From Kluyveromyces lactis (lineage: Eukaryota; Ascomycota; Saccharomycetes; Saccharomycetales; Saccharomycetaceae), in NCBI RefSeq assembly GCF_000002515.2, contig NC_006040.1, positions 620,001 to 684,000 on the forward strand: a stretch of 64,000 nt of DNA. Reading direction: 5' to 3'. Of this stretch, positions 1 through 64,000 are shown piece by piece. A model generated the notes under the pieces. The model saw only the letters and a program-made list of their open reading frames with translations, was not told where the DNA came from and ran no database searches. The translations under genes were made by a program, and so were the position numbers. The stretch's first letter is position 1; each line of letters opens with the position of its first letter.

Positions 1-1
1 T

Positions 2-658
2 GATAAGTTAAATCTACCTGGCGTAGATAAGATTGCATTGTTGAGACAGCTTCTAAACGAGACAACATCATTGGAGGAATTTAAAACGCTAGGACGAGAC
101 AAGCTTCCAGAAGTCACGTCACCTTTATCCAAAGATCAATATTCCAAGTTGCTAGAAAATGATCAGCATTTAAACAAATTAATTAACGAACACGATGAGT
201 TGGTTTCGGTCAAGCTTTCAAAACTAAATGAAGAAGATGCAGTAATAGAGAAATACGTCAACTGGATCGGTGAAGTTAACGAGAGATTATCCCCACATTT
301 CAATCAGCCTACAGGTCGAAAGAAGTCGAAAAGTGCAAGTAAAGTTACAATATGCGGCTACCATAATGAGTTCACGATCCCTCGGTCAGTTGAGGAGTTT
401 TTAGATAAGCTACTTCAGTTGAAAGAAGACGAAAACAGTAATATCACATCAGTTGACGGTGTTTGTGTAAAGACAAAATGTGCTAAGCATCAGGATTGGA
501 TTACATTGTCCCAAAACGATCTCTCGGAACAGAAGGACTCTCTAGAAAACGTCAAAAGAAGACTCGATTTACTAATTAGCGTCAGAACGAACCAATTGAG
601 AATCTCATTCTTCGAACAAGAGATGTCCAATCGCGTCCTACCCGGTGTTAAGACCTAG
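2..658 (+). CDS. SPP1: Spp1, COMPASS (Set1) complex PHD-finger subunit, 3' part
   Basis: Open from the left edge, so the 5' end is outside the window; the first in-window ATG is not the start. About 218 C-terminal codons are visible. They contain a C-x4-C-x2-H-x2-W cluster (codons near 464-500) followed by a helical tail, as in the C-terminal region of the Spp1/CFP1 family. The N-terminal PHD finger that reads H3K4 methylation would lie upstream. In the family, Spp1 is a nuclear subunit of the Set1 H3K4 methyltransferase and also links COMPASS to meiotic break sites. Identity rests on the Cys/His motif and on order: SPP1-UME1-MKK is the same as S. cerevisiae YPL138C-YPL139C-YPL140C. Confidence 0.85.
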   Translation, partial: DKLNLPGVDKIALLRQLLNETTSLEEFKTLGRDKLPEVTSPLSKDQYSKLLENDQHLNKLINEHDELVSVKLSKLNEEDAVIEKYVNWIGEVNERLSPHFNQPTGRKKSKSASKVTICGYHNEFTIPRSVEEFLDKLLQLKEDENSNITSVDGVCVKTKCAKHQDWITLSQNDLSEQKDSLENVKRRLDLLISVRTNQLRISFFEQEMSNRVLPGVKT

Positions 659-1114
659 CTCATATCTAATGTGTCACTTTTCTGTCATTACAATGAAGGC
701 GAAACGCTTATATTTAACTTGTAGCATCAACTAGCAAGAAAAGCATGTATAAATAATTTAACCTAATACAAACATCAGGTTTTTCATATGCTTCTAGTCC
801 AATAATTGAACGTATATAAGCTTTATCCTATCGTAAACCTAATTCATCTAATCGTCACATAGTTAAAGTCACTTACCATGTTATTCATTCTATGAGAAAA
901 CAATATAAAAATGAAAAACCAATGAGCTCAATATCACCATTAAGGTCTGGTTGTTTTACGAAATATAAAGGGGCAGGACAAAAGATAGCAGACATACCTT
1001 ATAATTGTATCTCCTATTAGGAACCTCTATTCTCTCGCTGTAAGTTTCAAAGATATTGGTTTTGTGGTAAGCGTTTGGAGGAAGCTTTTAAACACATAAA
1101 CTTACAAACAAAAT
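659..1114. other. SPP1-UME1 intergenic region
   Basis: AT-rich spacer holding the SPP1 terminator and UME1 promoter. A TATA-like ATATAAAG lies near 963-970, about 145 bp before the UME1 ATG. No further gene seen. Confidence 0.5.
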
Positions 1115-2467
1115 ATGGCAACAGATATCAGAACAAACAAGGTTAAGAACGAAGAGTTCAAGATCTGGAAGAAAACTATCCCATCCTTGTATGAGCATAT
1201 CTCTACATTGCAACCTAAAATCTTTAGCCCTTCTGAAAGTGCCCAGTCACCTGAAAGGAGAGTTTTGTTCACCGAACTTATCTCGGAAGAGGCAGATAAG
1301 GGTTTATTGAACACGTCTATTTACTATTCGCAACGGAGCGAAATATACGAGATTGGTGTACAGCTGCCTATTGGAGCTTATACAAGTCATGATGATAAAG
1401 AGCTACCACAGCCTAGGTACAGCGAATTTTTCTCAGAGCCTGCCAATGCAAAATGGGTTTTCGAGGGACAGTCCATTGCGTCATTCAAAGCTAACCATTC
1501 CACATCGGCTCTGATTGTAATGAGTAAAAAGGGTACACTCGCATGGTACAATGGCTCTAGTAAGAAACCATTGAAAAGTTTAGAAAGATCTTCAGAAAAA
1601 GATGTTACGGCTGACTTCGATATTTCAACTGATGGAAAATATGTGGTCAGATTCGAATCTCCGGTTCCAGAATCTGCACAGAGCGGAACGAAAATCACCG
1701 TCATCAACAATACTGACAATATAGGTGACGTGCTACATACCATTACATTGCCAAATACCAAACAGGCTCGGTGCGTTAAATTCCACACTGCTACATTGTT
1801 CAGCACAGTCACTGAGGATAATCTGTTAAGATTTTGGGATATTAGAGCTCGAGATGAAATGTTATTTAGCTTGGCCTTGCACTCAATTTCCAGTTCTAGT
1901 GAGGGTTCGACTGCAGGATCAGAAGTTGAAGATGATGGTACGATAAACGTTGTTGAAGCATCGAAACAGTTTGATACTCTTTTCATTACTGGTTCTGATG
2001 CCGGTGTTATTAAACTATGGGATTTACGTTCCATTGCCGCTAGAAATTCCACAGAAGTGAAGGATGCCACAGAAATAGTCACATTGTACCAATTAGATAA
2101 CGATCCTGTGGTCGATATCCAATTCAGCCCCTTGGAACCCGAATGTTTCCTCACTGTAGGTGCTTCGGGAAATGTGTACCATTGGGATATCAGCTATTTA
2201 ATCAACGAAAGCGAGCAACAGGGCGAAGACAGTGCAGATTCTGATGAAATATATCAAGATGACATACAAGAACATTCTTTGAAATTCTTACATACTGGCG
2301 GCGGTAGAAGATCCGCCTACAAACCTGATAATACAGTTTTGATCAAGGGTTCTGTAACGCAGCATCCTTTGATTCGAGATATAATTGGTACTGTTGACGG
2401 GGATGGCTACCTAACTATATACAAAGGTTTTTATGGCAGAGACGGAGAGGTTGCAGAATCTGAGTAA
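1115..2467 (+). CDS. UME1: Ume1, WD40 subunit of Rpd3 histone deacetylase complexes
   Basis: 450 residues against about 460 in S. cerevisiae. The N-terminus (residues 12-31, EEFKIWKKTIPSLYEHISTL) is the Msi1/RbAp48-type helix that precedes the propeller. WD dipeptides end blades at residues 241-242, 302-303 and 357-358, with weaker blades between. An acidic stretch lies at 260-276. Ume1 is a nuclear histone-binding-like subunit of Rpd3L/Rpd3S that helps repress meiotic genes. MSI1 (CAF-1) and HAT2 have a similar fold, but the order SPP1-UME1-MKK settles the call. The ATG at 1115 is the first in frame. Confidence 0.88.
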   Translation: MATDIRTNKVKNEEFKIWKKTIPSLYEHISTLQPKIFSPSESAQSPERRVLFTELISEEADKGLLNTSIYYSQRSEIYEIGVQLPIGAYTSHDDKELPQPRYSEFFSEPANAKWVFEGQSIASFKANHSTSALIVMSKKGTLAWYNGSSKKPLKSLERSSEKDVTADFDISTDGKYVVRFESPVPESAQSGTKITVINNTDNIGDVLHTITLPNTKQARCVKFHTATLFSTVTEDNLLRFWDIRARDEMLFSLALHSISSSSEGSTAGSEVEDDGTINVVEASKQFDTLFITGSDAGVIKLWDLRSIAARNSTEVKDATEIVTLYQLDNDPVVDIQFSPLEPECFLTVGASGNVYHWDISYLINESEQQGEDSADSDEIYQDDIQEHSLKFLHTGGGRRSAYKPDNTVLIKGSVTQHPLIRDIIGTVDGDGYLTIYKGFYGRDGEVAESE

Positions 2468-3351
2468 GCTAAAGACTATATGTATGAATATGTTTATGTC
2501 CAAGTGTGTATTATTGAAATTTGTTAACACGGTCAAAATAAATGTTTATTACTCTTTTGTGAATATTTAAACATTCACGGTCCAAATTCGTCTTTAAAGG
2601 GCAAAACAATAAATCTTCCCTTTAACATTCGATGGCCTATCATAGCAAGAATAACACCGGCATCGATAAGCAATGAAGGATACGATAGAATAAAAGTGTA
2701 CCTACCTACAACATGCATACTGCGACGATTATTGGCTTAATCAACTTTGTCTCAGTGATCTCTTACATAATATCAACTGGTTTCTGCTAAAATACGAGCA
2801 TGGAAGTTATGGGTAGAAGCTTGAAATGTTTCAACTTCAAAATCTGATTCCAAATAACCAAAGGAAACGGTAGATGTTGAACTTAAAATGAGTTGATAAA
2901 CCTTATATAATCTTAAAATGTTTGTACTGGTCGATCACGTCGGCTGTCTCTGAATTTTTTTTTTTTTCAGGACAAGGCTTTAATTCGAACTTTAATAAAA
3001 CAAATTCACTTAAACGGCTCTTTGCATTATAAAGATGATCTGGCACATAAGAGAATCCTGAGGCCCAGAGGAGTAATATTCCGGACGTATCCCAGTGGAA
3101 TACGATACGAGAGGCATTTTAAAACGATAAACTGAGTATAAAAGCGATCCGCTGAGGATTAAGACACGAGAACCGAGGTTTCCCCTTTTTACTTCGATAG
3201 AAGAAAATATCAACGGACACTTCAAAGAAAAACAGCTCAAACGTTTGAATAGAAAAAAACGCTGTTTACTTGTCGCATAAGGTGATATTAACTGATATTT
3301 ATATTATTTGTATGGACCCACGGAAAAGACAAGTGTGAAGTGAAAGCAAAG
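2468..3351. other. UME1-MKK intergenic region
   Basis: 884 bp that must hold the MKK promoter. A poly-T run of about 13 lies near 2957-2969, of the kind that excludes nucleosomes. No conserved reading frame seen on either strand. Confidence 0.45.
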
Positions 3352-4749
3352 ATGGCTTCGATGTTCCGACCACCAGAGTCTAGGAGAACCAATTCCAAGC
3401 CTCCAAAATTGTCGTTACCACCGCAATTGGTTTCCAATAGTAAGCCAATAACAGATATTAGGGATGAAAAGCTTCGACAACCTCCTTCCAAATCTGTACC
3501 GTCTAGTGCTACTCCGACTAGTAGTGCATCGGCGAGTTCTGCACGGACTTTGAAAAATCGACCAGTACCTCCACCGACAGCATCATCAGTGACACCGCTA
3601 TCCAGTACTAACTCTGGAAGTGCGATGGGATCACTTTCGAACAAATTGCACGGGCTGAAGATCAATACGGACCATCTGCCAACGTCTGGATCACAGCAGT
3701 CAACCCAAAGTGCAGATTCGATGACTTCCAATCTAATATCCATGTACGATAGCGAACCAACAACAAGCAGCAGCACAAGCCTGGTAAACCATGGGAAAGA
3801 AAGTGAAATTATAGAGCACGATAGAGATGATAGCACAGATGAACTTGAGTCAGATATATGGCAAACTTACAAGATCCATGAACAAATTGATACGTTGGGA
3901 ATATTGGGCGAAGGAACTGGAGGATCGGTCACGAAATGTAAGTTAAGGAACGGTTCAAAAATATTTGCATTGAAGACCATTGCCACGATAGAGAATGATG
4001 GCTCAGAGAAACAAATATTCAGAGAATTGCAATTCAACAAGAGTTGTAAGTCTGATTTCATAGTGAGGTATTACGGGATGTTTGCATGCGAAGAAACCTC
4101 GACAATTTTTATTGCGATGGAATATATGGGCGGAAGATCGCTAGATTCGGTGTACAAGCACCTTCTCTCTAAGGGGGGACGAATTGGTGAGAAGGTTCTG
4201 GGGAAGATAGCTGAGAGCGTACTTAGAGGACTATTTTATCTACACGAAAGAAAGATCATTCATAGAGATATTAAGCCACAGAACATATTGTTCAACGAAA
4301 TAGGACAAATAAAGCTCTGCGATTTTGGAGTCAGTGGAGAGGCAGTGAACTCTCTTGCCACCACGTTTACAGGAACATCATACTACATGGCTCCAGAAAG
4401 GATACAGGGCCAGCCATACAGTGTTACCAGTGATGTATGGTCTTTGGGTCTCACACTATTGGAAGTTGCACAGGGACACTCACCATTTGATACGGATAAA
4501 CTAGCAGCAAACATGCCCCCTATAGAACTTTTGATGCTTATCTTGACTTTCACACCTGAATTGAAAGATGAACCAGAACAAGGCATAGTATGGTCCAAAT
4601 CCTTCAAATCGTTCCTTGATTACAGTCTGAAAAAAGATTCAAAGGATAGACCATCTCCAAGACAAATGCTACAACACCCCTGGATGGTGGGACAAACCAA
4701 GAAACACGTTAACATGAAGAAGTTTATTCAAACTTGTTGGGCGGATTGA
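3352..4749 (+). CDS. MKK1: MAP kinase kinase of the cell-wall integrity pathway (Mkk1/Mkk2)
   Basis: 465 residues from the ATG at 3352; the start MASMFRPPES matches Mkk1/2, and the open frame upstream begins only with GTG. The Ser/Pro/Thr-rich N-terminus carries a MAPK docking motif (PPKLSLPP, 17-24). The kinase domain starts at about 178: glycine loop GEGTGGSV 186-193, ATP lysine K208, HRD 304-306, DFG 324-326. The S-x3-T activation motif is S334/T338. In the family it is phosphorylated by Bck1 and activates Slt2/Mpk1 under cell-wall stress. There is one gene here for the S. cerevisiae MKK1/MKK2 pair, flanked by UME1 as at MKK2 and by MGE1 as at MKK1, which is the pre-duplication arrangement. 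Confidence 0.96.
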   Translation: MASMFRPPESRRTNSKPPKLSLPPQLVSNSKPITDIRDEKLRQPPSKSVPSSATPTSSASASSARTLKNRPVPPPTASSVTPLSSTNSGSAMGSLSNKLHGLKINTDHLPTSGSQQSTQSADSMTSNLISMYDSEPTTSSSTSLVNHGKESEIIEHDRDDSTDELESDIWQTYKIHEQIDTLGILGEGTGGSVTKCKLRNGSKIFALKTIATIENDGSEKQIFRELQFNKSCKSDFIVRYYGMFACEETSTIFIAMEYMGGRSLDSVYKHLLSKGGRIGEKVLGKIAESVLRGLFYLHERKIIHRDIKPQNILFNEIGQIKLCDFGVSGEAVNSLATTFTGTSYYMAPERIQGQPYSVTSDVWSLGLTLLEVAQGHSPFDTDKLAANMPPIELLMLILTFTPELKDEPEQGIVWSKSFKSFLDYSLKKDSKDRPSPRQMLQHPWMVGQTKKHVNMKKFIQTCWAD

Positions 4750-5106
4750 TTGCTAGCCCCTACTGGCCCACTAGATAGAACATGCAGGAACATGTATAGA
4801 TAAATCATTTCTCAAATGGCTGCATGTCACGTGTTCCACAACATAAATCGGATCAAGTTTCAATTTTTTCATAGAGTTTGGTTTGAATTGAAAAAATGAT
4901 CATGAAAGAGAGAAAGAACCGTATATAAGAAGACATTTAAGAAGAAAGAATTAGTAAAACAACCCAATACATCTTACATACCAACTGTCACTACCTCTTA
5001 TTGACACTCAGTTGGATTTGAACTCACTTTGTTTTGCTAAATAACCACTGTTAATAGTGAGACTCAAGTCGACCAGAGAATATTTACTAACAGAATACAA
5101 TAAAAT
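4750..5106. promoter_or_regulatory. MGE1 promoter region
   Basis: Contains a TCACGTG E-box (Cbf1-type) near 4828 and a TATATAAG TATA box near 4923, about 180 bp before the MGE1 ATG. Sites are by inspection only. Confidence 0.5.
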
Positions 5107-5838
5107 ATGAGACCATCAACCAGATTCTTGAGAAGCGTTACCAGAACTGTTCCAATCGGTTTCAGATCTACTACTGTGCCATTTGTATCTAGCACTTTGA
5201 GATCTAGTGCTGCAACCTCCAACCAGTTTTCTGCTAGGTTTTCCGGTGTTAGATTCTATGCTGATGAAGCCAAGAAGGAAGAACCTAAGGATGAGAACGA
5301 TGCAGCTGCAGCTGAAGAAGACGCAAATTTGACTGAAGAGCAAAAAAAGATTAAAGATTTGGAAACCAAGTTGGATGCCAAGACTAAGGAAGCCTCTGAA
5401 TTTAAGGACCGTTTGTTGAGATCAGTTGCTGATTTCAGAAATTTGCAAGAAGTTACCAAGAAGGATATCCAAAAGGCCAAGGATTTCGCTTTGCAAAAAT
5501 TCGCCAAGGACTTGTTGGAATCCGTCGACAACTTTGGCCATGCTTTGAACGCTTTCAAACCAGAAACTCTGGAACAATCTCAAGAGCTTTCTGATCTATA
5601 TACCGGTGTCAAGATGACCAGGGACGTTTTCGAAAAGACTTTGAAGAAGCACGGTATTGAACAACTAAATCCAATTGGCGAATCTTTTGATCCAAATAAG
5701 CACGAAGCTACTTTCGAATTGCCTCAACCAGACAAGGAACCAGGTACCGTTTTCCACGTTCAACAAATTGGTTACACTTTGAACGACAGAGTTATCAGAC
5801 CAGCTAAGGTCGGTATTGTTAAGGACAATGAAAATTAG
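5107..5838 (+). CDS. MGE1: Mge1, mitochondrial GrpE nucleotide-exchange factor
   Basis: 243 residues (about 228 in S. cerevisiae). Residues 1-50 are Arg/Ser/Thr-rich without acidic residues, a typical matrix presequence. A charged coiled coil follows (about 75-125), then the GrpE beta domain with its C-terminal signature (FDPNKHEATFELPQPD, 199-214, through IRPAKVGIVKD). It releases ADP from matrix Hsp70 (Ssc1) during protein import, Fe-S cluster assembly and folding. Codon use is strongly biased to yeast-preferred codons, consistent with high expression. The co-chaperone Mdj1 is encoded 33 kb away in this window. Confidence 0.96.
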   Translation: MRPSTRFLRSVTRTVPIGFRSTTVPFVSSTLRSSAATSNQFSARFSGVRFYADEAKKEEPKDENDAAAAEEDANLTEEQKKIKDLETKLDAKTKEASEFKDRLLRSVADFRNLQEVTKKDIQKAKDFALQKFAKDLLESVDNFGHALNAFKPETLEQSQELSDLYTGVKMTRDVFEKTLKKHGIEQLNPIGESFDPNKHEATFELPQPDKEPGTVFHVQQIGYTLNDRVIRPAKVGIVKDNEN

Positions 5839-6998
5839 AAAATCTCTCAATAAAGAACCCCGAACCCAAAATCGATCTACTTCAAATGACCTTACCATGA
5901 CTTATAATTTACGATAATGCTTGTTTTATGAACCTTCTAACTTTTTTTCCCCTCCTCACTCCATTTTTCTTTCATTCTGCATGATAACATCGATCAGCTT
6001 TTGAACGGAAAACATCTCTTTTTGTTCGCAGCAGGTTTGACTTTTATGTTCCCTCATAACGGTCATAATGGTCTCGCCACAATGACCCTACTTAATTCCC
6101 ATGTAAATAAACTTGCACATATGTATATGAATTCTCTACCATGATCCAAAATGAAAGGACCTTTCTTTCTCTTATTAAAACGGTCTGTCATCCGTTAAGG
6201 TACGTCCGAGAGCATGAACGAAACGCATAAGTAAGAACATCCAACCCCTGCAGGCTCTACATCTTTAGTATACTCTGAACTCAATCTTCCATCAGCCACT
6301 CCACCCAAAACGGTATCTATATGAGCCCTCAAATCCTCAGAGGAAGACATATCAGTATCTACTGTTTACATTCTGGCTCTACGCCTAAGTCTACATGTAA
6401 TGAAAAGAAAACAATAAGAGAACTGTCAAACTCCCCTTCCCCAGAAGATTCAAGGGGTATACAGTACCATAGCGAACTGCAGAAGCCGTAAACATCAAAA
6501 AGATGAGTTCGAACAATATGTGGCAGTTGATATATTGCGTCCTCTTTGGAATCCTACCGTTCCAAGTTCGCGTATTTCTTAATTAGGTTTTTTGTTTAAA
6601 GCTTAAAGGAATTTTTATAAAAACAATTGAAATCAAAAGAAATAGTTTGTTTATATATGGACTTATAATCAAACGTCTAAAGATCCTGCACTGTTGTAGG
6701 CTTCTAGCTTGAACATCTGATTAAATTGGGTACCATTGGCGGAGAGGGACTGTGCAGTTAGATTCCAGGAAATTTCGAATTTCAAGAGTCTTTTTTTTTT
6801 TAGTTCTTCGAGGGAATACTCTTCAAGTTTGTAAAACCAAATCTCAGGAACGTCTGGTGCCACAAGTAGGGAACTGAATAACGTCACTAAGAGCTCAATT
6901 AATATAATTCCATACTGATTGAGTTTTGAATTTTTAATACGCGTGTCATTACTTATCCCAGTTATTTTATTTTGGTTCTCCCCTAGGTGCTAAAAATA
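5839..6998. other. MGE1-KIN4 intergenic region
   Basis: 1160 bp. An ACGCGT (MCB-type) hexamer lies at 6939-6944, 55 bp before the KIN4 ATG. The minus strand is open from about 6989 to 6669 without an ATG (listed separately). Nothing else coding recognised. Confidence 0.5.
6669..6989 (-). other. unassigned open stretch antisense to the KIN4 upstream region
   Basis: On the minus strand about 106 codons are open, ending in TGA at 6669, with no in-frame ATG. The encoded peptide would have a hydrophobic segment (YGIILIELLVTLF) then a mixed charged/polar tail ending LEAYNSAGSLDV, which reads more like protein than noise. To be a gene it would need a non-ATG start or an upstream exon, but that would fall inside KIN4 antisense, and no donor/TACTAAC/acceptor set is evident. 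It contains an 11-base A run. It may be a relic, a 3' exon or chance. Confidence 0.2.
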
Positions 6999-9728
6999 AT
7001 GTCTACAGAAGCGCATCGTCACACCTATTACGGTGGACCCACCACCAACACGGAGTCCTCTCATCATATTCATACGAGTCATGCTCATAACTGTTCCAAT
7101 GGTAGCAGCCGTCGACATAGCTCTTCGCATAACGGTCGAAGACGGCAGGTAACGTTTGGTCCTTACATCATCGGTCCGACTTTAGGAGAAGGTGAATTTG
7201 GGAAAGTCAAGCTAGGGTGGTCTAAAAGCAATTCGGATGAGTCTAAGAATGTTGCCATTAAGCTGATAAGAAGGGATACGATCCCCAAGAACTCTGAGAA
7301 AGAAGTAAAGATCTATAGAGAAATCAACGCACTAAAACACTTGGCGCATCCAAATATAGTAACTTTGGAAGAAGTGTTACAAAATTCGAAATACATCGGA
7401 ATAGTGTTGCATTACGCCTCGGGAGGTGAATTCTACAAATATATTCAAAAGAAGAGAAGACTGAAAGAACCTGCAGCATGCCGGTTATTTGCACAGTTAA
7501 TTAGTGGGGTACATTATATGCATCATAAAGGATTGGCACATAGGGATTTGAAATTAGAGAACCTCTTATTGGATGAACATGAGAATTTAATAATAACAGA
7601 TTTTGGATTTGTCAATGAGTTCAGTTCTAGGAACGATTTGATGAAAACATCTTGTGGGTCTCCATGTTACGCTGCTCCAGAATTGGTCGTTACTACAAAG
7701 GCTTACGAAGCAAGAAAGGCTGACGTTTGGTCATGTGGGGTAATTTTGTACGCTATGCTAGCTGGATATCTCCCGTGGGATGATGATCCAGATAATCCTG
7801 ACGGGGATGATATTGCAAAACTATACAATTATATCACAAAGACGTCATTGAAATTTCCGGAATATATCAATCCGATTCCCAGAGATATTTTGAGAAGAAT
7901 TCTTGTATCGGACCCTTCCAAGCGTATCACTGTTGAATTGATCCTAAAACATCAATGGCTGCAACCACACGCATTATTCCTATCTTTGAAACCAGAGGAT
8001 TGGGATATTAAGGCAAAGGCCGAAATAAGTAACATCTTCAGGCCCCCACCTTCACAATCTTCACAATCTGCATATTCCAGACCACACTCAAATTCTTCTG
8101 TATCTTCAAGTGAAAAACGTAATTCGCTGATCATAGACTCCACTCTACATCTGCAACCTGTGCCTCCTCATGAATCACAATCACATGCCATTGCCAAACC
8201 ATCTTCTCCATCGTCGGATCTTAGATCAAGCCCAATTAAAAGAGTCAATCACTCAAGAAGCAACTCTGCAGCATCCATCGCATTGCAAGCTGTCGTGGAT
8301 GCAGAAAGAGAATTCTTCCAGTCATCTCAATCAATTTTACAAATTAGTGGCGTACAATCCATTGAACAATCTCCTAATACTAGAGTTCAAACGTATACTG
8401 CTACGAGATCGTTGGCACATAATAATTCCTCATCCTTAATGAACAGAAATAGTATAATCGTTGAGGTAAGCCCAAACAAGGAGGTTATATCGTCATCATC
8501 CTCATCTGCTATACCGGGAATGAGTTATTCCGCATCCAGAGAGTCATATATCTCAACTTCTCCCGTTAGAAATGCAGCACAGTCGCCAAAATTCGTTCCA
8601 GGTTCTTTCACTTCGAATACCAGTCACCATAATAACAAATTTGGCTCATCACAGCAGTCTAGGCCCAGACCCACTTCATATCATCCAATATCATCATCAT
8701 ATTTAGAAATGCAGCCTTCTAATTCTCAGAATAACTTTATCACAACCACTAACGAGTTTTCTTATATTCCAAGAACAGTCAATGCAAATAACTACATCGA
8801 CTCTACTCGCGCAATCTCTCCTGAATTGAACGGAAGAACTGTTGATGGCACTTCCCCGCCATTAAACTCAAGAAATTTCCAGTCAGGAATCATACGCAGG
8901 GGATCATTTTCTGCAAGCAAACCTTCACCATCAGTCGATCTGAATAATGTAGAAGGGGACCTTATTAAAACCGATGCAGAGGATCATAAGAAACTCAAAC
9001 AGCAGCGTAGGAAATCTCAAAGATACAGTACTGTTATTTTAGACAATTCGATTGCCACTGTACAAGAAGAAACTGAGGAACCAATTACGGCTTACGATGC
9101 GAACATTAAAAAACCCGTTGAAAATTCCAATAACTTGACCAAGGAATTCGGAAAGATTGTTATTAATGAACCTCGAAAGGAAGATGCTCACATTCCTATC
9201 AGCAAACCGGAGAGCGAACACCTACAGAAACCCCCACAACAACATCAATCACAAGCCTCGATAGCAAGAGCAGACTCACATTCCAAGAAAGAGAAAAGGT
9301 TCAGTTTACTATCCTTTTACTCATACTATAATAATTCAAAGACGAGTGTCAGCTCCGACTCTTCTGGCGGAAGAAGAGTATCTGCAAATTCACAGAAAAC
9401 AAATGAAAGAATTTCTTCTGTTAAATCGAATGGTATACCGTCTAGAAACGTATCGGGGTCGATAAATCAATTCGAAACATCAAAACCGAGAGTATCATCG
9501 AATCCATCAAACAGAACAAATTACAGACATTCGATGTTACCTCCAAAGAGTTCTCAAGTTATAGACGCATCTGCCAAACGTATGAATCGTTCTTCTGTAA
9601 TGGTTTCTTCTGCCAAAGATATAACCAGTTCTGATGGTACCGCAAGTAAAGAACATAAAGAACAACGTGAACCAAGCACTGCCAAAAGAGTCTTTGATTT
9701 CTTCAAGAGGAGAAGTATGAGAGTATAA
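6999..9728 (+). CDS. KIN4: Kin4/Frk1-type Ser/Thr kinase, spindle position checkpoint
   Basis: 909 residues from the ATG at 6999; the frame upstream offers only GTG. Kinase domain about 55-323: GEGEFG 64-69, ATP lysine K88, HRD 181-183, DFG 201-203, activation-loop threonine T217 in KTSCGSPCYAAPE, the type phosphorylated by Elm1 in Kin4. The long Ser/Asn-rich tail ends in a conserved basic motif (FFKRRSMRV). Kin4 holds back mitotic exit through Bfa1-Bub2 when the spindle is misaligned. One gene stands for the KIN4/FRK1 pair; its place after MGE1 matches YOR233W. The ACGCGT just upstream hints at G1/S transcription (inference). Confidence 0.92.
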   Translation: MSTEAHRHTYYGGPTTNTESSHHIHTSHAHNCSNGSSRRHSSSHNGRRRQVTFGPYIIGPTLGEGEFGKVKLGWSKSNSDESKNVAIKLIRRDTIPKNSEKEVKIYREINALKHLAHPNIVTLEEVLQNSKYIGIVLHYASGGEFYKYIQKKRRLKEPAACRLFAQLISGVHYMHHKGLAHRDLKLENLLLDEHENLIITDFGFVNEFSSRNDLMKTSCGSPCYAAPELVVTTKAYEARKADVWSCGVILYAMLAGYLPWDDDPDNPDGDDIAKLYNYITKTSLKFPEYINPIPRDILRRILVSDPSKRITVELILKHQWLQPHALFLSLKPEDWDIKAKAEISNIFRPPPSQSSQSAYSRPHSNSSVSSSEKRNSLIIDSTLHLQPVPPHESQSHAIAKPSSPSSDLRSSPIKRVNHSRSNSAASIALQAVVDAEREFFQSSQSILQISGVQSIEQSPNTRVQTYTATRSLAHNNSSSLMNRNSIIVEVSPNKEVISSSSSSAIPGMSYSASRESYISTSPVRNAAQSPKFVPGSFTSNTSHHNNKFGSSQQSRPRPTSYHPISSSYLEMQPSNSQNNFITTTNEFSYIPRTVNANNYIDSTRAISPELNGRTVDGTSPPLNSRNFQSGIIRRGSFSASKPSPSVDLNNVEGDLIKTDAEDHKKLKQQRRKSQRYSTVILDNSIATVQEETEEPITAYDANIKKPVENSNNLTKEFGKIVINEPRKEDAHIPISKPESEHLQKPPQQHQSQASIARADSHSKKEKRFSLLSFYSYYNNSKTSVSSDSSGGRRVSANSQKTNERISSVKSNGIPSRNVSGSINQFETSKPRVSSNPSNRTNYRHSMLPPKSSQVIDASAKRMNRSSVMVSSAKDITSSDGTASKEHKEQREPSTAKRVFDFFKRRSMRV

Positions 9729-10094
9729 AAGCAGCATATTTTTGAATCTCATTATATATGAGTAACCAATGCATGAGAGTAATAAACTTTCAATATATCC
9801 GCTAACACACAAAGACTGCGCTCACTCTGCCAAGTCATTTACTTCAAACACCACAGTATATATTCCGGAAGACATATATATTCGGTATCGTTGAAATAAG
9901 ATAGGTATGAAAAACAAGAACATTGGAAGAACAACATGAAGAGGTAAATAAGCTTTGAGTTCGATTCAAAAGAACCAAAGGACAATTTTTTTTCATATAT
10001 AAAGTATAGAGAAAGTGTAAATTTTGGTGTAAGTGCGATGTCATTGAAATGAAATAAATAAAACAATTCACAAAATAGAGATCTAATTAGAAGT
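9729..10094. other. KIN4/SOA1-like convergent intergenic region
   Basis: 366 bp between two converging genes. AT-rich and probably holds both 3' ends. No gene supported. Confidence 0.5.
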
Positions 10095-11726
10095 TTACTC
10101 AGCAAATCTAAAGTCTAATCTCTTATTAGCCGTATCAGTGGTATTATGAATATATTCAATACGTTCATCTTCGGACATCTTGCTCCAGATGGCTTCCTTA
10201 TCCTTGTTTCTTTTATGATAATACCATTTCACAAACAAAAAGATTGGAGTAGTTACAACTGCTAATGAAAATAGAACAGTATTACCAGTGTGGTATAATG
10301 GTTTATCATTTTCTCTGTAGATCTGAGCGGAATAGATAGCCCCAACCTGGACAGCCATATTATACAATGCAGAACTCAAAGCTCTGGTTTTGATGGAGTT
10401 GGAATTTCTGGAGACCCAACTGACACAAATTGCGTGGACATATGGGGAACCTAGCAATAGTGTACATAATGCAAACGTAGGCCAAGCTTCAACTAGGGAC
10501 CCCTTCCACCATCTTAGAATAGCGAGGAAGAAGGCATTCCATACAGCTGAGATGATACCCATATAGGCTCTCTGTTTGACTCGTTCTGAGAACCACGTGA
10601 TTCCGAGAAGGAAAATGATATGAATAACCTGATATGGAATAGAAAGTAGCTGCACATTGAATGTGCTGAACCCCACAGATTTTAGAGTTAGGGTGAGATA
10701 TGTTGTTAGAACATTCGTTGGCACATAAGCAATCAACCCAATGAAGTAAATTGGCCATAAATCATAATCAGAGATGGCAGACCAAATCAATTTGAAAGAG
10801 ATTGGTTGTCTGTTATGCATATCACCCTTAGATGGATCATCTCTAAGAACTCTATTAACAACGATCTTCTCCTCTCTCTCTGTGAACCAACCCTTTGGAT
10901 GCATCCAATTCTTTGTTTGAACGGCACTAGGTACCATTAAATAGAATCCTGTGAGACCAATAAAGAAGGTTAAAATGCCTTCTAGAAGGAACAAATACTG
11001 CCATCCAGCAAGACCACCGATACCTCTCATTCTTAAGATACCGTATGCCAATATAGCGCTAAGTATCTGAACTAATGATAAACTCGTCCAGAACCAAGAT
11101 AATCTGATCGAAAACTCTTTACTGGTAAAGAAGTAAGTTAACCATAGAACAAGATCAGCGATAAAACCACCTTCTAGAGCTCCGATCAAACATCTGCAAA
11201 TAAAAAAACCAGTCTTATTATGCATAGCAGCCTGCGCCATGGCCACAACGGACCAAGAACAAATTTGAATGGGAATGAAAATATCTGGGCCTAATCTCTT
11301 AGAGATCAATTGGGAGGGGATTTCGGCTAGTAAAAAGGAGATGTAGAAGATTTGATTACCTAAATTGTAATCATTTCTGTTCATACCCAAATCTTCAAGT
11401 AGATTATCGACCACAGCCTGTGATAGATTACCACGATCTAATTGAAGAGCAACAAATAAGTAGCACGCAACCAACGCAACTCTGATGTTCAATTTCCGAA
11501 CGACTTTTTGTTCTTCCTCCTTTGTCCATGTGAACTCTGGATCAAACGCACTTCTACTCTCGTACTTACTGTCATCGTATAATGCACGATAGTATTCTGC
11601 GATTTTTGGATCACTGAAGGGATTATCAGAAGTTAAGGAATCTTGAGAACGGATTTCGACATCAAAACTTGATATCGAAACCCTTTTCACATCAACTTCG
11701 GCCCTGCGTTTGTCGGAATCTGCCAT
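10095..11726 (-). CDS. SOA1: Dal5-family anion:H+ symporter, SOA1 (YIL166C)-like
   Basis: 543 residues using the ATG at 11726, the same length class as S. cerevisiae Soa1 (about 542). The frame stays open a further 58 codons upstream to an ATG at 11900, but that extension resembles nothing. About 12 membrane segments; the first follows a 90-residue cytoplasmic N-terminus. The LDRGNLSQA motif after the first segment and the GFFICRCLIGALEGGF stretch are typical of the allantoate permease family. Soa1 imports sulfate, sulfite and sulfonates; related members import allantoate, nicotinate or biotin precursors, so the substrate is inferred. The gene is absent from the S. cerevisiae copy of this block, hence an insertion. 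Confidence 0.75.
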   Translation of the reverse strand: MADSDKRRAEVDVKRVSISSFDVEIRSQDSLTSDNPFSDPKIAEYYRALYDDSKYESRSAFDPEFTWTKEEEQKVVRKLNIRVALVACYLFVALQLDRGNLSQAVVDNLLEDLGMNRNDYNLGNQIFYISFLLAEIPSQLISKRLGPDIFIPIQICSWSVVAMAQAAMHNKTGFFICRCLIGALEGGFIADLVLWLTYFFTSKEFSIRLSWFWTSLSLVQILSAILAYGILRMRGIGGLAGWQYLFLLEGILTFFIGLTGFYLMVPSAVQTKNWMHPKGWFTEREEKIVVNRVLRDDPSKGDMHNRQPISFKLIWSAISDYDLWPIYFIGLIAYVPTNVLTTYLTLTLKSVGFSTFNVQLLSIPYQVIHIIFLLGITWFSERVKQRAYMGIISAVWNAFFLAILRWWKGSLVEAWPTFALCTLLLGSPYVHAICVSWVSRNSNSIKTRALSSALYNMAVQVGAIYSAQIYRENDKPLYHTGNTVLFSLAVVTTPIFLFVKWYYHKRNKDKEAIWSKMSEDERIEYIHNTTDTANKRLDFRFAE

Positions 11727-13062
11727 TGCCAAACTTTTATAATGTTGGTTTGCTGGTTTGTAAGATCTAATGCTGTAACAAAATTCACGCTTCAACCACA
11801 ACCATGATTGAGAGCAAGATGATCCTGATTCAATGACAGAAATCCACGGTATTTGTTCACTGTTTATATATCGTTTATTTCTTACCGATTCCATGCACAA
11901 TATGTATGGACTTTGCTGCTAAAGCATAGCTGAAGAAGTATTACTAGTGTAAGTTGGCAGTGAACCCTTCGGAAGTCATCTTAGGACCCTTGTTATTGCC
12001 TATGAATTGTAACAGTCAATTCAAAGAGTCATTGAAAGACTGCATGCAAGTTGGCTTGCAAATTTCGAAACAGAGACGAGAGACCGTAAAATATCACGAG
12101 GAATAGACCCTGATGGAAAGTACTCGTCGACAGTCTAAAGTCATTGTCTTAAAGTTACCTATATTTGTAGAAAAAGTAGAGAAGGTCTTTAAACCTGGGG
12201 TAAGCTTGCATATCGAAGACATCACAATTAATTCAGTAGACGTTCACATAAGGTAACAATTCCACAGATACCAGAAACATTGGACCTTTCATTTCCCTGG
12301 TTACAAAATTTCTTTGAACGGAAGAATTACACAGCCCTACCAGAGACGAACTTCTCGACAAAACGGCTGGATCTTGGTTCTAACATTTTCTTTGGCGACT
12401 GCAATTTAATGAATCAGCGTGTCTTCCAAAAGACATAATGACTCCCGACAGATTGAGACGTGCAGAATTCTGTCAGCGTCTTTGAAAAAATACCTGAACG
12501 ATTAGTAAGAATAGATCTATGTTTTTGCAGTTGTGGACCCTATTGAATTTAGTACAGTCCTGATTAAGCCAGGGTCCTTCTAGGGAAAATGTAATCTTTC
12601 GGTTTAATTAGGTAGCAGGGAGATTGTTTGTAGCCATTCCGGTTGTTTAAACAGCATTAAGATTAGACGATGCTTTAACTGATTTGTGTTCTTTCGTCTC
12701 AATTTATGAGTTTCTTGACGATTTGACAAAGTCAGAGCTTCTTTGTCTTTAATTCTACGCGGAGTCGTACACAGATTGCTTGGTTGTGAGGATCTCTCAG
12801 TTTATGTCCTCTATCGTTATTCTAGCACGTGACTTTGCTGAATTAGATATTTGAACGTAGCAGCTACATACTTTGCGAAACGTCTGCATTGGACTAATCC
12901 ATTCCTTTATATGACCATATATTGTCCTATACTTCGACGAATATGATGCAAGTACAGATAATAGCTAGCTATGAGAAGCAAAATTCCAAAATAGTTAACA
13001 AATTCGCATTAAGCTTTAAATTGTATGTAATAGAGATTGATACTTATACAGTTTCAACATGC
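11727..13062. other. SOA1-like upstream / RPL33 downstream region
   Basis: 1336 bp, unusually long for this genome. It contains an AGCACGTGACT E-box (Cbf1 type) near 12825-12835, which would fit sulfur-regulated control of the transporter but is about 1.1 kb from its ATG. No reading frame looks coding. Confidence 0.4.
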
Positions 13063-14027
13063 TTAGATGTTAGATGGGTACAAGAAGATTCTGACAGAAG
13101 CACCGAAAGTCTTAGCTGGCAAGTTAGATCTGAATGTAGCTCTAACGACACCGGAGTTACCGTGTGTTCTGTTGATCTTACCCCAGATAACTCTGATCTT
13201 GGAACCTCTGACTTCCTTGGAGCATCTGTAGACATAGGCGACTCTCTTACCCAAGTAGAACTTAGCGTCTTCTGGGTTGGCAACACCTTCAATCTTGACC
13301 AAAGAGACGTTTGGGTTGTTAACGCTCTTGGATCTTTGGTATGACAAATGCTTACCTTTGACGTACACTGTAAAAATTAAACCACGTAGGGATGAAAAAG
13401 GTTAGTAAGGGTGAGTTTTTAATTGGAGGTCCAGATAGTACAGGTAATGCTGCCACGAGTGAATAAAATAATATTCATCCATGAAAACAGAACCTCATAT
13501 GATTGTCATAATAATGAAGAGTATACCCCATTAGAAGGGAATGAACATGGATTTGTTATGTCTGTCCTGGCTAATATCAGTACTAAATTTTCACGTACTA
13601 AGTACTTCCGTCGTATTCCGAAAAAGGTTGATAGAGTTGAAATCAGTCACATCTAAATGATCTTATCTATGATAAATGAACATCCATGATATCATCGTTG
13701 CAATCTATTTCCAACCACCACCAAGTATAGTTTTTCATGCTTCCAATATTCTGTAACGTATTCCAATAGAGGACCTTTCCACTGGTCTACGCATATAGCA
13801 TTGCTTCATATTCATCACAATATATCCTGGTTATATTGTTTGAAGATTACGATGTGCTTAAAAAGCCCAGCGATCCACTAATCGTATTCAGAAACTCACT
13901 ATTCCATGTCTGATTAATTTCTATTCTAATGACTCAATACACGTTCTTCTCTTACTCTGACAATATCTATCTGCGATTTTAATCGTTTAGGCATTACGTT
14001 GCACATACATCTATGGGATTCAGCCAT
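13063..14027 (-). CDS. RPL33: 60S ribosomal protein eL33 (Rpl33), with intron
   Basis: Two exons on the minus strand: 14009-14027 (ATGGCTGAATCCCATAGAT, encoding MAESHR plus one base) and 13063-13367. The intron (13368-14008, 641 nt) has donor GTATGT at 14008-14003, branch point TACTAAC at 13407-13401 and acceptor ACAG at 13371-13368. The spliced product is 107 residues, the exact family length, with [20 protein letters not shown] and the end [14 protein letters not shown]. It is a large-subunit protein near the tRNA exit region. The split of a Leu codon after SHR matches the S. cerevisiae RPL33 genes. One gene stands for RPL33A/B. A strong Rap1 site lies 534 bp upstream. Confidence 0.97.
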
Positions 14028-14179
14028 TGTTTCGTTGGTTCTTGAGGTCGTTGACTGGAATATATCGAACTAAATGTTACTATGGCCTATTTCAATTACT
14101 AGTCAAATATTAACTAATAGAATATTGTTGATAGTTTGTTGTATTCTGAAAATTGAAACTACAACTACACTGGAAAACG

Positions 14180-14465
14180 GGAAAGAAACACTGCCTAGGC
14201 CAGAGCGAGCGTAGACGGAAGGGAACTGAGCCTAGAAAGCCGGCTCACCTGGGGAATAGTACAGAAGCGACAGGAGGGACAGATCCCAAGGAAAGGGAGC
14301 TTACCATAGGGAGGGGGAAACTGTTCTGAGGCTGGCGGAAGGGGCACTGAGCTCACTGCAACTCCCAACATCCAACGTCTCACTCGCTGGCATGCGGGCT
14401 AACCGTAGGCTCGGAGTGAAACTGAGTCTGCTACCGCGTAAACCTCTACTGGAGGGTGTCGCTGC
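14180..14465 (-). promoter_or_regulatory. GC-rich block in the RPL33 promoter
   Basis: Much richer in G+C than its surroundings. On the RPL33 sense strand it is rich in C/T and G and poor in A. It sits about 150-440 bp before the ATG, between the Rap1 site and the start. A block of the same composition and placement precedes RPL42. Confidence 0.55.
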
Positions 14466-14560
14466 ACTTTGATTGATAAGCGATATACCTCATTAGGAAG
14501 CTACTTTGTTATGGAAAACGACTTGAGAAAACAAAAGAAAAAACAAACATATGAGAGGAA

Positions 14561-14572
14561 ATGTATGGGTGT
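14561..14572 (-). promoter_or_regulatory. Rap1 site upstream of RPL33
   Basis: The minus strand reads ACACCCATACAT, a perfect match to the Rap1 consensus ACACCCRYACAY. Rap1 drives most ribosomal protein genes in this yeast family. Confidence 0.85.
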
Positions 14573-14808
14573 ATGGATATCAAACAGTCCCGCCTATATC
14601 TACTGCTCACCAGTATATGGCTATAGTAATACATAATATAAAGTGAAAGGAAGAGAAGGAAATTCAGCTGATGAGGGCACTCAAGGTAGAACTAGTGACG
14701 GTTGTTATATTGGACGCTACAGGTATGCTTCAAAGTGTTTAGGCACCGGAGATCAGGTTGACCATTTTGTGCCTGTTCAATGAGATTCGTGTCAGTTGTG
14801 CCGATGAA

Positions 14809-14870
14809 TTACCCGGCCAGATATTGTAAACCCTAACCCAGCATTAGCCCTTCGCCACAGACGTTACCCG
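14809..14870 (+). promoter_or_regulatory. two Reb1-type sites
   Basis: TTACCCGG at 14809-14816 and TTACCCG at 14864-14870 match the Reb1 core (CGGGTAA). Reb1 sites here probably keep the region nucleosome-free or act as a roadblock terminator between RPL33 and the flavin monooxygenase. Confidence 0.55.
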
Positions 14871-14964
14871 AATATATAATTTCTTTTTCGAACTTGACTG
14901 ATGTGAAAAATAATCCAATTGAAAAAGTATAAAAGGCGAGGTATGATGGGAAGATGTTGGAAAA

Positions 14965-15165
14965 CTATTGTTGCGCGTTTATGTTAAATCTTTTTTGATT
15001 TATTCTTAAATAGTTGTCGACGTACTTCATAGGATCATTTCTATAGGAATCGTCACTCTTTGACTCTTCAAAAGAGCCACTGAATCCAACTTGGTTGATG
15101 AGCCGAAGAACCTTTGTACCCAAGAGTGAGAAAAAAGAATGTATTATTAGCTTGGTCCACAACCC
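14965..15165 (-). other. unassigned short open frame without ATG
   Basis: About 66 codons, closed upstream by TAA at 15166-15168, with TTG as first possible start and only a late ATG. The peptide has a varied, protein-like composition (SFFSLLGTKVLRLINQVGF, then polar residues). An ATG in another frame 20-30 bp upstream opens a short overlapping peptide (MAKPLRVVDQ...), so a frame change or an exon boundary would be needed. No intron signals are convincing. Could be chance. Confidence 0.15.
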
Positions 15166-15850
15166 TTAGCGGTTTGGCCATCTACTCCCACATTTTTGCT
15201 TTGCCTTTTGCATATGGTTTGTGTATGGATAGAGAACTTAGCTTGGTGGTTTAGAAGTAGGAATTTCGATTCTATGCTTTTTGAACTTACCGGCTTTTTT
15301 CTTGTTTTAACTCCTGCATGAACCGCCTTTTAATTGGCGCGATGATCTTTGCCCAGTTTGTGGACTTCTTCGTGAGGGGACAAACGTATTGGGTGGGTAC
15401 AAATGGCAGTCTGACAAGTTTTCATTTATATATTTCCTAAGTTGTTTCCTTTTGTCAATAGATGCATCTTGCATGCATTCTATGACACTCCATCAAAGGT
15501 TTGATGGACAATTTAGAAAATATATGATACTATTACCGATTTTTAGGGATTAGACTAACTCTCCATTTGAATGTTAAGTGGAAGAAGTAAGTATTCTCAT
15601 AAAATCGACCATTATGTTCGAAAAGTGTTAATAGTAAATATAGAGCAATAATAATAATAGGTCGTAAATAATAGTAAAAACAATGATCATAAAAGTATAT
15701 ACCTGTCATGAGGACAACAATAAGTTTGTTACTTTCTTCATCAGTTTGATTTTTTTTTTGGCAGATGTGAATTCAATATTTGACGCCACAGAGTGTCAAG
15801 TGACAAAATAAGGCAACCGTAGAAAAAGAGCAATTCTTAGGCCGTTCCAA

Positions 15851-17941
15851 TCAGTATTCAAGGCCTTTCACTTGTTGAATAATCCTCAATGCTAGTCTCT
15901 TAGAGTAGTATCTGGATACAGCCAAGTTACCACCCATGTACCAGAAGTTTGGATGGCCAGAGTCTCTCCAAATAGTCTTCAATTCACCTTCTTTGTCCAA
16001 ACCCCAGACAGGGTCCAATCTGTCAGCAACTCTGTCTCCAAACAATCTTCTGGCTGTTTCTTTCATGTTGGTGTAACCAGTAGCCATAACAATAACGTCC
16101 AAACCTTCAAGGATGGTTCCGTCGGTAAATTCCACACCTGTACCGGATGGCAAGAATCTCTTGATACTTTGACCTTGCTTAATCTTAACCTTACCATCAC
16201 AGATCAATTTGGAGCAACCAACATCAATGTAGTAACCAGATCCTTGACGGAAGTACAATCCGAACAAACCAGTACCACCGTAACCGGCATTTGTCTTGAA
16301 ACCACGTCTTTCCAATGCCTTCAATAATTCGACATCGTCTTGACATGATGCACGGTATTGTTGTTGCATAACACCGTTTAACAAAGAAAGTGGCATTGAG
16401 TGGAAAATTCTGTCAGCGGTTTCAGTTAATGGCCCGGTTTCGTCGTAAACACCTCTAATGTTATGGTACATACCATGTTCCACAGTAATGACACAAGTCG
16501 AGGATCTTTGCAACATGGTAACATCAACGTTTTGTTCGTAGAAATCTTGGCAAATATCATGTGCAGAATTACAACCACCAACAACTAATGCCTTCCCACC
16601 ACTGAATTCAGCACCAGATCCATGCTTGGAAGAGTGAACGATTTTCCCCTTGAACAACTCTTGGTCTTGGAACTTAGGCATACGTGGTTCACCGGAATGA
16701 CCAGTGGCCATAACCAAATGATCTGGGGTGTATGTGATAATCTTACCCGTATTGAAATCCTTAACTTGAACTGTCCATTTGTTCGAAACGTCATCAAAAG
16801 TAGCACCGGTAACCATGGAACTACATTTATAGTTCAAATCCATTGTCTTTGCATAACCTTCAAACCAATCACCAATCTTATCTTTTGGAGTGAAAATTGG
16901 CCAAGATGGTGGGAAGTTCAAATATGGCAAATGGTCATACCAGACTGGGTCATGCAAAACCAAAAACTTGTAACGGTTTCTCCAGTTATCACCAATCTTG
17001 GGGTTCATTTCAATGATCAAGGAGTTAACCCCAAACATCTTCAATCTTGCTGCGACAGTTAAACCACCTTGTCCACCACCAACGATCAAGACAGTTGGTT
17101 GATGGTCTTCAGTGAAAGTGGATTCTTTAGCTCTTCTTTCGACCCAAGATTCTCTACCAACGTGTTGACCATGGTTAACACCTTCTGGTCTGTTACCGAA
17201 GATAGCTTCAGGATACTCTTTATAATCTTCCAACCCAGTGTAGAAGGTGAAAGCTTTCAAAGTTGATTTTTGCAATTTCTCATCATAAACAGCGGTCAAT
17301 CTGGCAATACCTTTACCACTACCCAATTTATTTTCAAAAGTGTAATAAACTTGAACCCATTCCACAGGAGGTCTACCTGATTTTGGTTCATGCATCAACA
17401 CCTTACCGTAACCGGAAGTGTATCTATAATCGGCCAATTTATCCAATTGGAAATTGGACAATTTAGCCTTGGACAATAGCGGTTGTAAATCGTTTGACAA
17501 GTTTTCCAAACCGATGAAAGAATGTAAATCAAAAGTGACACCTAAATGATCTCTCCAGGTACCGTGGTTTCCAAACAACCGAGACCAGTCTTCTTCTGAA
17601 ACCGATGTGGAACCGGAATTGATCTTATTCATCAAAACATTGAATTGTTCGAACCATTCGTCAACCAATGGTCCGATCTTGGATTCATCAGCAATCAACT
17701 CTGGAGAAGCAGTAACATTAACACCGTACACTTTCTCTAATGGTAAATCATCGGAAACAGCTTCGTGAAGAATTGGAGGGTAAACTTCCTTATTGTAGAA
17801 ATCTTCCTCGTGTAGTATTTTCTTCATATCCTGGACATTTTCCGCTTCTGGAAAAGTACCTTCAGAAGATTTAGTTTGTTTCAAAGCGTGAGCGACACCG
17901 TCAAGTGTATTATTCAAACCGACAGTCGCGACAGGAGCCAT
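15851..17941 (-). CDS. flavin-containing monooxygenase (YUCCA-like) with N-terminal extra domain
   Basis: 696 residues. The C-terminal two thirds is an FMO: FAD motif GGGQGG at 288-293, FMO-type F-x-G-x3-H (F430, G432, H436), NADPH-binding VVGGCNSAHD 453-462 (a variant glycine motif common in fungal and bacterial members of the subfamily) and a late ATGY motif. The first 280 residues contain no flavin motif; residues 85-245 look like an NTF2/SnoaL-type fold (inference). No signal peptide or membrane segment, so probably cytosolic. Preferred yeast codons throughout suggest strong expression. There is no S. cerevisiae counterpart in this position. The substrate is unknown; NADPH-dependent oxygenation of an amine, sulfur or keto compound is what the family does. 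Confidence 0.85.
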   Translation of the reverse strand: MAPVATVGLNNTLDGVAHALKQTKSSEGTFPEAENVQDMKKILHEEDFYNKEVYPPILHEAVSDDLPLEKVYGVNVTASPELIADESKIGPLVDEWFEQFNVLMNKINSGSTSVSEEDWSRLFGNHGTWRDHLGVTFDLHSFIGLENLSNDLQPLLSKAKLSNFQLDKLADYRYTSGYGKVLMHEPKSGRPPVEWVQVYYTFENKLGSGKGIARLTAVYDEKLQKSTLKAFTFYTGLEDYKEYPEAIFGNRPEGVNHGQHVGRESWVERRAKESTFTEDHQPTVLIVGGGQGGLTVAARLKMFGVNSLIIEMNPKIGDNWRNRYKFLVLHDPVWYDHLPYLNFPPSWPIFTPKDKIGDWFEGYAKTMDLNYKCSSMVTGATFDDVSNKWTVQVKDFNTGKIITYTPDHLVMATGHSGEPRMPKFQDQELFKGKIVHSSKHGSGAEFSGGKALVVGGCNSAHDICQDFYEQNVDVTMLQRSSTCVITVEHGMYHNIRGVYDETGPLTETADRIFHSMPLSLLNGVMQQQYRASCQDDVELLKALERRGFKTNAGYGGTGLFGLYFRQGSGYYIDVGCSKLICDGKVKIKQGQSIKRFLPSGTGVEFTDGTILEGLDVIVMATGYTNMKETARRLFGDRVADRLDPVWGLDKEGELKTIWRDSGHPNFWYMGGNLAVSRYYSKRLALRIIQQVKGLEY

Positions 17942-17995
17942 AATTAATGTGTTTGCGTATACCTTTTTTTTATTTCACCCTAATAAAGGAGTTAT

Positions 17996-18026
17996 TGTTT
18001 GTTTGTTTGTTTGTTTGGTTGGTTGG
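17996..18026. repeat. GTTT/GGTT tetranucleotide repeat
   Basis: About five GTTT units followed by GGTT units, 55-85 bp upstream of the flavin monooxygenase ATG, thus probably in its 5' UTR or core promoter (CAAAC repeats on the transcribed sense). Confidence 0.8.
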
Positions 18027-18241
18027 TAGGGATGTAGATATGATGAATACAATAAATTGGAATGGAGTGAGATGGACAATTGGTTACAGATGAAACCCAT
18101 CTATTTATACAATTTTTTTCTATCAAGACAACATCTTATGTTGGGGTGAAATTCCTCATAATAAATTGCCAAGTCGTGGATTTCAGTTTGTTGAATAAGT
18201 TAATCATTGGAACAGTCAATCGAACTCCATTGAGAAGAGAT

Positions 18242-18266
18242 GGAGTGGGGCTATTAGCCCCACTCC
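18242..18266. repeat. inverted repeat, 12-bp perfect arms
   Basis: GGAGTGGGGCTA at 18242-18253, a single T, then TAGCCCCACTCC at 18255-18266. Perfect arms with a one-base centre. First of four inverted repeats upstream of the flavin monooxygenase. Confidence 0.95.
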
Positions 18267-18304
18267 GTGACATAACAAAGTTCTGAAAAGAAGAAAAGAA
18301 AAAA

Positions 18305-18332
18305 TGTCACTGCAGCTATAGCTGCAGTGACA
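18305..18332. repeat. 28-bp perfect palindrome
   Basis: TGTCACTGCAGCTA at 18305-18318 followed directly by its reverse complement at 18319-18332. No loop. Contains two PstI-like CTGCAG cores. A further CAGTGACA half follows. Confidence 0.95.
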
Positions 18333-18552
18333 GTGACACTAGACAGAAAAAGAAAGCGAGAACTCCGAATATTTGCGGGGGTCAATAGCACAAGATAAGG
18401 TAACCTCGCTTGGAATTGAACAAGAATGTCCAATGTGATGGTCTCTCAATAGCAGCCGTCATAATTAAAAAAACACATTCGAAGAACCAGTTTATCGGAC
18501 TCGGTCACTCAAAAAGAAAAAAAGCTAAAAACTAAAACACAAACCGGTAGTA

Positions 18553-18582
18553 ACAAGATACAGTTTGGAAACTGTATCTTGT
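18553..18582. repeat. inverted repeat, 14-bp perfect arms
   Basis: ACAAGATACAGTTT at 18553-18566, a GG spacer, then the exact reverse complement at 18569-18582. Sequence unrelated to the neighbouring palindromes. Confidence 0.95.
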
Positions 18583-18924
18583 ACCTTAAAACGCAACGAA
18601 AGAGAGTGAAAGTGGGGTAGAAACCTGGTGCTTTGGTGGGTCTTGAAACCAGCCTTACCTTGGACCCAGCCTTACCCTACTCCAAGGCCAGTGCATCACA
18701 TTAGATTAGCAACGGTAGCCGTTTGCCCCTTGCAGAAATGTCTTGACAATGTGAATCATGAAATGACGGTATTTCCCCAGCCCTTCGGACTAAAATAAGC
18801 AGAAGTGGAGGCAAACACTGCGGTGCGTTACCGAAAACGAAGCCTAAAGAGCCGGTCCGCATCGTTGCCTAGGTCTGTGTCCTTTTCCCCACATTGGTTC
18901 TTCTCCGCGTTTTTCTACGTCATA

Positions 18925-18952
18925 TTGGAGGAGCATTCACATACTCCTCCAA
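18925..18952. repeat. inverted repeat, 9-bp perfect arms
   Basis: TTGGAGGAG at 18925-18933 and CTCCTCCAA at 18944-18952 around a 10-base loop. Confidence 0.85.
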
Positions 18953-19178
18953 AAATGAAAATGAAACAAAAAAAAAGCTTAATCAAAGGCATGCAGTAAT
19001 GCGGATCCATAGAGGTGCAGCATGTGGAAAGCGGAAAAAGCAAGTTCCGTGGAAGCTCGTAGCTTCTGCGATGGTGAGAAGGTATAGGGGATAAAGGAAC
19101 TCAAGAAATTTCGGAGTTAGCGTTTTGCTAGCGTTTTGCGTTTTTCTTATCTTTTCCAGTTTTTTTATTATTATTTCT

Positions 19179-19625
19179 TTACTTGACGTTTCTGTCTATA
19201 CATTTCGTTATGTTTTGTAGCATGTTGATTTGATCTGCTCCGTTTAATGTGAATTCTGCCGTTTTCGAAGCAATTTGTACGTAGCATGGTCTATGGTATT
19301 TGAGAACCAAAATGCGGGTAACCTTGTGAATAAGATCGTGGATCTGATGGTCATTACTTTCGATGAGGTCTGCTACGCAGACCTCATTGCTCTTTGGTGT
19401 GCTCTGGACGCGTCCAACAAACTCTATCCCATAGCAGTAACCTTGTAGATACGTTCTTGAGTCCCCACTGGACAAGTCTCCGCAGTTCAAGTATATGGCT
19501 ATGGAGAGCGCAGTTTTGCGGTCCTGTGATACTATCGGGTCCCTATGCGGGCTTGTTGTGCATCGCACGCTCGTTGGCGTACCTTCAAAGCTTGTCCACG
19601 TGTCCTGGAATGTAAGGGTAGTCAT
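19179..19625 (-). CDS. POC4: Poc4, 20S proteasome assembly chaperone
   Basis: 148 residues from the ATG at 19625, exactly the S. cerevisiae Poc4 length as I recall it; an upstream in-frame ATG at 19670 would add 15 basic residues and is less likely. Small alpha/beta protein without membrane segment. With Irc25/Poc3, Poc4 guides assembly of the proteasome alpha ring. Sequence similarity is modest by eye; the call leans on length and on order, because POC4 (YPL144W) sits between RPL33 and KES1 in S. cerevisiae. It is divergent from DFR1 across 257 bp. Confidence 0.8.
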   Translation of the reverse strand: MTTLTFQDTWTSFEGTPTSVRCTTSPHRDPIVSQDRKTALSIAIYLNCGDLSSGDSRTYLQGYCYGIEFVGRVQSTPKSNEVCVADLIESNDHQIHDLIHKVTRILVLKYHRPCYVQIASKTAEFTLNGADQINMLQNITKCIDRNVK

Positions 19626-19882
19626 CTTGAGGAAACGAAACAATCGGAGTGAAAGGCGGGGGAGGGGCACGTCTTTTGTGCCTCTTTACCTCTTTTCTTT
19701 AAGTTCAGCTCCTCTTTCGTAACCTTTACTTTCTTAACTTTCGGTTTTTGATCTAAATTTCAAGATTAACGTTTACAGGTTTTCGTGAACAGAAAAGACG
19801 TGTTGGTGGAAAAGTTGGATCAGACATTGTTGAGAGATCTGTTAAAACTCTTCCCTTTGAGCTTGCCCCAATCAAATACACC

Positions 19883-20581
19883 ATGTCTTGTAAACCTTCA
19901 GTGTGTTGTGTGGTAGCATGCTTGATGCCTGGGTATGGTATTGGGTACCAGGGCTCTCTTCCCTGGAGACTATCCAAAGAGATGAAATATTTTCGACAGT
20001 TGACCTCCGCTACAAGGGATTCCTCGATGCGTAACGCTGTGGTAATGGGTAGAAAGACTTGGGAATCGATTCCTGCGAAATTTCGACCATTGCCGAATAG
20101 GTTGAACGTCGTGGTCTCCAGGAATTGCCAGCTCGATATCAATGACGAACAGACACAATTTACAAAGTCACGTGTCGGTGATGATGATGATGATGATGGT
20201 GGTGATGACGCGACTCTTTACGCAGGAGATCTTTCTCGAGCCATAGACCAATTGATTGCTAATAGTAAAATTCTGGGGCTGGAAACGATATACATTATCG
20301 GTGGTGGTGATATATATCGTCAGTGTATCCCAATGTCGCATAACTTGTTTATTACTAAGATTGTGCCTGATTTAGGAATGCCCGTCCCACCTATGGATAC
20401 TTTCCTAGATAGAGAACAGATCGAATCTCAATTCAAAGAGCAGCCTCACCACAAGCTACAGGAAATAGTGCCGAAAGAAGTATCGTTACCGCAGTTCTCG
20501 GCTGATTCCAGTTCAGCACCAACGATATCCGAAAAGGGTTTCACATATTCTTTTACTTTATGGTCACGTGATACACAGTAG
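19883..20581 (+). CDS. DFR1: dihydrofolate reductase
   Basis: 232 residues (about 211 in S. cerevisiae). DHFR signatures: GIGYQGSLPWRLSKEMKYF 19-37 with catalytic acid E33, NADPH-binding GRKTWESIP 56-64, and IIGGGDIY 138-145. It reduces dihydrofolate to tetrahydrofolate with NADPH for thymidylate and purine synthesis. An acidic run of aspartates (about 100-109) encoded by GAT repeats lengthens a surface loop. Order POC4-DFR1-KES1 mixes the two S. cerevisiae sister regions (YPL144W, YOR236W, YPL145C/YOR237W). Confidence 0.97.
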   Translation: MSCKPSVCCVVACLMPGYGIGYQGSLPWRLSKEMKYFRQLTSATRDSSMRNAVVMGRKTWESIPAKFRPLPNRLNVVVSRNCQLDINDEQTQFTKSRVGDDDDDDGGDDATLYAGDLSRAIDQLIANSKILGLETIYIIGGGDIYRQCIPMSHNLFITKIVPDLGMPVPPMDTFLDREQIESQFKEQPHHKLQEIVPKEVSLPQFSADSSSAPTISEKGFTYSFTLWSRDTQ

Positions 20582-21277
20582 CATCCATGGAATAATCCTA
20601 CTCTCCTCCTCTCCCTCAATGGCGAAACAAGTGCTACCTGTATTGATCCAGCCATTCCGTCAACCTTCTCGAAAAGGTACCTTATCATCCGGAATCGTCT
20701 AACCTTGTTTCAATCTACAAACCAATGCCGTGTGCAATTTGCGCGTATTTTGTACATCCCACACGGTAAAATAGCTTTGGACTATACACTACAAAATCTG
20801 GTCCCTTGAATGGGTGCACTACATAGTTATGCCATACCGTATGTAAAATTATCAAAGCAATATTATTGACAGATTCGTCCGATCGAAAACGTTAAATTGT
20901 CCTTATCCGTTTGCCTAGCATTTGTAATATCTGCGTTCATCAGCTGTGCCTAACTTCTGTCCAAGCTCGTATTAAAAAAAAAGAGGAAATAATGTATTTG
21001 CACAATTGCAGTTCTGAAGATGCAAAAAGGACAAACGACTTCGAAGTCAAAGTTTTGAGAAAAACGGTTGTCACGTTTATTGTTGCTCCGTTTATTAAGT
21101 AAGGGCTAGTGTTTTCTACTGCTCACTGTCGTAATTGATATCAATTCTCGCTAATATACTGCTTATCTTAATATCACTCTCTCGTTAAACGCAGGAATCA
21201 GAAACCTGAAATTAAAGGATAAGCATAAGAAAGGGAAAAAAAATATTATCATCCAAAGGTAGGAAACCAACTCAAAT
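20582..21277. other. DFR1-KES1 intergenic region
   Basis: 696 bp with the KES1 promoter. No distinct TATA or gene recognised; one 63-codon plus-strand frame (20911-21102) starts with ATG but has no family features. Confidence 0.45.
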
Positions 21278-22525
21278 ATGTCTCAGTACGCCAGTTCATC
21301 GTCATGGACTTCATTTTTGAAGTCTATCTCATCATTCAATGGTGACCTTTCATCTTTAACTGCGCCCCCATTCATTCTTTCACCGGTTTCGTTGACTGAA
21401 TACTCTGAGTACTGGGCTGAACATCCTGACTTGTTCTTAGAACCTTCTTTCATCACTGAACCTGATAGTGATGGTACGCCCCCAGAATTGTTGCGTATGT
21501 TGGCCGTTGTTAAATGGTTTATTTCAACTTTGAAATCACAGTATTGTTCTCGTAATGAGTCCATGGGATCTGAGAAGAAACCTTTAAACCCATTCTTAGG
21601 AGAGGTGTTCGTTGGGAAATGGAACAACAAATCGAATCCTGAATTTGGTGAAACCGTCTTATTATCTGAACAAGTTTCTCATCATCCTCCTATCACTGCT
21701 TATACAATCTTCAATGATAAGAATCAGGTGAGTTTGGAAGGTTACAACCAAGTTAAAGCATCGATCTCCAAGATGTCATTGAATGTGAAGCAATACGGAC
21801 ACGCCATCTTAAACTTTGGTAAATTAAACGAACAGTACTTGATTACATTACCTCCTTTGCATATCGAAGGTCTTTTAGCTGCTTCCCCATTCGTAGAATT
21901 GGAAGGTAAATCATACATTCAAGCTTCCAATGGTCTTTACTGTTCTATTGAGTTTTCAGGTAAGGGTTATTTCAGCGGTAAGAAGAATTCTTTTAAGGCA
22001 AGAATCTTTAAAAGTTTTAACGACTCCAATGACAAGCATAACGCTTTGTATACGATAGCCGGTCAGTGGTCGAAGATCTCCCACATCTCTTCCGGAAAAT
22101 CAAAAAGTGGCGAGACAGTATTCTACGATGCATCGAAGCTTTCAGTGGAAACATTGACCGTAAAGAGTATAGAGGAACAACATCCGCTGGAATCTAGAAA
22201 GGCCTGGCAACTTGTAGCTGCTGCAACGAAATCTGGTAATTTTGATCTGATTCATCAAGAAAAAACTAAGCTCGAAGAAAAGCAAAGAGAACTTAGAAGG
22301 GAGGAAGAAGCTAAGGGAATTGATTGGCAAAGAAGATGGTTCAAGGATTACGATTATTCCGAAAAAGATCCTGACACCTTTACCAAATTAGCCATCTTGG
22401 CAAATATATCAGTGAAGAACTTACCTAGTGGAACACTGGTTTCGGAAGAAAAGAAGGATGCAAATATGTTGCATTGGAGATTCGATCACGAAAGCTGGGA
22501 TAAGGAAACAGAAATTAAACTTTGA
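21278..22525 (+). CDS. KES1: Kes1/Osh4 oxysterol-binding protein
   Basis: 415 residues (about 434 in S. cerevisiae). Single-domain ORP: lid region at the N-terminus ([14 protein letters not shown] 7-20), KPLNPFLGE 101-109, and the ORP fingerprint EQVSHHPP 131-138 with the PI4P-binding His pair 135-136. It exchanges sterol for PI4P between ER and trans-Golgi membranes and restrains Sec14-dependent secretion. No PH domain or FFAT motif, as in Kes1/Hes1. One gene for the KES1/HES1 pair. Confidence 0.96.
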
Positions 22526-22750
22526 GAATAATTCACGATGATGATAAAGTGTGTATTTCATTGGTTGTAAATCTCTTTTGATTCATTATCAACTTCAGTT
22601 GGATTATACTACATAACTACGTAAGCGCTAAATGTTAAATAAATTATTAGTCTTTTAACATATGCAAAGAAGAGATCCTTGTTTAAAGTAGTACCATCTA
22701 TTATGTATGTACTTATGATTTAGGTGTATTAAATTGCAAATAATGTTACA

Positions 22751-25700
22751 TCAATCTTCATCATAATTCTCGAGATTCAAACTAACCATTCTAGAAGAGT
22801 TATCTTCTTGTTCCCGGAATATACCAACTAGTGATTGGGATTTTTCAAACATAGCATTCTTCAACGATATAACGATGAACTGGGCATTTGGATTAGCATT
22901 CCGCTTAATATAATGTGCTATTCTTTCAACATTAGTGATGTCTAAAGCGGCATCTACTTCGTCCAATACAAAGAAAGGACTGGGTTGATATGAATTGATG
23001 GTGAACAACAAAGCTAAGGCGGCCATGGTTTTTTCACCACCAGAAAGATATTCCATATCCTTAAACCTTTTCAACGGTGGGGTCGCAAAGTATTTAATTC
23101 CGCCTAAATATGGTTCGTCCTCATTTTCAACTGTTAAAGAAGCATTACCACCGGCTAGTTCGGACTTATCATGTGGATTCTTGGTCAAAGCCCTGTAGAT
23201 CTGATCAATGTGTTTATCAACATGTTTGAAACACGCTTCAAATAACTCTTTACGTTTAGCTTTGACTTCAAGAAATTTCTCTTTCGCTTTTCTTTCTTTA
23301 TTCCTCAGTCTCTCATTCTCATTCGATACTTGATCTAATTTGTGTTTTGTCTCATCGTATCTTTGAACAGCTTTAGAATTAGGTTGTAGAATTTCTAATT
23401 TTTCTTCCACCTTTTTAATCTCCGATTCAAACTCTTCTTTCACTTCTTCGCCATCATTTAGCCTGTACTTCTCCGGTAAAGAAGTAAAATCATACTCGAG
23501 ATCAGAGATTATACCTGTATTGTTAGAATCCAAAACATCAATGGAAATATCTTCTAACGACGAATCCAGTAGCGGTAGCTCTATGTTAGAGACTTTACAA
23601 TTCTTCAGTATACCTAATTGTTCAAGGTCGAGTGTTTCAATATCTTCTTTGATTTCATCCACTTTTCGTCTTGCGGCTTGCATGCTCGATTGAATTTCTG
23701 CAATATTACTATCAAATGAAATTAGATTGTGCACTTTTTCATCTAGCTCCTTTTGTTGAATGGCTACCAGTTGTTGTTCTTGTGAAATTTTTGAGTCTGC
23801 ATTCTTGATCTTTTCCGTTATTATGTCCTCTTGTTTCTCTAATGAACCCAGAGCCTCTTTCAATTTATCCATGTCAGATAAGGCTTTTGTATGACGTGCC
23901 GCAGTAGCTCCCAAACGGTCCTTTTCGAATTCCAATTTGTTCTCAATGGTGAGAATCTGTTTCTGGAACTGTTGAAGCTCCTTGGAGTGCTTTCTCATAA
24001 TTTCGCCAGTACCTTGTTCATAGTCTTTAATTGAGAAGCCATATTTATCGGTGAAAGGTCTAAAAATCTGTTCTTGTAAAACATCTTTCTCACTTTCCAA
24101 CTTAGTTAATTTGCTCTTCAATTCTTCGATACGTTGAGTGAAGGATTTAAGCTGAGGTTCGTATTCTGTAGTAATCAAATCCTCGTTATGCTTGATTTCG
24201 ACATTTTTTCCACTTAAAGTTCTTTCAAGTTGGGTGATCTGAGTTCTCAAACTCGAAATCTCATTATTTAACAAAGATATTTCATTCTCCAGCTCTCTGG
24301 ATTTCATGTTATCAGCTCTGAATTTGTCTGATAGCGCTGTCAATTCTTCGGTAATTTGATCTTTCAATACCATCAGTCCTTGGTATTCATCTTTATTCCA
24401 TCTATTCTGGTTTTTCTGTGCCGTACCACCAGTCATTTGTCCAGCTTTATGTATTAAAGCACCATTCAATGTCACTAGTTTGGCCTTGACATTTCTTGAC
24501 CACTTTAATTCTTTAGCTAGGTCTAGGTTATCACAAATAATAGAATCTGAGCACACATATTGCATTGCCTTCTCAAGGTAGCCTTCGTATTCGATAGCAT
24601 TAATAGTCAAAAGGCAGCCTTGTACGTTCGACACCGGCAATGATGGTGGATTGACGTCGATTGTATCAAGAGGTATGAAAGACGCTGAACCGGCTCTTTG
24701 CTTTTTAAGGTACGTGATACATTCGTGTGCGGTAGCAATACTGTCGACTATAATGGAATCAAAGTTTTTACCAAGTATCGTTGATACTGCAATCGCATAC
24801 TTCTCTTTTTTCGGATGACATAGATCGTGTACTAATCCTTTCACACCGGGATATAATCTCTTAAGCATAGAAACATTCTCTCTTAGTTTTCTTTCCTTCT
24901 TGGTCTCTCTTTGATCAGCGTTAAGATCGTCAATTTTCAGAAGTACGTCTCTCAAGCTAAAATTCAGTTCATATTCCTTATTCTTTAGGGACTCAAGATT
25001 AGTTTGAATACCTTTCCATTCTTTAGACTTAGCAGCTGCTATCGAGTTTTTATCATTCAACCTTTGTGTTACCTCGTTGAGATCTGCTTCTAAAGCATCG
25101 ACATCGACCTGTAATTCGTCACTTATGCGTTCCCTGGTTGTTTTCAGTCTTTTGTTAATAAGTTCACTCTCTTCGTTTAGTTCAAACTCGTCGTTTTTTA
25201 AGATAGCCAACTTTTCCTCGATATGAGAGCCTCCAGAACTTAAATACTTCTCTTTCAATAGCTCATATTGTTTTAAATCTTCTTCAGATAAATTGAATTT
25301 ATTGAGATTGGCATGAATATTTTCTAACTCTTTCTCAAACGACTTTTTTGTTTTAGAAACTACCTTCAGTTGATTTTCGAATTGTTTGACATAAGCTTGT
25401 TGCCTTTCCATATCTTTCTTGAATGAGGATATTCTTTTTTCCAAGTTATGTATTCTCTTGATGGTAGCTAACCTCTCGCTTCCAACAGGTAGTAAAGATG
25501 ACTGTAACGATGTTTTTTCATTTTCTAACTGTACGAGCGTATCTTTCAACTTACTCAATTGCAGTTCATGTTTAGCCGTTGTGGATTTGATTTTGGTCAG
25601 TATTCTTTCTTCGTCTGAAAGCTTGTTCTTCAACGCAGTCGTTTCAGTTTTTGAAACTGTTAGAGAATCTACCAGTTTCTTCCTTCTTTTAAGGATATGG

Positions 25701-26482
25701 AATAGTTCCCATAAAATAAAGTTATGTTTCAACTGATCTCTAATTTCTAAACTCGTTCTATATTGCTCATCCCGTTGGACACCTTCTTTAAAACTTTTCA
25801 AATCGTTTTGCACTTTTTTCCTTGAATTATGAGCGTCTGTGAATTCAGCTAAAGCCAGCTTATGCTCTTCTTTCAATTTCTCATAATCATTCTTATAGTT
25901 TATAGATCCAGAAACCTGCTCCAATAATAGCGTCAATGATTCTGGTCCCTGAGAAGCGATTCTTTCGACATCACCTTGGAAAACCAAAAAGTTTTTCGCC
26001 TTGACCAAGATGTTTTCGGATTCTAATTCCTCGTTATATTTTTTATAGCTCACAGCTCTATCGTTGATTTTGTAAACGCTATCACCAGATGTATTGATGG
26101 TTCTTGTGAATTTTGTTGGTTCATCAAGATCATCTTTTTGATACACGCAACTGACATATGCACTTCTTGGTTCTTCCTCCGAATATGTGGCATTCTCTGG
26201 ACCAGCTTCCGAATCAGCGTCGGATCGGTGCATTCTCTTAGCATTGCCGTTATCTGGATCGCCATTTTCAATTCTGCCCCTGTATATCAAATCTACAAGC
26301 GCCGATGACCTTAACTGATTACTTCTCACACCTAACACAAAGGAAATGGCATCCATCAGATTCGATTTACCAGAACCATTGGGCCCAATGATGCTGGTGA
26401 AGTAAGACTCACCAAAACCAACTTGCACCGTATCCTTATACGACTTGAAATTATGCAGCTCTAACCCGATAAGTCTACCCAT
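22751..26482 (-). CDS. SMC1: Smc1, cohesin ATPase subunit
   Basis: 1243 residues (1225 in S. cerevisiae). Walker A GPNGSGKS 33-40, long coiled coil, hinge around 530-690 (MLKRLYPGVKGLVHDLC start; GALIHKAGQMTGG near its end), second coiled coil, ABC signature LSGGE 1146-1150, Walker B ending D1174-E1175. With Smc3 and Scc1 it forms the cohesin ring holding sister chromatids. Upstream there is an MCB element and a Reb1 site, fitting the G1/S peak known for SMC1. Order SMC1-CDC4 is the same as YFL008W-YFL009W. Confidence 0.98.
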   Translation of the reverse strand: MGRLIGLELHNFKSYKDTVQVGFGESYFTSIIGPNGSGKSNLMDAISFVLGVRSNQLRSSALVDLIYRGRIENGDPDNGNAKRMHRSDADSEAGPENATYSEEEPRSAYVSCVYQKDDLDEPTKFTRTINTSGDSVYKINDRAVSYKKYNEELESENILVKAKNFLVFQGDVERIASQGPESLTLLLEQVSGSINYKNDYEKLKEEHKLALAEFTDAHNSRKKVQNDLKSFKEGVQRDEQYRTSLEIRDQLKHNFILWELFHILKRRKKLVDSLTVSKTETTALKNKLSDEERILTKIKSTTAKHELQLSKLKDTLVQLENEKTSLQSSLLPVGSERLATIKRIHNLEKRISSFKKDMERQQAYVKQFENQLKVVSKTKKSFEKELENIHANLNKFNLSEEDLKQYELLKEKYLSSGGSHIEEKLAILKNDEFELNEESELINKRLKTTRERISDELQVDVDALEADLNEVTQRLNDKNSIAAAKSKEWKGIQTNLESLKNKEYELNFSLRDVLLKIDDLNADQRETKKERKLRENVSMLKRLYPGVKGLVHDLCHPKKEKYAIAVSTILGKNFDSIIVDSIATAHECITYLKKQRAGSASFIPLDTIDVNPPSLPVSNVQGCLLTINAIEYEGYLEKAMQYVCSDSIICDNLDLAKELKWSRNVKAKLVTLNGALIHKAGQMTGGTAQKNQNRWNKDEYQGLMVLKDQITEELTALSDKFRADNMKSRELENEISLLNNEISSLRTQITQLERTLSGKNVEIKHNEDLITTEYEPQLKSFTQRIEELKSKLTKLESEKDVLQEQIFRPFTDKYGFSIKDYEQGTGEIMRKHSKELQQFQKQILTIENKLEFEKDRLGATAARHTKALSDMDKLKEALGSLEKQEDIITEKIKNADSKISQEQQLVAIQQKELDEKVHNLISFDSNIAEIQSSMQAARRKVDEIKEDIETLDLEQLGILKNCKVSNIELPLLDSSLEDISIDVLDSNNTGIISDLEYDFTSLPEKYRLNDGEEVKEEFESEIKKVEEKLEILQPNSKAVQRYDETKHKLDQVSNENERLRNKERKAKEKFLEVKAKRKELFEACFKHVDKHIDQIYRALTKNPHDKSELAGGNASLTVENEDEPYLGGIKYFATPPLKRFKDMEYLSGGEKTMAALALLFTINSYQPSPFFVLDEVDAALDITNVERIAHYIKRNANPNAQFIVISLKNAMFEKSQSLVGIFREQEDNSSRMVSLNLENYDED

Positions 26483-27017
26483 CTTGGAACACGAATATCT
26501 CTACAAATCAGCGAAATAAAACAAAAAATGATCACAAGTTTATTAGGATAACTTGTACTGCAACTTCAATTATAAGCGGCTTGTTGCAGCTGATGTAGAT
26601 GGTAAGCTGACCGAATAAGCTACCCATCCTTCAACTAACACGAAAAATCTTAATGTAAATAGATATAAACGCCTTTCTTATTTTCATTTTCTAAATATTG
26701 CATTGACGCGTTCGAACATATCCGGGTAACTTGGTGTTTCATTATGTAACTTAATTGGGAAGTTTCCGTTATAATCCGTCCATCCATAAAGAGGACGGAG
26801 GTGCTAGTTGCACCAAGGATGTACAGAAGACAAGATCGGTATGAAGCTGACACCCTGATATACAGTTCACACGTTCTGTGGTTTTTGAAATTCAATTCGT
26901 ATTATATCGGTTTTTTTTTCTGGGGTTTTGCTTTAATTAACTGCATATGATGATATACTTATATGTATATTTATATGAGGATGTCTGAGATGGATGGAAA
27001 AGTCAGTATTTGGTTCT
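26483..27017. other. SMC1 upstream region
   Basis: 535 bp between SMC1 and the preceding minus-strand gene. Carries the MCB and Reb1 sites listed; no further gene. Confidence 0.5.
26706..26711. promoter_or_regulatory. MCB element in the SMC1 promoter
   Basis: ACGCGT in context GACGCGTT, 224 bp upstream of the SMC1 ATG; MBF binding motif. A Reb1-type CCGGGTAA follows at 26722-26729. Confidence 0.75.
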
Positions 27018-27425
27018 TTACACGCCTGTTTTCATCTGAACAGGCTCCAGTTGTGGGATGCTAGCGTAGGCATTGGACGTGTCTCTGTTGTTCATCAATC
27101 TGAAGAAGTACAGGTTGAATTTGTTAATATAGAAGATGGAGACCACGCTTAACAATATGTAAGTCATTTTCAAAATGGCTTTTGGTACATAACCCCAGTT
27201 TATGGTACGATACTGGATCACGATGTTGACTCCTAGTAGGAAAATGACACCGCAGCTCAACACAAGTACAAAAGCACTTACAATCAGACCTACTGATAGT
27301 TCTTGTGTTCTTAAGGCTTCCACGGTTAAATTTTCTTCAGACTGAGACCCAACTTGTTTGTTCCTCTGGCTAATTCTCGATGAGGATGATGACGCCGATG
27401 ATGATCCTTCTTGCTGCAATGACAT
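27018..27425 (-). CDS. unrecognised small two-pass membrane protein
   Basis: 135 residues with an ATG start. Ser-rich N-terminus (1-20), then two hydrophobic helices at about 45-72 (SVGLIVSAFVLVLSCGVIFLL) and 86-105 (AILKMTYILLSVVSIFYINK), then a polar tail. I do not recognise a family. It lies between SMC1 and CDC4 on the same strand; S. cerevisiae has no gene there, so it was gained here or lost there. Composition and codon use look genuine, and 558 bp of free sequence precede it. Confidence 0.7.
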   Translation of the reverse strand: MSLQQEGSSSASSSSSRISQRNKQVGSQSEENLTVEALRTQELSVGLIVSAFVLVLSCGVIFLLGVNIVIQYRTINWGYVPKAILKMTYILLSVVSIFYINKFNLYFFRLMNNRDTSNAYASIPQLEPVQMKTGV

Positions 27426-27983
27426 TTCAGTGTGTTGGAGGGGTATTTTGGGAGTGCTTAAGTGGGTAAAGATTCAGTCCAATCCAAGACGCTATGCTTG
27501 AGTAGGCACTGGAATGTTGCAAGAATAGGTGGACAAAATCGAAAGAGGTACTTATATTGTGTAAATTTGACATTTTTTTCAATGTGCAACTTACTTTTTT
27601 CCTCATCGCAAAACACACCCGATTAATTCCTTGGCATAATTTTCCACACCTAGGGATGACCCTATCTTGATAAGAAGACATAGATAGGTAAATGTTGAGA
27701 ACTGTATATGTCTGGTATAGTAGTCGACTGTATCCACCAGTACTGGGGTGGCTGAAAAGTTTGTAACACGTAGAAATAGTATTGAAACTCCTATATATGT
27801 CTTAGGGATAGGTGATGCCGTAGATAAATTAATCATACAACTTTTTTATGTCTGCTGGCATTGAAGAGAAGAGAAGAGAACAAAGATACAGAGGATTGGT
27901 ATTACAGAGTTTATTTGATGGTAGAATATTTCCATACGGCGAGATACCAGATGTGGTAATGCAAGTTAAATTGATAGTTAATG
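27426..27983. other. intergenic region between CDC4 and the small membrane gene
   Basis: 558 bp, promoter of the small membrane gene. Its left part is crossed by a plus-strand ATG frame at 27848-28042 (listed separately). Confidence 0.4.
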
Positions 27984-28042
27984 TTAAAGAGTGGAAGACC
28001 AAAGTGACGTTCGATATATTTGATGGTCGACTCTTGTTCTAG
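27848..28042 (+). CDS. possible small ORF overlapping the CDC4 3' end
   Basis: 64 codons from an ATG, charged N-terminus (MSAGIEEKRREQRYRGLVLQ) then mixed hydrophobic residues. The last 59 bases are antisense to the CDC4 C-terminus. Composition is protein-like and a T-rich promoter-like stretch precedes it, but I recognise no family. Convergent overlapping genes are rare though possible in compact yeasts. Confidence 0.25.
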   Translation: MSAGIEEKRREQRYRGLVLQSLFDGRIFPYGEIPDVVMQVKLIVNVKEWKTKVTFDIFDGRLLF

Positions 28043-29927
28043 TCCGGGTTCTGATAGTCTTGTCACCATTCCGAGCAGCAAAATCCAAGATTTCTACGTA
28101 ACTGTGTCCCACTGACTCGATCGCAGCGACTAATTTTCTGTTATTTAATTTGATACCCCACACTTGTTCCGAATCTGTGAGTAGCTTCCTGTGTATCAGC
28201 TTACCGGTCCTTAAATTATATACATTGAATTGTCGTTCCGATCCACTAACCAAAATGTTATCGTTCATGGAGAATGAAGTGATAGCAGCCAGGTTTGTAT
28301 GATGGAACGAAAACTTTCTTGAATAATCATTTGGATCCCAGCCGCGTATCGAACCGTCTGCAGCAGCGCTAACCAAAAATTTATTGGATAGGCAAAGTAG
28401 ACCAACTAAAGCTGTATGTCCATAAAGGCATTTCATGCTTCCAACCACTTTGATCGATGCACCGTCATTGATTGTAGTAGTTGTCCCATTATTTTCAATG
28501 TTTTCGAGATCCCAGATCATCACTGTGGTATCCATACTTGCTGATATGCACCTGTTCCTCTTGTAGTCATAAATGGTCGAGTACACACGGTCGGTGTGAC
28601 CGGTTAGAATATATAGTAATTTCATACTAATGATATCCCATACCATCAAATTGTGGTCATATGAACCACTTATGACAATTCTACCATGACCAGACACTGT
28701 CCTTACCGAAGACATGTGGCCTCTTAATACCCCAACAAAATATGGGTTTTCCTCTGGTGTCCTGTAGAAAATAGGTTCCTGCGATCCCTTGTCTAGCTCT
28801 TTCATGGGGGGAAGTTTCCACACATGCAAGGTATTGTCTCTAGACCCCGTTACAATGTATTTGCTGTCACCATATTCAACCACTTCTAAACATCTAACCG
28901 TCGATGTGTGTCCTTTGAAAACATGGGTACATTTACCAGTTTCGATGTTCCAGATTCTCACACTTCTATCTGTGGAACCACTAACTAAAATCTTACCGTC
29001 CACAAATTTCAGTGCCCACACACCGCCCTCATGTCCGTTTAATTCTAATAGGAACAGATCATTCTCAGCGTCATACACGTTGATCTTCTTATCGTCTGCT
29101 CCGGTAATAATATAATTGTTTTCAAATTGTAGACATGTTACAACATTGGTACTATGACCATCAAGACAAGTCCTCCCTGGTTTATAGTTTGGATCGTACC
29201 AGTTCTGGAGACACCAGTTGTTCTCCAGGAAATCTAATCTAAATCTGTCGTCAGGGTTGATCAAATGCTTATATTTACTGGGCAAACTGTTACAGTACGA
29301 CGGGAACTGATCTTCGGTGACAAAACCTTCGTTAAGCATTAGCCATTTCCAAACAACAGGCGCCTCCTCGATTAACCTATTCCAATTTCTGTTAACCAAC
29401 AAACATGCGAAGATGTCTTCCGAAGATAAATTTAATAGGATCTTCACAGTGATTTCATTAGGTAGTGATTGGAACAAATCTCGTTTCAAGTTATCGGTTA
29501 TTATACTGACCAAATCTGAAAGCTGAGTTCTATCCATGTTGGAAACAAGCCCAAATATAAGACTTGTTAAAGCATTTGGATGAGATGTCGTACTGCTGAG
29601 TCTAGCTACTGTAGTCCCTATGACTTCGTCAATACTTGGTTCCTCCACTTCAGGTGTGTGACATGGGGAAGCAATCGGCGATATTGGTAACGGCCCATCT
29701 TGATCCTCGATCAAGTTGGGACTGGAAACAGCCTGCTGATTTGGCTTTAACTTTTTGTGATACTGACCGTCGCTGTCAGAATCGTCGTCAAGCTGTTGAA
29801 GGGGATAATGTATACTTCGTTTACTCTGAGACGCTGGCTGAGGATGAAGTTGGTACCGGTATGGAACGGGAACATTCTGTAGAGGATACTGTGGTACCCC
29901 TGGGGTCGCATGCCTATTGAGATCCAT
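27984..29927 (-). CDS. CDC4: Cdc4, F-box/WD40 substrate receptor of SCF ubiquitin ligase
   Basis: 647 residues (779 in S. cerevisiae; the N-terminal region is shorter). Dimerisation region about 115-150, F-box about 151-197 (LFQSLPNEITVKILLNLS), then eight WD40 blades from about 255 (LDGHSTNVVTCLQF, LNGHEGGVWALKF, FKGHTSTVRCLEV, LRGHMSSVRTVSG, LTGHTDRVYSTIY, LYGHTALVGLLCL). It binds phosphodegrons such as those of Sic1 and Gcn4 for nuclear ubiquitination. Divergent from the D-amino-acid oxidase gene. Confidence 0.97.
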   Translation of the reverse strand: MDLNRHATPGVPQYPLQNVPVPYRYQLHPQPASQSKRSIHYPLQQLDDDSDSDGQYHKKLKPNQQAVSSPNLIEDQDGPLPISPIASPCHTPEVEEPSIDEVIGTTVARLSSTTSHPNALTSLIFGLVSNMDRTQLSDLVSIITDNLKRDLFQSLPNEITVKILLNLSSEDIFACLLVNRNWNRLIEEAPVVWKWLMLNEGFVTEDQFPSYCNSLPSKYKHLINPDDRFRLDFLENNWCLQNWYDPNYKPGRTCLDGHSTNVVTCLQFENNYIITGADDKKINVYDAENDLFLLELNGHEGGVWALKFVDGKILVSGSTDRSVRIWNIETGKCTHVFKGHTSTVRCLEVVEYGDSKYIVTGSRDNTLHVWKLPPMKELDKGSQEPIFYRTPEENPYFVGVLRGHMSSVRTVSGHGRIVISGSYDHNLMVWDIISMKLLYILTGHTDRVYSTIYDYKRNRCISASMDTTVMIWDLENIENNGTTTTINDGASIKVVGSMKCLYGHTALVGLLCLSNKFLVSAAADGSIRGWDPNDYSRKFSFHHTNLAAITSFSMNDNILVSGSERQFNVYNLRTGKLIHRKLLTDSEQVWGIKLNNRKLVAAIESVGHSYVEILDFAARNGDKTIRTRTRTRVDHQIYRTSLWSSTL

Positions 29928-30625
29928 GTTACTTATACCCTTAACTAATGGAAGTTACTTACGACTACCCCACACCTGCCGTTACTCCTTATCTTTCTGC
30001 TAAACAATATTCCGTCTGTCAGTCAATATGTTGATGTGACTTCGTTTTGTACAAAGAAATCGTACAAGAGTTTAATTTTGATTTTGGTTGAGAGTGCCGA
30101 TAACAGTGCAAATAAACATAGATTTGTTGAATCAATGTTATCAGTCCCTATATCTATGCGAGATACTCTCGCCATCTATTAGTTAGCTATTAAACGCTTT
30201 GAGGCTAATATATTAAGCTAAACCATTCTATCTTTTAGACCTACATAGGTATTTACCTTGCATGCAACACAGGTCACGTGTTAGAATGTAATTATTACCA
30301 GAGCAGCGATCTCGGTTGTAATGGTGATATACGATACTGACAGGACAAAAATGCCTTGAAGCTGTTCCTAGTTAATCTACCGATTTTTTTGGTTAATTCC
30401 CGGCGCAAACACTATGTAGTTGGCTGCTTATTACGGGTTAAGATGTGGGGGTTTGAGTCGTCTTTTCTTGTTTGAATGTGATTTCCAATTTGCATAAAAG
30501 ACGATCGAATGAAACATCTGACTAGATTTACATATGATATGAATAGAAGTTTCATAAATTTGAACAACAGGAAATAGGCAGCCACGGCCGAGGTTTAGTT
30601 AATTGAGAAAGCAGAATATTGGAGC
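29928..30625. promoter_or_regulatory. divergent CDC4 / D-amino-acid oxidase promoter
   Basis: 698 bp. A TCACGTG E-box lies at 30274-30280 and a TATA-like GCATAAAAGA near 30493, about 130 bp before the oxidase ATG. Confidence 0.5.
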
Positions 30626-31738
30626 ATGTCAGTTTGTATAGTTGGTGCCGGTGTTATTGGTTTGTCAAGTGCGCTGAGACTACTGGAAACAAGACCCGAT
30701 ATCAGGACTATAACAATTGTATCCGAACAATTCCCGCAAGATCAGCCAATCAATCATACGTTCACATCACCATGGGCAGGTGCTCATTTTAGACCATTCC
30801 CACACAGAGATTCTGATTATGCTTCGGATAAACGTGAGAGTGAATATACCAGAGTGACTTATAACTATTTCAAACGTAAATCTAAGCAGTGGTTGAGTGA
30901 GGCCACTGTTGAATTCATGAACGGGATCGATTGGTTAGAAAATCCGAGCATCGAATACCAACGCTTAGGAGCAGGGTATAATGGATCCAGCTTGGAAAAA
31001 TTCCAACAGCAAGATTCCAACTTGCCTGCAGGTGTCACTTTCGGTTGTAGCTATGAAACGTGGTGTTTGAATGCTCCATTGTATTTACTGTTCCTTTACG
31101 ACCAGGTAATGAAAAAGAGTGAGCAACAGAACGTTAACATTAGAGTAAAGAGAATCAAGCTTGAGAAATTAAAAGATATTTGCGAGCTTTACCCTGATGT
31201 TAATATTGTGGTCAATGCTTCAGGTTGTGGGTTACAATGGGAAGGAGGTTTAGATCCTAAATGTTTCCTTGTCAGAGGTCAAACTTTATTACTTGATGTT
31301 GGTGACAAGCATGACACCATACCATATGCACATGCGACTATCACACATCAAGCAAAGAGTGGTGACTGGACCTTCGTCATTAAGAGACCTGGAAAGAATG
31401 GCAAGAAGGCATATTATATTCTTGGTGGTACCAAACAACCTGGTGATTATAGTGTAATGCCTCGTGATACAGATACTGAGAAGCTCATTGGAAGAGGTAA
31501 GAAACTTTTCCCTGAATTGCTTGAAAACTTCGAAATCAAGAACGTCAACGTTGGTTTCAGACCGCTAAGAGTAGGAGGTTCGCGTGTAGAACTCGAGTTC
31601 AATAAGAGTCCTGATGGAGAACAAATGCCAGTTATTCATGCTTATGGTCTTGGTGGGATGGGATTCGAGACCTCGATGGGTGTTGCCTACCACATTCAAA
31701 AATTGTACAACAACGTCTTCTCCACTTCAAAATTATGA
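30626..31738 (+). CDS. DAO1: D-amino-acid oxidase, peroxisomal
   Basis: 370 residues. FAD dinucleotide-binding GAGVIG at 7-12, THTFTSPWAGAHFRPFP-like active-site entry at 47-58, and the DAO signature VIHAYGLGGMGFETSMGVA at 336-354, which fits the family pattern completely. The protein ends in SKL, a perfect peroxisomal PTS1. It oxidises D-amino acids to keto acids, ammonia and hydrogen peroxide; neutral versus acidic D-amino-acid preference cannot be told by eye. S. cerevisiae has no such gene, and here it interrupts the CDC4-IES1 block. It would supply ammonium, and two ammonium permeases lie 11-15 kb away. Confidence 0.95.
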   Translation: MSVCIVGAGVIGLSSALRLLETRPDIRTITIVSEQFPQDQPINHTFTSPWAGAHFRPFPHRDSDYASDKRESEYTRVTYNYFKRKSKQWLSEATVEFMNGIDWLENPSIEYQRLGAGYNGSSLEKFQQQDSNLPAGVTFGCSYETWCLNAPLYLLFLYDQVMKKSEQQNVNIRVKRIKLEKLKDICELYPDVNIVVNASGCGLQWEGGLDPKCFLVRGQTLLLDVGDKHDTIPYAHATITHQAKSGDWTFVIKRPGKNGKKAYYILGGTKQPGDYSVMPRDTDTEKLIGRGKKLFPELLENFEIKNVNVGFRPLRVGGSRVELEFNKSPDGEQMPVIHAYGLGGMGFETSMGVAYHIQKLYNNVFSTSKL

Positions 31739-31917
31739 TGTGCGCTTGCATCGAAATTAAAGACTACCTACTGGACATTTCACATTAAAGTAAATAATTC
31801 TGTAAATAAAGACCACGCAGCATTTTAAGTTAACTTTATTTGAAAGTATCAATAACGATTACACTTCATTCGAATGAAGGGATTGTACAACGGAGGTTGT
31901 TACTAAGTAAAAAAAGT

Positions 31918-32211
31918 ATGCATCTCAGTAACGAAGTGAGTGGTGCCGTCAGGACGTTTACGTATTTTATGGTAAGTGGAACTCATTATATGTTGAAGGG
32001 TGTAGATTACATTTCGTTATATGGTGAGGAACCCAGTGCAATTGAGCAAGCTTACGCCATATTCATGAATGTGTTGGAAATAGATGAACAAGGGAAAGTT
32101 ATCAACGTCAAACATGCCGAGAAACGAGCAACAGACTACATTAGGTCTTACTGTGAATCGACCTTCGAGGTTGATCCACCTTTCGAAGATTGGGAAGTTC
32201 AGTTATATTGA
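31918..32211 (+). CDS. small protein resembling a bacterial domain of unknown function
   Basis: 97 residues from the first ATG (31918); the frame is open 26 codons further upstream but only from TTG. Features: SGAVRTFTYFMVSG 9-22, a helix EQAYAIFMNVLEIDEQGKV 43-61, HAEKRATDYIRSYC 65-78 and the end DPPFEDWEVQLY. From memory this closing motif and the VLEID...A..RA..Y...YC pattern belong to a small bacterial family of unknown function, not to yeast families. It lies 179 bp after the D-amino-acid oxidase on the same strand and is absent from the S. cerevisiae block. Transfer from bacteria is inferred. No signal peptide or membrane segment. Confidence 0.65.
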   Translation: MHLSNEVSGAVRTFTYFMVSGTHYMLKGVDYISLYGEEPSAIEQAYAIFMNVLEIDEQGKVINVKHAEKRATDYIRSYCESTFEVDPPFEDWEVQLY

Positions 32212-32789
32212 AAAATGTACCTCCATTAGCAACTATTTTAGACCGGCGTTGGTTTTCTGGGAGCAATTGGCTGCTTATACACCAGAATAGTGTATGTTTA
32301 GAGGCTGCTACATAGTCAAAAGATAGTATTAGTATTCATACATGATATCAACCTTTATTCACACTGGATATAGGCAACCAATTATAAATCCGGGTAACTT
32401 GTAGTTTACGTTGACTATCAAAGAGAATCAACCAAAAGGTAATAACGTCCAGTAAACTTAAACAGTAAAACAGAAGTTTTCTGATATAAAGAAGGTGGAA
32501 AAGCCAGACTTAAAACATTAGAGAACGTATAAATTTGAAGAAATTCATTATTGGTTCCATATATAGTACCCCTAATTGGAGATCTAATTGGGTATCTGCG
32601 TTCTCTGTTTTTCTAATTAGGAGACAGACAACTTTTTATTGAATAACAGAGCGGAAAGCAATTGTTACTATCTTTTATGAACTGCTAGTACCAAATTACA
32701 AACTTATAACACCTAGAAATTTTCCAATTCAATTTAAGATTACCTTTTCTTACATTTGCATTATTGATCAGCTCTAAAAGATTTCAACA
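32212..32789. promoter_or_regulatory. IES1 upstream region with Reb1 site
   Basis: 578 bp. A Reb1-type CCGGGTAA lies at 32390-32397, 393 bp before the IES1 ATG. No further gene. Confidence 0.5.
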
Positions 32790-34859
32790 ATGGCAAAGCG
32801 GGTGTATGATCCCATTCACGATACTTATCAGATACAAGTTACTCCAGAGCCGCCTGTGCTTTCACAGCCGCGACCAGATGGTAACGAAGAGGAAGACAGA
32901 GACTCGGATTCTACTCAGTCAGAACCTTCTCAATCAGCTGCAATTTCCATGCCAGATTCTTCTAATGACGAAAATAAATATTATGAGAAGGAATCAACGG
33001 TGTCCGCAGATTCTCCTAATTCAGCATTGCCATCTGATTCACAGCATTCCGTAATACCTCCTCCGCCACCAATGGAGCTGGTTCAATACCCAGGGAATGA
33101 GAGGAAATCCAAACATTCTCATGCTATGAACTTTATGACAACTACCCTGAGACCAAAACCTAAGGCAAAAGAACCAAGCCGATACACTCGCCATTTAAAG
33201 AAATCTGACGGTGAACCTTTCACTCGTAAGGACATTCAATATGAGTTCCTTTCGAACCTTCTATCTGACACAAGACAAATATTTAGTAATCCGTTCCAAG
33301 ATTTCTTTCCCTTGGAATACACACCAGAGGAAGGTAAAGTGGTGAACGTCACGGATGTGGACTATAATGCAAGAACTTTCATCAAAACCGAAAAATTAAC
33401 TTTTTCTCAGATATACATTTTAACTATCGCTTCTTCAAGTAAATGTTCCAAAGTATTACGGGATAAACTACTTTTTGATCATCATGTAGCGTTTTCTACG
33501 TGCATATTATCATTGTTGGTGAATATGGGAAGATTGAATACGACTGTAAATTTCTTTCTCGAAATGACTTCCCAGCTGCGTACCTTCCATTCAATTCCAT
33601 GTCTACAGCACTATAGTTCAGATCCTAAATCATTACAAGATACTCCAAGGATTAAGTCGATCCTCAAAACTATCCCACTTGGGTCCGACACTCCAATAGA
33701 GTTTCATAAATGGTACGCAGCAGATTACCCCCGTAATCCTAGCGAATGGGTAAATCCAGTATCTTTGATATTTGCTTTTTGCGAACAACATGCCATACTA
33801 GATTGGAATATTATAATTCCTAATTGTAAGCCCAAGACCTCTCTTTACCAATTATTTGATGATAATAATTATTCTCCACAGCTACGAGTCAATCTTTTCT
33901 TGTGGTTGATGTATATCCATATGGAGACGAACCTCACACCGGAATCGTTACAGTCTTCGAAACCTCTCTTCCAAGTCGAACCAAACGGAACGTTCTTATT
34001 GACTGCGTCTCATTTAGAACATGATATTGACACTCCAGTAGAGGTAACATACGGAGAAGAGCAATTGGAAAAGAGAATAAGCTTTTTGAATCAAACAGGA
34101 GCAGAGAGGACGATTGTCCAACAGACGATGGAAACTCCTCCTACAGGCCCCGATGATGAACCGTTGGATCCAGAAGCAGCACTAGAAGAACCGGTACCGG
34201 CTCCTCCACCACCAAAGCCCAAGCAGTCACGAGCTACATCAAAGGAAAAAGGAGGGAAGTCACAACCGGTGATAATCCAACAAGATACACAGCGAAAGAA
34301 GAGACAGTCGAATGCAGCAGGTTCTAAAAATAATTCGGAAGAAAACAACAATAACTCTGAAAGTAAAGCTGCAATAAGGGCTAAGATTCAACAAGATAAA
34401 GATGAGCGAGTACAGCAAAAAATTGATCTTGATAAAAATTTTAAAATTAGAGATGATTTGACTCAGACTCAATTGAGAACTAAATTGATTGAAGCCCATA
34501 AAATCACCAACAAGAAAAACCATGAGTTAGGCTTAGTTAAGTTATTTGACGAATTCGAAGATGTTCCTCTTGCAACTATTATTGGTATCCGGGGGAAAAA
34601 GAGAAAGAAGTTCAGTGACGGCATTTTAGGATATGAGACAGACATGTTAGGAGTGCTACGCCATTCAAAAAGAACAATGCTCAAAAGGCTAAGAGAGAAA
34701 CGCGGAGTGCCCAACCCTGAAGAAGAAAACAGCTCTGCTGTCCAAGAAGCAACGACTGAACCAAAAGTAATGGCTGAATCCACTGCAGAAACTCTGGCGG
34801 CAGATCCAACTGAAAAAGTGGAAAACGAAAGGAACGGAACTGCCTTCCATGACAGCTGA
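32790..34859 (+). CDS. IES1: Ies1, INO80 chromatin-remodelling complex subunit
   Basis: 689 residues (692 in S. cerevisiae). Ser/Pro/acidic N-terminus, a proline run near 92-97, a globular central region about 130-430, then a highly charged, Lys/Glu/Asn-rich helical tail with an RGKKRKKF basic patch. No enzyme motif. Ies1 is a nuclear, fungal-specific INO80 subunit. The call rests on length, overall character and synteny with YFL013C, which lies between CDC4 and HSP12. Convergent with CTF19, the two stops being 49 bp apart. Confidence 0.82.
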   Translation: MAKRVYDPIHDTYQIQVTPEPPVLSQPRPDGNEEEDRDSDSTQSEPSQSAAISMPDSSNDENKYYEKESTVSADSPNSALPSDSQHSVIPPPPPMELVQYPGNERKSKHSHAMNFMTTTLRPKPKAKEPSRYTRHLKKSDGEPFTRKDIQYEFLSNLLSDTRQIFSNPFQDFFPLEYTPEEGKVVNVTDVDYNARTFIKTEKLTFSQIYILTIASSSKCSKVLRDKLLFDHHVAFSTCILSLLVNMGRLNTTVNFFLEMTSQLRTFHSIPCLQHYSSDPKSLQDTPRIKSILKTIPLGSDTPIEFHKWYAADYPRNPSEWVNPVSLIFAFCEQHAILDWNIIIPNCKPKTSLYQLFDDNNYSPQLRVNLFLWLMYIHMETNLTPESLQSSKPLFQVEPNGTFLLTASHLEHDIDTPVEVTYGEEQLEKRISFLNQTGAERTIVQQTMETPPTGPDDEPLDPEAALEEPVPAPPPPKPKQSRATSKEKGGKSQPVIIQQDTQRKKRQSNAAGSKNNSEENNNNSESKAAIRAKIQQDKDERVQQKIDLDKNFKIRDDLTQTQLRTKLIEAHKITNKKNHELGLVKLFDEFEDVPLATIIGIRGKKRKKFSDGILGYETDMLGVLRHSKRTMLKRLREKRGVPNPEEENSSAVQEATTEPKVMAESTAETLAADPTEKVENERNGTAFHDS

Positions 34860-34908
34860 ATAGTTCCAACTTCTGCGAACGATAGTAACACTAATAATGA
34901 CATTGTAA

Positions 34909-35721
34909 TTAAATAATTGTAGATCCATATTTAATGACTCCTAATTGAATTCCATACTGGTATATAAGGAAATCCAAAATTTTCTGTACTTTGTTGGTCA
35001 GTATCAACGTTTCTGGGTATGGCGATGGTAAATTCCAGTAACAGTGAAAAGAAACCTCTAAATCATTAAGAGTTATGGTATTGTTAGATGCCCTAATGAA
35101 TTTACTTGCCTCGACGATCTTTGATATCATTTGCTCGTGAAGTTCCTTTATCCTAAGAAATTGTACGACAGCCATCATAGCAACATTCACGTTCTGAGTA
35201 TCTTCGGCATATTGAATTATAGGCTGTAACTCAACTTCAAACGCATTCAAGTCAATAGCCATGGAACGAATACTCTCGTTTTCTACTGCTATTCTGAAAG
35301 AGGCGGTGAAACTACCTTTACGTAGCAGGATCATATCCTTTTCACATGTGACTGTAACATCATTTAGTGTAATATCCAGATATTTCTTTCTCTGTTCAAT
35401 GTTTAAGCTCGGTAACACACGCGGTAGTGGATTATTGCTCGATTGTGATGAATCACTGACGGCATTGTCGTTTCTTCGTAGTAGTTTCAATAGAAGTTTA
35501 TCATCTAACTGTACACTTCTGGGTTCCACGACTCTTGTTTGAGACAACTGATCCAAAAGCTCCGATCTTTGTCTCAATAGATTATTCTTGTGCTCTTGCA
35601 GTTTAATAAGCTTCAATTCTTCCGTTTCTATGACATCTGAATGCGAGGAAGGCTCATCTGAGTCATTACTCCCAGTGTTCCTTTCTGAATCTAACACGCC
35701 TGAACTTGAAGTAAAATCCAT
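34909..35721 (-). CDS. CTF19: Ctf19 (CENP-P), COMA kinetochore subunit
   Basis: 270 residues, much shorter than the S. cerevisiae 369 but the length known for Kluyveromyces Ctf19. Shared features with S. cerevisiae Ctf19: start MDFTS, then an acidic stretch and the coiled coil ELKLIKLQEHKNNLLRQRSE (35-54), and a C-terminal tandem RWD region from about 107 ending ILDFLIYQYGIQLGVIKYG. With Mcm21 it forms the scaffold that carries Ame1-Okp1 and binds Scc2/4 via its N-terminus. In S. cerevisiae the gene lies on chromosome XVI, so its place here between IES1 and HSP12 reflects rearrangement. Confidence 0.82.
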   Translation of the reverse strand: MDFTSSSGVLDSERNTGSNDSDEPSSHSDVIETEELKLIKLQEHKNNLLRQRSELLDQLSQTRVVEPRSVQLDDKLLLKLLRRNDNAVSDSSQSSNNPLPRVLPSLNIEQRKKYLDITLNDVTVTCEKDMILLRKGSFTASFRIAVENESIRSMAIDLNAFEVELQPIIQYAEDTQNVNVAMMAVVQFLRIKELHEQMISKIVEASKFIRASNNTITLNDLEVSFHCYWNLPSPYPETLILTNKVQKILDFLIYQYGIQLGVIKYGSTII

Positions 35722-36255
35722 TTAGATGAAATATTATTAACTAACTAACAGCTGCTGGGATCACGATCAACCCAGAAGCCCCATGTTATCTTGGACAGGT
35801 AAGATGACGATAAACGTAGTATTATAGGAAATACATAAAGAGAACTATTATCATAGGTATCACAGAAAAGAAAATAATTTTTCATTTTGTAACGTTGTTT
35901 CCTTTATAGTGTATATATATATATATGTTGTTTAACACATTTATGATTTTTTCAGTTTGAAAACATAACCATAAAAAAACCTTAAAATCGAGCCGGACAG
36001 ACACAATTAGAGGATAATGTTTCCAAGATGCAAGGAACGAATCCCACATCGGCATAAAAGTGACAGTCCATACAAGTGACTCAATAGAGGATACTATACA
36101 ATGGGCGGGGCACAAAACAATGAGTATTCTTTTTTAAATTCTTAGATTTCCTTTCATGTAAGGGAGGATGACATGTTGAGTATACGTTACGCATTAATGA
36201 TATAACAAGAGATCAGCGATATAAAAACAAATTATCAGTTTATCTCCTTCTCTCC
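35722..36255. other. CTF19 upstream / HSP12 downstream region
   Basis: 534 bp with a TA dinucleotide run of about 14 bp near 35913-35926. No gene seen. Confidence 0.45.
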
Positions 36256-36576
36256 TTATTTGGTGCCTTCTTCACCACCGTGAACTTGCTTGGAGATGTA
36301 CTCAGCAGCTTCACCTAGCTTGTTCTTGGCTTCATCGACATATTCTTGAGCGGTTTCACCGAAAGACTTTCCAGTAGCATCGTCCTTACCTTCTTGGGCA
36401 GAGTCGTGGACTGTTTGACCTAAACCTTTGTTTTCTTGTGGTTGAACCTTACCGGCCAGCTTGTCAGCTTGGTCAGTTACAACTTCCTTACCCTTTTCCA
36501 AGTAGCCCTTTTGAGAGTCTGGTTTGACAGATTCAGAAACCTTGTCACCGAAGTTCTTTCTAGCAGAGTCAGACAT
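36256..36576 (-). CDS. HSP12: Hsp12, stress-induced membrane-associated small protein
   Basis: 106 residues from the ATG at 36576 (109 in S. cerevisiae); the frame continues 24 codons upstream but MSDSARKNFGDKVSES is the conserved Hsp12 start. Highly charged, Gly/Lys/Gln-rich with no cysteine; conserved KPDSQKGYLEKGKE, DKLAGKVQPQENKG and the end QVHGGEE. Unfolded in solution and helical on membranes; stabilises the plasma membrane in heat, osmotic and stationary-phase stress. Preferred codons throughout. Synteny with YFL014W. Confidence 0.96.
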   Translation of the reverse strand: MSDSARKNFGDKVSESVKPDSQKGYLEKGKEVVTDQADKLAGKVQPQENKGLGQTVHDSAQEGKDDATGKSFGETAQEYVDEAKNKLGEAAEYISKQVHGGEEGTK

Positions 36577-38178
36577 TTTTATTATTAGTGTTTGTGTGTG
36601 TTTTGTATTGGATAACCTATTAAATTTGGCTTGGTTTATGAGGTTCAAATGAATATATTATATTAGGAAAGAAGGAGACTGGAATTAATTTGGAGCAAGA
36701 TGAATCAAGAGTCTGCTTATATACTTTTTGGTTTAGGGTTTTTCGATGGATCAAGTTACAGCAAAAAAAAACTTAGTGTGGGTTTGACCTTGTTTGGACA
36801 ACCAGGTTCCATTCGCAGATAATGATTTCCGAATGTAAAGGACACGCACATACGCAATGACCTCCACGATACCTCGTATGTCCATTTCTGACGTTTCCCT
36901 TGCCATTATCTCATCTAGTGAAAACGTCGCTGCGCTCGCTTTGTTTTTTTTTTTCAAAGCTTAGTTTCCAAAATTAAGGTAGTAATAATAGCAAAAGCAA
37001 TAGCATTACCTCATTGCCAATAGCAAAAATGGTGAAAGACACAAGGCACAAAGTACGGAGTCAAAAGGATGAGGTGGTAAATTCCTAATTCTTTGTAATT
37101 GGGTATGTTGCTATTAGGTAATAGCAAGGGTGTTTTTCGATTTCGAGAAACCTTGATTAACTAATCTGGAGCAATTGTATACGTAATGAATGATGTACCT
37201 TCGAAAACACACTAATACGGCCTGACTTCGTTGCTCGTCGCATCCTCGTATCTTCGATCAACAAAGAACCACAAGGAAGGTTTCTGAGTTTATTGGTGCT
37301 AAGTAGTCTTGCTTTTTCACCAGCCATTACTCGCCCCATTGTTCCGCTGAGGTTAAAATTAGATCGAAAAAAGCTCCTCGACAGATCATCACTGTCTCTC
37401 TCTTCCAACAATAGTAGATCAGTTCATTCCACCCTGGTGAATTGATGACAAGTTTCAGAGGGTATGATAATTATATCAATCATACGACGCAATTCATTTA
37501 TCATCAGCCTTTCTATACATTTCGCGATCTCATTTGCATGCAGATGACATTATCAAATCCGAACAAGATGGAAGTCCGTCTTGAAGGATGAGGAGGCTGC
37601 AAAACTTTGAAAATATTTTGAGCATCAAAGCGCGCATTGCGGTGAACCGAGGTAATGTGACATTCCAATATCTTTTTAGAAAGGATTTATATCTGTCGTG
37701 GGCTGCTTGCAAGTGTCAATTCCTTCTCCACATAATCCCATCTTGAATACACCGACAGGACGGTTGACAATAATAGTAAGTCACGTGTTTTCTAACAATC
37801 ACGTGATCGATTTTTCTCTTAAAGCTTCGGGTTCTCTTCGCATAACGCGTTACCCGCACTATCGGCATTTCATCGTAGCTTCTATCAAATTCCATTTTTT
37901 CTTTCAGCCTGAACATGTCAAGCAGAGGTTTCTCTAGAAAGGAAGCTTCAAAGTTTTTATAACATTGAAATCAGTCATGTCTCTTCTTTGATATAAATAT
38001 ACAAGCTAGCGTTCCACATTGATCAACCCTATTCGACTTACGGTGGCTCTAATCATTAGCTTTGTTTGAAAAAAGTACGCTGCCAGTCGCATTTAGAGAG
38101 AATTCGGACAAGGCGAGATTTAATAGGATCAAATACGTACTAGGGAGTTACAGAAAAAACTCATTTCCCCATATCCAT
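36577..38178. promoter_or_regulatory. divergent HSP12 / MDJ1 regulatory region
   Basis: 1602 bp, the widest divergent region in the window. On the MDJ1 side are E-boxes TCACGTG 37781-37787 and ATCACGTGAT 37798-37807, ACGCGT at 37845-37850 abutting a Reb1 TTACCCG at 37850-37856, and a heat-shock element at 37937-37951. No protein frame looks real. Confidence 0.55.
37937..37951 (+). promoter_or_regulatory. heat-shock element upstream of MDJ1
   Basis: AGAAAGGAAGCTTCA holds three 5-bp-spaced units (GAA 37938, GAA 37943, TTC 37948) including the GAAnnTTC core, 228-242 bp before the MDJ1 ATG. Hsf1 control of MDJ1 is established in S. cerevisiae; use of this site is inferred. Confidence 0.6.
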
Positions 38179-39594
38179 ATGTTTAAGAGATATTTATTAC
38201 AATACCCACGTCAATTCCATACGGCAAGACTTCTAAGACAAGAGTTTAAGGATCCTTATAAGGTCCTTGGGATTAACAAGAACTCCAGTCAGTCCGACAT
38301 TAAGAAAGCGTACTACAAGCTGGCCAAGAAGTATCATCCGGATATAAATAAGGAAGAAGACTCTCAGAAGAAGTTCCATGATTTGCAAAACGCGTATGAA
38401 ATATTAAGCGATGAAGATAAGAGGAAACAGTATGATCAATTCGGTGCTGCTGCATTCAGCCAAGCTGGTGGTGCCGGTGGACCAGGCGGTGCCTATGGCG
38501 GTGCTGGTGCTGGTGGTGCACAAGGATTCGGAGGCTTTGGAGGGTTCGATTTCGGTGGATTGAACTTTGAAGATCTTTTCGGAAGTGCGTTTGGTGGTGG
38601 TGGTGGTGGTGGTGCCGGAGGCAGGAGAGCTGGTTCGCATGGAGCAGGATTTGGCGGTTCCGATTTTGTCCGTGAATATAAAGGTGAGAATGTCACTGTA
38701 CCATTCCAAGTATCCTTCAAAGATGCCGTCTTCGGTGTGAAGAATGTCAAATTGAATTACCAATGCTACGATCCGTGTTCGTCATGTGATGGAAGTGGGT
38801 TGAAAGCTGGACATTCGAGAAGTGTTTGTCCTACATGTCATGGTACAGGTACTCAGGTACATGTAAGAGCAGGTTTCCAAATGGCCTCTACTTGTCAAAC
38901 ATGTGATGGTGAGGGTTCAACTATTAAGGACAGCGATAAATGTGGTACCTGTCATAGCCACGGTTTCAAATTGAATTCAAATAAAACTATCACCGTAGAC
39001 TTACCTCACGGACTTCAGGACGGTGACACAATTAGAGTACCTAACCAAGGTAGTTACCCCGGTATGGCTATCGATCCGTCCATGAAATCTGAATTGCATT
39101 TAACCAGAGGCGATTTGTTGATTCGTGTCAGAGTCAGGAAAGACACAAGATTCCAAGTTTCAAATAATTACGACATCATTTACACTCAGGAAATCCCAAT
39201 TACAACGGCAGCACTAGGTGGCGTCATTGAAGTACCCACCGTAGAGGAAGAAAAGATCAGATTGAAGGTCAGCTCTGGTACTCAACACGATCAAGTCATC
39301 AGAATTCCAAATAAGGGTGTCCCTCGTGGAGCTAGAGGTGACAGGGGTGACATGCTTGTCAAGTTCAAGATTGTTATCAAAAAACCAAAGGATGAAACAG
39401 AACGTTATCTATGGGAGACCTTGGCCCACTTGACCAATGATACCACTGCAAGAAGGACCATTACTCCCTCTGGATCGTCGGCTAAGGACAACTCTTCCTC
39501 TGCTGATAAAGACACAGTTGAAAACAATGAAGGAACCATCAAGAAATTGGAAAATTTCTTGTCTAACACTTTAAAGAAGATCAGAGGGGAATGA
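38179..39594 (+). CDS. MDJ1: Mdj1, mitochondrial type I DnaJ co-chaperone
   Basis: 471 residues from the first ATG, 38179; the open frame upstream has only TTG. Basic presequence [20 protein letters not shown]-domain 25-88 with HPD 53-55, Gly/Phe-rich linker 94-160, four zinc motifs at 200-207, 217-224, 239-246 and 255-262, then the substrate-binding domains. It stimulates matrix Hsp70 Ssc1, partnering Mge1. The fourth zinc motif reads CGTCHSHG, with Ser where Gly is usual; all eight cysteines are kept. Synteny with YFL016C. Confidence 0.96.
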
Positions 39595-40136
39595 AATCCT
39601 TAAATCGCATATATGCTCTCCCGTCATACATTCCACCTTCATTCTTTCATAATTCTTTGATTGGATGAACTAATTACGACATTGGCATTCTCATTATTCA
39701 TGTACCACTTACAGCAGTCATAGCCAGTAATTGCATATACTGCACATTATTTTATAAAACCCTTTAACATCATGTAAATACCAATTTCCCTATATATATA
39801 TATAATTGCACTTAGCGCATAATACTTATCGTTTTGATATTCTCTTACTAGTTATCCCTACTTACCATATTTAGCTCGGGATTGAAATTCATGCCAATGA
39901 CAACGAATGTTTTCAGTAAGGGTCGATATGCTTTAGTAACTTATTCTGACCATCGTTGTCTTCTTAACATTGTGACATTGAAAATTACTTTTGAATGGAA
40001 AAAGCATAATTATGTACAAAATTCATCAATTGAAATATACTGAAGATAAATTTCGAAGGACTTTTGCCAAGAGTTAAGAGACTATATCTACGACTTATCA
40101 CTTCCGTACGACCCATTATAAACCATCCAATATTCC
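39595..40136. other. MDJ1-SMX2 intergenic region
   Basis: 542 bp, AT-rich, with a TA run near 39791-39804. Holds the SMX2 promoter. No gene seen. Confidence 0.45.
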
Positions 40137-40436
40137 ATGACATCTCCAGATTTGAGAAAAGTATGTTTACCCCTGTTTTCCAGGAAAAATCTTATCAGAA
40201 TTTAAATTACTAACTATAATATGATTCGTTGCAAACAGTACATGGACAAGAAACTCATTCTACAGCTTAACGGCAATAGGAAAATTATTGGAATATTACG
40301 AGGATATGATGCATTTTTGAACTTAGTACTGGATAATCCAATACAGATTTTCGAAGAAGGAGAGGTCCAAATGGGACCCCAGACTGTTGTTAGAGGTAAC
40401 TCCATTGTATCGATAGAACCTCTTGACAGTTTGTAA
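40137..40436 (+). CDS. SMX2: SmG (Smx2) spliceosomal core protein, with intron
   Basis: Two exons: 40137-40160 (encodes MTSPDLRK) and 40239-40436 (from YMDKKLILQLNGNRK). The 78-nt intron has donor GTATGT at 40161, branch TACTAAC at 40208-40214 and acceptor CAG ending 40238. The 73-residue product fits SmG (77 in S. cerevisiae): Sm1 motif MDKKLILQLNGNRKIIGILRG and Sm2 motif VVRGNSIVSIEPL. An unspliced ATG at 40221 would give a wrong N-terminus. SmG is part of the heteroheptameric ring on U1, U2, U4 and U5 snRNAs. As far as I recall the S. cerevisiae gene has no intron. Confidence 0.93.
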
Positions 40437-40560
40437 GAGCAGAAGGGAGACAAATACAACTCAATGTGTCGGAACACTTTACTTAGTGACATTTACGTAC
40501 AATGAATTATGCTAGTAGAAAGGAAGGATAGATATGATAGAGCGCACACTGGTTACAACA

Positions 40561-41025
40561 TCATTTGTCGAATCTGATTTGCATTTCGACACCAGCTTTT
40601 TTCAATCCACATTTCTCATAGAATCCAACATTACTTTCATCACAATCAAGAATAACTTTATAGCATCCATACTCGTTAGCTAATTTGTATAAATACTGAA
40701 TTAATATCAATCCCAATTTCTTCCCCTGTTGATCTTTTCTCACTGCAATGTCTTCAATATGACCAACAAGCCCACATTCGTGAATAACTTTTTTCTCGAC
40801 TAGCACGTTTCCTGTGGCGACAACTTCCCCATTTGTGTCAACGATCACAGTGCTATTGTACATAGGTATATCTCCTATCGTGACTGAATCCCAATGGTCT
40901 ATTAGTGAATGGAATTGATCTTGGCTCACATCACCAACCATCGTTAGCACTTTCAGCACAGATGTAACCCCAGAAAAATCATCTTTCTTGGTTCTTCTAA
41001 TTGTGTATCCTTCTGGTAATGACAT
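40561..41025 (-). CDS. GNA1: glucosamine-6-phosphate N-acetyltransferase
   Basis: 154 residues from the ATG at 41025 (159 in S. cerevisiae); a hydrophobic 34-codon in-frame extension to 41127 is not conserved. GNAT fold: VVATGNVLVEKKVIHECGLVGHIEDIAV core, acetyl-CoA loop RKDQQGKKLG, and the end DCDESNVGFYEKCGLKKAGVEM matching Gna1 closely. It makes GlcNAc-6-phosphate, the second step to UDP-GlcNAc for chitin, GPI anchors and N-glycans. Convergent with SMX2, 125 bp apart. Confidence 0.96.
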   Translation of the reverse strand: MSLPEGYTIRRTKKDDFSGVTSVLKVLTMVGDVSQDQFHSLIDHWDSVTIGDIPMYNSTVIVDTNGEVVATGNVLVEKKVIHECGLVGHIEDIAVRKDQQGKKLGLILIQYLYKLANEYGCYKVILDCDESNVGFYEKCGLKKAGVEMQIRFDK

Positions 41026-41142
41026 GGTAAGAATTCCAATTAACGGCAGGATGATGGTAGAAATGAATGGTAATATCAATTGTTGATGTAACAAAGAGAC
41101 TATAAAGGTTCTTTTATCATGGTTCATATTTAATCATTGTGC

Positions 41143-41655
41143 CTATACAAAGAATAATGCTGGAATTAGAACATAAGGAACGTAGACCATCGTTAGCGCC
41201 AGTTTGTCCGGGTTACTCAATGACACGTGATCGGTATTCATCGTGGCTGGATAGTACCCATAGGCCCAAACGTACCATATACAAAAACTAGTGGTGGTGA
41301 TGACATTGAATGCATAGCATTTAGATAGACGGTCCACTGTGAATAAAGTTCTTTTGATAGTTTTTGACTTTGACAAGTTTAGCAGCTGGTATAAGCAATA
41401 TATGGCCACAGGCAGTTGGAATAAAATTTCAATGATTGTCATATATTTGAGCCAGTTTGGAGGATTGGCAGTTAGAAAATCATTGAAATTATCAATATAA
41501 CCATCTAGAAGTCCCTTAGTATATTGAAGATATGGAGGAAGTACTGCATTCGAATCCAAAAACGTAATGATTGGAATGTTAACTGCATACCAGATCTTCC
41601 ATAGATTGATCTTCCATAGTTGAGTCTTTCTCGAATCACGTTGCTCTTTACTCAT
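41143..41655 (-). CDS. EMA19: EXPERA/TMEM97-like ER membrane protein (YLR050C/Ema19-like)
   Basis: 170 residues, four predicted membrane helices starting at about 21, 71, 113 and 150. TMEM97-type features: IPIITFLDSNAVLPP in the first loop, ANPPNWLKYMTIIEILFQLPVAIYCLY (written from 84 on), and a Tyr/Trp-rich third helix. The S. cerevisiae relative has about 161 residues and acts in ER handling of mitochondrial precursors; the human relative is the sigma-2 receptor. The specific orthology is inferred from size and motifs; synteny does not help. It starts 117 bp beyond the GNA1 stop and reads toward it. Confidence 0.65.
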   Translation of the reverse strand: MSKEQRDSRKTQLWKINLWKIWYAVNIPIITFLDSNAVLPPYLQYTKGLLDGYIDNFNDFLTANPPNWLKYMTIIEILFQLPVAIYCLYQLLNLSKSKTIKRTLFTVDRLSKCYAFNVITTTSFCIWYVWAYGYYPATMNTDHVSLSNPDKLALTMVYVPYVLIPALFFV

Positions 41656-42165
41656 ATTAGACCTTAGTTACCCTTTATATACCTTGGTCTCTTGAAGCGC
41701 TGGTTAGAGTCGGTAACACTACTCAAACCGATGAGGATTTTACTCAAGTTATATCGATTATTCTATCAGATGCTGAATTTAACGTCTTACTTGTTTATAT
41801 TACCCGGATTTGGAGGGAATCTCATAGCAGCAACTAGACGAACGCCAAACCTGATACAAAGGTCGTGAATGGCTATACAACAAAGGGATTTATGAGAGAT
41901 TCGTTATTAATTATTGTGGTACATAAGTGTCATATTAGGAACTAGATATTACTGAACACATAAGACGGCTAGAAGTAGATCTCCTTTCCAAACTTTGGTG
42001 TGAACTGGTGTTAGCTTGAAATGAATAAATGAAGTTTAGAATGATTCACCAGTAAAATCAGGGTTAACGGTTACAATTAGCAGCTGAAAGCAGATAATAA
42101 AAGAACATTTCGTGTAATTGCAGTTTCTGAAATTTGCAAAACCAAAATTATTACATTAATAAAGT
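41656..42165. promoter_or_regulatory. EMA19-like promoter / MEP downstream region
   Basis: 510 bp with a Reb1-type TTACCCGG at 41800-41807, 145 bp before the EMA19-like ATG. No gene. Confidence 0.5.
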
Positions 42166-43647
42166 TTAGGCATTAGCGGAAGTAGTTTTTGGTTCAGATT
42201 GTAGTTCTGATGAAGAGTTGTTTCCTGTGTGAATCTTGTCATCGATGTTTGCTGGAGGAGCTTCAGCGATGGATTTGGATCTGATTGGTTCTGGAATGTA
42301 GACAGCGTCTTCTTCGTAGGTGAATTCACCAATTTCAGCTTCATCAGTACCCAATTCTTCTTCTTCAGGTCTCAATCTCAATCTTAGGAATGGGATCCTG
42401 TCCAAGATCAATAGCAAACATGCGGTAACGACACAGGTCCATGCGATAGTAGCACACACGGCAGCTAATTGATAACCAACTTGCTTGTAGTTGTGGTTGA
42501 TCCAACCTCCAGCAATTGGGGAACTTTCAACGCCGGCCAATGCGTTAATGTAATCGGCAGCGAAAATACCAGTCAAAACTGAACCGATACAGCCACCGAC
42601 ACCATGCAAAGCGTACACGTCCAAACCGTCATCGATCTTCAACAAATTCTTCAGGTCGACAGCCAAGTTACAACCAGCAGCTGTGACGATACCGATGATA
42701 ACGGAAGCCCATAATGGAACGAAACCAGCGGCAGGGGTAATACCGACCAAACCGGAAATGGCACCAGAACACAAACCAACAGTAGTCCATTTACGACCAG
42801 ATCTGAAGTAATCGATGAACATCCAGGTCAAAGCACCGCAAGCAGCAGCCAAGTTTGTTGAATAGGCAGAGTACCAAGCTCTAATGGTAGCGTTACCAGC
42901 GGAACCCGGGTTGAAACCACCAATCCAACCGATCCAAGTGAAGACAGTACCCAACACGACAGAGGTAACGGAATGTGGCTTGTACTTAGGAACACCAGAC
43001 TTCGTCAATGGATCATTTCTTCTACCCAAAATCAAAGCGTAAATCAAAGCACCGTGACCGGAGCAAATGTGGACTGGACCACCACCTGCGTAATCTAAAG
43101 CACCAAGGGTAGCCAACCAACCCTCTGGGTTCCAAGTCCAACAAGCAATTGGACAGTATACGATGGTGATGAACAAGAACAAAAAGACCATCATTGGGAA
43201 CAATCTAGCTCTTTCACAGGCACCACCGACCATCAAAATACCGGTGACCATTGCGAACATACCTTGAAACCAAGCGAATAAGATATCTGGAACAGTACCA
43301 GCAGCAGAAGGAGCACCAAGAACGTTTTTGAAACCAAATTCGGATAAAGTACCGATGAAACCGTTACCTCTTGTATTATGGGAGAACACAAGACTGTAAC
43401 CCCACCAATACCATTGGAAAGTGACCACCGAAATAGTCATAATGGAAGCCCATAATAGAGACAAAGCGTGCTTTTTTCTCGAAAGACCAGAGTACAACAA
43501 ACCGATACCTGGGACCATTAACCAGACAAATGAACCGGCAACCATAATCCAGGCCATGTTAGCCTTGTCATATGGAGTGTTCAAATCTGTATCCAAAGAG
43601 TTACCACCGGTTCCGGTGTCAGTTGGAATACCTGTAAATTCGGACAT
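42166..43647 (-). CDS. MEP2: Mep2-type ammonium permease, copy A
   Basis: 493 residues, 11 membrane helices. Mep2-like start MSEFTGIPTDTGTGGNSL and C-terminal IGEFTYEE then YIPEPIRSK. The pore twin-His pair is present (H193 in PVHICSGHGA and H348 in YALHGVGG), as in Mep2/AmtB; Mep1/3-type proteins carry Glu at the first place. It imports ammonium at the plasma membrane; Mep2 is also the ammonium sensor for filamentous growth, which cannot be assumed here. Two AGATAA/GAGATAA motifs about 400-440 bp upstream suggest GATA-factor (nitrogen) control. Tandem with copy B, 1299 bp apart. Confidence 0.95.
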   Translation of the reverse strand: MSEFTGIPTDTGTGGNSLDTDLNTPYDKANMAWIMVAGSFVWLMVPGIGLLYSGLSRKKHALSLLWASIMTISVVTFQWYWWGYSLVFSHNTRGNGFIGTLSEFGFKNVLGAPSAAGTVPDILFAWFQGMFAMVTGILMVGGACERARLFPMMVFLFLFITIVYCPIACWTWNPEGWLATLGALDYAGGGPVHICSGHGALIYALILGRRNDPLTKSGVPKYKPHSVTSVVLGTVFTWIGWIGGFNPGSAGNATIRAWYSAYSTNLAAACGALTWMFIDYFRSGRKWTTVGLCSGAISGLVGITPAAGFVPLWASVIIGIVTAAGCNLAVDLKNLLKIDDGLDVYALHGVGGCIGSVLTGIFAADYINALAGVESSPIAGGWINHNYKQVGYQLAAVCATIAWTCVVTACLLLILDRIPFLRLRLRPEEEELGTDEAEIGEFTYEEDAVYIPEPIRSKSIAEAPPANIDDKIHTGNNSSSELQSEPKTTSANA

Positions 43648-44946
43648 TGTAAAATAATAATTTGGGAAAAACTTAAACTTTAAACTTTAAACTTCAAACC
43701 TTTCTTAACGTATTAACAATTGGCACTTCTAAAGCAAGAGATTCAATTGTATATAATTTCGCCAATATTTTGGTTTTACTTTTCCTAGTCGAAGCCTTAA
43801 TCCTCTGGTTACACAAGTTACAGACAAAAAAACGTAAACAAACAAAATTAAAGGCAGACAGCTGAACAGAATAAGCATTGTCCGATGGTACGAGAGATCG
43901 AAGCACTGTATTTATATGAAAAAAAAAAAACTTCCTCCATAAAACGAGTGAATAAGAGATATCCGTCCCATCCATATCTAATTCAAATCTTTAATCTCTA
44001 ACTCTCTGATTAAGAAAACTGAACTAACCTGTAAAATGTTCCTCAACCAAAGATAAACAAATATGAGATAATAGCATGAATGCCAGACCCTTATTGACAA
44101 GAGATCAGCATCTTCGCAGAAAAACATGCACTAACGCGGATAGAGATGACGATGTGAGGAAAAACCCGTTTCGACAAATAAGATTTCGTTTTGAAGCTAA
44201 TCAGCGATGACACAGCCTATATCAGATTTTTATCAGTAAGGTATGAACGGTCCATTGGCATTGAAATATCACTCTCAGCGTTGCGCCCGAATTTCTAGGA
44301 GCGCATCAAATTGAAGGTACGCCCCTATCTAGAGAATGCTCGTATGATAATGAAAAACTAGAAGCGAAGAAAAAAATAAAAAAAAAGATCACGGAATAAC
44401 AATCCACTGGGATTTGAATTAATCCCATAAAGGAAAAGAATCGTGATAAGAAAAAAGCTCTATCGCAGATGCCACAACTAAGGTTTCCTTTTTCTTATTT
44501 TTTTATGCTTAGTTTTTGTATTGTCTTTCTTGGAGCTTACGTTACTATTCCATAATATGCTATGGATTAGAGAATAAGGGATTACGGAGAATACCGACGC
44601 TTCGTCGTTTACTCATCTCGGAAAGAAGTAACGTTAGGGTAGCTGCAACAAGCTGTTAAGACCAAATGAGGGACAATGAATATTTTGCTTATCTCGTGAT
44701 ACCCAGTATAAAAGTTAAGATTTAATAACGTCATTGTAAGTTTCTTTAGGAGATTGATACCTTACTATGTATTGTAATACATAAGGATCAATACTGGAGA
44801 ACCAATGTTTTAATGTTGAGACCGACATTAACATGTTAAAATAATTAGTAGTTGAAGAATCGGGGAGAATCAATAAAGAATATTTTGTGGAATTGCCAGT
44901 TACCAGAACTTTGCAATGTTGAAGTCACTGTTGTTAGATCAGTTTT
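43648..44946. promoter_or_regulatory. upstream region of MEP copy A
   Basis: 1299 bp. Near the ATG are TTTAAACT direct repeats (43674-43695). GATA-type motifs lie at 44046-44075, 44443 (GATAAG) and 44690 (CTTATC). Two segments (44046-44100 and 44326-44347) recur upstream of copy B. No gene. Confidence 0.55.
44326..44347. promoter_or_regulatory. conserved element upstream of MEP copy A
   Basis: TATCTAGAGAATGCTC, one variable base, TATGA; matches 47055-47076 upstream of copy B in 21 of 22 positions. It lies about 680 bp before the ATG. Confidence 0.7.
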
Positions 44947-46416
44947 TTAAGCATTAGTTTTTGGTTCAGATTGGAGTTCCTCTGAAGAACTGTTTCCTGT
45001 TTGGACTTTGTCGTCAATGATTGCTGCGGGAGCTTCAGCGATGGATTTGGATCTGATTGGCTCTGGGATGTAGACAGCATCTTCTTCGTAGGTGAATTCA
45101 CCAATTTCAACTTCATCAGTACCCAATTCTTCTTCTTCAGGTCTCAATCTCAATCTTAGGAATGGGATCCTGTCCAAGATCAATAGCAAACATGCGGTAA
45201 CGACACAGGTCCAGGCGACACTCGCACACATGGCAGCTAATTGGTAACCAACTTGCTTGTAGTTATGGTTGATCCAACCTCCAGCAATTGGGGAACTTTC
45301 AACGCCGGCCAATGCGTTAATGTAATCGGCAGCGAAAATACCAGTCAAAACTGAACCGATACAGCCACCGACACCATGTAAAGCGTACACGTCCAAACCG
45401 TCATCGATTCTCAAGATATGCTTCAAATCAACGGCGAAATTACAACCAGCAGCGGTAACAATACCAACGATAACTGAGGCCCATAATGGAACAAATCCAG
45501 CAGCCGGAGTAATACCAACTAAACCTGCAATCGCACCGGAGCACAAACCAACAGTAGTCCATTTACGACCACATCTAAAGTAATCGATGAACATCCAGGT
45601 CAAAGCTCCACATGAACCAGCCAAGTTAGTTGAATAAGCAGAGTACCAAGCTCTAATGGTAGTGTTACCGGCGGAGCCTGGGTTGAAGGCACCAATCCAA
45701 CCTAGCCAAGTGAAGACAGTACCCAGCACGACAGAGGTAACGGAATGTGGCTTGTACTTAGGAACACCAGATTTTGTCAATGGATCGTTTCTCTTACCCA
45801 AAATCAAAGCGTACATCAAAGCACCATGACCGGAGCAAATGTGGACTGGACCACCACCTGCGTAATCTAAAGCACCAAGGGCAGCCAACCAACCCTCTGG
45901 GTTCCAAGTCCAACAAGCAATTGGACAGTATACGATGGTGATGAACAAGAACAAAAAGACCATCATTGGGAACAATCTAGCTCTTTCACAGGCACCACCG
46001 ACCATCAAAATACCGGTGGCAATAGCGAACATACCTTGGAACCAAGCGAATACAATATCAGGAACAACGCCGACAGCAGAAGGAGCACCAAGAACATCTT
46101 TGAAACCGAACATAGATAAAGTACCGATGAATCCGTTACCTCTTGTCTTAGAGAACACAAGACTGTAACCCCACCAATACCATTGGAAAGTGACCACGGC
46201 AATGGTCATAATGGAAGCCCACAATAGAGACAAAGCGTGCTTTTTTCTCGAAAGACCAGAGTACAACAAACCGATACCTGGGACCATCAACCAGACAAAT
46301 GAACCAGCAATAAAAATCCAGACCATGTCAGCCTTGTCATATGGAGCGTTCAAATCTGTATCCAAAGAGTTACCACCAGTACCGGTGTCAGTTGGAATAC
46401 CTGTAAATTCGGACAT
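44947..46416 (-). CDS. MEP2: Mep2-type ammonium permease, copy B
   Basis: 489 residues from the ATG at 46416, aligned with copy A; the frame continues 21 codons upstream but those are not conserved. Same architecture as copy A, including both pore histidines and the C-terminal IGEFTYEEDAVYIPEP. Differences cluster in short patches (for example ATGILMV for VTGILMV, LGWIGAFNP for IGWIGGFNP, KHILRIDD for KNLLKIDD) between long blocks of almost identical DNA. One residue is missing in SLVFSKTRGNG against SLVFSHNTRGNG. Function as copy A; the pair may differ in affinity or regulation. Confidence 0.95.
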   Translation of the reverse strand: MSEFTGIPTDTGTGGNSLDTDLNAPYDKADMVWIFIAGSFVWLMVPGIGLLYSGLSRKKHALSLLWASIMTIAVVTFQWYWWGYSLVFSKTRGNGFIGTLSMFGFKDVLGAPSAVGVVPDIVFAWFQGMFAIATGILMVGGACERARLFPMMVFLFLFITIVYCPIACWTWNPEGWLAALGALDYAGGGPVHICSGHGALMYALILGKRNDPLTKSGVPKYKPHSVTSVVLGTVFTWLGWIGAFNPGSAGNTTIRAWYSAYSTNLAGSCGALTWMFIDYFRCGRKWTTVGLCSGAIAGLVGITPAAGFVPLWASVIVGIVTAAGCNFAVDLKHILRIDDGLDVYALHGVGGCIGSVLTGIFAADYINALAGVESSPIAGGWINHNYKQVGYQLAAMCASVAWTCVVTACLLLILDRIPFLRLRLRPEEEELGTDEVEIGEFTYEEDAVYIPEPIRSKSIAEAPAAIIDDKVQTGNSSSEELQSEPKTNA

Positions 46417-47840
46417 TGTAAAATAATAATATCGGTGATGTCTCAAGATAAAATCGAATAATCTGGGGAATGTTTTCAAGCAAGAGGTTCAATTGTCCCT
46501 AAAAGTATATGTCCCACTAATGTTTTTGGTTGTACTTTTCCTGCTGAGGTTTGTTTCCTAGATATAAATTTTGAATGGAATCAGCATTGGCCGATGAGAT
46601 ATTGAGATGCAATCATCGTATACCGCCATATTTATACCAAAAAATTCTCAATTGAGAGAAGCAGATATATGCGTACCGCATTGTTGATGGGATCAAGAAG
46701 ATTAGACTGGATTAAGATAATACCCGTTAATCAAAGATAAATAACTGAACAAGAGATAGATGAGAAGACCCTTTATTGACAAAGACAGGTCTAAGAAAAA
46801 TAAGCATAGGATCCATTAGATGGCAGAGTTAACAGATATAACCTAGAACAAAAAGGGTCTCAATAGATAAGATGTCGTATTGATACTAGTCAGAGAAGAG
46901 TTACTTGTATTGATACAGTATTATCCTGTCTGATGCAGCAGGTAATTGCATCTTTATCAGTCAACAACGGAACCATATTTTCGGCGACGTAACAGTGATC
47001 ATTATTCAATGGCGTTTCGAGTTTCCTCAAGTACATCAAAATTAAATAAACCTGTATCTAGAGAATGCTCCTATGAAAGACCAGACAAATAAAATACAGG
47101 CTTGTAATTACAACCAATTGTGAACAAATTCAATAATTGAAATTTACCCTCCATATGGACCCGGTGTTGACGGGAAAACACATCATAGAGTCCAGGATGA
47201 AGCTAACCCCATACATTATGGAGCTTTCCTATGGACGAAGAATTAAGGATAAAGGGCGAAGGGTAAAGTGGACTAGCGGCTGAAAAGCCGTTTTCACTCT
47301 ATCAGTTTGATATCACAGATAACGAAAGTTGGTACTCGAGGAAAATTGAGTCCACCACGATTTTGTCTAAATGATGCCACCAGAGCCAGACTGAAAAGTA
47401 AAAAAAGCACCCTCGGATGACAAGGGTAGATAACGGCTATAACCTAAAAAGGGAAGGGACAAAAAGTGAAAAAGGATGGAGGAGGTAGGGCCCGGATAGA
47501 AAATGAGTGAACAATTGGAAGCTAATCACGTCACGTGCAAAGCATGTGACTTGTACCCAGATTATTTCCAGAGTGACAGCAACATTATATTCGTCTCTCT
47601 CTCGAGAAACGTCTTCATTATGCCACTGTCAAATACCAGAGGTTTATCAAAGTCGGTGTTTGTGTGGCGGGGTTTATGAAAAGGTATAAGTTTGAGAAAT
47701 GAAAATGAACAAAGTAAAAAAAAAGGTTAAGAATATAAGAGACACATACACAGCAGGTATCAATAAAGATCTTCATTCAGTTCAGAGATCAATAGGTTTA
47801 AACTGCATTTCTTTAATTCAGCATCCTCTTCACCCCCAAA
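46417..47840. promoter_or_regulatory. divergent MEP copy B / AIG1-like upstream region
   Basis: 1424 bp. Contains the MEP-shared segments at 46731-46782 and 47055-47076, a small hairpin (CGGCT GAAA AGCCG, near 47276-47289) and a TCACGTG at 47526-47532. No gene recognised. Confidence 0.5.
47055..47076. promoter_or_regulatory. conserved element upstream of MEP copy B
   Basis: Counterpart of 44326-44347, at about 640 bp before the copy B ATG, same orientation. Confidence 0.7.
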
Positions 47841-48506
47841 ATGACCCGTAACGGATACGTTCTTTTGTTAAGTTTGGCCTGTGTTTTTACAACTACCTAT
47901 GGGTTGATCCAATGTACTCAGATCAAGTTGCCAAGTAACTTGGCAACTGCTGGTCACAAGCAGTTTCTCACTAATATCTCTGCTGTTGTTACAATTGTCA
48001 ATGGTGCCCTGAATACTGTAAACCAATTGCTTGGCAATAAGGGAACCCTACACTTCTGGTCAAGAGAATTTACGTTTCCAATAGCAACATGTCTCGAAAC
48101 TATCGTATGCGTCATATATTGGCCACTAAGAATATTTTTCATTCCCTTGATCATGCATGGCGTTCAAGATTCCAGCCGCTCTCCATTACCAATGCATGTC
48201 GATATAGCGATACATTTGTTACCTATCATTTACTTATGCTTGGATTACTTCTTCTTGAAGGAGGCACCATTCCAAATCGCTGGGTGGAAAGTTTTCTTGT
48301 CGCTGCCACTGTTGGGACTTACTTACAGGATCTATCTTGATTCTATCATCGGACCAAGTGGTAGTTATCCATATCCGTTCTTGGATGTCCCAGAACCATA
48401 TAAATCTGTCATCTTCGTAACTGTCTCATTGTCCTCCGGTGGGTTGTACATTTTGTACCAAAAGTTTCACAGAAACCAACGTTCTGTTTCACTTAAGAGG
48501 GATTGA
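47841..48506 (+). CDS. AIG1/FAR-17a-like multi-pass membrane protein
   Basis: 221 residues, about six hydrophobic helices. The layout resembles the AIG1/ADTRP family: a threonine in QFLTNISAVVT (41-51), the helix FTFPIATCLETIVCVIYW, and a histidine in MHVDIAIHLLPIIYLCLDYF, which would be the catalytic Thr/His pair of these atypical fatty-acid-ester hydrolases; then SGSYPYPFLD before the last helix. This family call comes from motif spacing seen by eye. The first helix may serve as signal anchor. Not part of the neighbouring S. cerevisiae syntenic block. Confidence 0.6.
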   Translation: MTRNGYVLLLSLACVFTTTYGLIQCTQIKLPSNLATAGHKQFLTNISAVVTIVNGALNTVNQLLGNKGTLHFWSREFTFPIATCLETIVCVIYWPLRIFFIPLIMHGVQDSSRSPLPMHVDIAIHLLPIIYLCLDYFFLKEAPFQIAGWKVFLSLPLLGLTYRIYLDSIIGPSGSYPYPFLDVPEPYKSVIFVTVSLSSGGLYILYQKFHRNQRSVSLKRD

Positions 48507-49094
48507 TCAATTGGATGCAAGCTCCAGTTGCAAATCGAATGTACCAATCCTTGACGCTTTTCCTTCAATCTTGCCCTCATTAGGGTTTGAATCTATATTG
48601 GACGGAAAACACTTTGATAAACTCCGTTACCCGGAGTAAGGAGATCATTCACACTAACATGAAATTTTTTTTGCCAGTATATAAAATCAGATACATATTT
48701 CTTCGTTTCCACTTATAGGCCTTTCAATGATTAAATACATTAGAACTATTTTAGTTTAACCTTAGTTACTATTTGTTTCCTAAAAGATCAACATCAATAT
48801 TATCGCTCCACGGTTATCCCTGTGTAAGATTTCGTTCTGCGCGGGGACCGGGTTATGTGTTGTTCACTATTTCCTGGTTTTAATAATTTGTGTTGAAGCG
48901 TAGATTTAATACCAAGTACGTTGCTGGGCGCCTGATATTGAGTCAATTTGATTATGATCTATTGGGAATCAGCTGTATCTACATTTTCTCCACTTTAATG
49001 ACCGTAATGTTTATAATTCTTGGTAGTATTTCTTACTTTCGTTTATTTTATTATATTTAGGAACTTCCGTCGCGGTTATGTACAGAGAGCGTTA
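48507..49094. other. convergent AIG1-like / CBK1 intergenic region
   Basis: 588 bp. A Reb1-type TTACCCGG at 48627-48634, flanked by CTCCG and CGGAG, lies 120 bp past the AIG1-like stop, where a roadblock terminator would be useful. No gene. Confidence 0.5.
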
Positions 49095-50693
49095 CTATAG
49101 AGCATTCTTTCTAGTTAGATAATCAAACCTAGAGTACGTGTACCCGATGAATGGTAAATCTTCCTTTGCATTGGATTGAGGAACCCCTTGTTGCTGTGTC
49201 ATCATCTGTTCTCTTTGTCTTGCAGCTTGTGCCATTGCTGGTGAATCAGGGACATTTTCTAATTCATCAGTTGGGAAGAACCTAGTATCTGTGACACTGG
49301 ACAACTTAGGAATATAAGGAGCTTCCACTTGCCTGATAGTGTTCCAATCAACACCACTGAAGAAAGGATGTGCCTTAATTTCATCGGCACCACCATGTCT
49401 ACCTAGACGATTTTCAGAGTGAGTTAACAATCTTCTGATTAGATCTTCAGCTTCATAAGAAATATGAATATCATCGGGGAATTGCAAAGTTTGTTCGAAA
49501 TTCATGATCTTACGATACGTTTCTTGTGGTGTTTCAGAGCAAAATGGAGGCCAACCAATTAGACACTCGTACATAATAGCTCCTAATGACCACCAATCAC
49601 ATTCCTGACCATAACCTTGGTACAGGAAAATTTCAGGTGCAATATAATCCGGAGTACCAACAGTAGAGTATGCCATTAGTCTACGCGACTTTCTCCAAGT
49701 TTGCATTTGTTGTCTATTTGTCATGGTTAAATGAATGGCGTCAACCAACATTGTATTTCTATTACCATTGTTTGTTTCGTTTGGGAGCTGAGGTTTTTGT
49801 AGATTTAATTGCTGTTGTTGCTGTTGTTGTTGCTGTTGTTTCTTTGCCTCGTCCTCTTGTAATAACTTTTTGTAGTAACTTGAATCGTGAGTCTTATGGA
49901 ACCCCGTACTCAAACCAAAATCTGATAGTTTAATGTGGCCTCTAATATCTATCAAGATATTATCTGGTTTAATATCTCTGTGAATAAAGCCCAATTTATG
50001 AATGACCTCGATAGCAAGTATACATTCTGCCATGTAGAATCTTGTCACATCTTCTGTGAAAATTTGCCATCTGATTAACATGGTCATCAAGTCACCACCC
50101 GGCAAAAACTCCATAATTAAATACAAATATTGTGAATCTTGAAAGGAATAATACAATGAAACAACCCACGGAGAATCACTTCCCGCTAGAACATCCCTTT
50201 CAGCCTTTACGTGAGCTAACTGATCTTTGTTGTACATTTCCGATTTCAGCAATGTTTTCATAGCATATATCTTGCCTGTGTCTTTCTTTTGTACCAATCT
50301 AACTTCACCAAAGGCACCTTTACCGATGACTTTCACTGAATTGAAGTCGTCCAACGATAATCTCGTTCTACGTAGTCTCAAAAATTGTGACTCCTTTTTA
50401 CCTAAAGAAGCAAGCTGTCTATTCTTACGTTCCTCGGACCAGTCCTGGGATGCCAATTCGGATTCCAGTTCCAATCTTCTTTGATTTCTTTCAATAGCAT
50501 AACCAACACTACTCTGATAAAAGTTCTCTATCTTGAGCTTAACAGCAGCTGCTTTGTCTTGGGTAGTTTTGGTCAATAGGTCAGGTCTTCTCTCAAAATA
50601 CATGTAATTATTCGCCGATCCATTCTGTTGTTGAGCTTGCTGCTGAGACTGTTGCTGAGTTTGTCGTTGTCCTTGCTGCTGGGCCTGTTGAGT

Positions 50694-50729
<36 letters not shown>

Positions 50730-51251
50730 TGCATGATACGTATTGTGTTGAGGTGACTGAGGTTGGGAAGAGCTTTGTTGCTGAGTAAATGTTGGCGGTG
50801 TTTGCTGTGTCTGTTGATGTACCGATCTCACAGGACTCTGTTGACCATTCTGCTGTTGCTGCAGTGGTGGCGGGATGTACAAACCGGACTCACTGGCAAC
50901 AGAATATTGACCGGGAGATGTATGCTGAGCGGATTGATATACCTTCGAATTAGAGTTGTTGTTATGTGAATAAATGCTTTGAGTTGGTGGTGGAGTCGCT
51001 GGATAATTCAAGTTGGGCACATCAGTAAACCCTCCATTCGGATAATATTGATTATTATGCGACTGAGGTTGCGATTGCTGTTGGGTCAGACGGTCTTGTA
51101 AAGACGGCTGTGATCCTTGTTGTTTCATATAATTGGTGCTGAACATGGGCTGAGAAGGTTCCGAAAAGGGCATGTTTCCCTGTTGCTGAAAATCGTTTGG
51201 ACGACCAGAAGGCTGTTGATAGTAGTTCTGATTCGAATATCCACCGTACAT
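49095..51251 (-). CDS. CBK1: Cbk1, NDR/LATS kinase of the RAM network
   Basis: 718 residues from the ATG at 51251 (756 in S. cerevisiae); the frame runs 44 codons further but only to TTG. Gln/Asn-rich N-terminus with a polyglutamine run (about 174-186) and the conserved [17 protein letters not shown]. Mob2-binding region from [10 protein letters not shown] (217-226) to about 300. Kinase: GKGAFG 310-315, K332, HRD 424-426, DFG 444-446, an NDR insert with a second Gln run (about 472-481), [10 protein letters not shown], and hydrophobic motif [11 protein letters not shown] with T705. With Mob2 it controls Ace2, Ssd1, cell separation and polarised growth. Same neighbour, RPL42, as YNL161W. Confidence 0.97.
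50699..50733. repeat. CAG/CTG trinucleotide repeat in CBK1
   Basis: About ten nearly uninterrupted CTG units on the plus strand (CAG in the gene) coding polyglutamine. A second, TTG/CTG mixed run in the kinase insert lies at about 49812-49846. Confidence 0.9.
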
Positions 51252-51771
51252 TACGTGTTGTTGCTGAAGTAGCGACGTCCAAACGGCCTTGTTGACGTGA
51301 AATATGTCTCTAAACGTTAACAGTATAGTTTCATGTTCGTTGTTTTCTAAAACAAGTTTGATTCGATGTTTTTGTTTTTCCAATGAAATTGGCGATTATG
51401 GCAAATATTGAAAACATATTTTAGACAATGGAATGAAAAAAGTGGTATACATGGTGAGTATGTACATGTTATATTAGCTAAGGTCATATGTAAGCTTTAC
51501 TGCCTGCAGGATCAATAATGTAGCCTGAGTCCTACGCTATTCTTTGTAAACAATTCTTGTTAATAAACTCTTATGCGTTCTGCTGAAAATTATACTTAGA
51601 ATACGTATAATACAAATCGCAAAGTGAAGAAGTACCCAGTGGAGACTAAACTATACAAATGACAGATATGAGATTATAAATGTGATGAAAGAGTATATGT
51701 GAATTCGTAATACTTATAGAAAAGTTAAAAAATTGACAAATGGTAACAAATTGGTCTTCCAAAAGATAATC
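51252..51771. other. CBK1 upstream / RPL42 downstream region
   Basis: 520 bp, AT-rich, CBK1 promoter. No distinct sites or genes seen. Confidence 0.45.
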
Positions 51772-52682
51772 TCAGAATTGCAAAGCTTGACCCTTTTGCT
51801 TCTTTTCACCACCCAATTCGAAGTGCTTACATCTCTTCAAAGCCAATTGGGTCTTGGTCTTACAGGACATACATTCCAATCTCAAAACGACCTTCTTGGT
51901 AGTCTTAGCTTTCTTGTGGAAAATTTGCTTGGTTTGACCACCGAAACCAGATTGTTTACGGTCATATCTTCTCTTACCTTGAGCGTACAAGGAAGCCTTA
52001 CCAGCCTTGTATTGGGTAACCTTGTGTTGGGCGTGCTTACGGCACTCCTTACCCTTACAGTAAGTCTTTCTGGTCTTTGGAACGTTAACTGTTAGAAATT
52101 AACATATCATAAGATAGTGATACATGTCGATGTTAGTAAAAAAATATTCTTTAGCTTCATCCAGCTTATTTTGATTGCAGGAATTCTATTCTCTTCTTCT
52201 TATTGTATAGGGAGGTCCAGGCTATCTGAACCCCAGTTGTTTAATACGACTGAGTTCCTGTTAATTATGTTCAGTCAGTGTAGCGTTGACTTCACTGATA
52301 TACAATTCTCTGAGGTTGTCTCGACTACACCGAATTAAGAAACATAGGGACAACAAATAACCCAAATTACTTCCTCCAGCGTGAACAGGGTTTTATGCTA
52401 GTGAATCGTCCATACTTCGACCAAAATACTGATCTTTTGATATAGTTCACCAACTCAAATGAACTCTCCCCCCTTGTCGATGCAATATCTGAATTTCCAA
52501 TACGGTTGGTGTTTTCTCATTGATTCACTCTGAAATGCTGTATTCTGTTAAATAACCATAGCTCATTTCATGTTCACTTGGTACTAAACTTCAAACGTTC
52601 CATTCTTCCCTCAGGATACCAAAAATCGAATAAACCACTGACAATCTCCACGGTATATTTTAAATCTTGTTCACATACCCAT
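51772..52682 (-). CDS. RPL42: 60S ribosomal protein eL42 (Rpl42), with intron
   Basis: Exon 1 is only ATGG (52679-52682); exon 2 is 51772-52088. The 590-nt intron has donor GTATGT at 52678-52673, branch TACTAAC at 52138-52132 and acceptor CTAACAG ending at 52089. The spliced protein is 106 residues, the exact family length, beginning [15 protein letters not shown] and ending [16 protein letters not shown], with zinc-ribbon cysteines in [11 protein letters not shown] and RCKHFE. It lies at the 60S E-site, where the cycloheximide-sensitivity residue sits: [11 protein letters not shown] shows Gln in the position that is Pro in the sensitive S. cerevisiae protein, as in Kluyveromyces. Same place as YNL162W. 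Confidence 0.97.
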
Positions 52683-52834
52683 TGTGACTGATTTGATCTC
52701 TGTTGAGTTACGCTTTCTGAATGTACTGAAACAAATAGGTGCTATAACAATCAACTATACGATATATCTACTATGATGAACTTTCCTTGTGTAATATTTT
52801 AATGTTGAAAAATTCAAGGTGGTTCAATCCTTCC

Positions 52835-53095
52835 AGATGAGAATTGCCGAATGGCAGCCATCGAAGCAGAGACGGCAGCAAGAGTGAAAGGCGAACAAGT
52901 CCAGACGAGCAGGCGTTACTGGCCCCCCGACTACGCAGGTCCAAGCTAGCCTGGGCGGGAAGCAGTAGGCAGAAGCAAGCATGAATGCGTAATGTGTTGG
53001 CAAGAGAGACTACACTGCCGGTAGCCCAGACCAGACCGACCAGGAGGAAGGTCTGTTAGTGGAAAGTGAGTGATTCGGCCTGGTTAGGCCACACC
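52835..53095 (-). promoter_or_regulatory. GC-rich block in the RPL42 promoter
   Basis: High G+C, 150-410 bp before the RPL42 ATG, poor in A on the sense strand. Same composition and position as the block before RPL33. Confidence 0.55.
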
Positions 53096-53189
53096 AATGC
53101 CACTAGGCAATGTTATTTTCCCACAGACGAATATAGTCCTAATTGGGAAACAATTTTATTTTTCACATTTCAATTGAACACGAAAATCA

Positions 53190-53201
53190 ATGTGTGGGTG
53201 G
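53190..53201 (-). promoter_or_regulatory. Rap1-like site upstream of RPL42
   Basis: The minus strand reads CCACCCACACAT, 11 of 12 to the Rap1 consensus, 508 bp upstream of the ATG. RPL33 has its Rap1 site at 534 bp. Confidence 0.65.
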
Positions 53202-53828
53202 TTAAGAGAGATTTTATGGTGCACGGATGCAAACAGTCACAAGAACCGTCTTCTGTCTATACAAGCTTTCTTTTCAGGATACTAAACCCTTGAATGTCGA
53301 CAGCTTAGACTGACGCGCATCAATTTCTTTTTTTCCTCTTTAATTGGTTCAATATACCGGACAGCGTTAACACAAGAGAACGTACCTTAGAAGGACGCTG
53401 CCACCAAGGGTCCGGTTTTCTTGCCGGTCCCTTCTCAAGGATGCTCAAGTAAACTTTGCTTCGGCAAGCATGTTTTCGGTGCATGTAGATTGACTTTGGT
53501 AGCCATCCTGATGTGCCTCGGCCATCCGTCACGTCAGAGCACAAAGATTCAATTATTCCAAATCGGGAAACCTACTGAAAAACCAATTGCCTATAATACA
53601 AGAATGCGAAACATTGAACAAGAAGAAGAATAAAAAGAGTAAATAAGAGAGGTTTCACAATGCTTGAAGCACAAAATTCAAGAACCTCTATTTGGACTCC
53701 GTTTTTATTGGTTCGAAGCCATATATTAGAACACAAGGGTTTAAACTTCCTTTGTGTGCATTGAGCGAAAGGGCGAGCGAAAGAAGTTATTAGACCGCGT
53801 GAAACGTGCTCCTAATTATAGCAAAGAG

Positions 53829-54782
53829 ATGTCTTTTGGAGATTTCAGTAAGATCTGTCAGAGGACCCCGTTGCCGCTTTGTTCAGTTGTGAAGTCTGCA
53901 AAACAGATGGTGTTGACCAATGATACTACCATCAAAAATTCCAGGTTGGATATTATAGATTTAGGGATTATACCAGTATGTTACGCCAGATCCATTGATG
54001 TAGCAAATACGATGATCTTCGAGATTGGGAACGCATTCATCAATATTGTTGCATTTTTTCTGTTGATCATTATCATATACAACGTGCGGAGGAAGGTGAC
54101 AGCAATTGGGAGGTCAGAGTATAGTTACTTCTTTCAAACTTGTTTGGTTTTGATTATCTTCACTTTAATTGTCGATTGTGGTGTTTCTGCTCCAGGTTCT
54201 TCTGCATATCCATATTTGGTATCCGTACAACTGGGTTTAGCCGGGGCATGTTGCTGGATGCTTTCAGTACTTGGATTATTAGGGTTCAGACTATGGGAAG
54301 ATGGTACTTTCAAGTCAATGTTGCTCTTATATGGGATGTCCTTTGGTGGATTCATTTTGAACTTCGTTGTAAGCATAGTTACTTTCAAGGAATGGATACA
54401 GAGGAAAAGCGATATGTCAACAGACACCATGGGATTATTCACAGTAATGTATGTCATTAATGCGTTGGCTCTACTTATCTACATCATTTGTTTATTGATA
54501 GTGTCAGTGAAAGTCTTACAAAATTACTGGGCTACAGGGGCCATTCTCCTCGGTGTATTCTTCTTCGTGGCGGGCCAAGTTCTAATATATGCTTTCTCAA
54601 ACAATATATGTGAAGGTATGAATCACTATTTGGATGGAATGTTCTTCGGTAGCTTATGCAATTTGTTTGCAATTATGATGCTGTATAAAAACTGGGACAT
54701 GAGTACCGATGATGATTTAGAATTTAGTGTCAGTATTGACTCCACTGAGTACAGCACTTTCAACTCCGATATCAAACTGTGA
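53829..54782 (+). CDS. CHS7: Chs7, ER export chaperone of chitin synthase III
   Basis: 317 residues from the ATG at 53829 (316 in S. cerevisiae); 25 in-frame codons upstream are not conserved. The start MSFGDFSKICQRTPLPLCS, PVCYARSIDVANTMIFEIGN, AIGRSEYSYFFQ, QICEG-like NNICEGMNHYLDGMFFGSLCN and MSTDDDLEFSVS match Chs7. Seven membrane helices. It is needed for Chs3 to fold and leave the ER, and also travels with Chs3 to the surface. It sits between RPL42 and the YNL162W-A-like gene, while S. cerevisiae CHS7 is on chromosome VIII, so one of the two lineages has moved it. Confidence 0.96.
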   Translation: MSFGDFSKICQRTPLPLCSVVKSAKQMVLTNDTTIKNSRLDIIDLGIIPVCYARSIDVANTMIFEIGNAFINIVAFFLLIIIIYNVRRKVTAIGRSEYSYFFQTCLVLIIFTLIVDCGVSAPGSSAYPYLVSVQLGLAGACCWMLSVLGLLGFRLWEDGTFKSMLLLYGMSFGGFILNFVVSIVTFKEWIQRKSDMSTDTMGLFTVMYVINALALLIYIICLLIVSVKVLQNYWATGAILLGVFFFVAGQVLIYAFSNNICEGMNHYLDGMFFGSLCNLFAIMMLYKNWDMSTDDDLEFSVSIDSTEYSTFNSDIKL

Positions 54783-54960
54783 ATAGAAACTCTTTCTCAT
54801 AAACATTCATTTCCCCCTACATTTTGCATAATAAACATTAAATAAACGGCTTCAACGACTACAACGACTACAAGCCCCTCATGCCGGTTAATGTTCATTC
54901 ATATTTAACAACTTTGTAAGTAATTAGATTCGTTTTTGTATTTCATTGATAACTGACCTG

Positions 54961-55176
54961 TCATTTCCGCTGCTCATCCTCTAGCCGGCTCTTAGCTGCT
55001 CGCAGTATATCCCTGTCCGATATGAATGAAAGATCGTTGATGATTTCGTTGGAGTTGAACGGGTATTGGCAGGTTTCGTTAGTGCATATTGTCACCGCAT
55101 AGTTCTGTTGAATCAAACATCTCTGCAAATTGCTTTGACACTGCGGACATTTCAAATCGTTCTTCGGTTTTGACAT
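54961..55176 (-). CDS. small zinc-ribbon-like protein, YNL162W-A type
   Basis: 71 residues. C10-x2-C13 and C31-x4-C36 form a probable zinc site (KCPQCQSNLQRC then ICTNETCQYPFN), followed by an acidic/basic helix. S. cerevisiae YNL162W-A has about 72 residues and lies at the same place (between RPL42A and EFL1) on the same relative strand, so orthology is inferred mainly from synteny and size. Function unknown. Convergent with CHS7 and divergent from EFL1. Confidence 0.75.
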   Translation of the reverse strand: MSKPKNDLKCPQCQSNLQRCLIQQNYAVTICTNETCQYPFNSNEIINDLSFISDRDILRAAKSRLEDEQRK

Positions 55177-55450
55177 ATGGATTTATCTTAGTATAGGTGT
55201 ATTTATGGCGTGGTTGTTTGGACACAATAATGGACGCTATACAACAGCCACCTCATCTCATCAAACTTCACAACTTTCTTTGTCAGTTAGATATTTTTCG
55301 TTCCCTTATGAACATCTATCTCTGTTGAAAAAATCCAGAAAATAGAAAAGGTTAGCAAGAGGTTTTACCAACATCATTGAGATTAGCACAGATCTTTCGA
55401 CAGGACTTCAAGCCCTGAAGCATTGAAACTCGAATTGAAAGAATTGCACC

Positions 55451-58400
55451 ATGTCTCGCGCAGGTCCAGAAACATCAAAACGGCTACAGGCCGACCCTTC
55501 ATGCATTAGAAATATTTGCATTTTAGCACATGTTGATCATGGTAAGACATCGTTGTCAGACTCCCTTTTAGCATCTAACGGCATCATATCTCAGAAACTA
55601 GCAGGGAGAGTTAGATACCTAGACTCACGACCTGATGAACAGCTAAGAGGTATTACCATGGAATCAAGTGCCATTTCTTTATATTTCAGAGTACTGCACA
55701 AGCAAGAAAGTTCAGATGAACCACTGGTGAACGAACATTTGATTAATTTAATCGACTCTCCAGGTCACATTGATTTTTCAAGTGAAGTCAGTGCTGCATC
55801 GCGTTTGTGTGATGGTGCTGTTGTTTTGGTAGATGTAGTGGAAGGTGTGTGTTCCCAAACGGTCACTGTCTTACGTCAATGCTGGATTGAGAAGTTGAAA
55901 CCAATACTAGTGTTGAATAAAATCGATAGATTAATTTCAGAGTGGCAGTTAACCCCTCAGGAGGCCTATGCACATTTATCAAAAGTTATTGAACAAGTGA
56001 ATTCAGTCATTGGTTCCTTTTTTGCTGGTGAAAGATCCTTAGATGATGAATCATGGAGAGAGAGGTTAGAACAGAATATCGATGCAGAATACGTTGAAAG
56101 GGATGACTCTGACCTATATTTTAATCCAATGGATAATAACGTCATATTTGCCTCCGCTGTCGATGGCTGGGGATTTAATATAGGTAGATTTGCCAAATTT
56201 TACCAGGAGAAACTTGGAGCCAAACGTGAGAATCTACAAAAAGTTCTTTGGGGCGACTTTTACATGGATCCAAAGACCAAGAAAATTATCAACCAAAAAG
56301 GCCTTAAAGGTAGAAATCTTAAACCATTGTTCGTCAGTTTGATATTAGACAATATTTGGATGATTTATGACAATATTTTGAATCAGCATGATCCCGACAC
56401 TTTAACTAAGATAACGAATGCATTGAATATAAAAATACAACCCCGTGATATAAGATCGAAGGATTACAAGAATTTACTTAGAACTATAATGGGTCAATGG
56501 GTCCCAGTTAGCACAGCAGTTCTTCTCAGTGTTGTCGAAAAATTACCTTCTCCTGTTGATTCTCAACGCGAGAGAATCGACACACTCCTTGGAAATTCGG
56601 TTGGCTATGAATTGACCGATAAAGATTTGATTGAAGGTGTTAGGAAATGTGATAAAATAGCACCGGTATGCGCATATGTCTCTAAAATGCTCTCGATACC
56701 AAAAGACGAATTACCCCTTCAGGCAGCAGGTGGCCCATTATCTATAGATGCAGTAATTGCAAGAAGCAGGAAGGCACGTGAGGAAGCCATGAAGGCGGCA
56801 AAACAAGCTGAAATGTTGGATACAATGAAGAAAAAGAGCCTTGACCAAGATGAAACTCACAAACAAAATAAAGATGATGCTTTCGAAAGAGTTTTCGACT
56901 CAACCGTTACCCCAGATATTGATGTTATTAAAGCCAATGCTATCAAATCTAAGCAAGCTGTGAGAAACACTGAAAACGATGAGATAACAGTAGTAACAGA
57001 GGCAGCCCCCAAGTTTGATTTGGGGATCGATTTCGATTATGAAGATGAAGAAGCCGAAGCTAATATCGACACATCTGAGGGCGGACTTGCCGATTTCATT
57101 CCTCAAGATATCGATCCTAACGATCCACTAGCTTCGATGTTTGAATATGAAGAAGAAGATCCTTTTGCATCTGAATCAGAAACTGTGGAAGACCTGAATG
57201 CAGATGCGGCATCTGTCGACGAGTTCACTCTGGAAGACTCAAATGAAATCCTCATTGGATTTACCAGACTATATAGCGGCACGTTGAAAGTTGGTCAGCA
57301 GATTTCTGTGCTTGGCCCCAAATACAACCCTTCAAACCCGACAGAACATATAGAAACTGCGGAAATATCAAGCTTATATCTATTTATGGGCAGAGATTTG
57401 GTTCCTTTGGATGAATGTCCTGCTGGAAATATTGTGGGAGTCGGCGGTCTAGCAGGTAAGCTTCTAAAAAATGGTACGCTTATTGAATGTGGCGTTTCAG
57501 GTGTCAATCTTGCAGGCCTAAATTTACATAGTCAACCTATTGTTAGAGTTGCATTGGAGCCTGTCAACCCCACACATATGAACCGCTTGGTCCACGGATT
57601 GCAGCTATTAAATCAAGCGGATCCCTGTGTAGAGACCTATATGACCGATAACGGTGAGCATGTTTTATGCACAGCAGGTGAACTACATCTTGAACGGTGT
57701 TTGAAGGACTTGAAAGAAAGGTTTGCTGGCATTGAAATTACTAGTTCAGAACCTGTTATTCCATACAAAGAAACTTTTGTAGCTATACCTGAAATGAATC
57801 CGGCGAAAAATGCAGAACTTGGCAGAGGATATACTCAAGGATTTTTAGCAAACTACAGATTAAGATTTAGAGCGTTACCATTACCATCTAGTGTTATCAA
57901 GTTTTTACTAGACAATGAGCATACACTAAATGAAGTTATGGATAAAACGGTGGATTCTACCCAGAAGAGTGATAAAAGAAGCTCATTGATAAGTCAGTTA
58001 AAAAGTTTGTTTAAAGAGCATGTTGAACACAGTGATTCTACTGAATGGAATGATACTTTTGAGAAATGCGTGAACGAGATTGCTGTTTTTGGACCTAAGT
58101 TTTCTGGACCTAACATCCTTGTTGATCTCACTGACAGCGTCCGCAAATTTGATGGCAGATCAGGCAAGTTTGCATATGAGTATTCCATTATTAACGGTTT
58201 CCAGCTATCTGTTAGCGAGGGACCCTTAGCGAAGGAGCCCGTCCAAGGTATGTGCATTGTACTAGAGGAGATAAAAGAAATGACTGAAGCAGAAATGGAT
58301 ATGATCACAGAGGTGGGATACCAACGTTCAATTCCTAACTTTGCCGGTAGATTAATAACTAAAACAAGAGATCTTGTACATGAGTCCATGATGGACTGGT

Positions 58401-58831
58401 CTCCAAGATTGATGTGGGCGATGTACACATGTGATATCCAGGCATCAGTTGAAGTTCTCGGTAAGGTTTATGCTGTGGTCCAACAGCGTAGAGGTAGAAT
58501 TACGTCAGAAGAGTTGAAAGAGGGTACACCGTTTTTCCAAATTGAAGCCCGTATTCCAGTTGTCGAAGCATTTGGGTTTAGTGAAGATATTAGAAAGAAA
58601 ACCTCAGGTGCAGCCCAGCCTCAACTAGTCTTTGCCGGATTTGAGAGTATCGATTTAGATCCATTCTGGGTACCCAAAACTGAGGAAGAGCTAGAAGAGA
58701 TGGGTGAGATTGCAGATAAGGAAAACATCGCCAGAAAGTACATGAACGACATCAGGCGTAAGAAAGGTTTATTTGTTGATGAAAAGGTTATTCAAAATGC
58801 GGAGAAACAAAGAACATTAAAGCGTAATTGA
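55451..58831 (+). CDS. EFL1: Efl1 (Ria1), EF-2-like GTPase of 60S maturation
   Basis: 1126 residues (1110 in S. cerevisiae). GTPase: G1 AHVDHGKT 26-33, G2 RGIT 66-69, G3 DSPGH 102-106, G4 NKID 156-159. A long acidic insertion typical of Efl1 lies within domain II (about 460-600), then EF-2 domains III-V, with AGELHLERCL and the C-terminal RRGRITSEE. There is no diphthamide-histidine loop as in EF-2. With Sdo1 (SBDS) it releases Tif6 from cytoplasmic pre-60S subunits. Same place as YNL163C. Confidence 0.97.
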   Translation: MSRAGPETSKRLQADPSCIRNICILAHVDHGKTSLSDSLLASNGIISQKLAGRVRYLDSRPDEQLRGITMESSAISLYFRVLHKQESSDEPLVNEHLINLIDSPGHIDFSSEVSAASRLCDGAVVLVDVVEGVCSQTVTVLRQCWIEKLKPILVLNKIDRLISEWQLTPQEAYAHLSKVIEQVNSVIGSFFAGERSLDDESWRERLEQNIDAEYVERDDSDLYFNPMDNNVIFASAVDGWGFNIGRFAKFYQEKLGAKRENLQKVLWGDFYMDPKTKKIINQKGLKGRNLKPLFVSLILDNIWMIYDNILNQHDPDTLTKITNALNIKIQPRDIRSKDYKNLLRTIMGQWVPVSTAVLLSVVEKLPSPVDSQRERIDTLLGNSVGYELTDKDLIEGVRKCDKIAPVCAYVSKMLSIPKDELPLQAAGGPLSIDAVIARSRKAREEAMKAAKQAEMLDTMKKKSLDQDETHKQNKDDAFERVFDSTVTPDIDVIKANAIKSKQAVRNTENDEITVVTEAAPKFDLGIDFDYEDEEAEANIDTSEGGLADFIPQDIDPNDPLASMFEYEEEDPFASESETVEDLNADAASVDEFTLEDSNEILIGFTRLYSGTLKVGQQISVLGPKYNPSNPTEHIETAEISSLYLFMGRDLVPLDECPAGNIVGVGGLAGKLLKNGTLIECGVSGVNLAGLNLHSQPIVRVALEPVNPTHMNRLVHGLQLLNQADPCVETYMTDNGEHVLCTAGELHLERCLKDLKERFAGIEITSSEPVIPYKETFVAIPEMNPAKNAELGRGYTQGFLANYRLRFRALPLPSSVIKFLLDNEHTLNEVMDKTVDSTQKSDKRSSLISQLKSLFKEHVEHSDSTEWNDTFEKCVNEIAVFGPKFSGPNILVDLTDSVRKFDGRSGKFAYEYSIINGFQLSVSEGPLAKEPVQGMCIVLEEIKEMTEAEMDMITEVGYQRSIPNFAGRLITKTRDLVHESMMDWSPRLMWAMYTCDIQASVEVLGKVYAVVQQRRGRITSEELKEGTPFFQIEARIPVVEAFGFSEDIRKKTSGAAQPQLVFAGFESIDLDPFWVPKTEEELEEMGEIADKENIARKYMNDIRRKKGLFVDEKVIQNAEKQRTLKRN

Positions 58832-59159
58832 GTCCAGAAAGATAAGGAAAGACGTATAATATAGTCCTTTAATGCACATAATTTGAGTAATAGCACATTA
58901 TCTATCCATTATAGTTCAGATAGCTTCAATACATATCGAACTGGTAATTATTTATTTTCACGTGATATCGATTTTTGGCATTTCAACATGGTAACTTTTC
59001 TCATACGAAATCACTTGCGACCAAGAAAAGCTTGAAGTGATGAGGCATTGCCTAACATTATTAAGCAGTCCAAAAGCCAACCTTCGGAATCAGCACAACT
59101 ACTTTTACGGTAGCAGCCTACCACTTTTTGAAAGCCCTGTTAACTAGCGACGTTTCAGT
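58832..59159. promoter_or_regulatory. EFL1-IBD2 intergenic region
   Basis: 328 bp with TTCACGTGATAT (E-box) near 58957. No gene. Confidence 0.45.
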
Positions 59160-60167
59160 ATGGGAAATGGAAACGCTTCTATTGAGTTTGTCTCTGAAAA
59201 TGGGCCAATCGATTTTAGTGTGATGATGCAAGAGGGAGTCAAAGCCTTAACGAAGATACTGTCAACCCATTTGCAAGATAACCCAGACTTAATAAATGAG
59301 AAATCTATGAAAGTAATATTTAAGGATAATAATGGTAAGTTAGAACCGGTCTTTGCTCCGAGTGAGGGAAATTCCGGGCTTATCAACGGTAATGACCAGG
59401 ATGAAAACTATGATGAGGACAGAGATATTGAAGAAGCCAACGAGGATTATGAAGTAATAGAATTCGATAATGAGGGCAACTACCACGTATGTGCCAAAGG
59501 CACTCAAAATCGAGCTATTGGCTACGATGAGAAAGTATACTCCAAAAGTGAGCATTACGCTGATTCTACTGATACTCATGATTACGATGAAGATGGAATA
59601 ATAAACGAAGATAATAATCAACTCCTGCCGAAAGACAAATGGAACGGACATATGACTAGATTGAAAAACGGTGCAATATCTTCTGCCGAACATGAAGTAG
59701 TCTTCGAGCATGATAATGGCGATAATACTACATTTTCCCCAGCGGAAACGATTAACGATGGACATATGGACAAGAGAGATCGTTCTCATATGCACCACAG
59801 CGGTCATTCAGAGAAGACTGGAGGTTCTTGTGCTTGTCAAGAGAATAAAGATAGTTTCAAATATCCAGATCATGTACCGAATTCTGCTCCAAACTTTAGG
59901 GCTCTTTTGCAACACACAGTCAATGGAAAACAAATGTGCCCCTTCTGCGAATACTACGTGGTATTTGGTACACCTCCTGCTTATATAATGCGATGGGCAT
60001 CTTCAAAGATTTCTGCAGAACACTCACAGTACAAAATGAATGATCAAATTGTCGATGGTGATTCTGGCGATATGGATCGTAATCTGGATAGCGTGGAAAC
60101 CAATGAGATGAACAAACAACAGACAAAGAAAAAGAAGAAGAAATCAAAACGGAAGAGTAAACGATGA
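59160..60167 (+). CDS. IBD2: Ibd2, spindle checkpoint protein
   Basis: 335 residues (351 in S. cerevisiae). Two conserved ends flank an acidic, low-complexity middle: MMQEGVKALTKILS at 22-35 and NGKQMCPFCEYYVVFGTPPAYIMRW near 260-284 (C-x2-C). Lysine/arginine-rich tail (KKKKKKSKRKSKR). In S. cerevisiae Ibd2 acts upstream of the Bub2 branch of the checkpoint. Same place as YNL164C. A His-rich stretch (MHHSGHSE) occurs before the second domain. Confidence 0.9.
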   Translation: MGNGNASIEFVSENGPIDFSVMMQEGVKALTKILSTHLQDNPDLINEKSMKVIFKDNNGKLEPVFAPSEGNSGLINGNDQDENYDEDRDIEEANEDYEVIEFDNEGNYHVCAKGTQNRAIGYDEKVYSKSEHYADSTDTHDYDEDGIINEDNNQLLPKDKWNGHMTRLKNGAISSAEHEVVFEHDNGDNTTFSPAETINDGHMDKRDRSHMHHSGHSEKTGGSCACQENKDSFKYPDHVPNSAPNFRALLQHTVNGKQMCPFCEYYVVFGTPPAYIMRWASSKISAEHSQYKMNDQIVDGDSGDMDRNLDSVETNEMNKQQTKKKKKKSKRKSKR

Positions 60168-60392
60168 AAATTAGCTTATAGTTACATCATTTCAAATAAA
60201 GGACATATAATTTAATCTGAGTGTTTATTGTTCTCCAATTATACTCTCGAAAACTTCAATTGGCTTTCACTTGAAAGAAAGAAGAACCTAATGAAATAAA
60301 CGAATACAAGGTAATTCGTGGCAACTAAGCAATAAGAAAGAGTTAAGGTAGGAGTTCAAAAAATGCCTCAAAGTTAGGTGATCAGACGGGTT

Positions 60393-60438
60393 GCCCATAT
60401 AGCCCGGTGGGGGACAACTTCTGTTCAGTTATATGGGC
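60393..60438. repeat. inverted repeat, 9-bp arms
   Basis: GCCCATATA at 60393-60401 and TATATGGGC at 60430-60438, loop of 28 bases. Confidence 0.85.
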
Positions 60439-60444
60439 TTACCA

Positions 60445-60478
60445 TTTTTGGGGGCCAAAAGTTTTGGCCCCCCAAAAA
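60445..60478. repeat. near-perfect 34-bp palindrome
   Basis: TTTTTGGGGGCCAAAA at 60445-60460, one G, then its reverse complement with one extra C at 60462-60478. It would form a 16-bp stem with one bulge. Confidence 0.93.
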
Positions 60479-61138
60479 GTGTTGATGCTGGTTTTTTCAA
60501 TGTTTACATGTCAACAAAGCGAGCTTAGCGAAGTAAACATACAAACACATACACCGCCTGAATGGAATATGTAAACAACGACAAAGGGCCTAAACAATGC
60601 GTGGCCATGTACCTTGGGCTCAATAATAATGCTGGTTCTAAAATGCCAAAACTTCGGAATGTCCATCGAAGTTAAAGTCAATTTACAAACAACAATGAGG
60701 GATGTAAGACAATGGGATACAAAACAATGGGGTGATACTTCTTCATTAAAACATATAAAAGGAAGGTATGTTGCTTGTCTTCCTTTTTGAGGTTCCGGTT
60801 AGTTGCTTGTTACAAAGTATCGTTTTTCAGTTTCCTCAAAGCTATTCTTTGTGAATCCCCAAACAAAATAACGATAACCAAGTGCTTGCACTCATTCATT
60901 CCTTTAAATAACAAACTACCTTTGGACCATTGCACTTTAAGAAAAAAGTGCCAACTATTAACTGTACTTACTGACGCTGTCTATACTGTCTCAATTTTAA
61001 GAACAGAATTTATCCAACTTTCAGTCATTCCCTCTAACAAGACATTGTCTATTCAGTATTGAATATCGATTCCAACCTAAAGTCGTTCCTTTATTAAATC
61101 TTTTAAACCATTCTGTTCCCAACCTGTTTAAAGAAAAC

Positions 61139-61933
61139 ATGCAATTCAAAAAGTCCTCAATCGTTTCCTTCCTTTCATTGCTCGGCTCCCTAACTAAAGC
61201 TGCCGCAGAAGTTAGATTAGTCACCATGGATGGTGTCGTATACAGCTATCAAGTTGTTACTTCTACTATTAAACCAGCTACCACATACGTGGAAACCATT
61301 TACTACACAACAACTTATGTTGAAGCGGTGACATTAACTAATCACGCTGTCACCTCTACTACTAGAGAATCTGTTGTTACTTCGACATTGTCAAGCACTT
61401 CTCTGTTACCAGAAACCACTGAAGAATCAACACAAGAAGATGAACAAACCACAGACTTCACTTCAACTACAGATGTGGAATCAACTACAGATGTGACATC
61501 AACCACCGCAGAGACGGCAACTTTAGAACCCACAACTTCAGATGAAACATATACAACAGAATTGACCCCAACTACATCTGTCAAAACTACCTTGGAGAAC
61601 GATGATTCAACCAGTGTTATTACCACCAAATCAACATCAAAAGCCAATACACAGTCAATCTCCAGGAAAACATCAACTTTAACCCCAACAGTGACTTCTG
61701 AAACAACAGAATCAACTTCCGCTGAAACACTTTCATCAACTGACAAATCAACTAGCACTTCTTCCTCTTCAGTACTCGAACCAATGGTGACGAATACAGA
61801 CTGTCAAGTAGTTTATGAATACACTGATGATGATGAATATTATTCAACAGTTGAAATATCGGGTACAGAATCTGTGGATGCGGCTACAACTTACACAAAG
61901 ACAAGAACAGTTTATGCAACTATCTCATCATGA
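61139..61933 (+). CDS. Ser/Thr-rich secreted or cell-wall protein
   Basis: 264 residues. Signal peptide MQFKKSSIVSFLSLLGSLTKA (about 1-22). A conserved-looking head (VRLVTMDGVVYSYQVVTST, TTTYVEAVTLTNHAVTSTT) is followed by about 140 residues dominated by Thr, Ser and acidic residues, which would be heavily O-mannosylated, and a short end with a Cys (TNTDCQVVYEYTDDDEYYST) and TTYTKTRTVYATIS. No C-terminal hydrophobic tail, so no GPI anchor. Resembles Svs1/Kre1-like wall proteins in composition; I cannot assign an ortholog. Not in the S. cerevisiae block between IBD2 and YNL165W. Confidence 0.8.
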   Translation: MQFKKSSIVSFLSLLGSLTKAAAEVRLVTMDGVVYSYQVVTSTIKPATTYVETIYYTTTYVEAVTLTNHAVTSTTRESVVTSTLSSTSLLPETTEESTQEDEQTTDFTSTTDVESTTDVTSTTAETATLEPTTSDETYTTELTPTTSVKTTLENDDSTSVITTKSTSKANTQSISRKTSTLTPTVTSETTESTSAETLSSTDKSTSTSSSSVLEPMVTNTDCQVVYEYTDDDEYYSTVEISGTESVDAATTYTKTRTVYATISS

Positions 61934-62225
61934 ACTCCTTTGTTGAATAAGAGGTCAACTCTCAACTATAATTTCGCCTACTCCTTCTTTTGTATTATTT
62001 TGTCACTTTTATTGAGAAAGAAAAACGCCATTGAGGAACGTTATCTCAATCCCTTCATCATTTCCTGATGTTATCCGCACCAAATGGCATTTCTGAGCTA
62101 TGCCTTGTATATTATAATCTATTCAACCTAACTAAATATCTCCATATCCCATTAGAGTAGAGCTCTTTGATTTAAGAATAAACATAATCAATGAATATTG
62201 AACTGAACCACTACATCAACGAAAC

Positions 62226-63278
62226 CTACACCATTGAAATCATCGGAGCGGATGTCAATGGTGATCTTCTTTCCTTTCTCGATTCCAATTCGTGTAAGTA
62301 CATACTCATACATGTCAAGAGTTCGGAAGTGAAAGGCACTTGCTCAGCATTTTCAACTTCACTGATTTGGAAAGTTGCCAACTTCAACACACGATGCCTG
62401 GGTATTGGCAAAATTGAGGTAGTTCTGGAATACATAGCCCAGACTGGCATCTTAGATTGAGATCGTGCATGTTCACTGCGTTGCGAATCTCTTCTGTCAT
62501 TATCTCTCTCTTGAGAGGCCCGTGATGACAAATGTGGAACTTGATCATCCAAGATCACCAATTTCAAATCGTTTGCACCAAAGACAGACGTATATCCTGT
62601 TGTTCCAATCCATCTGAGATTCAATAAGGAATCAGTAATAGGTTCATAGACTTGACAATCAGTGTTCCTTCGTCCAATGCTATTCATCATCAAAACTGAG
62701 CATCTGATCCCATCAGGTTGGAAGCACACGAATTTATGGTATACAATCCCTTCACTATTGATAACGTTCCGGAAAACGTTACAAAATTCAACTTTGAAAA
62801 GAGACCTTTTCTCGTTTTGATGAAGAAGCTCTTTATTGGGCTCCTTGATATCATCGACTTTATCGTTATCAACCACCTTGTATTTGTAAATTTTGGACAC
62901 TGGGGTGCTTTTCCTGAAATATGATTTGAACCCTACAGAAACGTAATGAAATAATGGCCACCCTTTACCGGAATCTAAGCATTTATCAAGTTTCCTACGG
63001 TTGGAAATAAATGTATCAAACGTGTCTTGATTTTCCCACGCAAAAAAACCCTTAGAAAGCATAACTGAAGCAAATATAACGGTTCTATTACTGGCAAATC
63101 GAGGGCTTCGATTCACAAAACCCAGCCGTTCGAAATCTCCAATGGTACTTGATTCAGAAAACACAGATTCCATTTCCCCTGGTGTAGAATGCGGGAAAGA
63201 CATTAACGTGTTCTGATCATCTGCGTTAGATCTAGAATCCTGATTGTTTTGGCCATATCTCGATCGAAATCTATTCAT
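62226..63278 (-). CDS. protein of unknown function, YNL165W-like
   Basis: 350 residues. Polar N-terminus, a globular middle (about 55-250: RTVIFASVMLSKGFFAWE, GWPLFHYVSVGFKSYF, LNLRWIGTTGYTSVFGAND), a charged linker rich in Arg/Ser (252-275), and a tail with hydrophobic and basic parts. No membrane helix and no enzyme motif seen. Assigned as a YNL165W-like gene by position between IBD2 and BNI5 and by strand; S. cerevisiae YNL165W has about 406 residues and no known function. Convergent with the Ser/Thr-rich gene across 292 bp. Confidence 0.75.
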   Translation of the reverse strand: MNRFRSRYGQNNQDSRSNADDQNTLMSFPHSTPGEMESVFSESSTIGDFERLGFVNRSPRFASNRTVIFASVMLSKGFFAWENQDTFDTFISNRRKLDKCLDSGKGWPLFHYVSVGFKSYFRKSTPVSKIYKYKVVDNDKVDDIKEPNKELLHQNEKRSLFKVEFCNVFRNVINSEGIVYHKFVCFQPDGIRCSVLMMNSIGRRNTDCQVYEPITDSLLNLRWIGTTGYTSVFGANDLKLVILDDQVPHLSSRASQERDNDRRDSQRSEHARSQSKMPVWAMYSRTTSILPIPRHRVLKLATFQISEVENAEQVPFTSELLTCMSMYLHELESRKERRSPLTSAPMISMV

Positions 63279-63731
63279 AACGGTGTTTTCTAGTCATGCA
63301 ATGACTCTTCTCTGGAAGATCTATACTCAGTAAAATTGAAACAAAAAGAAAAACCTTTCCACTCACTTTTAATAGGTATATCTGCCAGCAATTATATATT
63401 TATACGGCAATCCTGAAGTACCTTGAATACCACCTTCAAGATACCAATATAGTACCCAAAAAATGTGTCAAGTTGAAGAGAAGAAGGAGAAATATGCAGG
63501 TTTCCTTAAAATTGGGATCTAAGTCTCTTTTCTTATTTACATATAAACTGCCATACTGTGAAAAAATTCAAAAACTAAACAATATAAACAAAGGAAAAAG
63601 GAAACTTCCAGTCACCAATACGTGTATGTGTTAATAAAAGGCGTTTGTACTAGTAGTTGACGAGTTGAAGCGTATCAGTGGCAGAATAAAAGTGTCACAT
63701 TGTTGATAGTGGCGTCCTATTTTTTTCAATT
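63279..63731. promoter_or_regulatory. divergent YNL165W-like / BNI5 upstream region
   Basis: 453 bp. Poly-T TTTTTTC just before the BNI5 ATG; no other site recognised. Confidence 0.4.
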
Positions 63732-64000
63732 ATGGATTCAGAGCAGGTAAAGAAACGAATGTCTCAAATTGAGTTAGAGATAAGTGAGATGAACGAGATG
63801 ATAGATAAGAACTTGAGCATTCATGAGACCACGGTTAAGACGAAACAGGATGTTTCTTCTGACGATCAAGATGAGGATTACTTAGAGTTGCAGAAGCTAA
63901 CGGCGAACCAGGTTGATCAATTTGTGCAGAATGCTATTAAAAGCGATGGGGAGGACGAGGTACCGGAAACACTAAGTAGTGGCAGAGAGACGGCACTACA
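63732..64000 (+). CDS. BNI5: Bni5, septin-associated protein, 5' part
   Basis: 89 codons, open at the right edge. MDSEQVKKRMSQIELEISEM and then NEMIDKNLSI correspond to the start of S. cerevisiae Bni5 (KKRLSQIE...INQMNQMIDENL). Acidic and helical thereafter. Bni5 links the septin ring to Myo1 at the bud neck. Synteny with YNL166C supports the call. Confidence 0.85.
   Translation, partial: MDSEQVKKRMSQIELEISEMNEMIDKNLSIHETTVKTKQDVSSDDQDEDYLELQKLTANQVDQFVQNAIKSDGEDEVPETLSSGRETAL

Follow-up and report, generated by a model that had tools for sequence, protein, structure and literature searches.

A cluster of perfect palindromes between POC4 and a flavin monooxygenase gene of Kluyveromyces lactis, probably left by template switching

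On contig C4 of Kluyveromyces lactis, four short palindromes lie in the intergenic stretch between a POC4-like ORF and a flavin monooxygenase-like ORF, and a fifth lies within the POC4 ORF itself. This cluster is real and strongly non-random, and its best explanation is that a known mutational process has scarred the stretch several times. We consider it probable that the palindromes were left by short-range template switching during DNA synthesis; chance, as the source of either the repeat class or the cluster, is very unlikely. The repeats themselves, their excess, their clustering, the unrelatedness of their arms and their occurrence in conserved codons are observed, whereas the mechanism, the youth of the arms and the reason why this stretch was affected are inferred. 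Unless a contig is named, positions are those of the window, the whole stretch of 64 kb that was analysed (C4:620001-684000).

Four intergenic palindromes and one inside the POC4 ORF

The features of the locus are as follows (fold energies are predictions for single-stranded DNA).

15851..17941, minus strand: flavin monooxygenase-like ORF, 696 amino acids, downstream of the cluster; Pfam PF00743 and PF13738
18100..18109, minus strand: TATA-like sequence TATAAATAGA, read from the sequence
18242..18266: palindrome 1, perfect 12-bp arms, 1-base spacer; -12.8 kcal/mol
18267-18272: GTGACA, directly behind palindrome 1
18305..18332: palindrome 2, 28 bp, perfect 14-bp arms, no spacer; -13.7 kcal/mol
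next to palindrome 2, following it on the minus strand: TTTTTTCTTT
18327..18338, plus strand: GTGACA-GTGACA, the last 6 bp of palindrome 2 directly duplicated behind it
18553..18582: palindrome 3, perfect 14-bp arms, 2-base spacer GG; -11.2 kcal/mol
18925..18952: palindrome 4, 12-bp arm, one mismatch, 4-base spacer; -7.9 kcal/mol
19179..19625, minus strand: POC4-like proteasome chaperone ORF, 148 amino acids; Pfam PF10448, E 3.2e-37
19363..19387: palindrome 5, perfect 11-bp arms, 3-base spacer, inside the POC4 ORF, encoding NEVCVADLI

The four inverted repeats of the preliminary description (18242-18266, 18305-18332, 18553-18582 and 18925-18952) were all confirmed at their positions. The last of them had been written as perfect 9-bp arms around a 10-base loop; this form is equivalent and correct, but the repeat is better described by arms of 12 bp that differ at one position, a C against a T, around a 4-base spacer. 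Palindrome 5, in POC4, is a fifth repeat absent from that list. Summed over the five, the arms contain 63 pairs and a single mismatch, and a duplication at the edge is found in one repeat only (GTGACA, palindrome 2). The four intergenic sequences had been called unrelated, and indeed the repeat finder joins none of them to another. A repeated element was considered and rejected, as 18200-19000, searched as DNA against the own genome, returned no further copies (very common words were skipped, and absence is not proven); two palindromes matched only themselves, on the opposite strand. A single shared transcription-factor site was not supported either, the arms having no common motif. No tRNA or known RNA gene was found at the cluster locus, and no Rfam family matched 17942-19178 at E values up to 1.

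The TATA-like sequence is likely the core promoter of the monooxygenase gene. Palindromes 1 to 3 lie 133-473 bp upstream of it and, from the coordinates, 301-641 bp upstream of the monooxygenase ATG; counted from the other side, they lie 597-937 bp past the POC4 stop codon, palindrome 2 at about 850 bp. Codon bias, scored with S. cerevisiae optimal codons, is strong in the monooxygenase ORF (rank 12 of 180 sample ORFs) and not strong in POC4 (rank 139 of 180). A monooxygenase paralogue with an alignable promoter was sought and discarded, the second match being only distant (27% over residues 286-465).

Perfect palindromes with tiny spacers are in excess

Repeats were counted in a 354-kb sample made up of the 64-kb window, 100 kb on each side of it and 50, 20 and 20 kb from three other contigs. 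The class comprised perfect repeats with arms of at least 11 bp and spacers of 0-5 bases, low-complexity arms being dropped; four AT-repeat rows at spacers 0-5 (a single tract supplying three) and one low-complexity row at spacers 6-60 were removed before the count. Ten such repeats were seen against 0.75 in Markov-3 shuffles, and a second expectation, scaled from spacers 6-45 to the six spacer sizes, also amounted to 0.75. Twenty Markov-3 shuffles of the 264 kb surrounding the locus produced at most 0.05 repeats per shuffle in each cell of arm 12 or 13 with spacer 0 or 1, and none at all with arms of at least 14 bp and spacers 0-2. The excess of perfect arms is confined to tiny spacers: ten repeats occur at the six sizes 0-5 as against eight over the 55 sizes 6-60, and seven of the ten have spacers of 2 bases or less. 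Repeats whose arms measure exactly 8 or 9 bp occur at nearly the same frequency per spacer size in the ranges 0-5 and 6-60.

Stems with mismatches showed no clear excess in the same 354 kb, with eight one-mismatch stems (at least 11 pairs) against about 5.5 expected, and 26 two-mismatch stems against 17-21. An excess in perfect stems and not clearly in mismatched ones is the pattern of young or renewed arms. Three of the 26 two-mismatch stems fall in about 0.5 kb of the monooxygenase ORF beside the cluster (window 17159-17673), each near chance level.

The ten repeats are distributed over both kinds of sequence, six being intergenic and four in ORFs. In the 180 predicted ORFs, compared with 40 synonymous-codon shuffles, four repeats with arms of at least 11 bp were seen (shuffle mean 0.75, maximum 3), eight with arms of at least 10 bp (2.3 expected) and 31 with arms of at least 8 bp (18.75 expected). 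Perfect inverted repeats are generally enriched across 118,019 genomes, zero spacers being the commonest in eukaryotes (PMC13155455). This general enrichment indicates that the palindrome class is not peculiar to K. lactis.

Four of the ten repeats fall within 1,146 bp

The interval 18242-19387 (1,146 bp) holds four of the ten sample repeats. At the rate outside it (six in 352.9 kb), the probability of at least four in such a length is 5.9e-9, or about 5.5e-5 once all such windows of the genome are counted, and that of the three repeats in 341 bp of intergenic DNA is 1.3e-7; all these values are to be taken as orders of magnitude, as they are after-the-fact and come from a small sample and a window chosen for its cluster. 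Together with the ten repeats seen against 0.75 in 354 kb, they bear out the preliminary view that palindromes this close together are unlikely by chance. A comparison set beforehand, namely whether most intergenic regions have an equal density, gave the same answer: among 169 inter-ORF gaps of the 354-kb sample (at least 30 bp, between predicted ORFs), 165 hold none, three hold one and this gap holds three. The general background is also in excess, however, with six repeats outside the cluster against 0.75 for the whole sample, so that the cluster is a peak on this background. Since this background of six in 352.9 kb is real, the cluster could be a chance grouping on an ordinary genome-wide level of template switching, with nothing special about the locus. 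Against this stand the three probabilities above, after-the-fact and from a small sample as they are, and we hold such a grouping to be highly improbable.

A weaker second cluster was noticed at C4:614450-618286 (L014:4450-8286), where two perfect 10-bp hairpins and a one-mismatch 12-bp stem lie within 0.6 kb. The ORF concerned encodes 1278 amino acids and has no Pfam match, and one of the hairpins has an AGAA loop.

Coding palindromes on largely conserved peptides

Palindrome 5 was compared in an alignment of all four POC4 matches, of which P0001 is the same protein and P0002 (K. dobzhanskii), P0003 and P0004 are others. Each of these three shares the residues EVC, then V or I, then ADLIE. 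In the palindrome, GAG is paired with CTC, a rare leucine codon (5.5 per 1000), and the probability that NEVCVADLI forms the palindrome by draws from codon use is 7e-5. In the GAC1/PIG1-like gene, the palindrome at C4:778049 encodes TLTLHSNVSD, which is identical in K. dobzhanskii, differs by one or two residues in P0007 and P0008, and is absent in the two more distant of the six rows aligned (six of 46 matches; P0005 is K. lactis itself, and P0011 and P0012 are without the N-terminal stretch). In SEC8 (six of 17 matches; P0051 is the same protein, and P0052 and P0054 begin behind the hairpin), the first arm of the palindrome at C5:1005642 encodes ALSIR, which is identical in K. marxianus and has ALSV as its counterpart in two rows of greater distance; the residues under the other arm, NRQR, are variable. 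In SEC8, it looks as if the conserved arm had templated the variable one. For the most part, the three coding palindromes compared thus appear to occupy old protein sequence, as would be expected if one arm is overwritten by a switch and harmful outcomes are lost.

Coding palindromes with short spacers and arms of at least 10 bp crowd the 5′ ends of ORFs, five of the eight centres being within 130 nt of the ATG. The nominal binomial probability is 4e-4, compared with none of 13 at spacers 6-60 (354 kb, 180 ORFs; the test is after-the-fact and the starts are mechanical).

Template switching as the best supported explanation

In the mechanism that we favour, DNA polymerase would stall, and the growing strand would fold back on itself or jump to the opposite strand. 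Some 11-14 bases would then be copied from the just-made sequence or its neighbour before synthesis returned to its place, so that an imperfect inverted repeat would become a perfect one or a new arm would be made in a single step. Switching would act in coding and non-coding DNA alike, only harmless changes surviving within genes. The stretch 18242-19387 would have been struck repeatedly, or in one multi-switch event, and recently, as the single mismatch among its arm pairs suggests.

Among the readings put forward in the preliminary description, template switching is the best supported, by the excess of perfect arms, by the unrelatedness of these arms and by their occurrence in coding and non-coding DNA. 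The perfect, close inverted copies that it should leave are present beyond chance (10 against 0.75 in 354 kb), and they are independent of coding status (4 of 10 in ORFs, 6 of 10 intergenic). Unrelated sequences, a spread over genes and intergenic DNA, and a largely conserved peptide are better accounted for by a mutational process than by regulation. The four intergenic repeats of the cluster have one mismatch in 52 pairs (104 bases), a divergence of about 1% with a 95% interval of 0.02-5.4%. Strains of K. lactis differ by a pi of 2.8%, and the two groups furthest apart by more than 8.5% (PMC9897184). The divergence of the arms is thus within the diversity of the species, and strain genomes may show pre-event states.

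Several observations complicate the explanation by template switching. Steady making of arms with free decay should leave one-mismatch stems with an excess similar to that of perfect stems. Such an excess is not seen, which points to a recent origin, a quick loss or a repair of the arms; the weak one-mismatch excess does not fit steady creation with free decay and counts against template switching. So does the consideration that selection for arm identity would yield perfect arms too. Simple fold-back priming needs about 3 unpaired bases; with seven of the ten spacers at 2 bases or less, an interstrand switch or quasi-palindrome correction must be assumed. The GTGACA duplicate behind palindrome 2 resembles a palindrome extension with duplication, a likeness that is suggestive only, and GTGACA also follows palindrome 1; that no more than one of the five repeats has such a duplication at its edge speaks against the explanation.

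Two related processes were examined and set aside. A general slippage hotspot was not apparent, since adjacent direct repeats are not clearly concentrated here (one of 14 intergenic cases lies in this gap, about 0.16 being expected by length). Distant templated insertion of the MMBIR type was not supported: inverted 12-mer matches more than 60 bp away amount to 0 per kb against a median of 1.15 (49 gaps, within 5 kb), and direct 12-mer matches within 5 kb of the cluster gap show no excess (1.6 per kb against a median of 1.24).

Quasi-palindrome mutations have been reported in highly transcribed yeast DNA (PMC3820800), and the codon bias of the monooxygenase gene is compatible with a transcription-linked process of this kind. 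POC4 is not strongly codon-biased, so that the link to transcription is carried by the monooxygenase gene only. We tentatively propose, as a possibility still in doubt, that the promoter and the gene behind it form a palindrome-forming hotspot in which template switching recurs or struck several times at once, new palindromes favouring the 5′ ends of genes, perhaps through strong transcription.

Less likely alternatives: regulatory DNA, RNA structure and transposase footprints

Palindromes 1 to 3 could instead be bound by dimeric transcription factors that act on the monooxygenase gene, their arms being kept perfect by selection. Their position at 301-641 bp before the ATG is the place of a yeast upstream activating region, and the sample repeat at C4:771746 carries two CACGTG boxes, so some members of the class may bind proteins. 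However, with unrelated arms more than one factor would have to be involved; the cluster includes a coding repeat, and four of the ten in the class are in ORFs; and usual half-sites are shorter than 12-14 bp, so that arms of this length with spacers 0-2 exceed them. We consider this explanation unlikely. The hairpin-capped breaks of a hAT-type transposase offer a different origin, in which opened ends would leave short palindromic additions as footprints. K. lactis possesses such an enzyme, Kat1, whose hairpin-capped breaks lead to MAT switching (PMC4763223), and the opening of a hairpin end would be expected to leave a spacer close to zero. The flanks of 8 bp, the length of a hAT target duplication, nevertheless differ on the two sides in all five repeats, no end sequence is common to them, and palindromic additions from opened hairpins are usually shorter than 12-14 bp. 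An origin from transposase footprints therefore appears extremely improbable.

It could also be supposed that the repeats act as hairpins in transcripts across the stretch and govern processing, stability or the end of transcription. All five are predicted to fold well as single-stranded DNA (-7.9 to -13.7 kcal/mol), and 17942-19640 contains four terminator-like sites where shuffles give 1.4 (sd 1.2); palindromes 1, 2 and 5 account for three of the four. The combination of a G+C-rich stem and a T-run is found at palindrome 2, on the minus strand, where TTTTTTCTTT stands behind the stem; it is weak at palindromes 1 and 5 and missing at 3 and 4. The capacity to form hairpins, as proposed in the preliminary description, is thus predicted, but their use is not, since folding follows from the arms. 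The proposed structured leader fares worse: the TATA-like sequence lies between the monooxygenase gene and palindromes 1 to 3, which places them upstream of its presumed transcript and makes a leader RNA unlikely. As for a terminator, the T-run at palindrome 2 and the number of sites speak for it, whereas the distance of about 850 bp from the POC4 stop and the weak tails of the other repeats speak against it. Any palindrome that contains G+C and adjoins a T-run would score as terminator-like, and Pol II is not known to stop at stem-plus-T signals; palindrome 2 may have a role in read-through from POC4. A stem closed by an AGNN tetraloop is the substrate motif of the RNase III Rnt1 (PMC5934358), and hairpins with an AGGT tetraloop of this type, as in yeast Rnt1 substrates, occur twice elsewhere in the window (15489-15508 and 37108-37127). 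None of the predicted structures of the five cluster repeats has such a loop. With one repeat coding, no Rfam match over 17942-19178 at E up to 1 and palindromes 1 to 3 placed before the presumed downstream promoter and 597-937 bp beyond the POC4 stop, an RNA role of the cluster palindromes is unlikely, and we rate a control of transcripts by such hairpins across the stretch as quite improbable.

The two AGGT hairpins are of interest in themselves. The region 15016-15508 of the window contains a U3 snoRNA gene (Rfam RF01846; 404 bases compared with a model of 274 positions, probably with an intron), and the hairpin at 15489-15508, 70 bases downstream of this gene, looks like an Rnt1 processing site; U3 is processed by Rnt1 at its 3′ side. 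The second perfect AGGT hairpin, at 37108-37127, lies in a 1.6-kb inter-ORF stretch and is possibly an unannotated RNA processing signal; no Rfam family scored above the gathering score in this stretch. An H/ACA snoRNA gene, snR32, was found at window 48790-48986 (Rfam RF01247). The palindrome with the two CACGTG boxes, C4:771746-771772 (L012), is intergenic with 13-bp arms; here template switching may have turned one transcription-factor site into two.

Meaning of the cluster and comparison with known systems

Template switching is a known process, documented in S. cerevisiae; so many of its marks in one place are unusual. It is hard to see, as every event wipes out the traces of what preceded it. 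With several scars of fresh appearance in a highly diverse species, the rate of switching, its polarity and its link with transcription could be read from existing strain genomes. They also give a warning that a perfect palindrome in a promoter is not necessarily a regulatory site. The matches listed included no paper on clusters of nuclear palindromes in K. lactis, the subscription literature being thinly covered and novelty not proven.

The closest parallel is found in a rad27-deletion strain of S. cerevisiae, in which perfect 16-bp arms with a 1-bp spacer arose from an imperfect repeat by template switching (PMC5677150); the arm length is similar to that seen here. The same study describes a palindrome extension with a short duplication, like the GTGACA behind palindrome 2. 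The parental sequence was known there, whereas the K. lactis palindromes are read from the present sequence alone, and four to five palindromes within 1.1 kb, as in K. lactis, are absent from the consulted parts of that paper. In genes of S. cerevisiae, perfect repeats with arms of 7-16 bp have been created in coding DNA, in a manner akin to the coding repeats described here, and an 11-bp arm arose in UTP5 of a wild-type strain (PMC8604942). In that study most of the events changed amino acids (28 of 30 genes), unlike the POC4 and GAC1/PIG1 cases of K. lactis, in which a single V/I exchange is all that separates the peptides from their K. dobzhanskii counterparts.

Work on the template-switch origin of RNA hairpins shares with our reading that one event can make a perfect stem (PMC8794818). 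That work follows RNA genes, whereas nothing at the K. lactis cluster clearly indicates an RNA gene. Finally, the mitochondria of hairworms contain many perfect coding inverted repeats for which template switching is a possible cause (PMC6649704). The coding repeats of K. lactis are similar to these, but the hairworm repeats are mitochondrial and reach 284 bp, whereas those of K. lactis are nuclear, with arms of 11-14 bp.
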